A DNA stretch of 64,000 nt. Source: DHVE2 group archaeon. Lineage in GTDB: Archaea; Thermoplasmatota; Thermoplasmata; Thermoplasmatales; Aciduliprofundaceae. The stretch spans positions 1 through 64,000 of the forward strand of contig JALWRZ010000014.1 of assembly GCA_026993785.1 (NCBI GenBank). Direction: 5' to 3'. Positions 1 to 64,000 of the stretch are shown here, in pieces. The translations under genes were made by a program, and so were the position numbers. Within the stretch, counting starts at the first letter, position 1. Every line of letters starts with the position of its first letter. The notes beneath the pieces were generated by a model. The model was not told where the DNA came from, did not search any database, and saw nothing but the letters and a program-made list of their open reading frames with translations.

Positions 1-394
1 ACAGGATCTTGGTACCGCCATCATCTTGCGGTGCTTTCCAGGAGAGCGTGACAATACCGTCGCCTCTGGTAAGGCTCAGCTGCTGTGGTGCTGAAGGCAC
101 ACTCCACGCTACGCTCACTTCATTGCTTTTATCACTCTCGCCTACGTAATTCACAGCCTTGACGAAATACACATATTGCTTTGTAACGTCCAAGTTCTTA
201 TCCTCGTAGGAAAGAGATGAGGCATCCACGGTAGCGATTTTCTGGCCATCGCGATATATGTTGTAGGACAGGATCTTGGTACCGCCATCATCTTGCGGTG
301 CTTTCCAGGAGAGCGTGACAATACCGTCGCCTCTGGTAAGGCTCAGCTGCTGTGGTGCTGAAGGCACACTCCACGCTACGCTCACTTCATTGCT
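1..394 (-). repeat. Tandem FN3-coding repeat with 127-bp identical segment
   Basis: Bases 1-127 and 268-394 are identical by eye, with a period of 267 bp (89 codons, one FN3 domain). Identity ends abruptly at the next base, while the two further FN3 repeats to the right are clearly diverged. This points to a recent unit duplication or gene conversion inside the peptidase gene; the copy number may continue off the left edge. Confidence 0.85.
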
Positions 395-2641
395 CTTGTT
401 TCCTTCACCTACTCCATTAACAGCAACCACATAGTAGGTATAGTTAACTTTCATATCCACAGAGCTGTCATTGTATGTGAGCTCCGAGGTGCTTCCTATA
501 TTCTCGCCATTGCGATAAATATTATAGGCTACTATCTTGGAGCCTCCATTGTCCTTTGGTGGTTCCCAGCTGAGAAGCACATAGCCATCACCTCTTAAAG
601 CTTGAAGATTAAGAACTTCCGATGGTACACTCCAGGATATTTTTATGTCGTAGCTTTTGCTTCCCTCTCCAGCGGCGTTGCTGGCGGTGACGTAGTAGGT
701 GTACTCCTCCCTCATATCCACCGATGTATCGTTGTACGAGAATGTCTTGTTATCCACGCTTGCAATCTTCTCGCCGTTGCGATAGATATTGTAACCGATA
801 ACAGGCAAGCCACCATCATCAGAGGGCGGTTCCCAGCTAAGGAGCACATACCCATCGCCTCGGATAGCAGAGAAGTCATTGGGTGCAGATGGCCCCTTAA
901 CACCAACGAATGTGGTTTCCACTATGTTGTTACTTTCATTGAGCTCTGCAACGAGCCTATCCGGGTCCACATACACTATCAATTTATGCTCTCCAAAGAA
1001 TCTCTTGGTGGCTGTTATCTCCAGAGTTCCCGTGGCATTGCCACCTGGAGGTATATCTCCCAAGTAGATTGTTCCCAGAAGGTAGTATGGATACATACGA
1101 TCCTTATAAATTGCTACGCTCACATTGTAGGAGGTGTTCACACCTTCATTGGACACGGTAACTGTGATTGTCATGTTATGGTTCACCATCACCGGAGAGG
1201 GCGAGATCACGATATCCGAAGGATATACAACGAGATCCGATAGATCGTTCTGGAGCCTTAACACATTGGTGATATATCCTGGAGTGGTCACAGGAGCATC
1301 TGGAGAGGGCCATGATATCCGATAGGGTTGATTCAAGATGTATTCATCCTTGTAATACTCAATCCAGAATCCAGAGATAACACTAGATTGTCCAGTAGAA
1401 CTCTTTCCAATTTTAAGGAAGAAGGGCTCGGTTCCATTCTCCCACTCGCTGAGATAATCGGTGAGATCTGCAGCCATGAAATAGGGAAAATTCTTGCTGC
1501 TGCCACCATCAAGATAGAGCGTTCTGTTTCCCACAGGATTGTTAGGATCACCGATACCTACGGTTATTGGAGCATCCCTGGGACCTGGCTGACTGAACTG
1601 CCATATACCGAGGAGATGTATTTTATTGGGTTTACTCCCAATTATCCTAAATGTGTAGTTAAACGCTAGATGGGAAAATGCATTGTAGGTGAGCCAGTAA
1701 AAGCCGTGATCTCCGAATGAGGCGCCCCAGGAATTCACAACTTTAAACGCACCCACGTCCCCATCGTCTGTTATATTATCATCGTATCCCACTATGGTTT
1801 GCGCGTGGTTCGGCTGACCATAGAAGGGCTGGTACTCTTCCCATGAAACTATATAATTTCCATCGCTGAACGCACCGGTTGGGCTGGTATATACATTGGC
1901 ATTTATGGCAAAGGTTGCAAGGTATCCCTGATCTATCCAGGATTTTACTACATCTATGTTGGATACATCTGTGTACTCTATATCAGGTATTCTTCCCACG
2001 GGGGCCTCTCTCCAGGCAAGCTCGTTGCCCCAGGATGTGTAGTCGGAAGGGTTGTAGGGCATGGTGGCCAGGGATGCTGTGCCTATGGTGTTCATTACCA
2101 TATAGTTTCCAATGAAGCTTGAGCCACCATCGGAACCACCGTTAGCCTTGTTGTAGGTCCATGCAGGACTCATCAGATGGTGCCCATTGGTGCCATTATG
2201 GGTATCTGTCCAGTTATGAACCCTTGCCTGGTAAAATGTGTTGTCATAATAAGCTGTTGCCCAGGCTGCACAGGAGCCCTGGCTCCCCTGATCACCCACT
2301 GGCGGGAAGTAGGGGCTGGTTGATAAATCAGCGCTGCCCTTAGAGCGATAGTTTCTAACTGTCCTCACATATTTTCCGTGCTCTAGAAGAAATGCGTACT
2401 CATCCACCGTAGGAGGTGCGAGTCCTGTGCCATGGCCATCTATGATGATGTTATAGTTCTTGCTGGGGTCCCGGAATCCCATGCTCTTCTCCATGTAGTA
2501 AAGAATCTTGTAATTGGTAGGCTCTACCACATAGCTTATTTTGTTCTCTTTTTTTGCTACGGGCTGTGCGTTTCCCAGAAATGCTGCAAATCCTGAGAAA
2601 AGCACCAACACCAAAATCACCAAAACCATAGTTTTCTTCAA
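1..2641 (-). CDS. Exported papain-like (C1) cysteine peptidase with CARDB-like and FN3 domains, partial
   Basis: The reading frame is open from a TTG at 2641 to the left edge (880 codons), so the C-terminus lies outside the window. The TTG follows GGAGGTGA by 5 nt, and a hydrophobic signal segment follows (VLVILVLVLFSGFAAF). The peptidase domain shows Gln118, six residues before Cys124 (DQGSQGSCAAWA), His279 (PNHAQTIVGYD) and Asn303 (VVNSWG), which is the papain oxyanion Gln and Cys/His/Asn triad. After it come a CARDB-like domain (NEGVNTSYNVSVAIY) and at least four fibronectin type III repeats of about 89 residues (SWEPPxDDGG, YNIYRNGE). An extracellular protein-degrading role is inferred; it fits the peptide importer next door. 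The domain calls rest on motifs only. Confidence 0.85.
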   Translation of the reverse strand, partial: MKKTMVLVILVLVLFSGFAAFLGNAQPVAKKENKISYVVEPTNYKILYYMEKSMGFRDPSKNYNIIIDGHGTGLAPPTVDEYAFLLEHGKYVRTVRNYRSKGSADLSTSPYFPPVGDQGSQGSCAAWATAYYDNTFYQARVHNWTDTHNGTNGHHLMSPAWTYNKANGGSDGGSSFIGNYMVMNTIGTASLATMPYNPSDYTSWGNELAWREAPVGRIPDIEYTDVSNIDVVKSWIDQGYLATFAINANVYTSPTGAFSDGNYIVSWEEYQPFYGQPNHAQTIVGYDDNITDDGDVGAFKVVNSWGASFGDHGFYWLTYNAFSHLAFNYTFRIIGSKPNKIHLLGIWQFSQPGPRDAPITVGIGDPNNPVGNRTLYLDGGSSKNFPYFMAADLTDYLSEWENGTEPFFLKIGKSSTGQSSVISGFWIEYYKDEYILNQPYRISWPSPDAPVTTPGYITNVLRLQNDLSDLVVYPSDIVISPSPVMVNHNMTITVTVSNEGVNTSYNVSVAIYKDRMYPYYLLGTIYLGDIPPGGNATGTLEITATKRFFGEHKLIVYVDPDRLVAELNESNNIVETTFVGVKGPSAPNDFSAIRGDGYVLLSWEPPSDDGGLPVIGYNIYRNGEKIASVDNKTFSYNDTSVDMREEYTYYVTASNAAGEGSKSYDIKISWSVPSEVLNLQALRGDGYVLLSWEPPKDNGGSKIVAYNIYRNGENIGSTSELTYNDSSVDMKVNYTYYVVAVNGVGEGNKSNEVSVAWSVPSAPQQLSLTRGDGIVTLSWKAPQDDGGTKILSYNIYRDGQKIATVDASSLSYEDKNLDVTKQYVYFVKAVNYVGESDKSNEVSVAWSVPSAPQQLSLTRGDGIVTLSWKAPQDDGGTKIL

Positions 2642-2790
2642 TTCATCACCTCCGAAGTGTTTGGCTTCAGGTTTTGCTTTTTCATCAAAATTACCCTTTT
2701 AGAGGATACTTTTCAAGAATATTAATTTTTTTATGCTTTGAAAATTTTTGACTCTCAACAATTTTTTTAAGCGCAGCATGAAGCTGCAAA

Positions 2791-2800
2791 AATTTAAAAT
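2791..2800 (+). promoter_or_regulatory. TATA box for the small membrane protein gene
   Basis: The AATTTAAAAT box is centred about 28 nt before the ATG at 2824, so the predicted transcript starts at or almost at the start codon (leaderless). No Shine-Dalgarno sequence precedes the ATG. Confidence 0.5.
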
Positions 2801-2823
2801 AGAAACAATACCTTGTTGTATCA

Positions 2824-3198
2824 ATGAGTAGAAGGGATATTGGAGAGAGCATGGAGTTTGGTGTTATGGCTGGAATAGCCCTTGCCGGAGTTAATATGGT
2901 ATGGGGCATATTTCTCCTTCCCTGGGGAGTAATAGGCATGGTGTTTGCTGCATTGAATGTTTTAACCGCATTTATGCTTCGCAGCACCAAGCAGCTCTAT
3001 GTGGATAAGGATTATGAGAAGGCTCGATCGCGAATTCTCTTTCTTGCTATTCTGGGATTCATCACCGGGTTCCTTATTTACGGTTACTATCTTTATCTTA
3101 TCTACTCCGCTCTCGATGACATAGTTATAAGAAAGTATCTCGTGCGTGGAAAGGAAAAACCCATAGAGTTTGCACCGCCATATATCCCTAAAAAATAA
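2824..3198 (+). CDS. Small integral membrane protein, unknown function
   Basis: A 124-residue protein I do not recognise. Hydrophobic stretches at about residues 12-30, 33-52 and 71-95 suggest three or four membrane helices; the C-terminus is charged and ends in a Pro-rich KEKPIEF...PKK tail. It stands alone, convergent with the peptide transporter operon (3 nt between stop codons), and has its own TATA box placed for a leaderless mRNA. Base and codon use look like its neighbours. Confidence 0.6.
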   Translation: MSRRDIGESMEFGVMAGIALAGVNMVWGIFLLPWGVIGMVFAALNVLTAFMLRSTKQLYVDKDYEKARSRILFLAILGFITGFLIYGYYLYLIYSALDDIVIRKYLVRGKEKPIEFAPPYIPKK

Positions 3199-3201
3199 AA
3201 A

Positions 3202-4191
3202 TTAGCGGGAAATGTGATGGCAGGCCACAAAATGTTCGTGAGATACCTCTATAAGCTCGGGTTCTTTCTTTCTGCATATATCGTCAGCGAAGGGACAGCG
3301 GGGATGGAATCTGCAACCGGGAGGGATATCTATGGCATTAGGCACCTCGCCCTTTATAACCAGTTTCTTCTCCTTCTTCTTCCTCTTGGTTATGGATGGC
3401 ACAGCCTGTATCAATGCGATGGTGTATGGATGCATGGGATTCTTCAAAATCTCCTCAGTTCTGCCAATTTCCACGATTTTACCAAGATACATTACCGCGA
3501 TTCTATCTGAGATAAGCTTCCCAATATCTATGTCGTGAGTTATGAAAAGCATGCTGAGATTGTAATCTTTTTTGAATTCTTCAAGAAGCTCGAGGATGGA
3601 AGCACGCATGGAAGCATCGATCATAGATACTGCCTCATCAGCCACTACGAACTCCGGTTTGAGGATCATGGCCCTTGCGATGACTACCCTCTGTCTCTGC
3701 CCGCCGCTAAGATGATGCGGGTAACGGTAATAGAACTCATCCTCGGGGGTAAGACCCACCCTGCGTAGCATCTTCATGGCGATTTCTTTGGCCTCTTCCT
3801 TATCTGCTAGCTCATGGATTATTAGAGGATGGGCTATGGCGTCCCCAATCCTCATTCTTGGACTAAGGCTAGCATAGGGGTCCTGGAATATTATCTGCAT
3901 CTTTCTCCTTATGGGTCTCAGCTGCTTTTGTGGAATCTTGGATATGTCCTTCCCCTGAAATATTATCTTGCCAGAAGTGGGTTCAATGAGCCGGAGAATG
4001 GCACGCCCTGCAGTGGTTTTTCCGCATCCAGATTCTCCAATGAGTCCTAAGGTCTCACCTTTCTTTATTCCGAAGCTTATGCCATCTACCGCCTTTACAT
4101 ATCTTGGAGGCATCTTCTTTATAATCTCCGTAAAGCTTCTGCGCACAGGGAAATATTTTTTGAGGTTCTCAACATAAAGAATGTTCTCCAT
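3202..4191 (-). CDS. oppF: Oligopeptide ABC transporter, ATP-binding protein (OppF/DppF type)
   Basis: Cytoplasmic ATPase of the peptide importer encoded by this operon. It shows Walker A (GESGCGKTTAGRAIL), Q-loop (IFQDPYASLSP), signature (LSGGQRQRVVIARA), Walker B (FVVADEAVSMID) and His-loop (LFITHDID), then the C-terminal OppD/F extension with the Cys motif GCRFHPRCPFA. The frame can be read from a GTG at 4200, but ATG 4191 (MENILY) sits 5 nt after AGGTGA and is the likelier start. It follows oppD at once (oppD stop 4197), so translation is probably coupled. Which peptide or dipeptide is carried cannot be read from the ATPase. Confidence 0.93.
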   Translation of the reverse strand: MENILYVENLKKYFPVRRSFTEIIKKMPPRYVKAVDGISFGIKKGETLGLIGESGCGKTTAGRAILRLIEPTSGKIIFQGKDISKIPQKQLRPIRRKMQIIFQDPYASLSPRMRIGDAIAHPLIIHELADKEEAKEIAMKMLRRVGLTPEDEFYYRYPHHLSGGQRQRVVIARAMILKPEFVVADEAVSMIDASMRASILELLEEFKKDYNLSMLFITHDIDIGKLISDRIAVMYLGKIVEIGRTEEILKNPMHPYTIALIQAVPSITKRKKKEKKLVIKGEVPNAIDIPPGCRFHPRCPFADDICRKKEPELIEVSHEHFVACHHISR

Positions 4192-4196
4192 TTTCA

Positions 4197-5156
4197 TCAC
4201 CTGTATAGATGGCAGGCCACAAAGTGACCATTTTCTACCTCAATCATCTTTGGTTCTTCTACATCGCAGACTCCCTTAAGCTCCTCTTTGTTCTTGAAAA
4301 CTGAGCAGCGGGGATGGAATCGACAGCCTGGAGGTGGAGCTCTCAGATCCGGTGGAAATCCGGGTATCGCGGATATCTTTTTATCCACCCAGAGATCCGG
4401 AGTGCTTGCAAACAGCGCCTGGGTATAGGGATGTAGAGGGTTCTCTATAATCTGATCAACAAATCCTATTTCAACAAGCTTGCCCGCGTACATGATGCCT
4501 ATTCTATCGCTTCTTTCCACAGCAAGAGATATATCATGGGTTATGAAGAATATGCTTGTTCCTTCTTCTTTGAGCTTATCTATAAGGTCCATGATAGAAT
4601 CCTGCACTATAACATCTAACGCCGTTGTTGGTTCATCCGCTATCAGAAGCTTGGGATGAAAAGCCATGGCCATGGAGATTATTATTCTCTGTCTCTGCCC
4701 TCCACTCAGCTGATGGGGATAGTAGGAAATCCTATCCTCCGGTATGTTCACACTTTTAAGAAGGTCCTTCGCTCTCTTCAGGGCTTCCTTCTCGTCTACA
4801 CCATGCTCCACCATAACCTCCACAATTTGGTCCCCCACCTTTCTTAGAGGATCTAGCGAGGTCATGGGATCCTGGAACACCATGCTTATCTCTTTTCCTC
4901 GTATGTTCTTCAGTTCTTCGGGAGATAATTTGGTTAGGTCATTGCCTTGGAAAAGAACCTTACCACCGGTTATTTTTCCCGGAGAGGGAACAAGATTTAT
5001 TATCCCATATGCCACAGTGGATTTTCCGCTTCCACTCTCGCCTACGAAGGTCACCCATTCTCCCTTGTCTATATGGAAACTCACATTCTCCACGGCCCTC
5101 ACTATGCCACTGAGGGTGAAATAGTAGATGCTCAGGTTTTTCACATCAACCAGCAT
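4197..5156 (-). CDS. oppD: Oligopeptide ABC transporter, ATP-binding protein (OppD/DppD type)
   Basis: The second ATPase of the importer, about 319 residues, the usual family length. Motifs: Walker A (GESGSGKSTVAYGI), Q-loop (VFQDPMTSLDP), signature (LSGGQRQRIIISMA), Walker B (LLIADEPTTALD), His-loop (FFITHDISLA), and the C-terminal Cys-containing motif PGCRFHPRC typical of OppD/OppF (in some homologues it binds an iron-sulfur cluster). OppD and OppF would form the heterodimeric motor under permeases OppB/OppC. It lies 4 nt after oppC. Confidence 0.93.
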   Translation of the reverse strand: MLVDVKNLSIYYFTLSGIVRAVENVSFHIDKGEWVTFVGESGSGKSTVAYGIINLVPSPGKITGGKVLFQGNDLTKLSPEELKNIRGKEISMVFQDPMTSLDPLRKVGDQIVEVMVEHGVDEKEALKRAKDLLKSVNIPEDRISYYPHQLSGGQRQRIIISMAMAFHPKLLIADEPTTALDVIVQDSIMDLIDKLKEEGTSIFFITHDISLAVERSDRIGIMYAGKLVEIGFVDQIIENPLHPYTQALFASTPDLWVDKKISAIPGFPPDLRAPPPGCRFHPRCSVFKNKEELKGVCDVEEPKMIEVENGHFVACHLYR

Positions 5157-5160
5157 TCTA

Positions 5161-6021
5161 TCACCTCGTGCCCAGAGAAGTTCTCTCGCTCAGAGCCTCG
5201 CCAATGAGTGCGAAGGCCATGGCGAAGAGCATCACCATTAATCCGGGAAACAGAACAAGCCACCAGTATCCGTCCAGCAGAAATGGTTGTCCAACGCGTA
5301 AATCATAGCCCCAATCGGGAGTGGGCGGAGTGACCGAAAGTCCCAGAAAACTCAGGCCTGCTTCGGTAAGAATTGCATCTGCAACACTCAGTGAGAAAAC
5401 CACCAGAATCGTTGGCAGAAGATTGGGAAGTATGTATTTGAACATTATCACCCTGTTCTTGGCTCCAACAGCCTTGGCAGCCTCCACGAATAGTTGCTCT
5501 TTTAAGCTTAATGTTTGACCTCTTATCATCCTGAAATAGGTGGGCACGTATACGAAGGATATGGCTATTGCAGTGTTCATAGGGCTTGGACCCAGGGCTA
5601 CAGAAATCACTATCGCCAGAATTATGGCCGGAAACGCGTATATGCTATCCATAATGATGCTCAACACCCTATCAAGCTTCCCTCCATAGTACCCCGAGGT
5701 TAGTCCAAGAGGTATACCGAAACTCATGGAAATTGCAGTAGCTAGGATCACTACAAAGAGCACCACCCGGGCACCCCATATTATACGAGAGAACATATCC
5801 TGGCCAAGTCTGTTGGTACCCATAGGATGTTCCCAGCTGGGAGGCTGAAAGGTATCAGGACTGGAATGCGTGGGGTCATAGGGAGAAAGCCAGGGTGCAA
5901 ATATGGCCATGATGGTAATCACTAAGACTATTCCTAGTCCTAGAAAAAACATCCATCTTCCGGGGACCTTCTTGAAGAGGGATTGAAATGCAGATTTGAA
6001 GATCTTATCAGCAAGTTCCAT
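5161..6021 (-). CDS. oppC: Oligopeptide ABC transporter permease (OppC/DppC type)
   Basis: A 286-residue membrane permease with about six helices. The N-terminus carries the OppC signature stretch (PWLSPYDPTHSSPDTFQPPS, then HPMGTNRLGQDMFSR), and the EAA loop that docks on the ATPases is visible (EAAKAVGAKNRVIMFKYILPN). Co-directional with oppB, 10 nt apart, and 4 nt before oppD. Confidence 0.92.
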   Translation of the reverse strand: MELADKIFKSAFQSLFKKVPGRWMFFLGLGIVLVITIMAIFAPWLSPYDPTHSSPDTFQPPSWEHPMGTNRLGQDMFSRIIWGARVVLFVVILATAISMSFGIPLGLTSGYYGGKLDRVLSIIMDSIYAFPAIILAIVISVALGPSPMNTAIAISFVYVPTYFRMIRGQTLSLKEQLFVEAAKAVGAKNRVIMFKYILPNLLPTILVVFSLSVADAILTEAGLSFLGLSVTPPTPDWGYDLRVGQPFLLDGYWWLVLFPGLMVMLFAMAFALIGEALSERTSLGTR

Positions 6022-6031
6022 CTTATCACCT

Positions 6032-7054
6032 TTAATACTTCACCCTTGGGTCCAATAGCGCGTATATTATATCCACTATCAGGCTTATGAAGCCAATGAA
6101 TATGGCTATAAATATTACCGTGCCCTGAATGGATGTGTAATCTCTATAATCTATCCTCTCCATAAGAAATGTGCCCATTCCAGGCCAGCTGAATGTTGTT
6201 TCTGTGAGAACGGCACCACCTAATAGGATGGCAAACTGCAGTCCCATAAGGGTTATCACAGGTATAAACGCGTTTTTCAACGCGTACCATGTGATTTTCC
6301 ATCCCTTAACTCCCCTGGCATGGTAAGAGCGTATGAAATCTTGGCTTAGAACATCCACCATGTTGTTCCTAACCAGCCTGGTATAAGCGCCGCTCAGCAC
6401 GATCCCTAAAGTAAGGCTGGGGAGTATTATGTGGCGGAGCGAGCTAACCAAAGCGTCCCAATTACCAGTGAGAATGCTATCAAGAACATAAAGACCCGTG
6501 ATGGTGTGAAGATGCAGTCCTGGGTCTATCCTACCCGAGGTGGGGAGCACATGGAGTATTACTCCGAAGAAATACTGGAGCATCATACCGAACCAGGGGA
6601 TGAAGAGGGTGTATACGAATATGCTGTAAAAGCGCATTCCCGTATCCACGGGCTTGCCTTTTCTCGTAGCACCAATGACTCCGGTGAGCAGGCCGAATAG
6701 CACGCTGAATGTGAAACCCCATATGGTGAGCTCTAGAGTTGCGGGAAATCTAAGCGCTATATACTCCCACACAGGTTTGCCCATGGGAAAGGCTAAAGTC
6801 ACACCAAAATTACCATGTAGAAGCTTTACAAGATAATCAAAATACTGAACCCAGTATGGCTTATCCAGTCCCGCCATATGTTCCAGAGCCTTAAGCTGCT
6901 CAGGAGGTATATTTTTAGCACCCACCACCGCCATAACAGGGTTACCGGGAAGAACGCGGAGGAAGAAAAATACTACAGTGTAGAGAATGAGAATCATAGG
7001 GATAATTAGCAGGCCTCGGATGATTATATATCTACCCAAGCCTCGAGAAGCCAT
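6032..7054 (-). CDS. oppB: Oligopeptide ABC transporter permease (OppB/DppB type)
   Basis: A 340-residue permease, normal length for the family. The N-terminal motif YTVVFFFLRVLPGNPV is characteristic of OppB/DppB, and the EAA-like loop appears as RSYHARGVKGWKITWYALKNA. It forms the translocation pore with OppC. It starts 29 nt after the stop of the binding-protein gene, so it is transcribed in the same operon from the promoter near 8715. Confidence 0.92.
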   Translation of the reverse strand: MASRGLGRYIIIRGLLIIPMILILYTVVFFFLRVLPGNPVMAVVGAKNIPPEQLKALEHMAGLDKPYWVQYFDYLVKLLHGNFGVTLAFPMGKPVWEYIALRFPATLELTIWGFTFSVLFGLLTGVIGATRKGKPVDTGMRFYSIFVYTLFIPWFGMMLQYFFGVILHVLPTSGRIDPGLHLHTITGLYVLDSILTGNWDALVSSLRHIILPSLTLGIVLSGAYTRLVRNNMVDVLSQDFIRSYHARGVKGWKITWYALKNAFIPVITLMGLQFAILLGGAVLTETTFSWPGMGTFLMERIDYRDYTSIQGTVIFIAIFIGFISLIVDIIYALLDPRVKY

Positions 7055-7083
7055 ACTAACACCTCAAAAAATAAGAAAAAATT

Positions 7084-8675
7084 TTAAGAGGACCAGTATA
7101 GCAGGTCATAGTGGAATACCATATCTGGGCCAATGCTCACGCCCTTTATTCCTGGATCAGTGACTACATACAGCTTGCCCTGGATCAACGGTATGTATGG
7201 CACATCCTCTGCAAGTATCTGCTGTGCCTCTTTGTAGAGGGCCTCTCTCTTACTCTGATCAGAGAGGCTCTGTGCCTCCTGAAGTATCTCGTTCATATGA
7301 GAATTGTTGTATCTTGTTCCGGCCCAGTTATTAGCTGGAGATTCTAGGAACGGTGTTGTATAATCATCGGGGTCCAGGTAATCCGGATACCAGCCAAACA
7401 GGGAAATCTGCATCTCGGCATTTCTTGCGTAATCAAGGTAGGTACCCCATTCAGCACTCTTTATTGTTACCTCCACCATTCCAGTAGCTTCCCACTGCTC
7501 CTTAAGCAGCTGGGCAAGGTCAGCTTCCGTGTCACCATAATGTGTTGGCGTGTACCAGAGCTGTATCTGTAGTTTGTGGCTGGTGCTGTATCCCGCCTGC
7601 TGCAATAGCTGCTTTGCCAGGTCAAGATTGGGTCCCTCACCGTATTTCTCCTTGAAAACATCCTCGTGGGACCACATGCCTATGGGTATCATGGTGTACA
7701 GAGGTTCCACAGTTCCTTGGAACACAATATTTGCGATGGCTTTTCTATCCACGGCGGCTGCAAGGGCCTGCCTAACTAGTTTGTTGTTGGTAGGTGGCGC
7801 TACGGTTTGCAGGCAAGCGTACCTTATGTATGCGCTGGGGACCTCTATAACAGGATATTTACCCTCTTCCTTGAGGCTCTTAATATCGGTAGGTGTGAGA
7901 GTTCTCCAGGCTATATTAATCTCTCCATTTTGAAGAGCAAGCCTCATGGTTGAGGCGCTCTGATAGAACCTTATCACTATCTTTTCTGTCTTGGGCTTGT
8001 TTCCATAGTAGTAGGGATTTGCCTCCAGATCCAGTTCCTGGTCTCTGACCCAGTGGGTAATCATGTATGGCCCGGCCCCTCCTGCGGTCTGGTCATGATC
8101 TATCTGATCCGGATTGTATTTAGGACTTACAGGGAAGTACGGAGGTGTGCACAGCAGAGAGAGGAAATATGCTGTTGGATGCTTAAGTGTGAAAACTACC
8201 GTGTAATCATCGGGAGCGGTCACTTTTTTAACAAAGTCTGTGACGAGCCAGGCAGGGTCTCCATTGATTCTCATTACTCTATTAATGCTCCAGACCACAT
8301 TCTCCGCCTTCAATGGTGTGCCATCTGCATACTTTACATCTTTGCGCAGATGGAAGGTCCATACGGTAGCGTTATTATTGACTTCCCATTTCTCAGCTAT
8401 GGCAGGCTCGATATCCGTTGTGCCAATTTTGTATCTCACAAGACCATCCATGGTGTTCTGGTGTATTTCCCATGTGAAGAAGTCATAGGAGTTTGCAGGG
8501 TCCAGATCAGATATCTTATCTGTTACACCTATCACAATCTGTTTTTTTCGGCCGGAGGCTGTTGGCCACCGCCACCTCCGCCTTGGCTGCCCTGGTTCAC
8601 TGCATACCAAGCTCCCACTGCACCAACAATGATAATCACTACAATTATAACCACGGCTATACCCCATTTATTCAT
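7084..8675 (-). CDS. oppA: Peptide-binding protein of the Opp transporter (SBP family 5), with a -1 frameshift near the N-terminus
   Basis: Extracytoplasmic substrate-binding protein that delivers peptides to OppBCDF. Starting from ATG 8675 (SD GGTGAG), frame 1 gives a membrane anchor (MNKWGIAVVIIVVIIIVG), a Gly-rich linker and PPAEKN, then stops. The mature family 5 domain (KKQIVIGVTDKISDLDP, ... LRKDVKYADGTPLKAENVVWS) is in the -1 frame. The shift is at seven T (plus strand) at 8542-8548; in mRNA sense the zero-frame reads A AAA AAC, a classic slippery heptamer. One -1 step gives a normal 530-residue protein. A homopolymer sequencing error, a real mutation or recoding are all possible. A start at 8667 in the mature frame would encode a nonsense N-terminus and should not be used. 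Confidence 0.85.
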
Positions 8676-8710
8676 TGTATCTCACCTAAGGAAGAAATAA
8701 GGAAAGAATC

Positions 8711-8718
8711 TATATAAA
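8711..8718 (-). promoter_or_regulatory. Promoter of the opp operon
   Basis: On the minus strand GGAAAAG (BRE-like) is followed by TTTATATA. It lies about 36-43 nt before the oppA ATG, which predicts a start near 8688 and a short leader holding the Shine-Dalgarno GGTGAG. It is the only good promoter upstream of the five co-directional opp genes. Confidence 0.65.
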
Positions 8719-8857
8719 CTTTTCCTACAATTTTTATCTTTCTCTCTTTTTATTTTTCTACATTTCTCTTGTTCATATAAATGCTTTGCATAATCTACCA
8801 ATAATATTAACCCCGGATCATCTATGGACGCTCAAAAAATTAATTTAGGGAGAAGGC

Positions 8858-9184
8858 ATGGCTGCCATGGTGTTGGCTATGCTTACCAAAAGACTTTACG
8901 AAGAGGTTGATCTTCTCTCTCGGCATTTAAGGGTTCTGAAAGTGGTTATGGAATATCAGCCCATTGGAATAATAAGGATCTCCAAGCTTTTAGGTATTGA
9001 AGCTCATGAGGTTAGAAACTCTCTATCCACGCTGGAGAGCAATGGGTTTATAGTGGCGACTCCCAGCGGTGCCATGATAAAAGAAGATATCAAGGACAAG
9101 GTACTTCAGGTAGCCCAGAGCCTTAAAGAAATAAGGAATTCTATAGATATATTGAGAAAGGAATATCTGGAGCTTGTGATGTGA
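8858..9184 (+). CDS. Winged-helix DNA-binding protein (CBS-less, small)
   Basis: A 108-residue protein. Residues about 25-75 form a helix-turn-helix (IIRISKLLGIEAHEVRNSLSTLESNGFIVATPSGAMI) with a following wing-like hairpin; the C-terminal 30 residues look helical and coiled-coil prone (SLKEIRNSIDILRKEYLELV). The gene ends one base before the PP-loop/ferredoxin protein gene, so the two are co-transcribed. A local regulator of that gene is a guess from position only. ATG 8858 follows AGGGAGAAGGC; in-frame ATG 8867 and 8879 are alternatives. Confidence 0.65.
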   Translation: MAAMVLAMLTKRLYEEVDLLSRHLRVLKVVMEYQPIGIIRISKLLGIEAHEVRNSLSTLESNGFIVATPSGAMIKEDIKDKVLQVAQSLKEIRNSIDILRKEYLELVM

Positions 9185-9185
9185 G

Positions 9186-10928
9186 ATGGGGCACCCTGTT
9201 TATCTTGGAAAGCTTTCGCTGTATTGGTGTTATGAGTGCAATGTCCCGCTATTGGATAAGAGATGCGGTAAATGTGGAAAAGAAGGGAAGAAGGTGCACA
9301 TAACTCCCCCTGGAGAAGTGAGAATCGGGTTTGAGGGAGATCTCAAAATTTTAAAGGCTGCGCTTCTCCGTCAGTTTGGATATAAGTTGAGAAGGAACTT
9401 TGTTCTATTTAACCGTGTGCCTCACTACGATAGGATGGATGAGGTGATAATCGATGGCCAGGTAATCGGAAATTTAAGGTACGATATATCCCTCCGAGAT
9501 TTCTTTTTCACGCTCAGGATGATGGGTGCATATATGATGGAAAGGGAGCTAAAGAAAGGATGGGTTCTCGTCGATCATGGTGCGGTGCCCTATCTTCTTG
9601 AGGGCAGGAATCTTATGGTTCCTGGAGTGCTTGATTTCTCTCCTGATATAAGGAAGGGTGATGAAGTAATAGTTCTCGATGAAAATAGGAGGGCTCTTGC
9701 TGTGGGTATAGCCAAGATGAGTAGTGAAGAGATGGAAAAAGAGAGTAGAGGCATGGCGGTGAAGATAAGGTATAATGGCTATGGAGAATGGATTGAGAGA
9801 AAAGAGCCAACTATCGAAGAAGTATTGGAGGCCAATTTGGAGCATTTGAAAAGGATTGAGAGAAGAGCAATAGAGTTCATAAAGAGGGTGAAGCGAGAAT
9901 ACGGGCTTCCCATGGCAGTATCATTCAGCGGGGGTAAGGATTCCCTCGTCACTCTTCTTCTTGCTTTGGAAAGCGGGGAAGATTTCAAAACCTTCTTTCT
10001 TGATACGGGTATAGAGCTTCCGGAAACGGTGGAGTATGTCTCCGAGGTAGAGAAAAGATACGGGATAAAAATTGACAGGATCTCTGCGGGAGATGCATTT
10101 TTTCAGGCCCTGGAGCATTTTGGGCCACCGGGAAGGGATTATCGCTGGTGTTGTAAAACCTGCAAATTAGGTCCAACTACGCGATACATACTGGAAAATT
10201 ACCCTCGGGGGTTGCTCACCCTTATCGGACAGAGAAGATACGAGAGTATGGAAAGAATGAGGAAGGGAAGTGTATGGAAAAATGAGTGGGTTCCCAATCA
10301 GATTTCCGCGAGTCCCATTCAGAACTGGACCTCTTTAGAAATCTGGCTCTACATACTCTGGAAACGAGCCCCAACAAATCCCTGGTACAGGAGAGGTCTT
10401 ACAAGGATAGGCTGCTATCTCTGTCCCTCCTCTGATCTGGCAGATTTCAAAATCGTAGGAGAGTATTTTTCGGGGATAAGGGAGTGGCAACGCTATTTAG
10501 AAGAATATGCCGAGAAAAAGGGAATACCCAAGGAATGGGCAAAATCGTCCTGGAGATGGAGAGATCCACCCAAGTGGGCGGGTGGAATAAAGGTGCACCG
10601 TGATAAATTGAGGGTGGAGTTCCAGGGCAGGGGATGGAAAACTGCACTCTTTAATAAGGAAATAGACGTGGAGAGGGCTAAAAATCTTCTGGTGGCATTG
10701 CCGCCAGGAACATGGAAATGGGAAGATAACCTGCAGGTAGATGAGAGATTCGAGAAGGAAGCACGCTCGCTTCTAATAAGATCCCAGGAATGTGTTGGCT
10801 GCGGGATATGTTTGGGAAGATGTCCTGTGAATGCGCTAATTCTAAAAAATGGAAAAATAGAGTTATATGAGGATTTGTGCGTGCATTGCCTGGATTGCTT
10901 AGGTAAGTGTCCTGTGGAAGAATTCTAA
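9186..10928 (+). CDS. PAPS reductase-like PP-loop protein with zinc ribbon, PUA-like and 2x[4Fe-4S] ferredoxin domains
   Basis: A 580-residue multi-domain protein. Residues 15-30 hold a CxxC...CxxC zinc ribbon (WCYECN, CGKCG). A PUA-like domain follows at about 120-190 (GWVLVDHGAVPYLLEGRNL, VPGVLDFSPDIRKGDEVIV). The phosphoadenosine-phosphosulfate reductase / ATP-sulfurylase-type PP-loop (AVSFSGGKDSLVTLLLA) is near 245, with DTGIELPETVEYV and the Cys clusters WCCKTCKLGP and RIGCYLCPSS. The C-terminus has two ferredoxin motifs (CVGCGICLGRCP and CVHCLDCLGKCP). The family is common in archaea; sulfur transfer or RNA thiolation is suggested by the PUA plus PP-loop combination, while assimilatory sulfate reduction is less likely. 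Substrate unknown. Confidence 0.8.
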   Translation: MGHPVYLGKLSLYWCYECNVPLLDKRCGKCGKEGKKVHITPPGEVRIGFEGDLKILKAALLRQFGYKLRRNFVLFNRVPHYDRMDEVIIDGQVIGNLRYDISLRDFFFTLRMMGAYMMERELKKGWVLVDHGAVPYLLEGRNLMVPGVLDFSPDIRKGDEVIVLDENRRALAVGIAKMSSEEMEKESRGMAVKIRYNGYGEWIERKEPTIEEVLEANLEHLKRIERRAIEFIKRVKREYGLPMAVSFSGGKDSLVTLLLALESGEDFKTFFLDTGIELPETVEYVSEVEKRYGIKIDRISAGDAFFQALEHFGPPGRDYRWCCKTCKLGPTTRYILENYPRGLLTLIGQRRYESMERMRKGSVWKNEWVPNQISASPIQNWTSLEIWLYILWKRAPTNPWYRRGLTRIGCYLCPSSDLADFKIVGEYFSGIREWQRYLEEYAEKKGIPKEWAKSSWRWRDPPKWAGGIKVHRDKLRVEFQGRGWKTALFNKEIDVERAKNLLVALPPGTWKWEDNLQVDERFEKEARSLLIRSQECVGCGICLGRCPVNALILKNGKIELYEDLCVHCLDCLGKCPVEEF

Positions 10929-11281
10929 CTTAGGTATTTGAAGATTTTCTCCCTTAGCTCCGCTACGGATATATTTTTCACTATATAATCTTCGGCGCCT
11001 GCCTCGAAGGCCTCCTCTGCCACGTAATCCTTGTCAAGACCTGTGATAACGAGAATTTTTGCACTCTTATCCTCTTCCTTTAATTTCCTTATGAGCTCTA
11101 TGCCATTCATATCTGAAAGTATGATATCTACGAGAACAAGATTGGGTTTTTTCTCTCTGAACTTCTCAAGGGCCTCTTTTCCATTCTTGGCCCAGATGAG
11201 CTCCACATTCTCTTTCTTAAGCACATCTCTAACGAAGTTGTAGAATAGCGAAGAGTCATCCACCAGAAGTATGCGCTTCAT
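10925..11281 (-). CDS. Stand-alone CheY-like receiver protein
   Basis: 118 residues, only a receiver domain. Acidic pocket D8/D9 (LLVDDSS), phospho-acceptor D52 (NLVLVDIIL), T80 (ILVITG) and K102 (DYIVKN) are all in place, so it should be phosphorylatable. The frame is open further upstream, but ATG 11281 (MKRILLV) is the natural start and overlaps the stop of the KaiC-like gene by 4 nt (ATGA), so the two are translationally coupled. No histidine kinase or output domain is encoded nearby. It converges with the PP-loop gene, overlapping its end by 4 nt. Confidence 0.88.
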   Translation of the reverse strand: MKRILLVDDSSLFYNFVRDVLKKENVELIWAKNGKEALEKFREKKPNLVLVDIILSDMNGIELIRKLKEEDKSAKILVITGLDKDYVAEEAFEAGAEDYIVKNISVAELREKIFKYLS

Positions 11282-12708
11282 ACTATCTCCTCCAGAACGA
11301 GTTTTGGATAACCTTTCTGGGTGGTGAGATTTAGATGATACGCATGGGTCCAAGGCTTAATCCCGTACATTATAGTATCTCCATTAACATTATTGAATTT
11401 GAGATATATGTCCGATAGCCCTGCGCAGAATCTTTTTATTGCCCTATCTGAACTCTTGCCCGTGATGATGAGCATCCCGCTTCTTTTCCTTATCTCGTTT
11501 CTCATATAATCGATGAGCTGCATCATCTCATTGGAGGAGAGATAACTATAGAGGCGGTCGTAGCCGAGGATCACTAGCGGTATATTTGTAGAGATTTCCA
11601 GATATCCCTTGATTTTATCTTCCACTTCTCTCCCCTTTCGCATCTCCACATATTTTATGAACTCTTCCATCTCTCTTTCGTTATAGAGAACCTGCAGGTT
11701 TGAAAGTTCTTTTTCAAGAGAGAATAGATAGATCTGATACTTCAGTTCATTCACATCCATATCATTGGGCGGTAGGAGCATGCTTTTCAATCCGTTTTTG
11801 AGGAAATTTGCCAAGGTGGACATTATAACCGTAAGATGATATTCTTTGGGCACGAATTCATCGAAATCATAGAAAATGGTATCTCCCCTTTTGAATCTTA
11901 GGATATCGTCAAATACTCGAGATGGTATGCCACGACCAATTTTTATTTCCTCCTTGGGGAACTCCTTCAAATTGCGGGGATGCTTGAAGGGTAGCGAGAT
12001 TAAAGTGCGTGCCATCCCATCTCTCAGGGAGAAAACATATTCTGGTCTCTTTATCTCTACACCCCGCAGCTTATCTATAGATATACCCCTCTCAACTCTC
12101 CCGTTCTCCACTTCTCTCTGTAGAGTTATAACTCCATCTGAAACATAGGAGAGGTCATCCTCCTCGATCCCCTCCTTAGCCACAATTATGTTCACACCCA
12201 TATCCGAGAGCTTTATGAGATTCAAAAAGAATCTATGCGGATCGTAAATCTCACTTCTCTCCTTCTCTTCTATTTCTTTGTACCTCATCTCTTGCAGAAT
12301 GGTATGCCAGCTGTCTATAATTATGGTGTTCACTTTCCCTTCCTCCACCATATTTAGAACATGTCGAAAGGACTCAGGGAGCATGTAGAATATGTTCTGA
12401 AACCTTCCCGACTCCCTATAGGGATATTTTCTGTCGAGGACGAAGATCCTTTGGAGATCCTCCTCATTTATCCAGGAATAGTTTCTTTCAATATCCCTAA
12501 ATACCTTCTCCGTCGTTATATATGCCACATCTTTGAAATTTTTCATTATGCTTAGGGATAAAAGGGTTTTTCCAGTTCCGGGAAGGCCTCGGATCAGAAG
12601 GATTATTCCCTTCTTTTTAAGAAACTCCTCAACTTCCGGTGGAAGATTCATGGGTGTAAAGATATCCCCAATACATATTAAATTTTCGTCCAGATTCTCC
12701 TCTTGCAC
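11278..12708 (-). CDS. KaiC/RAD55-like ATPase with a degenerate second RecA-like domain
   Basis: 476 residues. The N-terminal domain has Walker A at 41-48 (GLPGTGKT) and a Walker B strand (VNTIIIDSWHT), in the RAD55/KaiC arrangement. From about residue 245 a second segment of RecA-like size follows (IKIGRGIPSRVFDDILRFKRGDTIFYDF ... IPLVILGYDRLYSYL ... GMLIITGKSS) but lacks a GxxxxGK[ST] motif, so it is probably a non-catalytic partner domain. Overlap with the receiver gene suggests a signalling ATPase, as often seen for archaeal KaiC-like proteins. A TATA-like CTTTTAATC at 12738-12746 fits a near-leaderless start. No circadian role is implied. Confidence 0.75.
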   Translation of the reverse strand: MQEENLDENLICIGDIFTPMNLPPEVEEFLKKKGIILLIRGLPGTGKTLLSLSIMKNFKDVAYITTEKVFRDIERNYSWINEEDLQRIFVLDRKYPYRESGRFQNIFYMLPESFRHVLNMVEEGKVNTIIIDSWHTILQEMRYKEIEEKERSEIYDPHRFFLNLIKLSDMGVNIIVAKEGIEEDDLSYVSDGVITLQREVENGRVERGISIDKLRGVEIKRPEYVFSLRDGMARTLISLPFKHPRNLKEFPKEEIKIGRGIPSRVFDDILRFKRGDTIFYDFDEFVPKEYHLTVIMSTLANFLKNGLKSMLLPPNDMDVNELKYQIYLFSLEKELSNLQVLYNEREMEEFIKYVEMRKGREVEDKIKGYLEISTNIPLVILGYDRLYSYLSSNEMMQLIDYMRNEIRKRSGMLIITGKSSDRAIKRFCAGLSDIYLKFNNVNGDTIMYGIKPWTHAYHLNLTTQKGYPKLVLEEIV

Positions 12709-12752
12709 TTATTTTGCATATCCCGGAAGTTCCAAATGATTAAAAGCAAAAA

Positions 12753-12760
12753 TTTATAAT
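12753..12760 (+). promoter_or_regulatory. TATA box of the PCNA gene, back to back with the KaiC-like gene promoter
   Basis: TTTATAAT lies about 32-39 nt before the PCNA ATG, predicting a start near 12785 and a leader of under 10 nt. The minus-strand TATA-like box of the divergent gene (12738-12746) is only a few bases away, so TBP binding at the two could interfere. Confidence 0.5.
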
Positions 12761-12791
12761 GTGAAAAGAAATACCAATATTAGGGATTGGT

Positions 12792-13520
12792 ATGCGCGTG
12801 AAGATGAATGTTAAGGATTTGAAAGAAATTACGAATCTTCTATTGACCCTGGTGTCCGAGGCCAAGTTCGAGATGAGTGCCGAGGGAATGAGTGTAAAGG
12901 CTGTGGACCCGGCGCATGTGGCCATGATAGTGCTTGAAGTCACCAAGGATGCATTCCTTGAGTATGAAGCGGAGGACGAGGAACTGGGCGTGGATCTGGA
13001 TAAGGTGAAGGATATATTGAAGCTTGCCTCCTCTGGAGATCTCGTGGAGATATCCAAGGACGGAAATCGTCTTACCTTTCTCATAGGGAACCTGACAAGA
13101 AGCATGCCTCTAATCGACACCTCTGCGCTTAGCGTTCCCAAGGTGCCAAATCTTGTGCTCCCCGCCAAAGTCGTGGTTCCCGTAGATGAATTTGCCCACG
13201 GAATCAAGGCTGCGGAGAGCATATCGGATAACATAACCCTGAGGATAACTCCCAGCGAGTTTGAGATGTTCACACAGGGGGACGAGGATTCTGCGCGGCT
13301 CTCCATACCCAAGGATATGCTCAGGGAAATCTCATGCGAGGAGCCGGTAAAGAGTATGTATCCGGTGGATTACTTGCTTAAGCTGGTTAAAGCCATGGAA
13401 TCCGCAGATTATCTGATCATATATCTGGGCACGGATTATCCGATAAAGATAGAGTTTGATATAGCTGCAGGTAAGGGCAAGGGTTACTATCTTCTGGCCC
13501 CCAGAATCGAGGGCGAGTAA
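12792..13520 (+). CDS. pcn: DNA polymerase sliding clamp PCNA
   Basis: 242 residues, the usual archaeal PCNA length. The two-domain clamp fold is clear: VKAVDPAHVAMIVLEV (the conserved AVDPAHV region), LGVDLDKVKDILK, the interdomain connector around SALSVPKVPNLVLPAKVVV, and the C-terminal PIKIEFDI and YYLLAPRIE strand where PIP-box partners bind. It forms a trimeric ring loaded by replication factor C, whose large subunit is also in this window (48534-49862). Start ATG 12792 (MRVKMNV); an internal Met at codon 5 is possible but would shorten the first strand. Confidence 0.95.
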   Translation: MRVKMNVKDLKEITNLLLTLVSEAKFEMSAEGMSVKAVDPAHVAMIVLEVTKDAFLEYEAEDEELGVDLDKVKDILKLASSGDLVEISKDGNRLTFLIGNLTRSMPLIDTSALSVPKVPNLVLPAKVVVPVDEFAHGIKAAESISDNITLRITPSEFEMFTQGDEDSARLSIPKDMLREISCEEPVKSMYPVDYLLKLVKAMESADYLIIYLGTDYPIKIEFDIAAGKGKGYYLLAPRIEGE

Positions 13521-13606
13521 TTTTACTCTTTTTTGTCTCTAATTCTACGACTTTTCTGCAAAGTATTATATACTCTCCTCCCTTTATATTCTTAGGAGAT
13601 GAAAAT

Positions 13607-15460
13607 ATGCATATTTCCGCAAGCAGGAGGGGGGAGGCAATTTTATGTGCCCTCTTAATTTTTTTGGGTGCTTTGATATTGCTTCCTTTGAGTAATGCTC
13701 ATGAAATGATTGCCCAGGATTCTGAATCGCAAAGAGCAATCAAGGGGCCATTTAAGATAGATGATAACTACGAGTTTCAAAAGATAGCAAGTCAGGAAGG
13801 ATGGAGCGGGGATGGCACATTCTTAAGGCCGTACGTCATTGAGAATTACAAAATTGATGGCGCCGGTTCACACTGGGGAATTTACATAGGCAATGTAACC
13901 TATTACTTTGTGATTCGAAATTGCAAAATCTACAATGTGGAGCGAGCCACAGGGGTGGTGACCTATCACTGGGGTGAAGGCATAAATTTGTTCAACGATA
14001 CCCATGGAAGGGTTTATTCCAACACTCTGGAGAACAATTATGTGGGAATAAGGATAGCTGAGTCGCCCTATACCTCCGTGACAAACAATCTCTGCAGAAA
14101 TAACACCCGGGGAATGGTGGTAACTTCCGATGGTGTCAGGGTATCAAGCAACATCTTTGAAAACAATGAAAATGAGGGGGTAATGATAGAGGCATCCCAT
14201 GTAAGGGTTGAGAACAACACCTTTCAGAACGATGCACTGGTTCTTTATATGGGTTTTTTCACCAAGTACACAGAGGTGCATAACAACACATTTACTGGTG
14301 GCGGAATAGTAATGTCGGAGGATATGGATGTTTACACCACCCAGAATATATCTGCGGATAATACCCTTAATGGAAAGCCAATATACTATTACAAGAATGT
14401 GGATATGGGTGAAGCTACTCTACCAAGTGATGCAGGGCAGATTATTCTAGGCAATGTGAAAAACGTGGTAGTAGATGGCGGAAGCTTCTTAGATGTATTT
14501 CGTGGAGTAGCCGTGGCTTATTCTTCGCAGATTCAGATTCGCAACACAGAATTCTCATCCAATGAAGATGGAGCTGGAACCTATATCTATCAATCTCAGA
14601 ATGTCAGAATTTATCAGAACAATTTTAGAGAGGGAGATACGGGAGTTTACCTGCGATACTCAGATTATGTGTACATATACCAAAATACCTTTGAGAATTG
14701 CCAGAGAGGAGTGGAATTTTCAGAATCACATTATGATAAAATAACGGAAAATACCTATAGAGATTGTAGCTATGGAATGCACGGATTTTTGAATACTTCT
14801 TTACTTCAAAGCAACACGTTTTACAACAACACCTATGCCATATATGTATATGAATTGCACGATAGTGAGATAGTTGATAATGAGATATTTAATTCCTCTC
14901 GCTCTGGAATTACCGTTGACAATTCTGGAAATGGCGTGTCACTAAAAGAGAATAGGATATATGGGAGCGAAGATGGAATCAAAATATACGGCGGGAATCA
15001 TATGGATATTAGAGATAATAGCATTGCAAACACAACGCACTATGGATTGCTTATGGAATACCTTCAAAACGCAACCATTTATGGGAACAAAATAGAGAAC
15101 TGCACAGAGTATGGCATCTATATAATTCACGGAGAGCGTAACAGGATATACAACAACTATCTCTACTACAATCATGGTAGCGGAGATTCCTACGATTCCT
15201 CGCATATACAGGCATACGATGGCAGCTCGCACAACTACTGGAATTCCAGCTCTTTAGGCAATTACTGGCAGGACTGGGCTAGGCATGGGGATTCGGATGG
15301 CGATGGCATTGTGGACTCGCCTTACATTATTGAAGGCACATCTGGGGCCAAGGATTACTATCCCATTGCATCATCGGTTATACCCGAACTATCCTCGCTG
15401 ATTATTGTAGCCATGATAACCCTCGCTGCTATCTTGGTTTGGAAGAAAAGAGAAAAATAA
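13607..15460 (+). CDS. Exported right-handed beta-helix surface protein with C-terminal membrane anchor
   Basis: 617 residues. A signal segment (ILCALLIFLGALILLPLSNA) is followed by the lead-in seen in archaeal NosD-like proteins (GWSGDGTFLRPYVIENYKID), then about 20 parallel beta-helix turns of 22-24 residues with the N-x-[FIY]-x-N ladder (NTLENNYVGIRI, NTFENCQRGVEF, NSIANTTHYGLL). A Ca-binding-like DSDGDGIVDSPYII segment precedes a C-terminal helix and basic tail (IIVAMITLAAILVWKKREK). Many N-x-S/T sequons suggest AglB glycosylation. Such helices often bind or cleave polysaccharide, but no catalytic set can be named. A TATA box (TATTATATA) lies near 13565. Confidence 0.8.
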   Translation: MHISASRRGEAILCALLIFLGALILLPLSNAHEMIAQDSESQRAIKGPFKIDDNYEFQKIASQEGWSGDGTFLRPYVIENYKIDGAGSHWGIYIGNVTYYFVIRNCKIYNVERATGVVTYHWGEGINLFNDTHGRVYSNTLENNYVGIRIAESPYTSVTNNLCRNNTRGMVVTSDGVRVSSNIFENNENEGVMIEASHVRVENNTFQNDALVLYMGFFTKYTEVHNNTFTGGGIVMSEDMDVYTTQNISADNTLNGKPIYYYKNVDMGEATLPSDAGQIILGNVKNVVVDGGSFLDVFRGVAVAYSSQIQIRNTEFSSNEDGAGTYIYQSQNVRIYQNNFREGDTGVYLRYSDYVYIYQNTFENCQRGVEFSESHYDKITENTYRDCSYGMHGFLNTSLLQSNTFYNNTYAIYVYELHDSEIVDNEIFNSSRSGITVDNSGNGVSLKENRIYGSEDGIKIYGGNHMDIRDNSIANTTHYGLLMEYLQNATIYGNKIENCTEYGIYIIHGERNRIYNNYLYYNHGSGDSYDSSHIQAYDGSSHNYWNSSSLGNYWQDWARHGDSDGDGIVDSPYIIEGTSGAKDYYPIASSVIPELSSLIIVAMITLAAILVWKKREK

Positions 15461-15489
15461 AGCGGAAGTTTTCGAGGCAAATCTTCTCC

Positions 15490-16152
15490 CTATCCAAACC
15501 TTTTTTTGAATAGAAATTTGAGATTTCTAAACCCATCTCTCCAGGTGTTAAGCTTCACCTCGCCTTTTCTCTCTCTGTATTCAATGGGCACTTCCTCGCA
15601 TTTGAATTTTCTCCATGCCTCAATCTTTATCTCCTCACTGAAGGGCATGCCGTCCGAGGTGAGATTCAAGTCCTTGAGGATCTCGCGGCGAAACACCCAC
15701 ATTCCGCTCTGGGAATCTTTTATCTTAACGCCAAAAAGCAAACGTGTTGTTAAGGTGAGTATTTTATTGCCAAGCTTGTGGGTTGCGCTCATAGCTCCTT
15801 TCTGCATCTTTGAGAATCTCTCGCAGGATATGAAATCGAGGTTGTTGGCGATAAGATAATCTACAAGCTCCACAATTTTCTCCGCTGGATATGTATCGTC
15901 TCCATCTAACGTGACGATTATGTCTCCTGTAGCCGCAGCAAAACCCGTCTTATACGCTCTTCCGTAACCTTTTCTCTTCTCAACAATTACCTTGGCACCT
16001 TTCTCTTTCGCTATCTCCCTTGTTCTGTCCTTTGAGTCTCCATCCACAATTATAATCTCCCATTCATATTTAGGGTCCTTGGGGATCTTGTCCAGCACAT
16101 GTCCTATGCTCTCCTCCTCGTTGAGTGTGGGTATTATCACGCTTATTTTCAT
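15490..16152 (-). CDS. GT2 glycosyltransferase, dolichol-phosphate sugar synthase-like
   Basis: 220 residues with the GT-A fold motifs: SVIIPTLNEEESIGHVLDKI, the DGDSKDRT nucleotide loop and the catalytic-metal motif VTLDGDDTYPAEKI. Length and the lack of membrane helices match DPM1-like soluble enzymes that charge dolichyl phosphate with a sugar, here plausibly for AglB-dependent N-glycosylation. ATG 16152 overlaps the stop of the upstream GT2 gene by one base, with SD AGGTGA in the overlap, so the pair is one operon. Confidence 0.82.
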   Translation of the reverse strand: MKISVIIPTLNEEESIGHVLDKIPKDPKYEWEIIIVDGDSKDRTREIAKEKGAKVIVEKRKGYGRAYKTGFAAATGDIIVTLDGDDTYPAEKIVELVDYLIANNLDFISCERFSKMQKGAMSATHKLGNKILTLTTRLLFGVKIKDSQSGMWVFRREILKDLNLTSDGMPFSEEIKIEAWRKFKCEEVPIEYRERKGEVKLNTWRDGFRNLKFLFKKRFG

Positions 16153-16967
16153 CACCTTTCACCTCCAGGTCTCTTGCCGTATAGCTTGCATGCGAGGTAC
16201 CCCATTAAAGCAAAGCCCAGGCGCACGGTGCCCCAGAAAGATAGCTGCGAGGGGTTAAACATCCTTCTTGGCTTGTATTTTGACCACAATCTGCCATGCT
16301 TTATGGTAAGCTGTTTTCTCCCGTATCCGTTCCAGAACGCCTGCTTCGCAAAAGAGTAGAAAGAATCCCGGGTTCTATGATATATGATCGCTCGTGGATT
16401 ATATACAAGCTTGCCCCCTGCGTCTATGGCACGGATATTTAAATCTATGTCCTCGGCGGTCACGAACCATGGGTCGAAGCCTCCTATCTCCTCAAATAAT
16501 TCTTTACGATACGCGAGATTGCAGCTGGGATAAGTGACATCAAATCCTCTGTAAAAGAGCTCCACGCGCTCCAATTTTTCCCAGGGACCGTAGCCAATGT
16601 ATATGGTTTTTCCCGCCACTATATCTGCGTTTTCTTCAAAGCTTCTCCTTATCTCCTTGAGCCAGAAGGGATTGGCTATATCATCCCCATCAGTGAAGGC
16701 CACATAATCCGCCGTGGCTTTTTTAACTCCATAATTGCGTCCCTCACCCCTTGAGCCGCCCTTCTCATAGAGATGCACAAAATCATACTTTTCCATATAT
16801 CTTTTCACAATATCCCGTGTTTTATCCTCACTGTGGGCATCCACGATTATTATCTCAAAGGGAGGCTCCTGAATAACTAAGGAGTCGAGTAAATCTGCAA
16901 TGTGCCTCTCCTCGTTTCTCACTGTTATCACGATGCTTATGAACACCATGCTGCATATTCTTTCCAT
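16152..16967 (-). CDS. GT2 family glycosyltransferase
   Basis: 271 residues. GT-A motifs: SIVITVRNEERHIADLLDSL, IVDAHSEDKTRDIV, and the acidic metal site FTDGDDIANPFWLKEI; a second conserved part GGFDPWFVTAEDIDLNIRA is the GT2 ED motif. The C-terminus (FWGTVRLGFALMGYLACKLYG) could be membrane-attached. A likely role is building the surface glycan with its overlapping partner. Start: ATG 16967 gives MERICSM; ATG 16949 (MVFISIV) is equally plausible. A minus-strand TATA box (TATATAAT) sits near 17010-17018. Confidence 0.82.
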   Translation of the reverse strand: MERICSMVFISIVITVRNEERHIADLLDSLVIQEPPFEIIIVDAHSEDKTRDIVKRYMEKYDFVHLYEKGGSRGEGRNYGVKKATADYVAFTDGDDIANPFWLKEIRRSFEENADIVAGKTIYIGYGPWEKLERVELFYRGFDVTYPSCNLAYRKELFEEIGGFDPWFVTAEDIDLNIRAIDAGGKLVYNPRAIIYHRTRDSFYSFAKQAFWNGYGRKQLTIKHGRLWSKYKPRRMFNPSQLSFWGTVRLGFALMGYLACKLYGKRPGGER

Positions 16968-17142
16968 ATTTAATAGGTTTTGCCTCCTTGGCTGGAGTCA
17001 AAAATGCAAAAATATTATATACCTGTGATTTAGCGTCATCCACTTGTCACACAACCGTCAGAAATTCAAGAAAAATCAGTTCTAAACAAGTTCTCTTTGC
17101 AATTTTTTCGTTTCTAATATTTAAGCTTTTTGGATGTTAAAA

Positions 17143-17160
17143 CCGAAAGGAATTTATATA
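17143..17160 (+). promoter_or_regulatory. Strong BRE/TATA promoter of the S-layer-like gene
   Basis: CCGAAAGG (BRE, 17143-17150) and TTTATATA (17153-17160) form a near-consensus archaeal promoter. The start is expected near 17185, leaving a leader of about 57 nt, longer than most in this window. Confidence 0.75.
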
Positions 17161-17183
17161 CCAAGGCTAATATGGTTAGCGGG

Positions 17184-17220
17184 TTAGCATTCCCCTATAT
17201 GCCAGTAGGAGGAGTGCTAA
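17184..17220 (+). promoter_or_regulatory. Stem-loop at the predicted 5' end of the S-layer mRNA
   Basis: TTAGCATTCC (17184-17193) pairs with GGAGTGCTAA (17211-17220), ten pairs with one G-U, and CCTA (17194-17197) continues the stem with TAGG (17206-17209). The hairpin would begin at or next to the predicted transcription start and end 6 nt before the Shine-Dalgarno AGGAGG (17227-17232). A 5' stabilising or translation-controlling role is inferred. Confidence 0.5.
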
Positions 17221-17241
17221 GCAGAAAGGAGGATGAAAGAA

Positions 17242-20200
17242 ATGAAAATGGAGACGAAAAAAATATTGTTAGCGACATTAGTGATTTCTCTAGTGCTTCT
17301 TAGCGGATTGGCAGTGCTCTCCAGTGGTGTCTCTGCACAGAGCGCCACACCGGAGCTCAGGGCCTCTGGCTCATTCACAGTCAATCCTACAACATATGCT
17401 GCAGGGGCTACAGCCATAGCATATGTGAGTGGTGGTACATTTGGGTCTGGTGCAACTGTGGTGTTTTATCTGAGTACCACGAGTGATTCCAGTGGAATAG
17501 TTGGTGGGTCAATTGGTAGTGTAACCCTGACTGCCGGTGCAACAACTCTGCATGATGTGGTTCAGTTCACAATTCCTGGTGTTTCTCCGGGAGCCTACTA
17601 TATTCTGGCAACCGATGATGGTGGCAGCACTTGGGCCCTTGGACCTCAGGTTCATGTGGTATCCGCAACACCAACCGTGGATCTTCCATGGGGCTCTACA
17701 GTGACGGTTGGTTCTACGGTTAAGGTTACAGGTAGCGGATTTGATCCCGGTGCAACAGTAAGGCTCACGCTCAACTATCCTGGCTCCCCTACGGTCTTTG
17801 GCACAGCAACAGTAGGAGATTCTGGCCAGTTTGTAACTTACATAACGATACCCGCCATGAGCGGTACTGTTGATACAAGCGGTGGAAGCCTGGCTCCCTC
17901 TTATTATCTGGTGGCCCAGGAGACCAACGCCTATTCTTCTGACTATCCCGAGGGCGGAATAACGGCATTCACAAGCTTCGATGTGGCACCAACAATTGAG
18001 GTTACACCTTTCAGTACTCAGGGCGCAGCAGGTTCTACCTTCACGATCCATGGTAATGGTTTCGTTGCAGGTCAGGTCATACCTGGATTCTCTTCCACGG
18101 ATTCCGGCACCTCGCCGATTACCATTGAGGGTGTGAATACCTACTTCTCCACGGTGAATGTGGGGAGTAATGGTGCATTCACAGTTACTGTAACCCTTGC
18201 GGATGATATAACATCCACTACTGGAGGACCTCTTACTGTGGTTATCACACTTCAGAGTCCTTCCGCTACCGATACTTTCCACGGAGCGCTTTACATGTCT
18301 ATTCCTGGAGTGAATCCCACACTTGTTGTGGAAGATCTTTATTATGGAGATCATGGCTCACCTGGAGATCCTATGGAAGTAATAGTATCCGGATTCCCTG
18401 CATCATCTTCGGTGAATGTATACTTTGATAGCAAGGTAATAACTCTCACAACGGATACCAATGGATTTGCATATACTGTGGATGCTGTGCCTACAATACC
18501 TGCTCTACCATCTGGTGGTAGCTATATGGTATTTGCAGCTTCCAAGGGAATCACCGCCTATACCTACTTCACAATAGTTCCATATGTGGCTTTCCTGGAT
18601 TCTGAGGGAAATGATTTAGATGGTGAATATGCGGCTTCTGGAAGTGTGATCACCATCCAGGCAGTGGGTCTTGAGGCATACCAGGAGACTGATGTGACGG
18701 ATAGCGGAGGTTACTATTCCACATCACTCGGAATACTCTACCTCTATGGCTTAGTAAGCATTGTAGATGGCTCCTATGATTCAGTTGCTCATAAGTTCGT
18801 GGCAACCGCCGATGGCGTGCTCACACTCAAATACACCATGGCCTATCATGGAGCAACAACTGGGACCTCTGAAACTCTCACATTTACGGCCACCTCTGAT
18901 AGTGTTGGTTACAAGCAGGTAGGTGCTCCCAGTGTATCGGGTCTTACCTTCTCCTATGGTCCTGGTGATACAGTAAGTCTTTCCATAAGCCACCTTGTAC
19001 CTCCAGATGCCTATGTCACACCTGAAACCGGAGCTTATATGGGCCCATTCAGCATATATATAGATAATGTTCTGATCACGCTATCTACCGGGCACACTAC
19101 CTTCGATGCGGATTCTTCTGGCACAGCGTCTGTATCCTTCAGCCTGCCTGCTGCGGTGGGAACAGGTCTGCATACGCTCTATCTTAAGAGCCATGCCGGT
19201 ACAGCTATCTTTGCAGATTATGAATTCGTGGTGAGTGACCCAACTGCCAGCGCCAAGATAGTGGTGAATGCGGCTTACTCTGGTATTCTTGGTGGAAGCG
19301 GAACCCTGAATGATCCGTTCCTCGTCTATCCAGATACTTCCTATGATATCTATGGAATAGAGTTTGACCTGTACAACTTCCCAACCACGGCCAACATCGA
19401 GGTAACCTATTACTCCTCGGATGGTTCCTATAGTGATACTATCTCTCCAGATTCCAATGGTGCTGCTAACTACTGGCTCGAGATACTTGATGCTCCTGCG
19501 GGCATACCCTATCTTGTGAGCTTTACTGCTACGGTAGGCTCAACTCCCGTGTCCATAAGCGGTAACACCTGGTATTATGAAATAGTGCCTTCCGTCTCGT
19601 TGGATCAGTCACCTTTCATACACAACGGCTTTGCACCTGCTACTGACTATTATAACTACTATGGCTCCTATGCCAATGCCGGAAGCGATATTGACTTCTA
19701 TGTTGAGGGCTTCTATGCGAATACATATTACAATGTGTATCTGAGCGATTCCCAGTCCTTTGCCTCCGGCACGCTGCTTGCTACCTTTGTTACCGATGAC
19801 TATGGTAGTAAGCACGTAACTGTTACGCTGCCTGCAACTCTGCAGAGCGGTACCTACTATCTGGATGTTGCACCTGCTTCCAGCACATCCACAACCACGG
19901 ACTTCTACATCGTAGTGGAGGTGCAGCAGATAGCGCCTGTGTATGCGTTCCCCGGCCAGTTCATTGAGGTGGGACCTATATCTGTCAGTCCGCCAGCTGG
20001 CACACAGTATTACCAGGTTACAATCTTGCTCAATGATACTGCCTACAAGACAATAAATGTGCCCGTATCTGGTGGCACACTCCAGTTTGGATTCAGAATG
20101 CCCAACGGCAATCCAGGCAATTACTGGTATATAGGCTACACCCTGGTGCCTGTAATTCAGACAACCAACACCGTTACTACACTTACTGAGGGTAAGTATA

Positions 20201-21516
20201 CGTTCACACCCTCCTCTGCGTGGACATTCACCGTTAGCGCTGCCAATACTCCTACTTGGGTAACTCTAACTGATGTTGATATTGGTACTGCACCCACAGG
20301 TACTGTAGTTGCTATAACTGATGGCTATGCGATTCCAGGTAGTGACACCGAAATCTTGGATGTGAAGGTAACCGATTGGTATGTGTCTGGCGAAATGTAT
20401 GTTAGTTTCAGCATACTCCTTCAGACCACCAGTGGAACAACAGCAACCGTTAACACGGTGGGTGCTACCGTGCAGTATTATCTCTACAATACTGTGACCA
20501 CCACAACCTATGGAACTGCAACTACTGATCATATGAGCTATCCGACGTTCCTTGTGCAGGGTAACGGTGCCTATATAATGGGTATAAGCGACCAGCAGAT
20601 CGCCCAGATAGTGGCTGCTGTTAGCGATACCATCCATACCAGCATGCAGGTGCCTCTTGCCCAGCTCAATGCCTCTGTGGAGGCAATCAATGATGCTGTT
20701 GCACAGATTAACACGGCATTCGGTACCATGTATGCAACTCTGGATGCTATAAACGCTACAGTAGTTGCCATATACAACGGCATGGCAACCCTGCAGACCG
20801 ACCTTGGCACTGTGAAGACTGCGCTCACGAATCTCAACGCGACCATTGAGGGCATTGCCGGCAATGTTGTTGAGCTCAAGACCGCTGTGGGCGAGATCGG
20901 TGTAAAGCTTGACCAGATCAACGCAACTCTGGTTAGCCTCAGCGGAGATGTAATGACCATAAAGACCACTGTGGGCGATATTCAGACCACTGTCAGTGAT
21001 ATAAATGCCAAGATAGACAGCATAAGCGATGGTATTGCCATAATCAAGACCGATGTGGGCAATCTGAAGACCTCCGTGAGCAATCTGGATGCCAAGATAA
21101 CCTCTCTACAGGGAGATGTAGCCAACATACAGACCGCACTGGGCAATGTGCAGGCAAGTCTCGATGACCTCAATGCTACTGTAACCGCCAACGCCAAGAG
21201 CCTCGATGATCTCAAGGGCAGTGTGGCAACTATCCATACTGATCTGGGTGACATCAAGGGCATGATCACCGATGTGAAGAATGGAGTCGCAACCATACAG
21301 ACCGATCTTGGCACAGTTAAGACTGATGTGAGTGATATCAAGACAACCACTGCTAACACCAGCGGAAGCGTGAGCAGCACGCTCTACTGGGAGATTGGAG
21401 TACTTGTGCTAGTGATAATAACCCTTGTACTAGTGGCCTATGTGATCATAAAGGTAAACAAGATACCTCAGAGCACTGTGAAGGAAGAAGTACCCAAAGA
21501 AGAGGAGACTGAATAA
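17242..21516 (+). CDS. Large S-layer-like surface protein with coiled-coil stalk and C-terminal membrane anchor
   Basis: 1424 residues from ATG 17242, which is 9 nt after AGGAGG; ATG 17233 touches the SD and is unlikely. Signal peptide: KKILLATLVISLVLLSGLA ... SGVSAQS. Up to about residue 1110 the protein is rich in Thr, Ser, Gly, Tyr and Val in Ig-like beta-sandwich units (GSGFDPGATVRLTLNYPGSP, HGNGFVAGQVIPGF). Residues about 1130-1375 are a long heptad-rich stalk (INATLVSLSGDVMTIKTTV, NIQTALGNVQASLDDLNATV). A single helix (WEIGVLVLVIITLVLVAYVII) and an acidic tail (KEEVPKEEETE) end it. Size, strong promoter and glycan genes around it make it the best S-layer candidate here. No characterised homologue is recognised. 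Confidence 0.75.
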   Translation: MKMETKKILLATLVISLVLLSGLAVLSSGVSAQSATPELRASGSFTVNPTTYAAGATAIAYVSGGTFGSGATVVFYLSTTSDSSGIVGGSIGSVTLTAGATTLHDVVQFTIPGVSPGAYYILATDDGGSTWALGPQVHVVSATPTVDLPWGSTVTVGSTVKVTGSGFDPGATVRLTLNYPGSPTVFGTATVGDSGQFVTYITIPAMSGTVDTSGGSLAPSYYLVAQETNAYSSDYPEGGITAFTSFDVAPTIEVTPFSTQGAAGSTFTIHGNGFVAGQVIPGFSSTDSGTSPITIEGVNTYFSTVNVGSNGAFTVTVTLADDITSTTGGPLTVVITLQSPSATDTFHGALYMSIPGVNPTLVVEDLYYGDHGSPGDPMEVIVSGFPASSSVNVYFDSKVITLTTDTNGFAYTVDAVPTIPALPSGGSYMVFAASKGITAYTYFTIVPYVAFLDSEGNDLDGEYAASGSVITIQAVGLEAYQETDVTDSGGYYSTSLGILYLYGLVSIVDGSYDSVAHKFVATADGVLTLKYTMAYHGATTGTSETLTFTATSDSVGYKQVGAPSVSGLTFSYGPGDTVSLSISHLVPPDAYVTPETGAYMGPFSIYIDNVLITLSTGHTTFDADSSGTASVSFSLPAAVGTGLHTLYLKSHAGTAIFADYEFVVSDPTASAKIVVNAAYSGILGGSGTLNDPFLVYPDTSYDIYGIEFDLYNFPTTANIEVTYYSSDGSYSDTISPDSNGAANYWLEILDAPAGIPYLVSFTATVGSTPVSISGNTWYYEIVPSVSLDQSPFIHNGFAPATDYYNYYGSYANAGSDIDFYVEGFYANTYYNVYLSDSQSFASGTLLATFVTDDYGSKHVTVTLPATLQSGTYYLDVAPASSTSTTTDFYIVVEVQQIAPVYAFPGQFIEVGPISVSPPAGTQYYQVTILLNDTAYKTINVPVSGGTLQFGFRMPNGNPGNYWYIGYTLVPVIQTTNTVTTLTEGKYTFTPSSAWTFTVSAANTPTWVTLTDVDIGTAPTGTVVAITDGYAIPGSDTEILDVKVTDWYVSGEMYVSFSILLQTTSGTTATVNTVGATVQYYLYNTVTTTTYGTATTDHMSYPTFLVQGNGAYIMGISDQQIAQIVAAVSDTIHTSMQVPLAQLNASVEAINDAVAQINTAFGTMYATLDAINATVVAIYNGMATLQTDLGTVKTALTNLNATIEGIAGNVVELKTAVGEIGVKLDQINATLVSLSGDVMTIKTTVGDIQTTVSDINAKIDSISDGIAIIKTDVGNLKTSVSNLDAKITSLQGDVANIQTALGNVQASLDDLNATVTANAKSLDDLKGSVATIHTDLGDIKGMITDVKNGVATIQTDLGTVKTDVSDIKTTTANTSGSVSSTLYWEIGVLVLVIITLVLVAYVIIKVNKIPQSTVKEEVPKEEETE

Positions 21517-21621
21517 ACCTATTTAACCTTTTTTTCTTTTTATTTATAAATAATCTTGTTGGAATTTATACCAATTTCTGAATAGAAAAGTTTTTAAAAT
21601 TAAGTTCTATTCTACTTTCAT

Positions 21622-22161
21622 ATGGAGCTCATACTTGCAATAATAGGTTTTATTGTCGCGCTCATTCCCCTGATCATTCTACCGATTAAAATCAAGACAG
21701 GAAGAACCAAATTCTGCCTTCTCTACATGTTTCTCGGGCTATATTATCTCTTCTTGATTCTCTACATTCTGTGGCCAAGCGACATCTATCTTCTCCTGCT
21801 TTATCTCTCGGAGATGCTCTTCTTCCTCAACATGTACAAAGCATATCTTGAAAAAGAGCTGTTCTTCGGTGCATCTATACCCGTAATTCTCTATTTCAAC
21901 GATTTGGCGATAATATTCACCTTCTACTTTGCCACATTCAACCTTATGGAACTTGCTCGAGGTGTGTTTAAAGGCAGGAAAACATCGCCTTGGGTATTTC
22001 TCTCTCTTATATTCTTCGAAGGAGGAATAATCGCCCAGATAATGAAAATCTTTACATCGCAGGAATATGTGAGTTTGGTGTCGATGGTATTGTTCCTCAT
22101 AGGCTCCGTACTCTTCATAATCCCTGCTCTGAGGGTGGCTTATGAAAAAGAAAAGATCTGA
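21622..22161 (+). CDS. Polytopic membrane protein, unknown function
   Basis: 179 residues, mostly hydrophobic, with about six membrane helices (LILAIIGFIVALIPLIILPI, LLYMFLGLYYLFLILYILWP, LVSMVLFLIGSVLFIIPAL). No family recognised. A TATA box (TTTTTAAAAT, near 21592-21600) stands about 25 nt before the ATG, predicting a leaderless transcript. Its last 20 nt overlap the following wHTH gene in another frame, so the two are coupled; a membrane sensor plus DNA-binding protein pair is an inference from this layout. Confidence 0.65.
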   Translation: MELILAIIGFIVALIPLIILPIKIKTGRTKFCLLYMFLGLYYLFLILYILWPSDIYLLLLYLSEMLFFLNMYKAYLEKELFFGASIPVILYFNDLAIIFTFYFATFNLMELARGVFKGRKTSPWVFLSLIFFEGGIIAQIMKIFTSQEYVSLVSMVLFLIGSVLFIIPALRVAYEKEKI

Positions 22162-22417
22162 GAGCCGGATAGTATTCGAGATCCTTTCCATAATTTCCAA
22201 GGAGGATAATTGCAACGTATCGCTTATTTTAAGGAGGGCAAATGTATCCTATTCTAAATTTAAGGAGATAGAAGAGAACTTGGTGAAGAAAAAACTCATA
22301 AAGAAGGTAACCAATGGGGAGAAGAGCGTTTATGAGATAACTAAGGAGGGGCGCGAGTTCCTTAAGGAATGGAGGAAATTTAAAAGACTGATGGAAATGT
22401 ACGGGTTTGAGCCGTAA
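22142..22417 (+). CDS. Archaeal winged-helix transcriptional regulator
   Basis: 91 residues consisting of one winged helix: FEILSIISKEDNCNVSLILR (helix 1-2), VSYSKFKEIEENLVKKKLI (recognition helix) and the wing GEKSVYEITKEGREFLKEW. This is the small archaeal wHTH class often annotated as COG3432-like. The ATG lies inside the end of the upstream membrane-protein gene (20-nt overlap). Targets unknown; the neighbouring envelope genes are candidates only by position. Confidence 0.75.
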   Translation: MKKKRSESRIVFEILSIISKEDNCNVSLILRRANVSYSKFKEIEENLVKKKLIKKVTNGEKSVYEITKEGREFLKEWRKFKRLMEMYGFEP

Positions 22418-22463
22418 AAATGCGGGAAAGTATTAAATACCATTTATGTAATCTTCAATATGG

Positions 22464-24560
22464 ATGAGGAGGAATATAATCCATAATTGGAAGATATATC
22501 TTATGGGAGTAACGGTACTTGCTATCTTACTTCGCTCCATTCCCGCGTGGATATACTCTGCGTGGGGTAATGATTTTGGAATCTATTACTCAATTACAAT
22601 TGAATTTCTGGCGAAGAAAAACCCATTCTATGAGTATCCAGCTATATGGGGCTCCTCCGGATATGGTGCCTTTCCCATGCTTTATCTCATAATTCTATTC
22701 TTTCATGAAATCACAGGGATAGCTCCCAATATTCTTCTTTTAAAGATTCCTCCAATAATAGGCGGGTTATGCGTTCTTCCGCTTTATTTTATTGCTTATG
22801 AAATAACGAAGAATAGGAAAATAGCGATAATCGCTGCCTTTCTATTAGCTATAAATCCTGTGCACATGTATCAGACTTCCATGCCCTATTTCTTAACTCT
22901 TGGACATCTCTTTCTACTCCTCTCTCTCCTATTTTTTATAAAATGGCAGTATAATAACGCCAAGAGATATTTCATCTATACTACAATTTCATCTCTTTTG
23001 CTTCTCATATCTCATCATCTTACAACCTATATGTTCATAATTTCTATGCTTGGAATATCTTTAGTTCTCCAAGTTTATGGGAAGAAAGATAAAAGAGGAA
23101 CGCAGAGGAACTTCCTTTTTATAGCAGCCTATAGTGGAGTGGTATTCGCCTATTGGCTCCTCCGGGTAAAAGGGATGTACTCATTCCTTAGTAGCCCATT
23201 CCATCATATTATCCCTTGGTATGGGACAATTGCTATATTTTATCTCACACTTCTGCTTCTTTACCACCTATCTCTCCATGTAAGGTTACACATATCCTCA
23301 AGAATAAGAAAGAAAATGGAAAAAGTACGCATCTCTATCATTTTTTCTCTCTCTCTGGGGATATCTATATTCATATTCTCCCTCCTCGCGATAATCGGTC
23401 TCAGGGGGTACTATATTCCCTTTATGGCTATTCTTTACTCAGTGCCGTTTATGCTGACCCTGGGGTTCATAGGTGTCGGGTTAAGTAGAATATACCGCGA
23501 GTCTAGAATGTTTTTCGTTATTGCCGGATGGTTAGGTGCGTTGACCATCTCTCTTATCTTCTCCCTTTTGACCTGGGGCTCCCTCGAACCTTGGAGACAT
23601 GTGGAATATATGATGGAGCCCTTCTCCATCGTGGGTGCCTGGGGTGTGCAGGAAATTTTGAAGAGCAAGATATTCAAGAAAGTTTCTGTAAAGCGGAGGA
23701 TAAGGGTGGTTCTCGAAGCCCCCCTGTATGTAATGACCCATCGTCTCTCCTATGATTCACCCATGCCTGCAGAGGGTAGTGTACCCATAGCATCAGGAAG
23801 GCAGTTGCGGGAACCTATAACATACCAGGAAATATATCCCATTGGAAAGAATATGCAAATTATCTTCGTTTCCATTTTCATCTTCCTACTTCTTATGACT
23901 GGCATCACTGCCTTCCCCTTCATGGAGCAGATTGAGCATCCTAAGGAGCAGGGTGTTCCTCCTGTAGTGATGAGTGGAATAAATTGGGTAATTACGTATG
24001 GAGATAGAAATTACACGGTTGCCACAGATCATCTAATAGGCTCAATTGTGGAAGCTTATGGTTTCAATTCCAGCTTTGAATATGATTACAAGCTATGGAA
24101 TGCAACGAACTGGAAGGATTGTATCTGGGAGCTTATGGGATTAAACGGTACCTACCCACCAATAAAGTACATAATTATCTCGAGAAGCATGTATGAATTG
24201 GGCGTGTATGGATACAATGAATCAAAGAATCCCCTAGAACCGCCGGTGCAGATGGGGCTCAGAGGCTATGAGAAATTCAAGAAAAAACCCTTCGATTTGA
24301 TTTTCAAAAATTCTACACCGGATAATTCTGACTGGGTTGAAGTATACACGGTAGATTGGAATTACATACGCACCCATATAAATCTTGAGAATTATACCAA
24401 TGCCACAAACTATACAAAAAATAGTGAAAAGGGTTATACCCCGTGGTATTCCCACAGGGACTTTTTGAATTTCTCGATTTCCTGTTCCAAGGAATTCAGC
24501 TTGTCCTTATTCACTTCGATCCCTGCGATCTTCATTATGAAGAGCAGAGATTTCAGGTGA
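22464..24560 (+). CDS. GT-C type membrane glycosyltransferase-like protein
   Basis: 698 residues. About 11-12 membrane helices fill residues 10-480 (YLMGVTVLAILLRSIPAWIY, LGHLFLLLSLLFFIKW, ISIIFSLSLGISIFIFSLLA); an extracytoplasmic domain follows. The first outer loop has the acidic motif typical of GT-C enzymes (YSAWGNDFGIYYSITIEF, compare the STT3/PMT DxD-like site). It could transfer a sugar from a lipid carrier to glycan or protein at the outer face. Promoter: CGGGAAAG then TATTAAATAC (22429-22440). ATG 22464 is preceded at 22460 by an out-of-frame ATG opening an 8-codon ORF. The last 127 nt overlap, tail to tail, the archaellum gene on the other strand. Confidence 0.6.
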   Translation: MRRNIIHNWKIYLMGVTVLAILLRSIPAWIYSAWGNDFGIYYSITIEFLAKKNPFYEYPAIWGSSGYGAFPMLYLIILFFHEITGIAPNILLLKIPPIIGGLCVLPLYFIAYEITKNRKIAIIAAFLLAINPVHMYQTSMPYFLTLGHLFLLLSLLFFIKWQYNNAKRYFIYTTISSLLLLISHHLTTYMFIISMLGISLVLQVYGKKDKRGTQRNFLFIAAYSGVVFAYWLLRVKGMYSFLSSPFHHIIPWYGTIAIFYLTLLLLYHLSLHVRLHISSRIRKKMEKVRISIIFSLSLGISIFIFSLLAIIGLRGYYIPFMAILYSVPFMLTLGFIGVGLSRIYRESRMFFVIAGWLGALTISLIFSLLTWGSLEPWRHVEYMMEPFSIVGAWGVQEILKSKIFKKVSVKRRIRVVLEAPLYVMTHRLSYDSPMPAEGSVPIASGRQLREPITYQEIYPIGKNMQIIFVSIFIFLLLMTGITAFPFMEQIEHPKEQGVPPVVMSGINWVITYGDRNYTVATDHLIGSIVEAYGFNSSFEYDYKLWNATNWKDCIWELMGLNGTYPPIKYIIISRSMYELGVYGYNESKNPLEPPVQMGLRGYEKFKKKPFDLIFKNSTPDNSDWVEVYTVDWNYIRTHINLENYTNATNYTKNSEKGYTPWYSHRDFLNFSISCSKEFSLSLFTSIPAIFIMKSRDFR

Positions 24561-25444
24561 TCCTCGGCACTCAATCTCCAATCTTCAACTTTCTTGTAGA
24601 TCTTGGGGCGCGGAGCTTTTATGGTTCCCTCAGGTATCTCTATTTCGGCCTCAATCTCTTCCTCCGGGAAGTACTTGGTAACATCCTGGATCTCGCCTCT
24701 GGCGTAGGCCATGATCTCTGATTTCACTTCCTTGCTTATCCATCCTATATCCACATAGTAATCCAGGAGCAGCGTTATTTTGTCTCTCTTCACTCTCTCA
24801 AACAGGAACTCTATCCATCGCATTAGGAGCACGATGGTATAGTAGTCCCTCTTGATGTGTGTGAGTATGGGCCTTCCGAATTTCTCCTTTTTCTCTTCTT
24901 CCCTGTATCTCTCTTCTTCTCTTCTCTCTTCCTCTTTGGCAGGCCTTTCCGGAGGTAGTTCAAGAGGCCTTTCTTCAAAGAATGTCTCTTTTTTAGGCAC
25001 CTCTTTTGTTGTCTCGGGAACTTCGCTTGGAATCACAGTTTCCTCGGAGATTGGTGGTAATTCTTTTCTCTCGGTCATGTCAATGAACGGATTTATTCTC
25101 TGGGAAACTACCTCGTAGATGTCCAGCAATCTCTTGATATTGTCCTGGATCTCCTCGTTGACTCGGCGCATCTCGTTGAGCTCGTTCTGTAACGAGCCTA
25201 TGAGCGAGTCATGGCGTTCCAGCTTGGCCTGGAAATCATCGACCTTCCTTGAGAGATCATCGAGTTTTGCCGCAATATCCTCAATGCCGGAACCCTTTAA
25301 GACATCTCCAATTATGTTCTGTAATTCGTTCTCTGCCATCCCGCCACTGGGGGCCTCTGTTATCTCTGCAAGCTCGGGAAGCTCTGCAGTCTCTGTCTTC
25401 TTTGTCTTCTTTTCCTTTTTCTTCTTTTTAAATAGCGCTGCCAT
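24434..25444 (-). CDS. arlCE: Archaellum accessory protein ArlC/D/E (FlaC/D/E) type
   Basis: 336 residues. A Lys-rich N-terminus (ALFKKKKKEKKTKK) leads to a coiled coil at about 40-110 (DIAAKLDDLSRKVDDFQAKL), an acidic Glu/Pro linker, and a C-terminal FlaD/E domain (LTHIKRDYYTIVLLMRWIEF, YYVDIGWISKEV, YKKVEDWRLSAEDHLKSLL). In euryarchaea these cytoplasmic proteins form the ring at the archaellum motor and connect to chemotaxis. ATG 25444 has SD GGAGGTGAT; the frame upstream to 25459 should be ignored. It follows the archaellin gene. The rest of the motor (arlF-J) is not in the window, because a gene on the other strand comes next. Confidence 0.85.
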   Translation of the reverse strand: MAALFKKKKKEKKTKKTETAELPELAEITEAPSGGMAENELQNIIGDVLKGSGIEDIAAKLDDLSRKVDDFQAKLERHDSLIGSLQNELNEMRRVNEEIQDNIKRLLDIYEVVSQRINPFIDMTERKELPPISEETVIPSEVPETTKEVPKKETFFEERPLELPPERPAKEEERREEERYREEEKKEKFGRPILTHIKRDYYTIVLLMRWIEFLFERVKRDKITLLLDYYVDIGWISKEVKSEIMAYARGEIQDVTKYFPEEEIEAEIEIPEGTIKAPRPKIYKKVEDWRLSAEDHLKSLLFIMKIAGIEVNKDKLNSLEQEIEKFKKSLWEYHGV

Positions 25445-25459
25445 TTTTATCACCTCCAA

Positions 25460-25499
25460 GGTTCAAAGTTCTCTAGTACGCTAGTGCACTGGTTCAAAG
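25460..25499 (-). repeat. Direct repeat between archaellin and ArlC/D/E genes
   Basis: The 9-mer GGTTCAAAG (plus strand) occurs at 25460-25468 and 25491-25499, 31 nt apart, in the short gap between arlB and arlCE. The bases between them are rich in self-complementary tetramers (CTAG, GTAC, TGCA). It could be a processing or attenuation site that lets archaellin be made in excess; that is inference. Confidence 0.3.
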
Positions 25500-25512
25500 A
25501 AAGTCAGAGAGT

Positions 25513-26106
25513 TCAGTAGAGGTCCACGTAGCTGGTGGTCAGGGTTGCAGGAACCATGAATGCTGTATAGGTTGGTACACCATGCTTAGGTATGAGCTGG
25601 AGAGTCACATCCGTTTGAGGTCCAAGACTAAGACCTGCAGCTGCCGCGTTTATCACGATCTTCACTATATCTCCCTGGGTCATCACGTACTGAGTATTCC
25701 AGTTCTGAGGAGCCATATCTCTAAGGCTGGTTGCAGTGAAGTGGGTTGCGTCGGCAGAGGTATTACTAAAGGTTAGCGTCACATCGGTGCTCCCATCAGT
25801 TATTTCTATGAGTACATCGTTCATATCTATGGATGGGCTACCTGCCAGTAGGCCGACCTTTATCTCAATCGTGTCTACAGTTGGACCGCTGAGATTTACC
25901 AGACCTCCGATATGTATCACCTTGAATCCAGTGGCAACATCCTGAATGGCTATGTTACCTGTCTCCTCAGCCTGCTGCTGTAGCTGGTACGCTGTCTGGA
26001 TGAGCACTGTTGCGGCAACGGCTGCTACGATAATCATCGCTATGAAGATTATCAGGGTGCCGATGCCGAATTCGCCTTTCTCCTTCCTATTCAACACCTT
26101 CTTCAT
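25513..26106 (-). CDS. arlB: Archaellin (archaeal flagellin) precursor
   Basis: 197 residues. A short positively charged leader ([11 protein letters not shown]) is followed by the archaellin start [20 protein letters not shown]; cleavage by the prepilin-type peptidase ArlK/FlaK is expected after Gly11. The N-terminal helix builds the filament core and the rest is a beta-rich globular domain ([20 protein letters not shown]). N-x-S/T sequons (for example VNLSG, FSNTS) suggest AglB glycosylation. Start: SD GAGGTGATG before ATG 26106. It is the only archaellin in the window. Confidence 0.93.
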
Positions 26107-26180
26107 ACTTCATCACCTCGGGTCTCTTTTTTCCTGGAGAGAGCCTTCTTCAGGCTCCAGATAGAAAATTTCACAGGGGT

Positions 26181-26190
26181 TTTTAAATAT
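26181..26190 (-). promoter_or_regulatory. Promoter of the archaellin gene
   Basis: On the minus strand ATATTTAAAA (26181-26190) predicts a start near 26157 and a leader of about 50 nt that ends with GAGGTGATG before ATG 26106. The surrounding 26200-26250 stretch is very AT-rich. Confidence 0.5.
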
Positions 26191-26254
26191 TTAGATTCAA
26201 TTCTATAAAAATGATTAAAATTTATGATTCTCAATTTAAAATCTCAAAAAAGAA

Positions 26255-29146
26255 TCATTTTTTGAACTTGAATTTATAAAGTAATGCTGCTGCAACTGTT
26301 CCAGCGGTGATCCCTATGTAAAGAAGATTATTCTTTATGAACGCAAGTATCTTTTCCCACAGGCTCATTTTTTTAACGCCCACGAAGAATGGGATTGTGA
26401 GTGTTCTACCTATTCCGGAAGAGGCATTAAGCTGCACTGATAGCTTGTATTTTCCATCCTTAAGCTTGTTTGCGGGAATTAAAAGAAGAGTGGCACTTTG
26501 GTTTGGAGCAAGATAAACAGCGGTCTCGTTGGTGTAATTCTTCCCACCATAGATTATCATCCATGTACTGTTATTAACCCCACTCAATCTTACTTTGATA
26601 TGCACCACATCCGCAGCGTTGCCGGTGTTTTTCAGGAAAAGCTGAAGCTCTACTTTCTCTCCCTCCTTGAGCTTGCTGGCCTGCATAATAAGCGAATGTT
26701 TTTCTGGAACCCCGATTTTTATGGGAAGCGAAAGGAGAGTGGAGTTCTGAAACATTACGTTGAGATACATTTCGTAGCTTCCTGCAGGAAGGGAGGAGGG
26801 GAGGGTGATATTCATCTCCACGGTCTTATTTTCTCCGGGGTTCAAAAAAAGAAGGGGGGAGGACATCAGCGCGAATTTTGAGAGAGGACCTGAAATATTT
26901 AGCGTGAATAAGGCGGGGACATTTCCCGCGTTTATTATATTCGCCCGGAGCTTGTAATAGCCCTCTCCTTTGATGATAGATACAATCTCTCCTTTGGCTG
27001 CGTGCACAGGGGCTACTATCAACGCGGTTTCTGCATGCCGTGTTATATTGGAAGAGGAGATTACTGTGAAATGGATTGTGTTTTTCTCGTATGCTGGCGT
27101 TGTTGTGGGCACATAAATTTGAAGCTCATAGGTGAATTCAGCTCCAGGATCAAGAGAGAAATTTCCCAGAGATGGGGTATGAAATGGCCACGGTCTATTC
27201 TCACTGAAGAAGATGTGATAGGTATCTCTACAGTTTCCATTATTATAAATGTTCAGATTTACGGATATCCATTGCCCGGGTAATCCTAGAATGTTGCTAT
27301 AATATCCAATCTGAAAGTTTCCGTGTGGGAGTATTGTGATATTGAGCTCCTTAACTGTATATTTTCCTGTGGCGATGGAAGTGACATTGATCTCCATAGA
27401 ATATGTAGATGAGAGCACACCATTTTTTGAAGATATATTCATGGTGACGAGTCTAGCCACTCCTGGAGTAACATTCTCTATTCTACTGGGATAGCTCACA
27501 GAGAACAGCGAGGAATTGTAATTCACTTCCAAGGTATAATTATCCATCGTATTTCCTGTGTTGATGAGGTAGAATGAAAAATTGGTGCTGTTGCCCGCTT
27601 CTAAGGAAATGCTCCATTGACCCTTAAGCTCAAAGGAGAAATTGCGTATGAATATGGACTCCGATGCAGAGTTATCATCCTCCTCATATTCTGGAATATC
27701 ATTTTCAGGATCCAATGATATTCTTATTTCATGAGTCCCGGGCTCTATTCGAAATGATAGGTTTAGCTGAGTATGTAGATTAATAAATATCTTCTCCTCC
27801 TGTAGAAGTGAATTATCGCAGTATACGGCATATTTGCTCCCTACTGGAAATGTGGATGAGAATGCTGCCTTAATTGTCAGATTTTCCATAGATGAGTGAA
27901 GCTCAAAGCTCTCCACTTTTAAATTTGGGAATTCCCCGCTTCTGAAGTATAGAAAACTTTTTCCCTCTATTTTCTTTACCCAGACCACTCCTATGCTTCG
28001 AGAGTTTATGGCCATGGATGGCTCAAAGGATGCTTCTTCGCTGAGATTTATCAACTCTCCCCTCCTATTTCCTTTCAGATCAAAGGTGGAAAATCGAACT
28101 ATTCCTCGGTCTACATCGTCCCAAAGAAGAAAGAGAGAAGAATCCTTCACAAAAATCTGGGGATTCATGGAATTTTTTCCGTCCAGGGGAGTAAGATTTT
28201 TGTCGTCTATAATAGTGTCACCGGCTTCATTGAGTTTGGTGAATATGACCTCGTAGGCAAGCATCTCCCTAGAACAGGAGAAAGAAACGTAGAGTGCATC
28301 ATCATAGAACACTGCATGGATTGTGCTCTTGGGCGACACCACACTTATCTTTTTCACGGGTCCTAAAGAACTTCCAAAGGATGATATTTTTCGATAGAGC
28401 ACGCTGTATCCAGGCACGCTTCTTTCATCTATCCATAGCACATGAGCATTGTTGCTGTTGTCTACAACAATCTCAGGTCTTGTGGAGTTGCTCTCATCTT
28501 GTGAGATATCCTTAGCAGAGATCATGGGCTTTCCATCTCTGTTAAAAATATCGTAGTATATATCCCAGTTTCCGTTTCTATCATCCTGCCATACCAGGTG
28601 AAGGTATCCTCTGGAATCCATAGCTATTCGTGGCTCTGTGGCATTAAAATCCCCCTCAACTAACGGCTTGGGTGGAATTTCAAGGTCTATATCTTCCTCT
28701 GTGTAGGTAAGCCTGGCAAAATATATGGCCCAGTGGGAATTTATTTCTCTCTGCCAGACAACATACACGGTGTTATTGTTGCTCACCATGTCCGGGTTGG
28801 TATCGTTGCCTGGATAGGTAGTAATTCTCGTATCATTTAGAAGCTTGAAACCCTCTGTATCTACCTTAAGATAGTATATATCCCAGTTTCCATTTCTATC
28901 ATCTTGCCAGACTATATGGTAATTTCCTAAGCCGTCCCTACCTATCCTGGGATTATCCGCATTTCCCATCCAGGTTAATCTCGCAGCCAAGTTCCATTTT
29001 ATATTATCCTTTATTTCACCCACAGAAGCATTTAGTTCCTGGATAGCAAATCCACTCTTATACTCCAAACTACCCACGCCGCCGAGGATTATCAGAAGTG
29101 CAAAGGAAATTGCGATAAGCTCATAGTATATTGGTTTCAGCATCAT
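26255..29146 (-). CDS. Large exported beta-propeller / CARDB-type surface protein with C-terminal anchor
   Basis: 963 residues from ATG 29146 (SD GGAG; ATG 29158 lies deeper in the upstream regulator gene). A signal anchor (YYELIAISFALLIILGGVG) is followed by repeated blades with HIVWQDDRNGNWDIYYLK, HLVWQDDRNGNWDIYYDI and HVLWIDERSVPGYSVLYR, a seven-blade-like beta-propeller at about 50-400. From about 430 come CARDB-like beta domains (DNSASESIFIRNFSF, LNIYNNGNCRDTYHIFFS, ANIINAGNVPALFTLNIS), then a membrane helix and basic tail (LLYIGITAGTVAAALLYKFKFKK). Function unknown; adhesion or envelope scaffolding is likely. It overlaps the upstream wHTH gene by 26 nt and lies between that gene and the archaellin gene. 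Confidence 0.7.
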   Translation of the reverse strand: MMLKPIYYELIAISFALLIILGGVGSLEYKSGFAIQELNASVGEIKDNIKWNLAARLTWMGNADNPRIGRDGLGNYHIVWQDDRNGNWDIYYLKVDTEGFKLLNDTRITTYPGNDTNPDMVSNNNTVYVVWQREINSHWAIYFARLTYTEEDIDLEIPPKPLVEGDFNATEPRIAMDSRGYLHLVWQDDRNGNWDIYYDIFNRDGKPMISAKDISQDESNSTRPEIVVDNSNNAHVLWIDERSVPGYSVLYRKISSFGSSLGPVKKISVVSPKSTIHAVFYDDALYVSFSCSREMLAYEVIFTKLNEAGDTIIDDKNLTPLDGKNSMNPQIFVKDSSLFLLWDDVDRGIVRFSTFDLKGNRRGELINLSEEASFEPSMAINSRSIGVVWVKKIEGKSFLYFRSGEFPNLKVESFELHSSMENLTIKAAFSSTFPVGSKYAVYCDNSLLQEEKIFINLHTQLNLSFRIEPGTHEIRISLDPENDIPEYEEDDNSASESIFIRNFSFELKGQWSISLEAGNSTNFSFYLINTGNTMDNYTLEVNYNSSLFSVSYPSRIENVTPGVARLVTMNISSKNGVLSSTYSMEINVTSIATGKYTVKELNITILPHGNFQIGYYSNILGLPGQWISVNLNIYNNGNCRDTYHIFFSENRPWPFHTPSLGNFSLDPGAEFTYELQIYVPTTTPAYEKNTIHFTVISSSNITRHAETALIVAPVHAAKGEIVSIIKGEGYYKLRANIINAGNVPALFTLNISGPLSKFALMSSPLLFLNPGENKTVEMNITLPSSLPAGSYEMYLNVMFQNSTLLSLPIKIGVPEKHSLIMQASKLKEGEKVELQLFLKNTGNAADVVHIKVRLSGVNNSTWMIIYGGKNYTNETAVYLAPNQSATLLLIPANKLKDGKYKLSVQLNASSGIGRTLTIPFFVGVKKMSLWEKILAFIKNNLLYIGITAGTVAAALLYKFKFKK

Positions 29147-29417
29147 ATCTTTCTCCATCGGCCACCATGGTTATCCTCAGGGTATTGTTCTCGAAATCCA
29201 TGACGGCATTGAAATCCTCGATCTTGGATTTGTATTTCACTCTTTTTCCTATTTTTTCTTCTTGAAGGAGTCCTATCTCCACAAGTTTCTTTATTCTTCT
29301 GTAGCAAACTGTTACGGGTATATTGTACTCTCTGCTAAGTTCCCTGATCCCCTTTGGCCTCGCCGAAGTACCTAAGAGGATTTGCGAGGCATAGCGGTCC
29401 ATAAAGATGCTGACCAT
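29121..29417 (-). CDS. Winged-helix regulator A, coupled to the propeller protein gene
   Basis: 98 residues from ATG 29417, which has SD GGAGGTGA; the frame upstream to 29456 is not coding. HTH: PKGIRELSREYNIPVTVCYR with recognition helix RRIKKLVEIGLLQEE, then a beta wing (KRVKYKSKIEDFNAVMDFEN). It is clearly related over its whole length to the divergent regulator at 29640-29990. Its 3' end overlaps the large propeller protein gene, so it probably controls or is made together with it. Confidence 0.75.
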   Translation of the reverse strand: MVSIFMDRYASQILLGTSARPKGIRELSREYNIPVTVCYRRIKKLVEIGLLQEEKIGKRVKYKSKIEDFNAVMDFENNTLRITMVADGERYDAETNIL

Positions 29418-29639
29418 ACTTTTCACCTCCAGGTTCATAAGAAACCATCGGGGCACACTTTATTAAATTTTTGGATAAATTTTTATAAAATAATATTGAT
29501 TAATTGGTATCATTCCTGTTTCTCAGGAAATGTTTGCATAAGAAATTCGCAGTCGAGGATATCTTCTGTAATTATCCCAAGAGAAAATTGCTTCGAAATC
29601 TTTAAAAAGGAATCCCCCAATAAATACTGGGGATGCAAG

Positions 29640-29990
29640 ATGGATAGGTATGCTCTGACTATGGTGTTGATGGATGAGTACAATCTCAAGATACTGGCGG
29701 CATCGGCCATCAAGCCCATGTCTGTCAGGGAAATCGCCTATAAATTTGATATTCCCCTAGCAAGCGCTTACAGGAAAATCAAGGAACTGGAAAGTTTTGG
29801 CCTCATAAAAGTGGAGGACACCCGATTAACCCCAGATGGCAAGAGATACAAGCTCTACCGCTCTCAGGTGGAGAATTTTGAAGTATCATATCATCGGGAC
29901 AAGCTAAAGATTAAGCTGCATATCAAGTGGCAGGAACCAGAAATCATAGAGAGGAACATACTGAGCACCGAGGAACTCAGAGCTCCCTGA
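29640..29990 (+). CDS. Winged-helix regulator B, paralogue of the divergent regulator A
   Basis: 116 residues from ATG 29640. The frame is open from 29382, but the N-terminal 86 codons look non-coding and a TTTAAAAAG box at 29601-29609 predicts transcription starting near 29632, so a leaderless or nearly leaderless ATG 29640 is chosen. HTH: MSVREIAYKFDIPLASAYRK, recognition helix AYRKIKELESFGLIKVED, then GKRYKLYRSQVENFEVSYH, which aligns with the wing of regulator A (GKRVKYKSKIEDFNAVMDF). The two face away from each other over a 222-bp gap next to the archaellin locus. Converges with the epimerase gene (14-nt overlap). Confidence 0.75.
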   Translation: MDRYALTMVLMDEYNLKILAASAIKPMSVREIAYKFDIPLASAYRKIKELESFGLIKVEDTRLTPDGKRYKLYRSQVENFEVSYHRDKLKIKLHIKWQEPEIIERNILSTEELRAP

Positions 29991-30915
29991 GAAGATGTTG
30001 AGTCGTTAATCTTACACTTTCTTCACTATTGTATTTTGGTTTCCAACCATAGCTCTTTATCTTCTCTATTGAAAGCAGCATTTTGGGAACATCGCCTTTC
30101 CATCCCCTTTTGCCTCCTGTAAAACGATATTTTACGTGGCTCAATCCCATTTCCTCTACGATTATGTCTGCAATTTTTCGTACATTTATCCAATCCTCGC
30201 TTCCTATGTTGAAGATTTCCACATCACTTCTCATATTCTCATATCCGAAGATTATGGCGTTAACGCAATCTTCCACGTACAGATAGGACTTGGTTTGGGT
30301 ACCATCCCCTAAGATTTCCAGCTCCTGGGGATTCTTTCTCAGCTTCATTATGAAATCATAAATCACACCGTGGGTGCTTCTTGGCCCTACAATATTGGCA
30401 AAGCGGTAAATTACCGCACGCATGCCAAAAGTATGAGCATACGCGGTTATGAAAGCTTCCGCTGCAAGTTTGGAGGCCCCATAGAGCGAGATGGGAATGA
30501 GGGGTCCATAATCTTCAGGGGTGGGTATGATCTTTGCCTCCCCGTAAACTGTGGAGGTGGATGTGAAAATAATATCTCTCACATCATTAATGCGCATGGC
30601 CTCCAAGAGGTTGTATGTCGCCAGGGCATTTTGTTCAAAATGTACTCGGGTATCTTGGGCGCCCAGCCGCACATCCGGATTGGCGGCTACATGATATACC
30701 AGTTCCATACCTTCGAGCTCCTTTTTCAGGGTTTCAAAATCCAGAAGGTCCGCCTTCACAAACTTAAAGCGCTTATCGTGAAGATGTTTTTCTATGAACT
30801 CCAGCTTTCCAGAGCTGAGGTTGTCGTAAACTTTGACTTCGTGACCCTGGTCCATTAGCTTATCCACCAGATGGCTTCCTATGAAGCCTGCTCCTCCCGT
30901 TACTAGAATCCTCAT
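29977..30915 (-). CDS. NAD-dependent sugar-nucleotide epimerase/dehydratase (GalE-like SDR)
   Basis: 312 residues. Rossmann motif VTGGAGFIGSHLVDKL at the N-terminus, then the extended-SDR landmarks VAANPDVR, the Ser/Thr STSTVYGE, catalytic YGASK and RFANIVGPRSTHGVIYDF. It most resembles archaeal UDP-glucose 4-epimerase-like enzymes; the exact sugar is not fixed by sequence. It would feed the surface glycan pathway. ATG overlaps the stop of the COG2426 gene by 4 nt, so it is the third gene of the fibrillarin operon. Confidence 0.88.
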   Translation of the reverse strand: MRILVTGGAGFIGSHLVDKLMDQGHEVKVYDNLSSGKLEFIEKHLHDKRFKFVKADLLDFETLKKELEGMELVYHVAANPDVRLGAQDTRVHFEQNALATYNLLEAMRINDVRDIIFTSTSTVYGEAKIIPTPEDYGPLIPISLYGASKLAAEAFITAYAHTFGMRAVIYRFANIVGPRSTHGVIYDFIMKLRKNPQELEILGDGTQTKSYLYVEDCVNAIIFGYENMRSDVEIFNIGSEDWINVRKIADIIVEEMGLSHVKYRFTGGKRGWKGDVPKMLLSIEKIKSYGWKPKYNSEESVRLTTQHLLREL

Positions 30916-31568
30916 TCTTCCTCACCCTTAAGCCATTTGTATATTACCCAAAGCACAATCAGGAATATAATTATTCCTCCTACCACCAGAAAACCACTCT
31001 TACCCAAAGTAAATATGGCAAAGTATGCTCCTGTGGCTATAAAGAGACATCCAACGATAGCGCCTATTGCAACGGATGCTATCACTTTATATTCTCCAAG
31101 CCCAAGAATTCTCCCTATTACGGTGGCAGTTAAACCTCCTGAACCCTGAAAGGGTATGGCCACGAATCCTGCGAGACCGGCATATACAAATTTTCTCATT
31201 ATTCTGTGCTCCTTCCACTTTTTTCTTCCTATTTTTTCAAGTTTCTCTATGTAGAGTCCCAAAAGAGGTATCTTCTTTACAAGCTCCCAGTTCCAGCTTA
31301 CCCACCAGGCAACTAGAATATCTATCATCGAAATAAGAGCAGAGGCTATAAATATACTTCCAGCTCCATAGGCATCGCGAAGGACATACACCGCTGCAGG
31401 GACCATACTTTCCTTCCCTGCAGGGGGTATGAGATAGAGAAGAAGTATGCCTCCGATTGGATAGAAAAGAGAGGGGGGAAGAAGTATATAGAGTGCAAGT
31501 ATGTAAATTATGGCCACCATTATTGGAAAGAGAAATCTATAAATTCTTATTATCAAAAGATCCATCAT
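30912..31568 (-). CDS. COG2426-type membrane protein (putative small multidrug export family)
   Basis: 218 residues with about six helices. The family pattern is visible: GGILLLYLIPPAGKESMVPAA near residue 50 and FVAIPFQGSGGLTATVIGRI near 140, two glycine-rich re-entrant-like loops, with YKVIASVAIGAIVGC following. The family name (PF06695) is historical and no transport has been shown for most members. It overlaps fibrillarin upstream and the epimerase downstream by 4 nt each. Confidence 0.75.
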   Translation of the reverse strand: MMDLLIIRIYRFLFPIMVAIIYILALYILLPPSLFYPIGGILLLYLIPPAGKESMVPAAVYVLRDAYGAGSIFIASALISMIDILVAWWVSWNWELVKKIPLLGLYIEKLEKIGRKKWKEHRIMRKFVYAGLAGFVAIPFQGSGGLTATVIGRILGLGEYKVIASVAIGAIVGCLFIATGAYFAIFTLGKSGFLVVGGIIIFLIVLWVIYKWLKGEEE

Positions 31569-32200
31569 TGGCTCACCACTATACCATAATGGTCCTTTTG
31601 ATATCTCTTGAGATCTATTATCTCTAAAATAGAGAAATATTCCTGAAGAATTGCCATGGTCTCCTTAAGAATCTCCCTGGGTTTTTTTCTTATGTTTATT
31701 GTTCTGGTTTTGAGCATAAGATAACCGATGGAGGCTTTGAATTGAAGCATATTGCTCAGGAAAATATCCACCTGGTCTCTTTGTGATATATCCTGATAGA
31801 TCACATGGGGGGATTCCACAAAGATGCTGAATTCCTCCGTTTTTCTAGCATCATTTAGAATGGGAATTATATTTTTCCTTTTCTCAGCTAAAGTAACCAA
31901 AGATTCCATAGAGATGGGTGAGATTTCTACAGCCCATACCAGAGTCGCAATATCGGATACATGACTCACTGTGGTGCCTGTGGCCGCACCGAGATAAAGC
32001 ACCTTACTCTCCTTGAAATGAAAGTTTTCAAGTCCAAGATGCATTGCAGCGGATAATTTACTCCGCATGGGATCCCATCTTCTGTAGATTTTCCCCCTTA
32101 TTTTAAGCATTTTCTCTCCATATACCGGCTGTGCATCCTGAGAGGGGGTATAATAATCTCCATTATGGAGATACACCCCGGGATATCTGGATTTACGCAT
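31565..32200 (-). CDS. flpA: Fibrillarin-like rRNA/tRNA 2'-O-methyltransferase
   Basis: 211 residues. Fibrillarin hallmarks: RYPGVYLHNGDYYT near the N-terminus, WDPMRSKLSAAMHLG, the SAM-binding VLYLGAATGTTVSHVSDI, and AVEISPISMESL. In archaea it acts in the box C/D sRNP with Nop5 and L7Ae to methylate rRNA and tRNA. The nop5 gene usually upstream is missing here. A minus-strand TATA box (ATTAAATATA, 32221-32230) behind GGAAAG predicts a leaderless ATG 32200. Confidence 0.93.
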   Translation of the reverse strand: MRKSRYPGVYLHNGDYYTPSQDAQPVYGEKMLKIRGKIYRRWDPMRSKLSAAMHLGLENFHFKESKVLYLGAATGTTVSHVSDIATLVWAVEISPISMESLVTLAEKRKNIIPILNDARKTEEFSIFVESPHVIYQDISQRDQVDIFLSNMLQFKASIGYLMLKTRTINIRKKPREILKETMAILQEYFSILEIIDLKRYQKDHYGIVVSQ

Positions 32201-32247
32201 ATTTGGGAGATACGGCGGAGTATATTTAATCTTTCCTACTTAAGGAG

Positions 32248-32362
32248 ACTCCGCCCTCTTTCTAAACATCGAAAAGAAGATAACGACTCTCTTGTAGGTA
32301 CCTACACTATGTCCTTTTCAGGACTTGCCCGCTACTCACTTATCAGCTCGGTTAGTTCTTAC
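32248..32362 (+). other. Hairpin-bearing intergenic element, short copy (element 2)
   Basis: This non-coding stretch shares both ends with the longer element at 54930-55157. Left: ACTCCGCCCTCTTTCTAAAC against GCTCCGCCCCTTTTCTAAAC. Right: a 5-bp hairpin (GTCCT 32311-32315, AGGAC 32320-32324), then GCCCGCT and, after 10 nt, AGCTCGGTTAGTTCTT, against a hairpin, ACCCGCT and AGCTGGTAGTTCTT. It also holds the palindrome GTAGGTACCTAC (32294-32305), and ACTCCGCC (32248-32255) pairs with GGCGGAGT (32214-32221). A relic of a mobile element or a structured RNA is possible. Strand is assigned only by the shared ends. Confidence 0.5.
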
Positions 32363-32366
32363 TAAT

Positions 32367-34364
32367 TTATGCACCCCAAATGCAAATATTAGTCTGTGGA
32401 TCACTATCCCATATACAAGGTGTATCCTCGCTGGCATATTCATCTGCATATGCATGAGCCTCCTCGCAATCTATGATGCCATTATGGTTGGAGACTTCAT
32501 AATAGGTATCGGGATTATGTGTTCCTAACGATGAATTCCAGGTCAAACCTTCTATGAAGTAATGTAGATAAAGAGTATACTCATAAAATTTGTACCAAGC
32601 AAAATCGTTTTCTGGAGCTGATGTAAGGATAAGCGTATTTTCTGCACTCCAATCATTGGAGCAATCCTCAATGAAGCCTCCAGAGAAGCACGAATCGAAA
32701 ATCAAAATCTTGTACTTACTTCTAATATTCTCTAAAGCAGTCGCAAATTCATCATCGTACCAATAGGAATTAAGTGTGCATATAGCTTCGTCGTATTCGT
32801 TGCCACCTACAGTATTAGGGTCATTGTCATCATCACCTATACCATCACGATACTCATCATTGGGATTACTATCCTCCGATCCTCCATCTCTTCGCCCCCC
32901 ATAGTTACCAGGAGGATATCCTGCACTCGTGTGGTCAAGATAACCGCCTCCATGATCTGCATATATAAAAACAAATAAATCATTGTCCGTAGATTTTTGA
33001 GAAATCGCATTCAATGCGTTCATCAAGTTAGTATATGTGGCATCACCATCAATCCACCATTCGTTGGTATTAGGATCATCATCTTTCGCAGTAAGGAACC
33101 ATATGTTTTCATCTTTCCATCTCAGATCCAACAAATACTCCCTAAAACTTTCTATGCTTTTTTTGAAAGCTATTTCCTTGGCCTGTCTAACAGGAGCCAG
33201 GAGTATGGCGTATCTATGATTCTCCAGATGAGGATCAGTTCCATAAACTTTTACCTCTCTTCCATCACTCAATTCGTCTCTGTCAGAGTCCCAGATATAG
33301 CCATAGGTACCATACCGATTTATTTCTTCATAGTCATCTAACCCATCCCCATCGGTATCTGCTTCCTCAGGATTTAAATTATGAAAATACTCAAATCCGT
33401 CTGTTAGCCCATCGCCATCACTATCTGGATTATATGGGTCAGAATGTACCCAGAGATATTGCCATGTCATGCCATATCTACATATCCAGATATACCATCC
33501 TGCCTCTTCTGTGGAGTCACTCAATCCATCCCCATCTGAATCTACGCTACTACCGCTTCCACCGGAAGATGGCATAGGTGGAGTATATGCAAATATCAGG
33601 TTATCGGTGCTTCTGAGCATCTTTTCATCGCTTTTCTTTTCCACTATCTCCATATTAACCCTATCTTCAACATCAAATTTCAAGGTTTTGTATCTCAACT
33701 TCTCTCTTTCCCAGTTCAAGCCGAATTCTTTCACTCCATTCTTCCACGCAAGCACTATATCCTGCCCTTCTTCAAATTCCATCTTCCCCTGTATTGTGCC
33801 ATTATATATCACCCTCCTTGCATGCCCTTCCTTAAACGGCGCTCTCGTCTCTCCCGTGCCATTGTCTATCACCTCAAACCAGTTCGTCGCAATGCCTTCA
33901 TATCTCCACACAACCCTATGCTCCACACTTTTATTGAAATAGAGGAGCAAAAGAGGATACAAAGGCGCTCCTTCTCCCACCTTTTTTCTCTGATAGTATT
34001 CTAAAAATCCGCGCACAGCAATCTTACCGCTATGCGCGAATCCCATGGCTACGGTGTGCCAGCCTCTATGCTCCCCTATCTCCATAAATTTGTATTCGAA
34101 GCTTATCTTTCTCCACTCTTTTCCTTCTTTTATCTCTATTATCGGATACGCCTTCTCAACAAGCGTTTCTCCATTCTTCGCATCTCTTATAACTGCATAA
34201 TCCTCGTTTATCTCCACCATTATTCGCAGATTATTGAAGACATTGCCCTTGAAAAATCCACGCCTATTCTTCTCTTCCATACTGCTTGCCATCCCACCTA
34301 TACTGCTCAAAATTAGTAGCATTATTATACCTGTTATTATTGCCCTTTTGAACATTTTAGACAC
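32367..34364 (-). CDS. Exported caspase-fold (clan CD, C13-like) peptidase with thrombospondin type 3-like Ca repeats
   Basis: 665 residues. Signal peptide: RAIITGIIMLLILSSIGGMA. A beta-rich N-terminal half is followed at about 270-370 by calcium-binding repeats (DSDGDGLSDSTEEAGW, DSDGDGLTDGFEYFHNLNP, DTDGDGLDDYEEINRYG). The catalytic domain (from about 385, RYAILLAPVRQAKEIAFKK) has the clan CD dyad: His471 in FVFIYADHGGG and Cys559 in ILIFDSCFSGG. Legumain/gingipain-like and metacaspase-like enzymes share this pattern. Specificity cannot be read. It probably acts outside the cell, like the papain-like protein at the left end. Confidence 0.78.
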   Translation of the reverse strand: MSKMFKRAIITGIIMLLILSSIGGMASSMEEKNRRGFFKGNVFNNLRIMVEINEDYAVIRDAKNGETLVEKAYPIIEIKEGKEWRKISFEYKFMEIGEHRGWHTVAMGFAHSGKIAVRGFLEYYQRKKVGEGAPLYPLLLLYFNKSVEHRVVWRYEGIATNWFEVIDNGTGETRAPFKEGHARRVIYNGTIQGKMEFEEGQDIVLAWKNGVKEFGLNWEREKLRYKTLKFDVEDRVNMEIVEKKSDEKMLRSTDNLIFAYTPPMPSSGGSGSSVDSDGDGLSDSTEEAGWYIWICRYGMTWQYLWVHSDPYNPDSDGDGLTDGFEYFHNLNPEEADTDGDGLDDYEEINRYGTYGYIWDSDRDELSDGREVKVYGTDPHLENHRYAILLAPVRQAKEIAFKKSIESFREYLLDLRWKDENIWFLTAKDDDPNTNEWWIDGDATYTNLMNALNAISQKSTDNDLFVFIYADHGGGYLDHTSAGYPPGNYGGRRDGGSEDSNPNDEYRDGIGDDDNDPNTVGGNEYDEAICTLNSYWYDDEFATALENIRSKYKILIFDSCFSGGFIEDCSNDWSAENTLILTSAPENDFAWYKFYEYTLYLHYFIEGLTWNSSLGTHNPDTYYEVSNHNGIIDCEEAHAYADEYASEDTPCIWDSDPQTNICIWGA

Positions 34365-34568
34365 CTAATTTATACATGAAATCTTGTTATTTAATTTTTT
34401 TCAAACTGAAATATCTAAAAATTAGTTATATAAATATAACTCTAAAAAATCCTTAGATTATCTTAAAGAACAATAACCGTACAGAAGAAATTTTGGGAAG
34501 AAACAATGTTCCTTCCTGACAAAATTTTAAAGATAAATTTTTTAAATCAGAATATCTATTGGGGGAGT

Positions 34569-36218
34569 ATGAGAGAGATTCGCGCCCCAAGAGGCACAAA
34601 ATTAAATGCTAAATCCTGGCAAACGGAGGCACCTCTCAGGCTTTTAATGAACAATCTTGACCCAGAGGTGGCTAAAGATCCTGCAAATCTTATAGTTTAC
34701 GGCGGAACTGGTAGAGCAGCAAGGAATTGGGAGGCCTTTGATGCCATAGTAGATACCCTTAAGAAGCTGGAGGAGGATGAAACCCTGCTGGTGCAATCTG
34801 GAAAACCTGTGGCGGTATTCAAGACACATGAATGGGCTCCTAGAGTTCTTATTGCCAACTCTTTACTGGTGCCAAAATGGGCAACCTGGGAATATTTCCG
34901 TGAGTTGGAAGAGCGTGGTCTCATTATGTATGGACAAATGACCGCGGGCTCATGGATCTACATAGGTACCCAGGGCATCCTTCAGGGAACTTATGAGACT
35001 TTGTATGCCGTAGCCCGCAAGGAATTTGGGCAGCATGACCTTACAGGCAAATGGGTTCTTTCCTCGGGATTGGGAGAAATGGGAGGCGCCCAGCCTCTTG
35101 CAATAACTATGAACAATGGCGTGGGCATAATAGTTGAAGTGGACAAATCCCACATAGAGAGGAGATTAAAACATGGTTATCTGGATACGTGGACCGATGA
35201 TCTTGATGAAGCTCTGAAGATGAAAGATGAGGCACTTAAGGAAGGAAAGCCCCTGAGTATAGGGCTTTGGGCTAATGCTGCCGATGTTTATCCGGAACTA
35301 GTACGTCGTGGAATAGTCCCAGATGTGGTCACTGATCAAACGGCGGCACATGATCCTCTTAACGGCTATATTCCTTCGGGGTATAGTGTAGAAGAGGCAG
35401 CTGAATTGAGAGAGAATGATCCAGAGAAATATCTTGAAGAGGTACGAAAATCCCTGAGGAAGCATGTGCCTGCTATGGTATGGTTCAAGGAGCATGGGGC
35501 AAAAGTATTTGACTATGGCAACAACATAAGGGCACAGGCCAAGGAGGCCGGTGTGGAGGATGCTTTCAAGATCCCGGGTTATGTTCCAGAATATATAAGG
35601 CCCCTTTTCTCTGAAGGAAGTGGACCATTCCGCTGGGTTGCTCTTAGCGGTAATCCCGAGGATATATATGAGACTGATAAGGTCATCAAGAAACTGTTCC
35701 CAGATAACAAGCATTTGATTCAGTGGATAGACAAGGCAGAGGAGCATGTGAAGTGGCAGGGATTACCTGCGAGGATCTGCTGGCTTGCCTATGGTGAGAG
35801 ACAGAAGGCAGGTCTTGCATTTAACGAGCTTGTGCGTGAGGGAGTTGTGGATGCACCCATAGCCATAGGTCGTGATCATCATGATACTGGAAGTGTAGCA
35901 TCGCCATATCGTGAGACTGAGAGAATGAAGGATGGCAGCGATGCAATTGCAGATTGGCCCATACTTAATGCGTTGCTCAACGTAGCGTCCGGTGCTACCT
36001 GGGTTTCTGTGCACCATGGAGGCGGTGTGGGTATAGGTTATAGTATCCACGCAGGCATGGTGGTGGTCGCAGACGGTACCAAGATGGCAGAGATGAAACT
36101 ATCCAGAGTGCTTAACAATGATCCCGGACTTGGTGTGGTACGCCATGCAGATGCCGGTTACGAAATAGCAATCCGCACAGCCAAGGAGAAGGGCATCTGG
36201 ATGCCCATGCTCAAGTAA
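34569..36218 (+). CDS. hutU: Urocanate hydratase
   Basis: 549 residues from ATG 34569 (SD GGGGGAG; the frame upstream to 34506 is not coding). Urocanase landmarks: [32 protein letters not shown], the NAD-binding [49 protein letters not shown] and [15 protein letters not shown]. It hydrates urocanate to imidazolone propionate in histidine breakdown. No hutH, hutI or hutG lies within the window, so it stands alone. Length and motifs are intact. Confidence 0.95.
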
Positions 36219-36246
36219 TTTTTCTCTTTTTTCGCTACTTATAAAT

Positions 36247-36993
36247 ATGAGTAAGAAATGTTTGAAATCATTGAAGGTAGGAATACTATGTAAGGATTTC
36301 AGATTTGGATATCGTGTTGCTTTGGAGCTAAAAAAGAGGAGTATCCCCTACGAGATGCTTCTCAGCGAAGACCAGCTCAAAGAGTTCGAGGTGATAATTT
36401 CAGATATGCAGGACCATGATTTCATACACTGCTCGACTCCAGAGGAATGCGCCAGAAAAGTTCATTCCTATCTTTATGGAAAGAGAAGGTTTGAAAGAGT
36501 GATTGTAGGTATAGACCCAGGTCCCAAGCCGGGAATAGTGGTGGTTGGTGATGGAAATTTTGTTGAAGAGGTACAGTTGAGCAGCGTTGATAAAGTGAAA
36601 AGCTACGTAGATGAAGTCTATCGAGGATACTCTCCCGAACACTTCATTATCAGAATTGGAGACGGAGACATAGTAAATCGAAATAGGATAATAAATTCTC
36701 TTGTAGAAAATTATAGGGTTGAAATGGTTGATGAGAGAAACACCTCTGAGGCCATAAACAACAAGGATATAGAATCTGCAAAGGTTATCGCTTTCACGAG
36801 AGGCAGATTGGTGAGAAACAAACTCAATGTAGTTATAAGGGAGGGATATCTGAAAGAGATCCAGAGAAGGAGCAGAATAGAGAGTGGCGGAAAGATAACT
36901 ATATCCAAAGAACTGGCCCGGGAAGTAGCGTTAGGCAAGATGAGCCTGAAGGATGCCGTAGCCCTCATGGGAGGAAAAGATGAAGAGAGATGA
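36247..36993 (+). CDS. Conserved-looking protein with a RuvC/RNase H-like fold motif
   Basis: 248 residues, not recognised as a named family. The centre has VIVGIDPGPKPGIVVVGDGN, the first strand and acidic residue of RuvC/RNase H-like folds; ERNTSEAINNKDIESAKVIAF near 165-185 could supply the later acidic residues (E, D). The C-terminus is basic with a helix-turn-helix-like end (GGKITISKELAREVALGKMSL). A nuclease or nucleic-acid-binding role is plausible but unproven. The gene overlaps the next by 14 nt and follows hutU by 28 nt. Confidence 0.55.
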   Translation: MSKKCLKSLKVGILCKDFRFGYRVALELKKRSIPYEMLLSEDQLKEFEVIISDMQDHDFIHCSTPEECARKVHSYLYGKRRFERVIVGIDPGPKPGIVVVGDGNFVEEVQLSSVDKVKSYVDEVYRGYSPEHFIIRIGDGDIVNRNRIINSLVENYRVEMVDERNTSEAINNKDIESAKVIAFTRGRLVRNKLNVVIREGYLKEIQRRSRIESGGKITISKELAREVALGKMSLKDAVALMGGKDEER

Positions 36994-37306
36994 AGCTCTG
37001 AGAAAGATAGATGCTCTGGTCAATGTCCTCAGTGTTGATATCCCAAATACCTTAGAGCTCCATGGTAAAATTTACAACATTAAGGACGACATAGTCTCAG
37101 GAGAGAGGAGCAAGATGATAAGAAAATACCAGGAAGTTTATGATGAGCTAAGAGAGGAGATAAGCAAGATGGATGATATTCCGGAGGAGTTGGTGACCAA
37201 AGCGCTTATTTTAAGAAGAGCCATTCTTTTTCTCAAAGAGTACAGAGAAGAGAATGAGATCGAGGATGCAAAAAGGTGGATAGAATATATAAAAAAGATA
37301 AAATAA
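36980..37306 (+). CDS. Small all-helical protein, unknown function
   Basis: 108 residues, highly charged and probably all alpha-helical (ALRKIDALVNVLSVDIPNTL, ELREEISKMDDIPEELVTKA). No cysteine, signal or membrane helix. It overlaps the RuvC-like gene by 14 nt and abuts the convergent surface-protein gene, so it is likely co-translated with the former and may be its partner. No family assigned. Confidence 0.6.
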   Translation: MKRDEALRKIDALVNVLSVDIPNTLELHGKIYNIKDDIVSGERSKMIRKYQEVYDELREEISKMDDIPEELVTKALILRRAILFLKEYREENEIEDAKRWIEYIKKIK

Positions 37307-38074
37307 TTATTTCTTCCATTTTGGTGCGGGAGCGCTTTTTCTACCTTTTCTACCAAGGAGCATGAGGGAAAATACTGTGGATAGGGCAATCAATAATGCC
37401 AGTCCAGAGTAGTAGATGTAATCATAGGATGGCTTCTCGCCGTAATAGAACTCATAGGAATAGGCAGTTTTTCCATTCTCGAAAACTATACCATGGCTCT
37501 CTATTACTATTTTCAAGGTATGCTTTCCTTTCTGAAGATTCTGCGGAATCCAGCGATATACCACGGTCTTGGTGGAGTTGGCAGCCACCTTATCTACGGT
37601 GGTATTTCCTATATATTCTCCGTCCACATAGAAGCGAAGCACCACATCTTTTATCTCATAGCTGTTGGGATTCTTTATCTTCACCTTTACAGGAAGCGGT
37701 GACACCACGCTCAGTGTTATCTCCCTCTCCAAGATCTTTATCTTGCTTCCTGTGTAACCATAGATGCGAAAACTTATGTAGAGGGTCTGTGGGACCTTAG
37801 GCGTTGTTATCTCAAACTCGAATTTTCCATCATTGGAAGTTTTAGATACGCTATTTAAAGGCTTTGCTCCTGTGAGATTTTGGCCTGCAATAAACATCTC
37901 ACACTTGTATCTCTCAAAATACTCGTCCACATAGACCTTGTATGTCACATTGCTCTGGGTAGCAGCTATTATAGGACCTTGAATATGCACGCTACCCGAC
38001 GATGCGTGGGTATAGGGAAGCATCGCAGTTAAGCTTAGAAGGACAAGAACGATGAAAGTTATTTTATGCTTCAT
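37307..38074 (-). CDS. Exported beta-sandwich protein with C-terminal membrane anchor, coupled to AglB
   Basis: 255 residues from ATG 38074 (SD GGAGGAG; the open frame to 38149 lies in the AglB end). Signal peptide: ITFIVLVLLSLTAMLPYTHA. Two Ig-like domains follow (TYKVYVDEYFERYKCEMFIA; VKVKIKNPNSYEIKDVVLRF, a CARDB-like second unit). A helix and basic tail close it (YIYYSGLALLIALSTVFSLM, then GRKGRKSAPAPKWKK). ATGA overlap with the AglB stop means coupled translation; it may assist or be a substrate of AglB. Confidence 0.65.
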   Translation of the reverse strand: MKHKITFIVLVLLSLTAMLPYTHASSGSVHIQGPIIAATQSNVTYKVYVDEYFERYKCEMFIAGQNLTGAKPLNSVSKTSNDGKFEFEITTPKVPQTLYISFRIYGYTGSKIKILEREITLSVVSPLPVKVKIKNPNSYEIKDVVLRFYVDGEYIGNTTVDKVAANSTKTVVYRWIPQNLQKGKHTLKIVIESHGIVFENGKTAYSYEFYYGEKPSYDYIYYSGLALLIALSTVFSLMLLGRKGRKSAPAPKWKK

Positions 38075-41000
38075 TTTCTCCTCCTCCATAGCATTAATAT
38101 GGCAATTAGGAATGCAATGGCTGCACCCCATATTCCATACCATCCCCACGGCATCGAAAAAGCTGTGTAATTGCTTACATCCTTGGCTTTTATATACGCC
38201 TGTGCCATGGTTACCTCTGTGTTCTGAATGGGTATGTTGAGAATATGCACAATCTTGCCATCCTCTATGATCTCAAGCTTCACTGGAGAGGATACTCCTG
38301 GGGACTCCCGAAGGGCTACGAGCTCCACCTCTATGCTTCTTTTGTGTCCCGCTGCTACAGTAACTTTGGTAGCGTTCTTACCATGGATGAGGATATGGGG
38401 TTCCCAGCCTCTGGTCCTTAGCTCATCCAAATTTAGAATTTCCACCGTGTACTCAACTTCACCATTTCCCTTGTTCTCTATGGTAACATTGTAAATAAGA
38501 GTACTGGAGCTCCATTTCTCCGCAGTATAGTTGAACATGCTCTCATATTGCTTGTTCACATACACAGTTAAATATGCATCGGACACATCACCGTATCTCG
38601 CTCTTATGTGCACGGTATTGTTTCCAGCTCTGGCATTTTCTGGAGCTTTCACTTTTATAAACACAAAGGTTCCCTGACCAGGATAGAGCACATAGGTTGT
38701 GGAATTAATAATTCTCCATCCCGAAAAGCTCTCCAGCTTCACGCTTTCCTTGTCATTTCCAACATTTTTAAGCTTCAGGAATACATGGATTATTCCTCCT
38801 GGGGAGACCTCCGTATCTGCTGCAATGATGTTCATGGTAACCTTATGAACACTTTCGCGCTCCAGTACAAGGTCGGCATAGGTATTGCTATGCACCTCTA
38901 TGTTTCTACTGGCGGAATAATTAATCATAAGTCCATATTCTTCAACAGCAGTTTTAGCAGTGAGAGTGTAATCTCCAGCAGGCAAAATTATGGAGTATGT
39001 TCCATGGGCCTTTATCTCCATACTGCCATAGGAGGTATCTACACGGATCGGCACACTCACCTTTTCATTCTTAAGGTACACAGAACCCATAACCATGTAG
39101 CCTCTCTGATACACTAAAACTTTGGAGAATATCCCCTTGGGTACATTCACAGTGCCAAGATAAGCATAATGGCTATTCCCCATGATGTACCAGCTATAGA
39201 GCATATATTTTCCAGGGGTTATATAAACATCAAATTGTCCGTTCGTGTCGGTAGTTATAGTCATATTATTCTTTCCTTTCTCGAGAGCTATGACTTCTAT
39301 CACCGCGTTGGATGCCGGCTCCCTGCCTGCCCAGGCTATCCCAATCCAGTGAGCCAGAATCGCGGATTTTTCAATGTAGAGATGCACAGAAGTTTCTCCA
39401 TTTATCTCTTTCTCCACTCTGGATGAGTAATGATAGTAGATGCCATTTATAAGCCTCGTCTCATTTACTACGAAAATGTAATCTCCTGCCGGTAGAAGAA
39501 TAGAGTGAGTATTCACAAGCATGCTTCCTTCGCAGCTTATGATTTTCACAGGGAAACGCAAGGTGACATTCTCTTCTATTATGCTTACCCAATATCCTTC
39601 CTCCAACTGCAACTCGAAGGTAGAGTTCTCTGTAATCCTTAAAGCTTTAAGGGCAACATTAGCTCCGCTCTTGGCATAAACAAGATAATCACCAAGAGGC
39701 AGGGTTACACTTTTACCGGTTGCAATCTGTCTTGCATCTCTATACCAGATCACCTGGGTGGCATCAGTAATCACGGTAATATGAGCATAGGCTGTGTAAT
39801 TGATATCTTTCATCACTTTTCCTTCATCCTTGTAGAGAGAGAGATGATAGGAGGTCTTATAGGTCCTCTCACCTCCATTTATAAGTACTGTATAATCTCC
39901 AGGAGGCAACTCTACATAGTAAGAGTCTATAACATTTTCAACAATCTTTGTGTAATTGGCCGATTTGAATAGCAGGTTAACTGCGATGTCGTTGGGCTTA
40001 CCCTCTCTGTAAATCTTACCGGTAACAATCACAAGCTTAGGCTCCACCTTAATCAAATACTCCCCCTTCTTCAACTCCGCTCCAATTTTCCGATAGCCAT
40101 AAACCCACACATCGATTTCACAATTGGAGGTGGAGGCCACATGGAAGTTTCCGTTGGGAGGTATATTTCTAACAAGGAAATAGCCATTATTGTCCCTAAG
40201 AAGCACTAATCCGTTCTTTATGGTCTCATTTTCCTCCCTTATTCCATCTCCGTTCTTATCGTAGTAAACATAGCCTGTAATGTTCTGCGTAGCATAGAGT
40301 TTCACTGTTGTTTCCACATTACCCTGAAGATTCACGCTCATTCTTCCAAAGTAGGGATGATTCTTCTTATCCCAGCCAAAGAATCCAAGAGTATATTTCC
40401 CCTTAGGCAGATAAATTTCGAAGAATCCGGTATTGTTGGCATAACTCCTGTAGAACTTGCTTCCACTAAACACAGAAATCTCCACACTGGTATAATTCTT
40501 CCCGTTTTCCACATATCCTTCGAGAGAGTAAGCATCTCTTAGAATTATATTCATTTTCATGCTCTCATTGAGCTCAACAAGATTCCAGTATACTGCCTTG
40601 CCGTCAGAGGTGGAATAGAGAATATAGATGGAATATATGCCTGCAGGTAAATGAGCGGCAAATGTTCCTTTGGAAGATACCCTCTCAAGGTATACATCAT
40701 GGGGCACAAGCTCACTTTTTATCTTCACAATTGCCCCAGCGGCAAAATGACGATTGTATAGCACCGTGCCACTTAGCAGATACGCCTTGCGAACGGTGAT
40801 ATTCTGCTTTGCCGTATAATTCCATTGATAAACGGGCACGATGTATCTGCTGGAGTAATTATCCCCGTAGTGAGCTACCACTGTGTAATTACCTGGAACA
40901 ACAATTTCCTTATAGCTACCATTCTCATCGGTGTGGAAAACATATTTCGCATCTCCAAAGGCTTCAACCACAGCATTAGGTACTGCTTCACCGTTTTCAA

Positions 41001-44000
41001 AGGTCACCGAACCTTCCAAATAAGAAGGTTGAAGCACCACATCCTTGCTAACATTGCGCCCTGCATTGAGGGTCACACTGCTTATCTTTTCAAATTTCTT
41101 CCCATTTATTATAAGTCCTATGTTGTAGGTATGAGGTGGTATATTCTTTATCTCATAGCTTCCGTTGTTTACCTTAGCTTCCTTAGTGAAGTTGTAGGTG
41201 CTGTTCCAGAGTATTACCGTCGCATTGCTAAGTTTAACATCCTTATCTGTGAGCTTTTTATCATGATCCACATCATAATATACGACGCCATTCAAATTAG
41301 CAGCCTTGATAACTATATCTTTATGAATTACATAGTTGGGCTTAAGTCTCATAGCCTGCTCTTCAGTAACATTTATATGGATTCTCTGAAGCACAGTTTT
41401 TTCTTGCAACATTAGCTTATCCAGACCTCCATCCGTGGACACTACCAGGGTAAGATTACCCGCCACAGCAGTTATGGAGTAGTAACCCTGATTATCCGTT
41501 AGAACGGTGGCATGGGGTATATTGTACTCATCATAGAGGGTAATTCTAACATGTTTTAGAGGTTCACCGTTAGAAAGAGTGACCCTACCCTTTATTATAG
41601 CACCCTCATAGAATTTAACCATCACAACATCATTCGGCAGAATACGATACGCAGGAGGATTTAGGTCCACCGTGCCTTTGCCCTCTCTCTGATATTTCAG
41701 GGCGAGTTCAATAGGTATAGGTTTCCAAGCGTCGCTATGATTCTGATAATCTTTATATGGATTCCAGAACGCCGTCTTATAAACGAGCTTGAAATGCGTC
41801 ATATTCCAAGCCTGCATAGGTGGGTATGTAGAAAGATTTTGAGAGAAGCTTGGAATGTCAGGGCCTTTGCCTATATCCAGGCCAGAATATCCAATGAAAG
41901 TGCGATATAGCATGGAGTGGAAGAACATGGGCTTATAGATTATCTTGTAGTTTACAATGTGAGCATGCATAGGCACCTTATCCAAATCATAGGTATTACC
42001 CTTATCATCTACAGCTTTGAGCTCATAGAAATCATAGGGTACAACGGTTCCTCCATATTCTTTGATTCTTCTATCACCCAGCTTTGCGGGGGCATAGAAG
42101 ATTCCCGTGTTCCTTCCAGAGAATGGGAAAAGTCTGTAATCAACAGCAAAGTACCTGATATCATAGCCAGTTATATTTCTTATGGCATCGTAAAGTGCCA
42201 CAATTCTACTCTCCGGATGATGAGCTATTATTCCTTTTATCATCACATACTTGGTGTTTATGTCCGAAATATCCGATTCATATTTTCCGTAATAGGAGGG
42301 ATTGCTAAGCACCTCATTTCTATATTTTCCAGGATCTTTCATAACATTCTCTATCTTGTTAGCCTGCTCCTCACCAAGATAGCGGCTAAGTTGCTCCTTC
42401 ACCTGAGGACTTAGGGAACCGTGATGTTTGGCAAAATCCCCATCGAGAAGTCTCGCGATGAATAGGGCTATTACCTCACTTTCATTCTGCGCGGTTATAA
42501 TCTGAGCGGCCACCTGATAACCGTTCTGGAAGTTATCGGCTACTGTGGGATGCTTACCCTCCCTCACAGCTTCAAATCCATAATCCCACCAGGAGACGAA
42601 GGCAGGCCTATCTTCCGGAGGAGTACTATTATCCTGCTCGCTTAACCAGTGCCAGGCTCTAGGCCATGGATAATCCGGTTTGGGCACAGAATAACCGAAG
42701 CCTCCAAGATACCATGGAGAGTATCTTTGATACGTGGTGTTGTTAGGCCTCATAAAAGTGGGCATTGCATTATAGATCTGCTTATCGTACTTATCCTTGA
42801 TCTCATAGGGTATTCCAGCATCCACCGCGCTCCATACATTGGGCAAAATCACAAGGGTAGCCAGAACTATCACACCTACGACCTGGGTGAACTTTATGGT
42901 CTTTCTAAAGCTCTTCCTGAACCTGCCCTGATACTTGCCCAGTTCTTTAGCCGCTTCCTTAATCTTCAGTTTCTCCAGCAACCATATTATTGCAACGCCA
43001 CTTGTGAGTGCAAAGGCCGGAGCTGCGTTAAACATAAATCTCGCCGCGGAAATCGCCATATATATGGCCACCAGGGAGTAGATGACAAAGAAGAGATAGT
43101 ACTCCTCCATCTTCTTCTTGATGAGATAGAGGATATATGCTATACCTAAGAAGGCAAGGAGGAATACTCCAGGACCGAAGGACATGGCAAGGGTACCCAG
43201 CGCTGCGGGCTGTGCTTCTGCAATGGTAGAGTAAAGCTTGCTTTTGACAAAATACCCTTGTCCGCTTACCAGCGTTTCCCACAAAGTAGGTGCAAATAGG
43301 TTGATAAGAAGAGCGCCCACGCCTATTCCAACACCGGCCATGAGGAATACAAAGGGCCATGGATACTTGGATGTAACTTCAAAGTATATTCCTAGTATTA
43401 TGGCAACCAGCATTAGGAGAAGAGGCACAGAATACCACTGGCCAAGCCTGTGGGTTCCTGCATACCATGGCAGTGCCATAAGAAAAGCCACGAGAGTGAA
43501 GATGATCATAAACACAGTCACGTGGAGATTGGACTTATTTCTGAACCTGTTTATGAAAAGCTGGAAGATAAGATAGATGAATAGGATTGCCTCGGCATAG
43601 GTATATCCTTTCCAGGCCAGCGCCACAGAGCCAAGGGATGCCCCTGCAAGAGCAGCGTAAATCACCGGCTTGCGATTCTCCCTAAAGAACTCACGCAGTC
43701 CATTTTTCACTTCCGATGCGTTGCCCCAGTTCTTTATCCACTTTTTGTACTTCACCTCCTTTAGGGCCTTGAGGAAGAAGTAGAACATCAGGATGATGAA
43801 GAAGAGATCAAAGGCATCCCAATCCGCCTGGGTGGCAACACTCCTCATCATGTGCGCTGGCATTATGGCAAGAAGGAACGCTGAGATAAGTCCAACTTTT
43901 CTATTAAATGCCTCCTTGCCTAGAAGATAGAGGGGAATTATTGTAAGCGTGCCCCATATCGCAGGAAATAGAATTAGGGTGAGCATGGCAGCATTGTAGC

Positions 44001-44319
44001 TACCCATAAAGGGATAGAAAACATAGCTGAATAGCACTATGGCCCAGTGGAAGAGTGGCGGCCTTGGGTTATTCACCCCTATAGGATAATTCAGCATAGG
44101 GTCTTCAATAAGCTGATGCTTGGCCTGAAGAATATATGATATAATCCTCTCATGATAATAGGAGTCCGACCCACCCGACACGGAATATCCGTATTTGAGC
44201 GATGGCCCTATTGCCCAGTAGGTTCTCAAGAAAAAGGCTAAGGCCATGATAAGGCTCAGAAGCACGATCACGAGCACTGTGGTGCGTGGTATATTTAAGT
44301 TTAATTTCACCCTGCGCAT
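38071..44319 (-). CDS. aglB: Giant AglB/STT3 oligosaccharyltransferase with about 1150-residue beta-domain extension
   Basis: 2082 residues, over twice the usual 800-970 for archaeal AglB. N-terminal membrane part (1 to about 500) with catalytic motif GGSDSYYHERI (D52); WWDYG at 577-581 in the soluble core. The core seems to end near 895. Then about ten carboxypeptidase-regulatory-like beta modules follow (IKGRVTLSNGEPLKHVRITL, LEGSVTFENGEAVPNAVVEA, ITGYVYYDKNGDGIREENET, VMGSVYLKNEKVSVPIRV), a CARDB-like pair (FLKLKNVGNDKESVKLES) and a final helix (WYGIWGAAIAFLIAILMLWRRRK). The enzyme moves glycan from a dolichol carrier to Asn of N-x-S/T at the outer face. The extension could bind cell-wall or glycan. 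No frameshift seen along it. Confidence 0.88.
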   Translation of the reverse strand: MRRVKLNLNIPRTTVLVIVLLSLIMALAFFLRTYWAIGPSLKYGYSVSGGSDSYYHERIISYILQAKHQLIEDPMLNYPIGVNNPRPPLFHWAIVLFSYVFYPFMGSYNAAMLTLILFPAIWGTLTIIPLYLLGKEAFNRKVGLISAFLLAIMPAHMMRSVATQADWDAFDLFFIILMFYFFLKALKEVKYKKWIKNWGNASEVKNGLREFFRENRKPVIYAALAGASLGSVALAWKGYTYAEAILFIYLIFQLFINRFRNKSNLHVTVFMIIFTLVAFLMALPWYAGTHRLGQWYSVPLLLMLVAIILGIYFEVTSKYPWPFVFLMAGVGIGVGALLINLFAPTLWETLVSGQGYFVKSKLYSTIAEAQPAALGTLAMSFGPGVFLLAFLGIAYILYLIKKKMEEYYLFFVIYSLVAIYMAISAARFMFNAAPAFALTSGVAIIWLLEKLKIKEAAKELGKYQGRFRKSFRKTIKFTQVVGVIVLATLVILPNVWSAVDAGIPYEIKDKYDKQIYNAMPTFMRPNNTTYQRYSPWYLGGFGYSVPKPDYPWPRAWHWLSEQDNSTPPEDRPAFVSWWDYGFEAVREGKHPTVADNFQNGYQVAAQIITAQNESEVIALFIARLLDGDFAKHHGSLSPQVKEQLSRYLGEEQANKIENVMKDPGKYRNEVLSNPSYYGKYESDISDINTKYVMIKGIIAHHPESRIVALYDAIRNITGYDIRYFAVDYRLFPFSGRNTGIFYAPAKLGDRRIKEYGGTVVPYDFYELKAVDDKGNTYDLDKVPMHAHIVNYKIIYKPMFFHSMLYRTFIGYSGLDIGKGPDIPSFSQNLSTYPPMQAWNMTHFKLVYKTAFWNPYKDYQNHSDAWKPIPIELALKYQREGKGTVDLNPPAYRILPNDVVMVKFYEGAIIKGRVTLSNGEPLKHVRITLYDEYNIPHATVLTDNQGYYSITAVAGNLTLVVSTDGGLDKLMLQEKTVLQRIHINVTEEQAMRLKPNYVIHKDIVIKAANLNGVVYYDVDHDKKLTDKDVKLSNATVILWNSTYNFTKEAKVNNGSYEIKNIPPHTYNIGLIINGKKFEKISSVTLNAGRNVSKDVVLQPSYLEGSVTFENGEAVPNAVVEAFGDAKYVFHTDENGSYKEIVVPGNYTVVAHYGDNYSSRYIVPVYQWNYTAKQNITVRKAYLLSGTVLYNRHFAAGAIVKIKSELVPHDVYLERVSSKGTFAAHLPAGIYSIYILYSTSDGKAVYWNLVELNESMKMNIILRDAYSLEGYVENGKNYTSVEISVFSGSKFYRSYANNTGFFEIYLPKGKYTLGFFGWDKKNHPYFGRMSVNLQGNVETTVKLYATQNITGYVYYDKNGDGIREENETIKNGLVLLRDNNGYFLVRNIPPNGNFHVASTSNCEIDVWVYGYRKIGAELKKGEYLIKVEPKLVIVTGKIYREGKPNDIAVNLLFKSANYTKIVENVIDSYYVELPPGDYTVLINGGERTYKTSYHLSLYKDEGKVMKDINYTAYAHITVITDATQVIWYRDARQIATGKSVTLPLGDYLVYAKSGANVALKALRITENSTFELQLEEGYWVSIIEENVTLRFPVKIISCEGSMLVNTHSILLPAGDYIFVVNETRLINGIYYHYSSRVEKEINGETSVHLYIEKSAILAHWIGIAWAGREPASNAVIEVIALEKGKNNMTITTDTNGQFDVYITPGKYMLYSWYIMGNSHYAYLGTVNVPKGIFSKVLVYQRGYMVMGSVYLKNEKVSVPIRVDTSYGSMEIKAHGTYSIILPAGDYTLTAKTAVEEYGLMINYSASRNIEVHSNTYADLVLERESVHKVTMNIIAADTEVSPGGIIHVFLKLKNVGNDKESVKLESFSGWRIINSTTYVLYPGQGTFVFIKVKAPENARAGNNTVHIRARYGDVSDAYLTVYVNKQYESMFNYTAEKWSSSTLIYNVTIENKGNGEVEYTVEILNLDELRTRGWEPHILIHGKNATKVTVAAGHKRSIEVELVALRESPGVSSPVKLEIIEDGKIVHILNIPIQNTEVTMAQAYIKAKDVSNYTAFSMPWGWYGIWGAAIAFLIAILMLWRRRK

Positions 44320-44429
44320 AGTGAATCACCGTGGTGATGCGATATTGCATTTCCTATAAAAAAGTTATCGCCTCCTCTCTGTTATTTTTCGCAAAAGATT
44401 AAAATACTCCCTAATTTTGCACTTAACCC

Positions 44430-45251
44430 ATGGATTACTGGTTTTCGGAGGAGCATACATCCAACGTAAAGCTGAGCTTTCGTATAAAGGAGGAAATAGC
44501 CCATGTCAAATCTCACTATCAGGACATATATCTCTTTGAGACCTACGAATTTGGGAAAATGCTTGTGATCGATGGAACAGTTCAGACCACCATAAAAGAT
44601 GAGTTCATATATCACGAGATGATAGTGCATCCCCCCATGCTTACTCACCCTCAGCCCAAGAGAATATTGATAATAGGAGGTGGGGATGGGGGTGCAGCCA
44701 GGGAAGTTTTGAAGCACGATCCTGAAGAGGTGCATGTGGTGGAAATAGATAGGGATGTGGTAGAGCTCAGCAAAAAATATCTACGGGAGCTATCCTCCGC
44801 TTACCAGAACCCGAGGGTTCATCTCCATATTGAGAACGGTGTGGAATTTGTTAAAAAAGAAAGAAATTTTGATGTAATAATAATAGATTCTACGGATCCT
44901 GTAGGCCCAGCAGCCGGTCTATTTGAAAGAGAATTCTATGAAAGCCTGAAAGCATCTTTGAATGAGGGTGGTATAATCACCCAGCAGTGTGGCACACCTT
45001 TCTATCACCCAGAGGAGGTGTGCAAGGCTAAGAATACCCTGGGGAAGATATTCCGCTATGTGAAGATCTACCTAGCTTATATACCTACATATCCCTCAGG
45101 TATGTGGGCTTTTGTGATGGCCAGTGATTCTCCTATAGAAAGACGAAGGAGTTGTGGGTTTAAGACCAGATACTATAACGATGAGATATATGACTCATCC
45201 ATGGTCCTTCCAAACTTTGTAAAGGAATACTGCGATAATTATAGGGATTAA
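44430..45251 (+). CDS. speE: Polyamine aminopropyltransferase (spermidine synthase)
   Basis: 273 residues, normal length. Motifs: MDYWFSEEHTSNVKLSFRIK start, YDI-equivalent YLFETYEFGKMLVIDGTVQTT, GGGDGGAAREVLKHDPEEV for decarboxylated SAM, VVEIDRDVVELSKKYL and IIDSTDPVGPAAGLF. In archaea such enzymes often take agmatine as well as putrescine, so the substrate is open. TATA-like GATTAAAATAC at 44396-44406 predicts a leaderless ATG. The last 57 nt overlap the convergent PLD-like gene. Confidence 0.93.
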   Translation: MDYWFSEEHTSNVKLSFRIKEEIAHVKSHYQDIYLFETYEFGKMLVIDGTVQTTIKDEFIYHEMIVHPPMLTHPQPKRILIIGGGDGGAAREVLKHDPEEVHVVEIDRDVVELSKKYLRELSSAYQNPRVHLHIENGVEFVKKERNFDVIIIDSTDPVGPAAGLFEREFYESLKASLNEGGIITQQCGTPFYHPEEVCKAKNTLGKIFRYVKIYLAYIPTYPSGMWAFVMASDSPIERRRSCGFKTRYYNDEIYDSSMVLPNFVKEYCDNYRD

Positions 45252-47018
45252 GTAAAGAGGCGAGAACACAAATTTTCTTTCCTCCTTGGACAGCTTTATT
45301 TCCACGAAATCCATCCTTCCCGAAGAATCGACAACCTCTCCACGGATCACATGTTCTCCGGATAAATTAAGGTGGTGCCTCATTTCCGTGCCATTGTAAA
45401 TCATATGACCATCCACATATATCCGACAATATGTGATATCCCCGATACTATCTCGCATATCCACCCAAATGCCGTTATCCCTTGTTATATGTATCACAGC
45501 CTTTAGCTCTCCGGGAGCCTCAGAATCATATTGAAAAATCTTAAGAAAATATTTTACTGCCTCCCTACTCTCTATTATTAGGGAAACTTCACGATTGTTC
45601 ATTGCGGAAAAGAGATCCAGATTCATGCTTCCCACAAGAATTGCGGTGTCTCCTATTATAAGCTTTCCATGAAGATGCGAGATATAATGTCTCTTGCCTT
45701 GAAATCGCGGAAAATTTCCCTTCTCAACAAGTATGTCTGTGGTTTTATTTCTCACCATTTCCCATATCTCGTTTCCTATGTAGGGTGCCTCTATTCTTAG
45801 GTTCTTCTGCGTCGTAATAAAGCTCTTAAAGATTTCCATAGAGAAATCAGGAGAAATTACGGGGTATATTCTTGCGCTCAAATTCACACTTCTAAAGTTT
45901 TTTCTCCGAAGTTCCATATGCTCGCCCTTCTCAAATTTCACATTCTTGAACTCCCCTCCATACTCACGAATATCCTGTAAAGGGGCAAAATCTCTAAGAA
46001 ACATTCTCCTGAGATAGGTTGCAAACTCCTGATTCTTTACTATCACTCCATACCCGCGATTGCCGCAGGGAGTGAGAGCACGATCATCAAAGTTCTCTGT
46101 AGCTACAAGAATCTCCGAACCATCCTTTATGATGAGCTTGGAATGAATAAACGCGTATCTATCATATATCTTTCTTTCTGGGTCATTTATCATAAATCTT
46201 ATCCTTGCCCCATTCTTCCAGAGTTTATGCACATAGTACTTCTCTCCTGAGGTGAGACCTCCTATCGGATTTCCTTCAAGAAGAATAGATACATTAACAC
46301 CCATTTTCAATTTCTCCAAGAGCGAATTTGTGAATTCTTCGCTATCGAGATAATACCCTTCAATAAACAGCTCCTGACGAGCAGTTTTTATAAATCTCAG
46401 AACTTCGCGCCACTCATCTGGATATGGAAAAATTTCTAGAGAGGCATAGAAACTTCGTGGCTTATAATCACTTTGCCCGATCGCATGATAATTGCTCCAA
46501 TCCCGCGCAGTATTGGTATCCCTCAAAGAGAGTCTTCTCAAGATATGCCCCTGAGACAGGGATACTCCATCTCCTACCCATCCATCGCCCTTATATTTAT
46601 AATCTCCGTATACCACCACGTCCACTACCCTATCGCCCTTCTTCAGAAGAATTACATCTCCCGAGTTTCTCATATGAAATCTCCCGCCACCAAAGTCTGA
46701 GAAATTGTAGCTGGGCCAAAAGCCCATGAATTGGAGAAATGCACTGCCATTCTCCGCTATGTACATCTTCTCTTCTGGAGCGATGAGACCTTTAAGAATC
46801 AGCTCATAAGTGGAAGTTGCGAGGATATATGAACTTAGAGAGACCCATATATCCATGGGATTGTAAATGCAAATGTACTCCATCTGTGTGCCCGAATAGG
46901 GATAGGGAGATACCTCACATATTTTTAAATCCTCATTGTTATAGGAAGAACCTCTCACACTACCCAGCGATGGAAGGAAAACAAGAAAAATGAGAAAAAG
47001 AGCTACTTTATCCTCCAT
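45195..47018 (-). CDS. Exported phospholipase D-like protein with N-terminal lamin-tail-like domain
   Basis: 607 residues. Signal peptide: VALFLIFLVFLPSLGSVRG. An LTD-like domain (LKICEVSPYPYSGTQMEYIC, VVVYGDYKYKGDGWVGDG) covers about 25-190. Two HKD-type motifs follow: HSKLIIKDGSEILVATENFD and HLHGKLIIGDTAILVGSMNLD, the pair needed for one PLD active site. A C-terminal helix (LYLIPIIIAVFLYKVW) anchors it. Phosphodiesterase or nuclease activity outside the cell is possible. ATG 47018 lies 16 nt inside the upstream gene. Confidence 0.82.
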   Translation of the reverse strand: MEDKVALFLIFLVFLPSLGSVRGSSYNNEDLKICEVSPYPYSGTQMEYICIYNPMDIWVSLSSYILATSTYELILKGLIAPEEKMYIAENGSAFLQFMGFWPSYNFSDFGGGRFHMRNSGDVILLKKGDRVVDVVVYGDYKYKGDGWVGDGVSLSQGHILRRLSLRDTNTARDWSNYHAIGQSDYKPRSFYASLEIFPYPDEWREVLRFIKTARQELFIEGYYLDSEEFTNSLLEKLKMGVNVSILLEGNPIGGLTSGEKYYVHKLWKNGARIRFMINDPERKIYDRYAFIHSKLIIKDGSEILVATENFDDRALTPCGNRGYGVIVKNQEFATYLRRMFLRDFAPLQDIREYGGEFKNVKFEKGEHMELRRKNFRSVNLSARIYPVISPDFSMEIFKSFITTQKNLRIEAPYIGNEIWEMVRNKTTDILVEKGNFPRFQGKRHYISHLHGKLIIGDTAILVGSMNLDLFSAMNNREVSLIIESREAVKYFLKIFQYDSEAPGELKAVIHITRDNGIWVDMRDSIGDITYCRIYVDGHMIYNGTEMRHHLNLSGEHVIRGEVVDSSGRMDFVEIKLSKEERKFVFSPLYLIPIIIAVFLYKVWKDHG

Positions 47019-47389
47019 TTTCTCTTCTTCTCTTCCAGCCTATTCTGATATTTCTCTCCCAGTTTGTAGGCTATTTCCTCAATTTCCCTAAGATTGCTAA
47101 CGAACTCTCTTTTGCTATCAGAAGCCATATACTCCTCAAATTCCCTCCTCTTGCGAATGGTATCGAAGGCATACCATCCACCCACACCAAGCAGAATAAG
47201 ACCAAGACCAAGGAACCAATAGTTCCACGCTCCCGCCCAGGCAGTTAGATTATCGAGATTTATATTCTTCTCTAAAAAGCCCGTAGTATGCAGCACCCAG
47301 TAACCACCGGTAATGGTCCAGTAGACTCCCAGCGCAAAGAGAAAGAGACTTATATGTAGGATGAACTCCCTCAGTTTTTTCCACGACAT
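47003..47389 (-). CDS. Small membrane protein with two helices, unknown function
   Basis: 128 residues. Two hydrophobic helices (FILHISLFLFALGVYWTITG; WNYWFLGLGLILLGVGGWYAF) and a charged coiled-coil-like tail (NLREIEEIAYKLGEKYQNRL). Not recognised. A minus-strand TATA-like box (AATAATTTATC, near 47412-47422) behind GGCGAAAA predicts a leaderless ATG 47389. Operon with the PLD-like gene (16-nt overlap). Confidence 0.6.
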   Translation of the reverse strand: MSWKKLREFILHISLFLFALGVYWTITGGYWVLHTTGFLEKNINLDNLTAWAGAWNYWFLGLGLILLGVGGWYAFDTIRKRREFEEYMASDSKREFVSNLREIEEIAYKLGEKYQNRLEEKKRKWRIK

Positions 47390-47439
47390 TAATGGGCAAT
47401 ATTCTTTTACGATAAATTATTTTCGCCTAAGTAGGATGT

Positions 47440-48120
47440 TTAGAACTCAAAGCTCTCCCCGGGTTTGAGAACTACCAGTTTTATGCCCTCTTTTTCGAGT
47501 TCATCCCTCATTTCCTCAGGATTTGCCTGAATCGGTGGCCAGGTGTTGTAATGCATGGGAATCACGTATTTGGGTCGTATCCACTTAGCAGCTATTGTGG
47601 CAAGTTTGGTATCCATGGTGAAGAGTCCCCCTACTGGAAGCAGCACCACATCGGGCCTATAAATTTCTCCTATAAGTTTCATATCTCCGAATAGACCGGT
47701 ATCCCCAGCATGATAGACCTTCTTGCCATTGATCTCTATCACAAATCCCGCCGGTAATCCGCCATCGTGATTGAAATTGCTCTCAGTGATTCCCGAGGAA
47801 TGAAGTGCAGGGACCATGCTCAGCTTTACTCCCTCGTAATCCAGTGTTCCGCCAAAATTCATACCAATAGCATTTGCTCCCTTGGAGTTTATGTATTCTG
47901 CGAGCTCGTAGATGGCAACAATGGGAACATTCTTCCGCTTCCCAATAAATATGGCATCACCCAGATGATCTCCGTGACCATGGGTAACTGCAATTATATC
48001 GCATTCCACCTCATCGGGCTTCACCGGTGCAAGCTCATTACCCGTTATGAAGGGATCCACAAGCACCTTTTTTCCCTCTTCAATCACAAATGCTGAGTGT
48101 CCAAGCCAGGTGATCTTCAT
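47440..48120 (-). CDS. Metal-dependent hydrolase, UPF0173 (metallo-beta-lactamase fold)
   Basis: 226 residues. Metal ligands: VTHGHGDHLGDAIF (HxHxDH), the HSS in VPALHSSGIT, YHAGDTGLFGDMK and the late PMHYNTWPPI. The start MKITWLGHSAFVIEEGKKVL is typical of UPF0173. Substrate unknown for the family. A promoter (GGGAAAAA then AATTTATAGG, 48155-48166) and SD GGAGGTGATG support ATG 48120. Confidence 0.88.
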   Translation of the reverse strand: MKITWLGHSAFVIEEGKKVLVDPFITGNELAPVKPDEVECDIIAVTHGHGDHLGDAIFIGKRKNVPIVAIYELAEYINSKGANAIGMNFGGTLDYEGVKLSMVPALHSSGITESNFNHDGGLPAGFVIEINGKKVYHAGDTGLFGDMKLIGEIYRPDVVLLPVGGLFTMDTKLATIAAKWIRPKYVIPMHYNTWPPIQANPEEMRDELEKEGIKLVVLKPGESFEF

Positions 48121-48282
48121 ATTTCATCACCTCCTACAGAGGAATGTCAAAAATCCTATAAATTTTTTCCCAAAGATAAGAGAGGAAAGTAAGGAATAGA
48201 ACTTATATGCTCTGTCGCATAAACAGGAGAGCGATGAGTGAAGATAGAGGGTGCTGAAACGAAAAAGTAATGAAGATAATGA

Positions 48283-48477
48283 TCAAAGAGAATGAAAGAT
48301 GTTGAAAAGAGAAGCCATGATGAGCAATTCTCTAATAGCAAATTCAATTTTTCGCGAAGATAGTTTCTCGCCGAACAATCTTTTAAGGGATGAGAATACA
48401 GATTCCACGCACCATCTTTGAGAGTATCCGGATACCTTGCTCCAGTTACTCTTTCTCTGCTTAATTACGGCCTTTCG
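48283..48477 (-). pseudogene. C-terminal relic of a DDE transposase (IS5/IS4-like)
   Basis: The minus-strand frame from 48477 to the TGA at 48283-48285 reads RKAVIKQRKSNWSKVSG, then YSQRWCVESVFSSLKRLFGE and KLSSRKIEFAIRELLIMASL, with NIFHSL at the end. The RW.VESVFSSLKR.FGE pattern with a catalytic Glu is the C-terminal signature of IS5/IS4-group DDE transposases. There is no start codon and an in-frame stop lies just upstream, so it is a dead fragment. No inverted repeats are visible around it. It accounts for most of the 413-bp gap between the UPF0173 gene and rfcL. Confidence 0.6.
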
Positions 48478-48519
48478 AAAAATTTATATACTTCAAAGAT
48501 ATATCTGACAATTGTCAGA
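48476..48519 (+). promoter_or_regulatory. Promoter with palindromic operator, facing the 3' end of rfcL
   Basis: CGAAAA (48476-48481) and TTTATATA (48483-48490) form an archaeal promoter on the plus strand. A perfect 16-bp palindrome, TCTGACAATTGTCAGA, at 48504-48519 covers the predicted start, and the half-site-like TTTGACAGACAAT follows. No plus-strand gene lies downstream before 50195, so the product would be antisense to rfcL, a small RNA, or nothing (relic). Confidence 0.5.
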
Positions 48520-48533
48520 CATTTGACAGACAA

Positions 48534-49862
48534 TCACACTGACCCACCTTCATTCCTTTTTTTCTTAGCTTTTTCCAAAATTTCTGATGGATTTCTATCG
48601 GAGATGTAAGAAATTTCATCTTCATCAAGGTGAAGAATTGAAGTGTAGTTGATTCTAAGCTCTTCATCGTTGTCGTAAATCACGCGAAAGTAGGGAAGAA
48701 CATTTTCAAGTATCTCGTTGCGAGATGTATGGTATATTTTTCCCAGCTTTGTTCCTAGGCTATCCCTAACATCCCTTATCTTCTTGCTCCTATTCATATA
48801 AAGAAGCCAGGAGGGAAAATTGTATTTCCTGGGATGGGTTTTGTACTTCTCATCCTTGGCTACACTAACTCCAGCCACCATATCCATGGCGTAGGCCCAT
48901 AGCGAATACTGCTGCCTTCTCATAACTCTGCCTAGATAGACATCGGCCCTGGAAAGATACTCATATCCTCTAACCAGATCCTGGGGCTTCGTATATTCCA
49001 AGGGCATATTCTCTTCTATCCACATTAGTACAAAATCAGGAGCTTCATCCAAGTTTATTAGACTTCTCTTGGCCTCAGAGAAGGATGTTGTGTGAAGCAC
49101 AATTAAGGTGGATTGGTAAATTTGATTTCTTATATCTCTCCATCCCAGGGCATCTAGGTCCTCCATCCTAATCGTCTTCTTACCCTGGGCCAGGGCCTGA
49201 AGGTCATTTATAGCCGCCCTGAGATCTCCTCCAGATTTAGAGGCAATTACGTAGAGAACCTGGGAATCGCACATTATACCTTCGCCGCTGCAGATTCTTT
49301 TAAGAACTTTAACTATCTGCTGCTTTGTTAGAGAGCGGAATTTCACCACCTTCGCCAAGGATTTGAGAGCCTTGCCCCATACCCCGCTGGTTATCCCATA
49401 GTAATCGTTACCAATGAGAATTATTGGCTGTTTCGTAGCTTTTATAGTCTCCACAATCGCCTTCTTTCCACCCCGGTCACCGTCCTTTACACCCTCATAG
49501 AGATTATCTGCCTCATCGAATATTATGAGTTTACGGCCTCCTTTCTTTGTCACTATATACTCTCCATCATCGGTGAATGTCTGATATAGAGCGCCCCTCA
49601 ATGCGATCTCCTTTATATTTTTCTCATTCCTTATATCTGAGGCATTTAGCTCTATCACTCCCCACCCCATGTCGTGGGCCAAAGCCCTAGCTACCGTCGT
49701 CTTACCACATCCGGGCTTTCCAACAATTATAAGAGCTTTATACTTCGGCTTACCCCTCTCCCACTCTTCAGCCCACTCCAGTATCTGGGCTATGGCAGTA
49801 TTGTTACCAATAACCTCCTTTAGAGTCCGGGGTCTGTATTTTTCCACCCATGGAACTTCCAT
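48534..49862 (-). CDS. rfcL: Replication factor C large subunit
   Basis: 442 residues. The clamp-loader motifs are MEVPWVEKYRPRTLKEVIGN, Walker A (IIVGKPGCGKTTVARALA), Walker B (LIIFDEADNLYEG) and sensor 1 (PIILIGNDYYG). The SRC box of small subunits is absent and the C-terminal collar is long, which identifies the large subunit. With RfcS it loads the PCNA ring. No clear PIP-box is seen at the very C-terminus (KAKKKRNEGGSV). ATG 49862 has no strong SD; it is 71 nt behind a 37-codon ORF with its own promoter. Confidence 0.93.
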   Translation of the reverse strand: MEVPWVEKYRPRTLKEVIGNNTAIAQILEWAEEWERGKPKYKALIIVGKPGCGKTTVARALAHDMGWGVIELNASDIRNEKNIKEIALRGALYQTFTDDGEYIVTKKGGRKLIIFDEADNLYEGVKDGDRGGKKAIVETIKATKQPIILIGNDYYGITSGVWGKALKSLAKVVKFRSLTKQQIVKVLKRICSGEGIMCDSQVLYVIASKSGGDLRAAINDLQALAQGKKTIRMEDLDALGWRDIRNQIYQSTLIVLHTTSFSEAKRSLINLDEAPDFVLMWIEENMPLEYTKPQDLVRGYEYLSRADVYLGRVMRRQQYSLWAYAMDMVAGVSVAKDEKYKTHPRKYNFPSWLLYMNRSKKIRDVRDSLGTKLGKIYHTSRNEILENVLPYFRVIYDNDEELRINYTSILHLDEDEISYISDRNPSEILEKAKKKRNEGGSV

Positions 49863-49933
49863 AAAACTCCATGGAGCTCATAGTTATTTACTTTTTCCAA
49901 TCCAAAAAATAAAGAGAATGAAGAATTTTAAGC

Positions 49934-50047
49934 TCACTCCCCAGCAGAAGGAAGTTCCATGTCATCTTCACCTTTGAGAATCGCCTCAACCTCTTTCTCT
50001 ATCTCTTTCTCCATTCTGTACTCCTCTCTCTTTTTGTGAGGTACCAT
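49934..50047 (-). CDS. 37-residue acidic/basic microprotein upstream of rfcL
   Basis: ATG 50047 follows a strong SD (GGAGGTAAGA) and encodes MVPHKKREEYRMEKEIEKEV..., ending MELPSAGE. It is charged and helical in its first 25 residues. A minus-strand TATA box (ATTTATATTTTT, 50081-50092) stands at the right distance. Promoter, SD and ORF together make translation likely, though the length is too short to judge by codon use. It would be transcribed together with rfcL. No family recognised. Confidence 0.55.
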   Translation of the reverse strand: MVPHKKREEYRMEKEIEKEVEAILKGEDDMELPSAGE

Positions 50048-50080
50048 TCTTACCTCCTCGGAATGAAATAGGAAATAAAA

Positions 50081-50092
50081 AATATAAATCTT
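50081..50092 (-). promoter_or_regulatory. Promoter for the microprotein-rfcL transcript
   Basis: Minus-strand ATTTATATTTTT predicts a start near 50058, about 10 nt before the SD of the microprotein. No better TATA box lies between it and the rfcL ATG. Confidence 0.45.
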
Positions 50093-50165
50093 ACGCTCTC
50101 AATAACTAATCTGATATTTATCCCCATCACTCTATTTTAGACGCAATAAAATTTTATGGCTAAAC

Positions 50166-50173
50166 TTTATATA
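50166..50173 (+). promoter_or_regulatory. TATA box of the nfeD-stomatin operon
   Basis: TTTATATA ends 22 nt before ATG 50195, which places the transcription start at or next to the start codon (leaderless mRNA). This decides the start codon against the open frame extending to 50156. Confidence 0.6.
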
Positions 50174-50194
50174 CCCTCATCTCTATGTCCATAT

Positions 50195-50638
50195 ATGGAC
50201 TTCTTCTCCCTGGGTATAGCCTTCGTGGTGATTGGTCTGCTGATGCTCATTGCGGAGATGCATACTCCAGGGTTTTTCATTGCCGTTCCAGGCACTGTGC
50301 TGATCATCCTGGGCATAGTGTTCATGATAATGGGCGACAAGGTTACAGTTCCCCTCGCGGTGGCTGTAATACTCATAACCTCCGTAGTAGCCACAGTTCT
50401 TGTGATCCTGTTTTACAAAAAACTGGGAGAAGGAGAACTGGAAACCACGACAGCTGTGGATACGCTGGTGGGCAGAGAAGGCATAGTTGTAAGAAAGGTG
50501 GAGCCTGGGAACCTCCAGGGTAAGGTGAAAATAGAAGGTGATGTGTGGAGTGCCACTGCAGATAGGGAAATACCCGAGGGTAGAAAGGTGGTGGTCATAA
50601 AGGGAGAGGGAGTCCATGTGGTGGTAAGAGAAAAATGA
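50195..50638 (+). CDS. NfeD-like membrane protein (short form)
   Basis: 147 residues from ATG 50195. Three or four helices (MDFFSLGIAFVVIGLLMLIA, PGTVLIILGIVFMIMGD, PLAVAVILITSVVATVLVIL) are followed by an OB-fold domain with the NfeD motif TLVGREGIVVRKVEPGNLQG and KVKIEGDVWSATADREIPEG. It lacks the ClpP-like protease half, so this is the short class. It is followed after 11 nt by a stomatin gene, the classic NfeD-slipin pair thought to organise membrane domains or quality control. Confidence 0.88.
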   Translation: MDFFSLGIAFVVIGLLMLIAEMHTPGFFIAVPGTVLIILGIVFMIMGDKVTVPLAVAVILITSVVATVLVILFYKKLGEGELETTTAVDTLVGREGIVVRKVEPGNLQGKVKIEGDVWSATADREIPEGRKVVVIKGEGVHVVVREK

Positions 50639-50649
50639 GGTGAGATGGT

Positions 50650-51741
50650 ATGAGTGCAGCAGTAATAGGAATAGTGATATTCATCGCCCTGCTTCTAATC
50701 TGGTTCGGGGCGTCCATGATACGCATAATAAAGCCCTATGAGAGAGGCATTTATATCTTTCTGGGAAGCTTCAAGGGAATTCTACAGCCGGGTTTGCGGG
50801 TAGTAATGCCCTTCTCCCAGGTAGTCAGGATGGATATGAGAACCCAGACATGGGATGTCCCCAAGCAAGAGGTAATAACCCGCGATAACTCACCTACGGC
50901 AGTGGATGCAGTGATTTACATAAGGGTAGTGGACCCAAAGAAGGCTTTCTTCGAAGTTCAGGATTATAAGCTTGCCACAATAAATCTGGCTAGAACCACG
51001 CTTAGATCGGTTATAGGAAACATGAACCTCGATGAAATTCTATACAATCGAGAGAGCATAAATATGCGTTTACGCGATATATTGGATGAGGCTACTGACA
51101 AATGGGGAGTTAAGGTGGAAGCTGTGGAGATAAAAGAGGTGGATCCTGCGGCCAGAGTTAAACAGGCCATGGAGACCCAGACAGCGGCTGAGAGAGAGAG
51201 AAGAGCGGCGATTCTAAAGGCCGATGGTATAAAGCGCAGCCAGATTCTGGAAGCTGAGGGTAAGAAGAGGGCGAGGATTCTTGAGGCAGAAGGAAAGAGG
51301 CAGGCGCAGATTCTCGAGGCTCAGGGTTATAGGCTTGCCACAATTCTAAAAGCACAGGGCGAAGCTCAGAGATACAGGATAATTTCGCTGGGCTCTGCAA
51401 CTTTGGGCTCCAGAGCTTTAAGTGTGCTCTCTTTGGACACCTTGGCCAAGGTCGCCGATGGAAAGGCTACCAAGATAATATTCCCATTTGAGATTACAAA
51501 GCTCATCGAATCTACTGCAAAGTACCTAGCAGGACAGGAAACAGAGGAGAAGGTAACGCCTCTAAAATACGAGGAAATAGAGAAGGTGGTGGGCAGCGCC
51601 AAGGAAATTCTTGGACCCATACCCAGCTATGAGGAAATAGAAAAGGAAATAGAGGCACAGAAGAAAAAGGAAGAAAGCGAGAGAAAAATAGACCTCTCTC
51701 CTGAGGAAGAGAAGCAGCTCTTTGAAGAGAAAGAAACCTGA
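50650..51741 (+). CDS. Slipin / stomatin-like SPFH-domain protein
   Basis: 363 residues. One N-terminal helix (VIGIVIFIALLLIWFGASMI) then the SPFH domain (IIKPYERGIYIFLGSFKGIL, RTQTWDVPKQEVITRDNSPT, VDAVIYIRVVDPKKAFFEV). A long Ala/Glu/Arg coiled coil with ILEAEGKKRARILEAEGKRQ repeats and a Glu-rich tail follow. It forms oligomeric membrane rings; with NfeD it may guide membrane proteolysis. The SD is AGGTGAG. Confidence 0.92.
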   Translation: MSAAVIGIVIFIALLLIWFGASMIRIIKPYERGIYIFLGSFKGILQPGLRVVMPFSQVVRMDMRTQTWDVPKQEVITRDNSPTAVDAVIYIRVVDPKKAFFEVQDYKLATINLARTTLRSVIGNMNLDEILYNRESINMRLRDILDEATDKWGVKVEAVEIKEVDPAARVKQAMETQTAAERERRAAILKADGIKRSQILEAEGKKRARILEAEGKRQAQILEAQGYRLATILKAQGEAQRYRIISLGSATLGSRALSVLSLDTLAKVADGKATKIIFPFEITKLIESTAKYLAGQETEEKVTPLKYEEIEKVVGSAKEILGPIPSYEEIEKEIEAQKKKEESERKIDLSPEEEKQLFEEKET

Positions 51742-51796
51742 ATCTTTTTATATTCTTTTTTATTATTCCCTCCATAAAAATAGCCTGGTGTGTGAG

Positions 51797-52051
51797 ATGG
51801 AAATAAGAATCTCGCAGGATGAACTCAAAAAGGGGGTTGAGATTGATATAACCTCCCATCGGCAATCTCCCAGAGGATTCAAGCTATCCATCCGCTTTAA
51901 TGAGTTCTATCAGAGATACGAAGTTTTCAGACACTATTACAGCACCAAGAAAAACGAGGTAGAATATCATAGCAAAAATCTTAGGGATGTTGCAGATTAC
52001 ATAAAATCCATGTATGGGGTGGATATCTTAATAGAAGAGCCTAATCGGTGA
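51797..52051 (+). CDS. Small beta-rich protein, unknown function
   Basis: 84 residues from ATG 51797; the frame upstream to 51722 overlaps the stomatin gene and is unlikely. MEIRISQDELKKGVEIDITS then beta strands with many Tyr/Phe (FNEFYQRYEVFRHYYSTKKN) and a helical end (NLRDVADYIKSMYGVDILI). No family recognised. A TATA-like TTTTATATTC at 51745-51754 precedes it. Its last 11 nt overlap the convergent zinc-ribbon gene. Confidence 0.55.
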   Translation: MEIRISQDELKKGVEIDITSHRQSPRGFKLSIRFNEFYQRYEVFRHYYSTKKNEVEYHSKNLRDVADYIKSMYGVDILIEEPNR

Positions 52052-52244
52052 GCCAGAAATCCAAGGATTTGACACCCTCAAGATTTACCTCCTTTTGTTG
52101 TATACTTCTCATCCTCTCGATGTAATCCTCCAAGGATTCTTCATCCTCCAACCTTACCCTCTTTATTTCATATTCGCATTCAGCACAATAAATTGCATAG
52201 GGATCATGCAGTTTCTTCCCACAAATAATGCATCTGTTCTCCAT
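52041..52244 (-). CDS. Small zinc-ribbon protein
   Basis: 67 residues from ATG 52244. A CxxC...CxxC knuckle pair at the N-terminus (NRCIICGKKL, IYCAECEYEI) is followed by a charged helical tail (EDEESLEDYIERMRSIQQKE). A TATA box (minus-strand CTTATATACC, 52284-52293) predicts a start near 52262, so this short start is preferred over the frame to 52322 that would run into the helicase gene. Function unknown; a nucleic-acid-binding adaptor is possible. Confidence 0.6.
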   Translation of the reverse strand: MENRCIICGKKLHDPYAIYCAECEYEIKRVRLEDEESLEDYIERMRSIQQKEVNLEGVKSLDFWLTD

Positions 52245-52296
52245 CTGAGAAGAAGATATAACTTTCCCAAATAAAGATTTTGGGGTATATAAGCCA

Positions 52297-53661
52297 TCAC
52301 ATTTTCGGGTAATTTTGCCCAATTACCTGAACATCATTGAAAATCCTTACCCTCTTTAGCCTGTGCGCAGAGGAATAGTGAACTTCCATAACTCCATCTT
52401 CCTGGCCTATCTTTATTTCCCCTATCTGAAACTCTTTTATTCCTTCTCTTTCCATGCTCTTTATTAGCTCCCATTCCGAAATCCTTGTTCTTAGCTTAAA
52501 TTTGACCCTTACCATACCGTATACATCGGAGAACTCCCTGTAATCTGTTCTTTCCTTTATTCTACCCTTTCCGCGAATCTGCATCTCGGGTATTTTCTTC
52601 TCCACGAACTCCTCTATCCTTCTGAAATATTCCTCATCATCCTTCTTAACAAAGGTTACGGCTTTCCCGTCCTTTCCCATTCTTCCCGTTCTTCCTATCC
52701 TGTGCACATAGTCCTTGGGATAACGGGGCACATCATAGTTCACCACATGCGTTATATTTTGAACATCTATTCCGCGGGCAGCCACATCTGTTGAAACCAA
52801 GATATTTATCTTTCCTTCTTTAAATTCATTCATGGTCTTTGTTCTTGAGGCTTGTCTCATATCTCCATGCAAAGCATAGCTTTTGTAACCGAATTTGTGC
52901 AGTCTCTCTGCCAATTCCTGCGTCTTTCTTTTTGTATTGCAAAATATAAGGTATTTACCCGGCTCATCATCTATAAGAGCGGATAGCTTAGCCATCTTGT
53001 TGATCTCACCCACATGGATATAATACTGACGAACTCCCTTGGCAGAGATCTCGTCCTCAGATAGCATGAATTTCTCTGCATCTTTCATATATTTCTTTGC
53101 GAGCTTTATTATCTCCGGGGGCATGGTTGCGGAGAAAAGCATCATTCTCCTTCGCCCTCCCACATGTTTCAAAATCCAGAGTATATCATCCAGAAAGCCC
53201 ATATCCATCATCCTATCGGCCTCATCGAGAACAAAGTATTTCACATTCTCCAGGGAAAGATGACCCCTTCTCATGAGATCCATCACTCTACCGGGGGTAC
53301 CAACAACAATGGGTGAGGGCAAATTTTCTATCTGTCTTTCCATACTCACTCCACCATAGATAGCCAGTGTTCTTATCCTGTGCTCTCTTCCTATTATGCG
53401 GGCTTCGAGCTCAACCTGCTGAGCAAGCTCTCGAGTAGGAACCAAAATTATTGCCTCCACATGGCCCGAATTCTCTATACCCTCAAATATTGGGATTAGA
53501 AACGCAAGGGTCTTTCCCGAGCCAGTTCGGGATTGAACAATAACATCCTTTTTCATGGCCACAGGTATAACTTTTTCCTGCACTTCAGTTGCATCAGTAA
53601 AACCTCTCTTTTTTAAAGAGTTCTTGGTTCTCTGATTTATACTCATATCTTCGAATTTCAT
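52297..53661 (-). CDS. DEAD-box RNA helicase
   Basis: 454 residues. All motifs are present: Q-motif (FEDMSINQRTKNSLKKRGF), I (SRTGSGKT), Ia (VPTRELAQQ), Ib (GTPGRV), II (VLDEADRMMDMGF), III (FSATMPP), IV (LIFCNTK), V (VSTDVAARGID) and VI (HRIGRTGRMG). A C-terminal domain of about 85 residues (YGMVRVKFKLRTRISEWELI) may be a DbpA-like RNA-binding domain. It likely remodels rRNA or mRNA structures. ATG 53661 has SD AGGAGGTAGGT. Confidence 0.93.
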   Translation of the reverse strand: MKFEDMSINQRTKNSLKKRGFTDATEVQEKVIPVAMKKDVIVQSRTGSGKTLAFLIPIFEGIENSGHVEAIILVPTRELAQQVELEARIIGREHRIRTLAIYGGVSMERQIENLPSPIVVGTPGRVMDLMRRGHLSLENVKYFVLDEADRMMDMGFLDDILWILKHVGGRRRMMLFSATMPPEIIKLAKKYMKDAEKFMLSEDEISAKGVRQYYIHVGEINKMAKLSALIDDEPGKYLIFCNTKRKTQELAERLHKFGYKSYALHGDMRQASRTKTMNEFKEGKINILVSTDVAARGIDVQNITHVVNYDVPRYPKDYVHRIGRTGRMGKDGKAVTFVKKDDEEYFRRIEEFVEKKIPEMQIRGKGRIKERTDYREFSDVYGMVRVKFKLRTRISEWELIKSMEREGIKEFQIGEIKIGQEDGVMEVHYSSAHRLKRVRIFNDVQVIGQNYPKM

Positions 53662-53795
53662 ATTACCTACCTCCTAATTCTATTTCACTGGACAGCTGAA
53701 AAATCATTGAAATCTTTGCAACATTTTTCACCTGTCCCCTTTTCTCCTCCATACCGCTTCTACTATTTAAAAGGTTGCATCCCTTCGCTGCAACT

Positions 53796-54896
53796 CTATC
53801 TCCGTATGACCAGCCTCACAATATCCTCATCCTCCACCTTGTGCTCCAAGCCCACATGCTGACCCGGGAACTTCACACTTTTACCCCATACCATGGCGTA
53901 TCTGAACTTCTTAACGAAGTCTCTATGAAGCGCTCTGCATATATCTTCAATGGTAGCTCCTTTTTTTAGTATCAATGGGGCATCGTAATCTATCTTTCCA
54001 CTTTGGGGTTTTAGATATATCCTTATCAGCTGGGCAGCCCTAAAAATCTCATCCTTAAGCTTATCGAGGCCCAGTTCTTCTTTGGCAGAGATGAATACCG
54101 GATTCCATAGGCCCAGAATCTTTTCTATCTCTTCAAGAGTTTCATCGTCAATCAAATCTATTTTATTCACTACCAGAAGCGCAGGCACATAGGCACGGTT
54201 TCCTGCCAGGAAATCCATAAGCCTCTCTGCGTTTATGTCCTCTTTGATAAGAATATCTGCATTTATGTACCCGAATTCTCTAACTATGGCAGCTATGCTC
54301 TCTTCCTCCATACTCAAGGGCACCGTAGAAGCAATATTTATTCCACCCCTATCCTTTCTCTTAATGCTTATTCTGGGCGGCTTCTGATTTATTCTTATAC
54401 CGAAATTATAAAGTTCCTTCAAAATCATATCAAGAAGCTCCACTGTGAAAACGTCCAGAAGTATGAGAATAAGGTCTGAATTCCTCGCAATGCCCAGTAT
54501 CTCACGTCCCTTTCCCCGACCCAAGGAGGCGCCTTCTATGAGCCCCGGCATATCCAGAAGCTGAATTTCAGCACCCTTATGCTTGAGAATTCCAGGATAT
54601 ACTTCCAAGGTGGTGAAGGCATACTCAGCAACATCACTTTTCGCATTGGTAAGTTTGTTGAATAGCAAACTTTTGCCTACACTGGGCGGACCTATTAAAG
54701 AGACCATGGCATCTCCGCTCTTTTTTATTCCCTTCCCTCCACGTTGCGATTTTTGCTTTTTTCTCCTCTCTTCTAACTCCTTCTTAAGATAGGCTATCCT
54801 GGCCTTAAGTCTCAGAATATGCTTCTCAGTAGCCTTGTTGTATTGGGTCCTTTTAATCTCCTCCTCAAGCTCCTTGATCCTTTGCTCAATGTCCAC
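53796..54896 (-). CDS. DRG-family GTPase with TGS domain (Obg superfamily)
   Basis: 366 residues. N-terminal coiled coil (IEQRIKELEEEIKRTQYNKA), G1 (SLIGPPSVGKSLLFNKLT), G3 (LLDMPGLIEGASLGRGKGRE), G4 (VVNKIDLI), G5-like (FISAKEE) and C-terminal TGS domain (IYLKPQSGKIDYDAPLILKK, HVGLEHKVEDEDIVRLV). This is the archaeal/eukaryotic DRG type, linked to translation. GTG 54896 is the only fitting start; a TTTTAAAAC box at 54917-54925 predicts a leaderless transcript. Confidence 0.92.
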   Translation of the reverse strand: MDIEQRIKELEEEIKRTQYNKATEKHILRLKARIAYLKKELEERRKKQKSQRGGKGIKKSGDAMVSLIGPPSVGKSLLFNKLTNAKSDVAEYAFTTLEVYPGILKHKGAEIQLLDMPGLIEGASLGRGKGREILGIARNSDLILILLDVFTVELLDMILKELYNFGIRINQKPPRISIKRKDRGGINIASTVPLSMEEESIAAIVREFGYINADILIKEDINAERLMDFLAGNRAYVPALLVVNKIDLIDDETLEEIEKILGLWNPVFISAKEELGLDKLKDEIFRAAQLIRIYLKPQSGKIDYDAPLILKKGATIEDICRALHRDFVKKFRYAMVWGKSVKFPGQHVGLEHKVEDEDIVRLVIRR

Positions 54897-54929
54897 GGGC
54901 CCTTAATCCACATCTGTTTTAAAATCTTT

Positions 54930-55157
54930 CCCCAAGAAGGGGGCTCCGCCCCTTTTCTAAACCCCCTAAAGATAGGGGAGATGGGTAGAGGGAGAACGAG
55001 CATCGGAAGATACGAGCAAGCCCTATAAGGGGAGGGGTTTAGAAAGGGGAAATGAGCAATTCTGTAAAGAATTGCGAGCAAGCCCTGCGTAGGCAGGGCG
55101 ATGCGTAGTTGCCCCTTCTTGGGGAACCCGCTGGTGGTTCCCAGAGCTGGTAGTTCT
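54930..55157 (+). other. Hairpin-rich intergenic element, long copy (element 1)
   Basis: Nested self-complementarity fills most of the gap between the DRG gene and rps19e. Outer: CCCCAAGAAGGGG (54930-54942) is the exact inverse of 55112-55124. Middle: 54949-54965 pairs with 55034-55049 (16 bp, one bulge). Local hairpins: CCCCTA/TAGGGG (54963-54978), GCAATTCT-GTAA-AGAATTGC (55056-55075), GCCCTGC-GTAG-GCAGGGC (55082-55099), GGGAACC/GGTTCCC (55122-55142). The linker CGAGCAAGCCCT occurs twice. Its ends match the element at 32248-32362. It could be a non-autonomous mobile element or a structured RNA; no coding sense. The rest of the gap (55158-55320) shows nothing clear. Confidence 0.6.
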
Positions 55158-55325
55158 TGTCCTCTATCTACATCCCTAAGAAAGTTCTCTTTCTGCTTTA
55201 TAAACCCCAGAATTTGATGGGTTGAATGAGAAAAACTATAAAAGGGAATAAGTATTGGTAAGATTCGGGTTATGGTTTAATATGGGAATCTGGGTATTCG
55301 CTTGTGGGTAGGTAGGCGAAATACT

Positions 55326-55332
55326 CTTATAT
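55326..55332 (+). promoter_or_regulatory. TATA box of the S19e ribosomal cluster
   Basis: CGAAATAC followed by TTATATA (55326-55332) predicts a start near 55357, leaving about 6 nt before ATG 55364. This short leader argues for ATG 55364 over the in-frame ATG 55352. Confidence 0.5.
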
Positions 55333-55363
55333 AGGTAATGTATAGGGCGGTTTGGCGATTATC

Positions 55364-55819
55364 ATGGTTACGGTGTATGATGTTCCGCCCGACAGGTTGA
55401 TTCGAGCTGTTGCGGAAAAGCTCAAGAAGGAGAAGAAAGCAGAGCCTCCAGAGTGGAGCAGGTGGGTTACAACCGGGGTGCATAAGGAACGCGGTCCTGA
55501 GCAGGAAGACTGGTGGTATGTTCGCTTAGCATCCGTGCTAAGGAAAGTGTATATAAAGGGACCTATAGGCACCTCGCGGCTCGCAGCGGAATACGGCGGT
55601 AAGGAAGATCGTGGATCCAAGAGATACAAAGCCCGAAAGGGGAGCAGAAGCATTGTGAGAAAATGCCTGCAGCAGCTTGAGGATCTGGGATTTGTAAAGA
55701 AAGATAAGAAAGGGCGGGTCATCACCTCCAAGGGCCAATCCTTCCTGGATAATACTGCCAAGGAGGTTATGGATGAATTGTTGAAGGAGAAGCCCGAGAT
55801 GGAGAAGTACGCGAAGTGA
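55364..55819 (+). CDS. rps19e: Small-subunit ribosomal protein S19e
   Basis: 151 residues. S19e landmarks: VTVYDVPPDRLIRAVAEKLK, PPEWSRWVTTGVHKERGPEQ, DWWYVRLASVLRKVYIKGPI, GVE-equivalent GTSRLAAEYGGKEDRGSK and the C-terminal RKCLQQLEDLGFVKKDKKGR. It helps mature the 30S head. First gene of the S19e-PDCD5-L39e-L31e-aIF6 cluster. Confidence 0.95.
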   Translation: MVTVYDVPPDRLIRAVAEKLKKEKKAEPPEWSRWVTTGVHKERGPEQEDWWYVRLASVLRKVYIKGPIGTSRLAAEYGGKEDRGSKRYKARKGSRSIVRKCLQQLEDLGFVKKDKKGRVITSKGQSFLDNTAKEVMDELLKEKPEMEKYAK

Positions 55820-55826
55820 GGGGAAA

Positions 55827-56168
55827 ATGGAGGAGGATAGGGAGCTTGAGGAAATAAAGCGAAGAAAGTTGATGGAGCTAATGAGGCAGCAAGCCCTCAT
55901 GCAAGAGAGCGAGGAAGAGGAAAAGAGGAGGGCTGAGGAGGAAGCAGCAAGACAATCTCTGCTTCGTCAGATTATGGAACCTGAAGCGAGAGAGCGTCTC
56001 GCTCGCCTCAGACTGGTCAGACCGGAAATTGCGCAGGCGGTAGAGAATCAGCTCATTGTGCTTGCGCAGAGTGGAAGGTTGATGAGAAAGGTTACCGATG
56101 AGGAGTTGAAAGAAATATTAAGGAGATTGACATCTCAAAGAAGAGAGATAAGGATAGAGAGGAGATGA
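55827..56168 (+). CDS. PDCD5-related DNA-binding protein
   Basis: 113 residues, strongly charged. N-terminal helix [20 protein letters not shown], then the family core [20 protein letters not shown] and [20 protein letters not shown] with [13 protein letters not shown]. Archaeal members are small helical DNA-binding proteins, conserved next to S19e and L39e. Gap of 7 nt from rps19e; it ends 2 nt before the L39e gene. Confidence 0.92.
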
Positions 56169-56170
56169 AA

Positions 56171-56326
56171 ATGGCAAGAAACAAGCATGTAGCAAGAAAA
56201 TTGAGATTGATTCGAAGAACGAAATCAAATAGGAGAGTTCCTGCGTGGGTTATGATGCGCACTGATAGGAAATTCACCACGCATCCCCATAGGAGAAACT
56301 GGCGACGCACCAAACTTAAGGTGTGA
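56171..56326 (+). CDS. rpl39e: Large-subunit ribosomal protein L39e
   Basis: 51 residues, 15 of them Arg. [20 protein letters not shown], then [20 protein letters not shown] and [11 protein letters not shown] is the complete L39e pattern. It lines the exit tunnel of the 50S subunit. The gene sits 2 nt behind the PDCD5 gene and 11 nt before rpl31e. Confidence 0.96.
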
Positions 56327-56337
56327 GGTGATGTGAG

Positions 56338-56601
56338 ATGGCAGAGAAGGAGATGATTTACAATATTCCCCTTCGCAAGGTGAAGTTTGTATCCCGAAAA
56401 AGAAGGGCAAATTACGCGATTAAGCTTGTTAGATTATTTATTTCTAGGCATATGAAAGTGCCCGTAGAGAATGTGTGGATTGACAACAGGGTTAATGAGC
56501 TTATATGGAAGAGGGGCATACAGAAGCCCCCTTCCAAGATAACGGTCAAGGCAATAAAGTTTGAGGAAGAAAACACAGCGGAAGTACTCCTGCCGGAATA
56601 A
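56338..56601 (+). CDS. rpl31e: Large-subunit ribosomal protein L31e
   Basis: 87 residues. YNIPLRKVKFVSRKRRANYA, AIKLVRLFISRHMKVPVENV and WIDNRVNELIWKRGIQKPPS are L31e signatures. Located at the tunnel exit. SD GGTGATG before ATG. Its stop TAA shares one base with the aIF6 start (TAATG). Confidence 0.95.
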   Translation: MAEKEMIYNIPLRKVKFVSRKRRANYAIKLVRLFISRHMKVPVENVWIDNRVNELIWKRGIQKPPSKITVKAIKFEEENTAEVLLPE

Positions 56602-57257
56602 TGATAAGGAAAGCAAGCATAAATGGAAGTCCCTTCGTGGGAGTATATGCGGCATGCAACAACTCCATAGCCATTCTTCCCTCAGGTTTTAATGAAGATG
56701 GTATATTTCGAGATACTCTCAAAGTAGAGGTTTTTAAGACCACATTAGGTGGTTCACCCCTTGTGGGTAGCCTTATGGTTATGAATTCCAATGGTGCGGT
56801 GGTTACCAACTTTGCCGACGATGAAGATGTGGATTTCCTCATCTCTCGCATGAATGTGCTTTTTGTGGAAGATAAGATAAATGCGGTAGGCAATGATATC
56901 CTTGCCAATGATAAAGCCGCGCTTGTGCATGTGGATTTTGACCGCAGCACCGTAAAGCTTATTGAAGATGCACTTGATGTGGAAGTTGTGAAGGGCACTA
57001 TAGGCGGAATAAAAACTGTAGGCTCTGCTGCAGTGGTCACTAACAAGGGAATGATCGTGCATCCCAATGTAGAGGATAGCGAGATAGAGTTTCTCCGCGA
57101 GCTCTTTGGGGTGCCCGTGTACATTACTACTGCCAACTATGGGAGCATCTACTTAGGCGCTAGTTTAATTGCCAATGATTTTGGTGCTGTGGTTGGAGAG
57201 AGAACGAGCAATGTGGAAGTTGATCGTATAGAGAACGCCCTGGATATCATAGAGTGA
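56601..57257 (+). CDS. eif6: Translation initiation factor aIF6
   Basis: 218 residues with the five pseudo-repeats of the pentein fold: PFVGVYAACNNSIAILPSGF, GGSPLVGSLMVMNSNGAVVT, VGNDILANDKAALVHVDFDR, TVGSAAVVTNKGMIVHPNVE, and LGASLIANDFGAVVGERTSN. It binds the 50S subunit and keeps it from joining 30S. TAATG coupling to rpl31e. Convergent with the metallo-hydrolase (11-nt overlap). Confidence 0.95.
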   Translation: MIRKASINGSPFVGVYAACNNSIAILPSGFNEDGIFRDTLKVEVFKTTLGGSPLVGSLMVMNSNGAVVTNFADDEDVDFLISRMNVLFVEDKINAVGNDILANDKAALVHVDFDRSTVKLIEDALDVEVVKGTIGGIKTVGSAAVVTNKGMIVHPNVEDSEIEFLRELFGVPVYITTANYGSIYLGASLIANDFGAVVGERTSNVEVDRIENALDIIE

Positions 57258-57882
57258 ATACCCACACTCGAGTATTTTTTGGCAGGTCCTCCCTTGAAAA
57301 TTCTATGGAATTGCCTACATAAGTTACATCTTCTTCCTTGAAATATCTCAGGAAATCATCTACAGGCACTATTCCCAGAGTTAGGCCGTCAAATTTATAG
57401 TGCATGGGAACAACTATTTTTGGCATCAGAAGTCTAACATTTTCATAGGCTTCCGTTGCATTCACCGTATAAACACCGCCCACAGGAGTAAAGAGAATGT
57501 CTATATCGCCTATTTCTTCCACCGTTTCTTTAGAAAGTACATGGCCCAGATCACCCACGTGGAGAAGTCTTATTCCCTCGGCCTCCAGCTTGAACATGGT
57601 TATTTTGCCTCTTCGTGCACCCAGCTCCTTATCATGGTATGCGGTTATTCCCTTTATTCTAAATTCCTGAACTTGATATTCTCCTGGGGAATCAATCACC
57701 TGAAAGTTTCCCTTGATTACGCGGGTAGCATCATGGTCGAAGTGATGATGTGTGACTAGCACCACATCGGCCTTGGCTTTTGGAGCTTTTATCCCAATGG
57801 ATCGGCCATCATGGGGGTCTATGATCACCGTGATACCGCTTTTAATCTCAAAGCAGGCATGCCCATGCCACCTAACCTCCAT
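57247..57882 (-). CDS. Metallo-beta-lactamase-fold hydrolase
   Basis: 211 residues from ATG 57882 (SD GGAGGTGA). Metal motif VTHHHFDHDATRVIK; earlier VRWHGHACFEIKSGITVIID; later LLHVGDLGHVLSKETVEEIG and VPMHYKFDGLTLGIVPVDDF. It resembles UPF0173-like proteins, as does 47440-48120, but they are only distantly alike. Substrate unknown. Its promoter (CGGAAAAAAATATATC, minus strand, 57921-57936) overlaps the one of the divergent methyltransferase. Confidence 0.85.
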   Translation of the reverse strand: MEVRWHGHACFEIKSGITVIIDPHDGRSIGIKAPKAKADVVLVTHHHFDHDATRVIKGNFQVIDSPGEYQVQEFRIKGITAYHDKELGARRGKITMFKLEAEGIRLLHVGDLGHVLSKETVEEIGDIDILFTPVGGVYTVNATEAYENVRLLMPKIVVPMHYKFDGLTLGIVPVDDFLRYFKEEDVTYVGNSIEFSREDLPKNTRVWVFTL

Positions 57883-57936
57883 TTTATTCACCTCCAACAG
57901 AAAATTATAAAGGCCTCCTTTGATATATTTTTTCCG

Positions 57937-58482
57937 ATGTCCCCATATCCCGTTTCCGAAGACACCTTGCTGATTCTACGCAATCTGCACTGCGGCAAGA
58001 GAACCCTGGAAATGGGTACAGGCAATGGCGCGATAGCTGTGGAGTGTGCCAAAAGAGGGAGCAAGGTTACCGCCGTGGACATAGACAGAGAGGCTATAGA
58101 GGAGCTTCAAGCACTTGCAAAAGAGATGCATCTGGAAATAGAGGCACGAATCTCCAATCTCTTTGAGAATGTTTGTGGGAAATTTGATGTGATTATTTTC
58201 AATCCTCCTTATTTACCCGGGGATGCTAAGAGTTTAGAGGATTTACAGTGGGCTGGTGGTGGCGAATACGGGGACGAGATAATTATGAAATTTCTTAGAG
58301 AGGCAAGATATTATCTTGAAGATGAAGGAGTGATATACCTAATACTCTCCTCCTTTAACAGGATTGATGAGATAAAGAAGATGCCCTATCACTTTGAGCT
58401 AGTGGATAAGCTCAAGCTATCTTTCCACGAGATCTATTTATATCGAGTTAAACCTATGGCGGATAAAGCTTTACCACATTGA
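57937..58482 (+). CDS. PrmC/HemK2-like N5-glutamine or N6-adenine methyltransferase
   Basis: 181 residues from ATG 57937. The upstream frame to 57811 lies antisense within the hydrolase gene and is rejected. A TATA box (ATTATAAAG, 57903-57912) places the start at the ATG (leaderless). Motifs: YPVSEDTLLILRNL start seen in archaeal HemK2/Mtq2 homologues, SAM loop TLEMGTGNGAIAVECAKRG, AVDIDREAIEEL and catalytic FNPPYLPGDAKS. It may methylate release factor aRF1 on the GGQ Gln. The 3' end overlaps the DUF89 gene by 29 nt. Confidence 0.85.
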   Translation: MSPYPVSEDTLLILRNLHCGKRTLEMGTGNGAIAVECAKRGSKVTAVDIDREAIEELQALAKEMHLEIEARISNLFENVCGKFDVIIFNPPYLPGDAKSLEDLQWAGGGEYGDEIIMKFLREARYYLEDEGVIYLILSSFNRIDEIKKMPYHFELVDKLKLSFHEIYLYRVKPMADKALPH

Positions 58483-59311
58483 CATCCCTTGGCAGTCCCA
58501 TATCTCTTGCTACAGGGTCACATTTGGTGCGAAGCATATAAACTATCGGTCTCAGATCTGTCTCGCTGAGGGCCTCGTAATTTCCCATTCCCTTGGCAAT
58601 TATGAGATCCGCAGAATAAAGAAGCTCTTTTATTTCAGGGGGCACAATATCCAGATCCACACCTACTGCGAAGATTCCAGTGGTTTTGACCTCGTCCACC
58701 TCCTTATGGAGACCTACATAATAGACATCTTCTATTGTTGCATCCGATAGTATTGGTTTCCCCCGCACAAGTAATGTTATCTTATCCACGTATTTCCTAA
58801 GCTCCCGGATTAGAATTTTATCAAACACGATCTCCCCGCAGTTATCGGTGAGATAAACCACATGCCCCTTGAGATATTTCTTCAATTGCTCAGTGTCATC
58901 ATGATATATTCCCTCTTTTAAAATCTCCTGAAACTTCCTGCGAAAATCTTCAGGGTCTTTTATGCTCACCCCGAAATCAAGGATATTGCCTGCAATGGCA
59001 AGAAGCTCCGCCGCTCTGAGCTTATCCTGGCTCTTCTTATAGTATTCCAGGGCAAGGGGAAACATCTCCATGGCTATATCATTGCTCTTTCTCTTAAGCT
59101 CCTTATATGGGTCATCGGTGCCCAGGATATCGTAGACTTTTCTGTGGACGGCGGTCCATACCTTTATTGAGGGCTTTGTTTCATCAAATTTCTCACAGAG
59201 AGTCTGGAGCACACCTTTCACCACTTCCATAGCCTTGGCAGGGTCAACAAGGTTTGCCTCAAAAACTGCTCTTCGAAGCACACACGCTGCACATTCGGGC
59301 TGGGGTTTCAT
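58454..59311 (-). CDS. DUF89 (ARMT1-like) damage-control phosphatase family protein
   Basis: 285 residues. N-terminal CAACVLRRAVFEA and the helical bundle are followed by VVYLTDNCGEIVFDKILIRE (metal-site motif), VRGKPILSDATIEDV and IIAKGMGNYEALSE, the DUF89 core. Related proteins are metal-dependent phosphatases that remove damaged phospho-metabolites. A minus-strand TATA-like AATATTATAC at 59334-59343 predicts a leaderless ATG 59311. Cys8 and Cys11 lie in the conserved N-terminal Cys motif. Confidence 0.88.
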   Translation of the reverse strand: MKPQPECAACVLRRAVFEANLVDPAKAMEVVKGVLQTLCEKFDETKPSIKVWTAVHRKVYDILGTDDPYKELKRKSNDIAMEMFPLALEYYKKSQDKLRAAELLAIAGNILDFGVSIKDPEDFRRKFQEILKEGIYHDDTEQLKKYLKGHVVYLTDNCGEIVFDKILIRELRKYVDKITLLVRGKPILSDATIEDVYYVGLHKEVDEVKTTGIFAVGVDLDIVPPEIKELLYSADLIIAKGMGNYEALSETDLRPIVYMLRTKCDPVARDMGLPRDVNVVKLYPP

Positions 59312-59382
59312 AGTGGAGAGATTGGAAAGATGTATAATATTTTTGTAGTAAAGATTTTAAATGTGCACGTCCATGCATACAT

Positions 59383-60702
59383 ATGAACGATTTATCGTTT
59401 CTCACGGCTTCCCTGCCTTACGGAGTTGAGGAGGAAATCGCTCGTGGAAATTTTACCACTGCAAGGAGAATAATAAAGAGATATCTTTCTCAAGATATTC
59501 CCAAATCACTCAAATTGAGATTAGAATACGAGCTTGAGAGGATGAGAAGGTTAAGGATAGATTTTCCATACACCCGGGAGCGTGCTTTACAAATTTTACG
59601 CAGAGAGCTCAAAAATTTTAAGGACAGGGAGCTTGATAGGTGGATGTCTGAGGGTATAGTGGATTACATGCTCATTGATGGCAAAGAAAGATTTTTTGTA
59701 AGGTTCTTGGACAATATAATCTTTCTTAAACCGGAGTTGAGGAAGAGAAAAAGCAGAAATGACAAGCTCGGAGAATACTTGAGAGGGCTCATTAATCAAA
59801 CTATCGAAAGAATGAACTCGGGGGATACGCATACCTATCGGGTTCACGCAGGCATAAAGCTTCACATAAAGAAAAGAATCCCGGAAGGTGAGCGATATCG
59901 TGTGTGGCTTCCTTTACCCCGGGAGAGTTTTCAGAGCTCCAAAGTTAAGATAGTGCGGGCAGAACCCTATAGCTATTATCTAAGTGATGAGGATTATGGG
60001 CAGAGAACTGTATATTTTGAGTCAAAGGAGCGGGATTATCTCCTGGAATTTGTCTATGAGATCCAGGAGGTGCGCGGTGGATTAGGGGGAGAGATTAAAA
60101 GTGAATATCTTGAAGAAAAGGCGCCTCATATTCTCTTTACACCCTATCTCAAAGAGCTGGCTAAATCGATAATAGAAGGTGTGGAGGATGAGTATGAAAA
60201 AGCGCTTCGAATATACAGGTGGGTTACTTCACATATGAACTATACATATGTGAGGGCCTACTCCACATATTCCAATATAGCTCAATTCGCTGCCTCCTCC
60301 TTACGGGGTGATTGCGGTTTTATGGCTCTGCTATTCATTACCTTATGCCGCATTTCAGGGATGCCTGCCAAATGGCAGAGCGGATGGTTCATAACACCGA
60401 AACATGCATCGCCCCATGACTGGGCCCAGGTTTATTTGGATGGGAAATGGTATCCTGTGGATCCCTCCTTCGGAAACTGGATCAGGCATGGAGAACTTCG
60501 CAATTCCTTCTACTTTGGAAATCTCGATGCCTTCCGCATGATCGCCAATGACGAATTTCAAGCGGATTTTGTGCCCGAGAAGAAATTTTACCGCACGGAT
60601 CCCACAGATAACCAGGTGGGCGAAGTGGAATGGAGCCAGGGAAACATATATTCTGACGGCTTCTCTTCCAAACTCTATGTGAAGGAGTTTAAGCGAATAT
60701 GA
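59383..60702 (+). CDS. Transglutaminase-like cysteine peptidase-fold protein
   Basis: 439 residues, no signal peptide. A helical N-terminal part (IARGNFTTARRIIKRYLSQD) and a beta domain lead to the transglutaminase core: Cys in RGDCGFMALLFITLCR, His in ASPHDWAQVYLDG and Asp in YPVDPSFGNW, the Cys/His/Asp triad. Just before it lies YRWVTSHMNYTY. The member is cytoplasmic by sequence, acting on peptides or proteins of unknown kind. TATA-like GATTTTAAAT at 59350-59359 fits a near-leaderless ATG. Confidence 0.85.
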   Translation: MNDLSFLTASLPYGVEEEIARGNFTTARRIIKRYLSQDIPKSLKLRLEYELERMRRLRIDFPYTRERALQILRRELKNFKDRELDRWMSEGIVDYMLIDGKERFFVRFLDNIIFLKPELRKRKSRNDKLGEYLRGLINQTIERMNSGDTHTYRVHAGIKLHIKKRIPEGERYRVWLPLPRESFQSSKVKIVRAEPYSYYLSDEDYGQRTVYFESKERDYLLEFVYEIQEVRGGLGGEIKSEYLEEKAPHILFTPYLKELAKSIIEGVEDEYEKALRIYRWVTSHMNYTYVRAYSTYSNIAQFAASSLRGDCGFMALLFITLCRISGMPAKWQSGWFITPKHASPHDWAQVYLDGKWYPVDPSFGNWIRHGELRNSFYFGNLDAFRMIANDEFQADFVPEKKFYRTDPTDNQVGEVEWSQGNIYSDGFSSKLYVKEFKRI

Positions 60703-60883
60703 AGTCCGAAACTAATATCTTGTTTTCTTACTCTTATTTCTCTCCTCCCTGCAACGAATCTTTATAAATGAGCGGCATTACCGGGGATCTGTTGCAAAAA
60801 TAATGTGAATGGAATAAAATCGATGCCCACAGAGTCTTTATTCGACGAAATTTTTATCTATCTCTTTCTACTATATTCCCTTG
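60703..60883 (+). promoter_or_regulatory. CRISPR leader
   Basis: 181 bp of AT-rich non-coding DNA between the transglutaminase-like gene and repeat 1. TATA-like boxes are CTTTATAAA (60761-60769) and TTTTTATC (60850-60857), both reading towards the array. The leader side is assigned because repeats 17 and 18 at the other end have decayed. Confidence 0.6.
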
Positions 60884-62068
60884 GTTAGAATCGGACCATG
60901 GTGGGATTGAAAGTGGGTATTCTGTAAGAAAAGCATTAAAAGAGCTAAGAGTTAGAATCGGACCATGGTGGGATTGAAAGTCAGCAGAATACGAAAGAAC
61001 ATTAATTGCATTGCCTAAGTTAGAATCGGACCATGGTGGGATTGAAAGATTGAAAGAGATGAGGTTGATGGAGATGCTGTTGTTTAGTTAGAATCGGACC
61101 ATGGTGGGATTGAAAGTTTTAAGTGCCTCTTTTTTGGTGGGAAGATAAATAGGAGTTAGAATCGGACCATGGTGGGATTGAAAGCAAGAGGAGGTAACCA
61201 TGATAATAAAAAAGCACCTCAGAGTTAGAATCGGACCATGGTGGGATTGAAAGTGGTGATGAGCAGCTTTCGCACTACAGGGGGTGCGTCTAGTTAGAAT
61301 CGGACCATGGTGGGATTGAAAGTCACAGATATCTTTATCTCCTCTCCCTTCACGGCTCATGTTAGAATCGGACCATGGTGGGATTGAAAGGTAATAGAAT
61401 GCGGCTCCTGAGCGGCGCAGGTCGTGATAGTTAGAATCGGACCATGGTGGGATTGAAAGGGTCTGTGTTCGCTATAGGATACGTGTCCGTATGCGTCGTT
61501 AGAATCGGACCATGGTGGGATTGAAAGGATTTTTTCATACCCGAATGGCAATTTTCCAACCTGCGTTAGAATCGGACCATGGTGGGATTGAAAGTTCTCC
61601 AATCTGTGATAATCGTCTTGAGCTCATCTTGAGGTTAGAATCGGACCATGGTGGGATTGAAAGCAGGTGGAAGTTAAAAAAAAGGAAGAATCTTCTATTT
61701 CGTTAGAATCGGACCATGGTGGGATTGAAAGGCTATGGCTGGCTTCTGGAGATATGGTATCCTTTGTATGTTAGAATCGGACCATGGTGGGATTGAAAGA
61801 GAAATCAATCACGGGATAACTCACGCTCAAAATGTTGTTAGAATCGGACCATGGTGGGATTGAAAGAGAAGGCAACGGATGAGGAAAAGTATGAGATAAG
61901 GAGGTTAGAATCGGACCATGGTGGGATTGAAAGGTTCAATTCATTAAGCCACCCGGTGATGCCTTCAAGAGTTAGAATCGGACCATGGTGGGATTGAAAT
62001 TTGAAATCCACAAGCTCAGCATCATCAATGACAAATCTGTTAGAATCGGACCATGGTGGGATTGAAAT
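60884..62068 (+). CRISPR. CRISPR array, 18 repeats of 30 bp, 17 spacers
   Basis: The repeat begins GTTAGAATCGGACC and ends ATGGTGGGATTGAAAG (30 bp). It starts at 60884, 60951, 61019, 61087, 61155, 61224, 61293, 61361, 61430, 61498, 61565, 61634, 61702, 61770, 61837, 61904, 61971 and 62039. Spacers are 37-39 bp and all different. The last base is changed to T in repeats 17 and 18. The ATTGAAAG end is typical of the 3' handle of type I (and some III) arrays and sets transcription left to right. No cas gene lies in the window. Small open frames inside the array are artefacts of the repeat. Confidence 0.97.
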
Positions 62069-62106
62069 AAGCTCTATCTCTTTTTTCCAGAGCCAGAAGA
62101 TGTAAA

Positions 62107-62130
62107 GTTAGAACCATGATGAGTTTAGAC
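62107..62130 (+). repeat. Degenerate terminal CRISPR repeat
   Basis: GTTAGAACCATGATGAGTTT follows a 38-bp spacer-length segment after repeat 18 and keeps the repeat start GTTAGAA and the CCATG core but lacks TCGGA and the 3' handle. It marks the old, leader-distal end of the array. Confidence 0.5.
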
Positions 62131-62232
62131 TATTTAAAGAAGATAGGAGATGAGGTTTATGGAGGCTGTAAAAAACGAGAAATTGGAGAATAACGAAGTA
62201 GCGAATCCAGGCGAACCATGCTACAAAAGTAG

Positions 62233-62306
62233 CGGGCCAGGAGGGATTCGAACCCCCGACCACGGGATTAAGAGTCCCGCGCTCTACCTGGCTAAGCTAC
62301 TGGCCC
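62233..62306 (-). tRNA. tRNA-Lys (CTT anticodon)
   Basis: 74 nt, no intron. Acceptor GGGCCAG pairs with CTGGCCC, discriminator G. D-arm TAGCTTAGCCAGGTAGAGC; anticodon stem CGGGA/TCCCG with loop CTCTTAA, so anticodon CTT; T-arm GGGGGTTCGAATCCCTC. A TATA box (minus strand TTTATATCC, 62331-62339) stands at the right distance upstream. CCA is not encoded. Confidence 0.95.
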
Positions 62307-62379
62307 GTGTAAAGGCGGATATACCAACTTGGATATAAATTTTTGCGATGGGAGTCTCAGCGATGGGCTAAAAACGGAA

Positions 62380-62502
62380 TGGGGCCGGCAGGATTCGAAC
62401 CTGCGACCGCCCGGTTTCTCAAGCCGGATGATTTGGGGTGAAGCACCTTTTTCAAAGGGGCTCTATGAGCCGGGCGCTCTAACCTGGCTAAGCTACGGCC
62501 CC
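62380..62502 (-). tRNA. tRNA-Met (CAT anticodon) with a 48-nt BHB intron
   Basis: Exon 1 is 62502-62464 and exon 2 is 62415-62380 (75 nt mature); intron 62463-62416. Acceptor GGGGCCG/CGGCCCC, discriminator A; T-arm GCAGGTTCGAATCCTGC; anticodon stem CCCGG/CCGGG with loop CTCATAA after splicing. The splice site is a perfect bulge-helix-bulge: CTCA pairs with TGAG between the 3-nt bulges TAG and AAA, cut between positions 37 and 38. It is probably elongator tRNA-Met; tRNA-Ile2 (lysidine/agmatidine-type CAT) cannot be excluded. Promoter ATTTTAAAAT at 62531-62540. Confidence 0.93.
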
Positions 62503-62625
62503 AGGCCTATGGAGGCATAACTCATACACCATTTTAAAATTTTCGCTGTATGGAACCAATAGATGGTCGATTATAGTGTTTGAATTCGGGAAGAGTTTTA
62601 TATCATTTAGTTTCTCTCCTTTTCT

Positions 62626-63273
62626 GTGATCTGTTATATCTTCGATGTAGATGACACCCTGGTGAAATACGAAGATTTCAATTTCAAAGAGTGGTATAAC
62701 TTCATCGCAGAACCAGTAGCTCGGGATCTCGGAGTTCCTCTCACTTTGGATGCATGGAGGGAGATTATTGAGGGTAAAAGAAGCAGAAGATATTCAGAAG
62801 AGTTTGGAATGCCTGCAGAGGAATTCTGGAGAAGGGTGGATGAGAGAAATCTGGAGTACAGGAAATTCATGCTTCGTGAGGGAAGATTGAAGGTCTACGA
62901 GGATGTTGCTGCCCTTGAACTGCTGAAGGGTAAAAAGGCGGCATGGAGTACATCTTCCACTGCTTGCATAGAGTATGTCCTGGGCCTTTTTAATCTCCGA
63001 AAGTATTTTGATCTAATAATAGGGAAGGATTATGAAAATTATAGGCATCTTGAGGAAGTCAAGCCTCATCCAGGCTTTCTAAGGATAATTGTGGATAAGT
63101 TAGGGTGCGATGGATGCGTCGTAATCGGTGATGATGAGAAAGATATGCTTGCCGCCAAAAGAGCTGGATGCATGGCGATTCTGATTAAAAGAAGGTTGCA
63201 GAGCTCCAATTTTGCGGATTACACAATTAACTCTCTCTGGGAGCTCGTAAAGATGGATAAAAAGTTTTTATAG
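62626..63273 (+). CDS. HAD-superfamily hydrolase
   Basis: 215 residues from GTG 62626. Motif I YIFDVDDTLVKYED (nucleophile Asp7, Asp9), motif II ST in AAWSTSSTACIEY, motif III Lys in EVKPHPGFLRII and motif IV VVIGDDEKDMLAAK. The alpha-helical cap sits between motifs I and II, so class C1. A small phosphatase of unknown substrate. ATG is absent near the start; GTG gives the family-like N-terminus. Confidence 0.88.
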   Translation: MICYIFDVDDTLVKYEDFNFKEWYNFIAEPVARDLGVPLTLDAWREIIEGKRSRRYSEEFGMPAEEFWRRVDERNLEYRKFMLREGRLKVYEDVAALELLKGKKAAWSTSSTACIEYVLGLFNLRKYFDLIIGKDYENYRHLEEVKPHPGFLRIIVDKLGCDGCVVIGDDEKDMLAAKRAGCMAILIKRRLQSSNFADYTINSLWELVKMDKKFL

Positions 63274-63292
63274 TGAATGCGCATCCACTTCT

Positions 63293-63463
63293 ATGGTTCG
63301 CTGGCTATGGTACCTGAGCTTGCTGCTGCTTGGCATAGGATTGGTCTTCTATGTATCCTGGGCTTTCCTATATAATGCGTGGACAGACCTGGGTCTTTAT
63401 TCAATAACCGCACCTCTTGTTATCTTTGGTATTTTGGGACTTCTTCTCTCCCGCACTCAGTAG
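63293..63463 (+). CDS. 56-residue membrane protein
   Basis: MVRWLWYLSLLLLGIGLVFY opens the first helix, and SITAPLVIFGILGLLLS forms a second; the tail is SRTQ. It lies 19 nt behind the HAD gene on the same strand and overlaps the proS 3' end on the other strand by 7 nt. No strong SD is seen, so translation would rely on the HAD transcript or be leaderless. Function unknown. Confidence 0.5.
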   Translation: MVRWLWYLSLLLLGIGLVFYVSWAFLYNAWTDLGLYSITAPLVIFGILGLLLSRTQ

Positions 63464-64000
63464 GGCTTAGCTACATAGGCCAAAGTGTCTGTTTCTTTTC
63501 CACATATCACGCATTTCCCCTTTCTCTTCTCCATGGGTATGCCGATTATCTTTTTCTCCGTGAGCTCCTCTATCTTGTGGCCACATTCCTCAGAGCCGCA
63601 CCAGCTAACTACGGCGATTCCATCGTGCTCCTTGATTCCCTCTAGGATATCAAAATTCTTTATTCGGGAAGCCATCTCCTTCTCCGCACGGGATAGAAGA
63701 TTACTCTGAATATCGCCCAATAGTTCTCCTATTTTCTGGATGTATTCTTCTCTTCCAACGCTTATCTTCTCAAAGGTATCACGTCGTACCAGCACAACCT
63801 GTCCTTTTTCCAGATCCCTAGGGCCGATTTCAAGGCGTAGAGGCACACCCTTGAGCTCCCAGTCGTAGAACTTGTAGCCTGGGGTGTAATTATCCCTATC
63901 GTCCAGATGCACGCGATAATGTCCCTCCAACTCCCCTTTTATCTTTCTTGCCTCTTCCAGTATGCGCTCTTTATCCTTCATCACTATGGGGATTATCACC
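63457..64000 (-). CDS. proS: Prolyl-tRNA synthetase, C-terminal part (partial)
   Basis: The frame runs off the right edge; about 180 residues are visible. YRVHLDDRDNYTPGYKFYDW, then ELKGVPLRLEIGPRDLEKGQ is the anticodon-binding domain of archaeal/eukaryotic-type ProRS, and the C-terminal zinc-like domain has WCGSEECGHKI and KGKCVICGK, ending in the typical AYVAKPY. It charges tRNA-Pro. An internal Met visible near the edge is not the start. Confidence 0.95.
   Translation of the reverse strand, partial: VIIPIVMKDKERILEEARKIKGELEGHYRVHLDDRDNYTPGYKFYDWELKGVPLRLEIGPRDLEKGQVVLVRRDTFEKISVGREEYIQKIGELLGDIQSNLLSRAEKEMASRIKNFDILEGIKEHDGIAVVSWCGSEECGHKIEELTEKKIIGIPMEKRKGKCVICGKETDTLAYVAKPY

Follow-up and report, generated by a model that had tools for sequence, protein, structure and literature searches.

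The AglB oligosaccharyltransferase encoded in the analysed stretch of DNA (the window; 64,000 nucleotides of contig JALWRZ010000014.1 of a DHVE2 group archaeon) has an extended C-terminal tail, and its gene overlaps that of a smaller membrane-anchored protein, the companion. Together the two proteins look like a form of the enzyme in two parts that has so far gone undescribed and that is found throughout an archaeal class, the Thermoplasmata. In archaea, oligosaccharyltransferases are usually presented as enzymes of one subunit, with well under 1,100 residues. No published description of a long AglB tail or of the companion was found in the open-access literature. The architecture, the conservation and the operon of the pair were observed, and the coordinates of its features are presented in Table 1.

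Table 1. Features of the AglB gene and of the overlapping companion gene, in positions of the window
Feature	Positions	Strand	Extent in the protein	Remark
AglB/STT3 oligosaccharyltransferase with extended C-terminal tail	38071..44319	-	2082 aa	
Membrane domain, STT3 fold	42808..44319	-	AglB residues 1-504	First acidic motif GGSD 49-52; second, DxD, 166-168; TIAE 365-368
Extracellular catalytic/globular domain	41650..42807	-	AglB residues 505-890	WWDYG 577-581
Tail module 1	41320..41649	-	AglB residues 891-1000	Conservation equal to that of the catalytic core
Tail modules 2-11, transthyretin/CarboxypepD_reg-like	38845..41319	-	AglB residues 1001-1825	Boundaries approximate
Two CARDB/Ig-like domains	38215..38844	-	AglB residues 1826-2035	Boundaries approximate
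C-terminal transmembrane helix, then basic chain end	38077..38148	-	AglB residues 2058-2081	Model and hydropathy
ATGA overlap of AglB stop and companion start	38071..38074	-		
Companion: signal peptide, unassigned beta domain, CARDB domain, transmembrane helix, basic cytosolic end	37307..38074	-	255 aa	Proposed second oligosaccharyltransferase subunit

The AglB gene was one uninterrupted frame, and its product was the sole PF02516 match in the genome (1.66 Mb, 99.8% complete). The STT3 domain was placed by Pfam at residues 16-438, with a score for PF02516 of 78 bits against a cut-off of 24.5. The catalytic part looks active as judged from its sequence, since both acidic motifs and the TIAE and WWDYG motifs were all there; over the phylum, the WWDYG and the acidic and TIXE motifs were kept. 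Residues 1-1110 were modelled at a pLDDT of 88.7, and the best fold matches of this N-terminal part were AglB and STT3 structures, which bore out the original identification of the protein as AglB. With the model for the archaeosortase-A-associated AglB subfamily (TIGR04154), the protein scored 249.7 bits, below the curated cut-off of 450, and the match ended at residue 616.

The tail was modelled (residues 893-2082, mean pLDDT 89.5) as all beta with one terminal helix at its end, and the same helix was called as a transmembrane segment by hydropathy. Pfam matched CarboxypepD_reg over several stretches of the tail (E 7.6e-31). By direct reading of the sequence, 11 signatures of the PxGxY type were located between about residues 953 and 1785 (near residues 953, 1062, 1142, 1226, 1306, 1388, 1473, 1542, 1611, 1702 and 1781), indicating 11 transthyretin/carboxypeptidase-regulatory-like modules. 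The original prediction of a long tail of about ten beta modules, two CARDB-like domains and a second membrane anchor was thus close, with the module count raised by one and the CARDB-like domains lying after module 11. N-glycosylation sequons were more frequent in the tail than expected from composition (29 observed, 11 expected), and the same was observed in 56 orthologous tails (1565 observed, 786 expected). The catalytic ectodomain shared the enrichment, and the transmembrane part was at expectation. Complete long forms end in a transmembrane segment with basic residues and sequons were enriched only on the outer parts, and both features support a tail that is extracellular and tethered to the membrane at both ends. 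Some other extracellular proteins encoded in the window were also enriched in sequons, so the enrichment tells where a part of a protein lies and that it is likely glycosylated, but not what it does.

The length of AglB was compared in relatives, and the tail, at first taken for a peculiarity of one protein, turned out to be a trait of the class. AglBs of about 2,040-2,430 aa were found across the Thermoplasmata in independent assemblies, including single-contig chromosomes; the named loci with a long AglB include DHVE2/Aciduliprofundum MAGs, I-plasma, Thermoplasmatales, Methanomassiliicoccales and many uncultured Thermoplasmata. Nearly all intact frames in the window's own order were of about 2,030-2,130 aa, those in the remaining class were mostly of 2,050-2,430 aa, and those of family f16 (Methanomassiliicoccales-type) were of about 1,830-2,000 aa. 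The tail measured 1234 +/- 36 aa in 56 orthologues (coefficient of variation 2.9%), and its columns were 91-100% occupied in an alignment of 28 AglB sequences. Identity to the tail of the window protein was only about 20% in distant members of the class; a steady length at this level of identity implies that the number and order of the modules are nearly fixed, which suggests from sequence comparison that constraint acts on module number more than on sequence. Module 1 was conserved to the same degree as the catalytic core. PF02516 missed AglB in several genomes of families f6, f11 and f16, and a class-specific profile recovered it in 18 of 20 tested; these lineages may be wrongly annotated as free of oligosaccharyltransferase.

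One genus, g25 (L043 = G060, G207, G208; three genomes), had an AglB open frame of about 1,430-1,450 aa, from which the middle ~620 aa of the tail were lost. At L043, the locus of this genus that was examined, the catalytic part, the first modules, the terminal anchor and the companion were all kept. Genus g25 is a natural middle-deletion of the AglB tail, and the loss of the middle with both ends kept fits a spacer between two functional ends. The other broken or short AglB frames examined were explained by contig ends or frameshifts. At L042 (G058), L148 and L166, AglB lay in two frames with the tail resuming in another frame, likely through a frameshift that may be real or an assembly error, and at L079 (G267) it was seen as two long ORFs.

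The gene following AglB had been noted originally as an ATGA-coupled gene for another anchored beta protein. That description was accurate (the AglB stop is at 38073-38071 and the companion start at 38074, and the product has a CARDB domain and a transmembrane helix), but its treatment as a detail was not. When the class loci in which AglB was unsplit and had 600 bases or more of room were searched with a companion profile, a homologue was the next same-strand gene in all 94 of them, a count that includes some genomes twice. The companion gene is therefore an invariant neighbour of the class AglB. Of these loci, 75 had NTGA at the stop codon of AglB. A CARDB domain was detected in 39 of the 41 companion homologues scanned, and a PDB profile search with the companion returned CARDB domains together with many antibody chains, which describes it merely as 'Ig-like'. 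Genome-wide matches to the companion profile outside the class were weaker, as generic CARDB proteins would be expected to give. Among the AglBs outside the class that were examined, long or short, the companion adjoined only that of f28, where it was encoded directly 3' of an AglB of 2,357 aa.

The genes flanking the AglB-companion pair were common only to close relatives, with the exception of the gene at 36247. This gene (window 36247-36993, + strand) encodes a 248-aa protein without a Pfam match, in which the stretch IVGIDPGPKPGIVVVG resembles the start of a RuvC-like fold; its homologues were near AglB in 21 of the 75 loci compared. The window also encodes a 967-aa candidate surface glycoprotein with 31 N-glycosylation sequons where 11 were expected (26255-29158, - strand), and a predicted exported protein of 607 aa with a lamin-tail domain, two phospholipase-D-like stretches and a C-terminal hydrophobic segment (45195-47018, - strand).

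Tail length and companion were surveyed within the phylum Thermoplasmatota. AglBs with about 3 modules and without an anchor (about 1,120-1,280 aa) were found in f31, f33, f34 and f42, and those with 4-6 modules, also without an anchor (about 1,290-1,430 aa), in f29, f30 and f46. The class Thermoplasmata, with 11 modules, two CARDB domains and an anchor, comes next in this series; AglBs of 2,320-2,740 aa were found in f28, f35 and f37-f39, and AglBs mostly of 3,000-3,300 aa in f40 and f41. The motif of module 1 (YYxGAxIxGxV ... PHD ... TDxxGxFSxxAPAGN) could be made out in almost every AglB of the phylum that was examined. A tree built from the catalytic part joined the families outside the class in one fully supported group in which long and short tails were mixed, so that an ancestral long anchored tail and repeated gain are both possible. 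Long anchored tails without the companion were found outside the class at L076, L078, L080, L085 and L086, so the link between tail and companion is not a strict one. The AglBs of L078 and L080 (f40, f41), of about 3,200-3,300 aa, have even longer anchored tails with a thrombospondin-type-3-like acidic stretch, and the next same-strand gene there encodes a subtilisin-like protease in place of the companion.

The chances appear about even that AglB is the catalytic subunit of a two-subunit oligosaccharyltransferase (OST), of which the doubly anchored tail and the companion form an extracellular scaffold or docking platform. More tentatively, the giant doubly anchored AglB and its obligate second subunit might be a class-wide archaeal OST holoenzyme that arose independently of the eukaryotic OST accessory subunits. 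By homology and motifs, AglB would move the lipid-linked glycan onto the Asn of N-x-S/T sequons outside the cell. The 11 transthyretin-like and two CARDB-like domains would follow, and the last transmembrane helix would bring the chain back into the membrane, as indicated by the model, hydropathy and sequon distribution, so that the tail would be tethered at both ends beside the active site. Module 1 and its neighbours may be the older part, lying by the catalytic domain, and the middle modules a spacer of normally fixed length. The companion, a type I membrane protein presumably co-translated from the shared operon, would pair with AglB, most likely through the CARDB and transmembrane end. 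We infer that the two proteins form a complex and handle acceptors; the assembly might position or retain acceptor proteins leaving SecY, dock other envelope-biogenesis factors, or both, a job which in the eukaryotic OST and translocon is done by separate accessory polypeptides. The original suggestion that the tail might hold substrates may thus be right.

That the number of modules is fixed while their sequence is little conserved agrees with a scaffold or spacer, and that the companion is invariant and in most loci overlaps AglB agrees with a second subunit. The OST is, in addition, single-copy and retains its catalytic motifs. Against a two-subunit enzyme, an operon may also be conserved because its proteins need only to be expressed jointly, and genus g25 shows that the middle of the tail is dispensable. 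The fold search of the tail gave no global match to any solved structure that would hint at a specific mechanism.

Alternatively, the tail might be mainly a surface-coat element, that is, a heavily glycosylated, doubly anchored stalk which is the enzyme's own substrate, adds to a glycoprotein coat and has no part in acceptor handling, the companion being another coat protein. The excess of sequons in the window's tail and in its orthologues is concordant with this, as is the retention of the tail in wall-less relatives. A coat, however, needs neither fusion to the only OST of the cell, nor a near-fixed number of modules, nor an invariant overlapping companion, and the sequon excess is shared by some other extracellular proteins of the window. 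This alternative is therefore considered unlikely.

It had also been proposed that the tail could reach the S-layer; in this alternative it would glycosylate or anchor the S-layer protein. Some relatives do have surface layers (Picrophilus, and some of the acid-mine 'plasmas'; PMC3750248), and in such acid-mine relatives an added S-layer role may exist. Most Thermoplasmatales are without an S-layer, yet genomes of f6 (Thermoplasmatales-type) keep a full-length tail, and Cuniculiplasma has AglB and no S-layer by electron microscopy (PMC5155288). In addition, the C-terminal transmembrane helix returns the tail to the membrane. Reaching the S-layer is very unlikely as a general role, and is disfavoured because the mostly wall-less Thermoplasmatales keep both tail and anchor (shortened in one genus).

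A third alternative is that the tail was derived from the translocon modules of eukaryotic NOMO and EMC7, or has a specific ancestor in common with them, and is a translocon scaffold by homology. NOMO consists of about 12 prealbumin-like domains (PMC11186639), and human NOMO2 was the best PDB sequence match of the tail profile (E 2.4e-31, summed); it was also the best match for a profile of the first modules that included short tails, and NOMO_5th matched 22 of 33 tails in a Pfam scan. The score, however, added up matches of individual repeats whose order was not consistent, SdrD_B, SpaA and other transthyretin-like families matched the 33 tails comparably often, and NOMO was not among the best fold matches. 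A control profile built from two tails of the 3,200-aa type had no PDB match, but two sequences are too few for this to be informative. Orthology of the tail with NOMO was not supported, the similarity being from repeat to repeat, without colinearity or a global likeness of fold; descent from NOMO modules is highly improbable, and the likeness is read as one of analogy and superfamily relationship only.

That the long frame is a fusion created by sequencing or assembly error, a suspicion raised by its unusual length alone, was ruled out for practical purposes by the orthologues of equal architecture throughout the class, in independent assemblies that include single-contig chromosomes, and by the errors met in relatives, which were splits and so ran in the opposite direction.

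If AglB and the companion do form a complex, some archaea have a multi-subunit OST with a directly testable accessory factor, and there would be a natural counterpart against which to study how scaffolds were built around STT3 in eukaryotes. Such a complex would also be relevant to the organisation of N-glycosylation in wall-less acidophiles and in methanogens of the gut. The companion is a sharp handle for such work, as it was present wherever the class form of AglB was seen.

Among known systems, AglB-L of A. fulgidus (PDB 3waj/7e9s) has the same membrane and catalytic domains and motifs as the window AglB; it was the best fold match of residues 1-1110 (E 1.5e-27) and was matched in sequence over residues 48-625. 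In contrast to the window protein, it is about 870 aa long, lacks a C-terminal anchor and has no sequence match to the transthyretin-like tail. We know of no companion for it. Archaeal CARDB-domain surface proteins share the CARDB domain with the companion, but the companion gene is set apart from theirs by its orthology and its link to AglB. NOMO, a member of the BOS complex of the ER multipass translocon, has a similar string of domains, but is a separate protein and not an OST. No eukaryotic OST accessory subunit or TRAP family was among the Pfam or listed PDB matches of the tail or the companion. The eukaryotic OST (STT3, ribophorin I, OST48 and others) has the STT3 catalytic fold in common with the window enzyme, and extra lumenal domains surround its active site, as is proposed here for the extracellular tail, although in eukaryotes these domains are on separate polypeptides.
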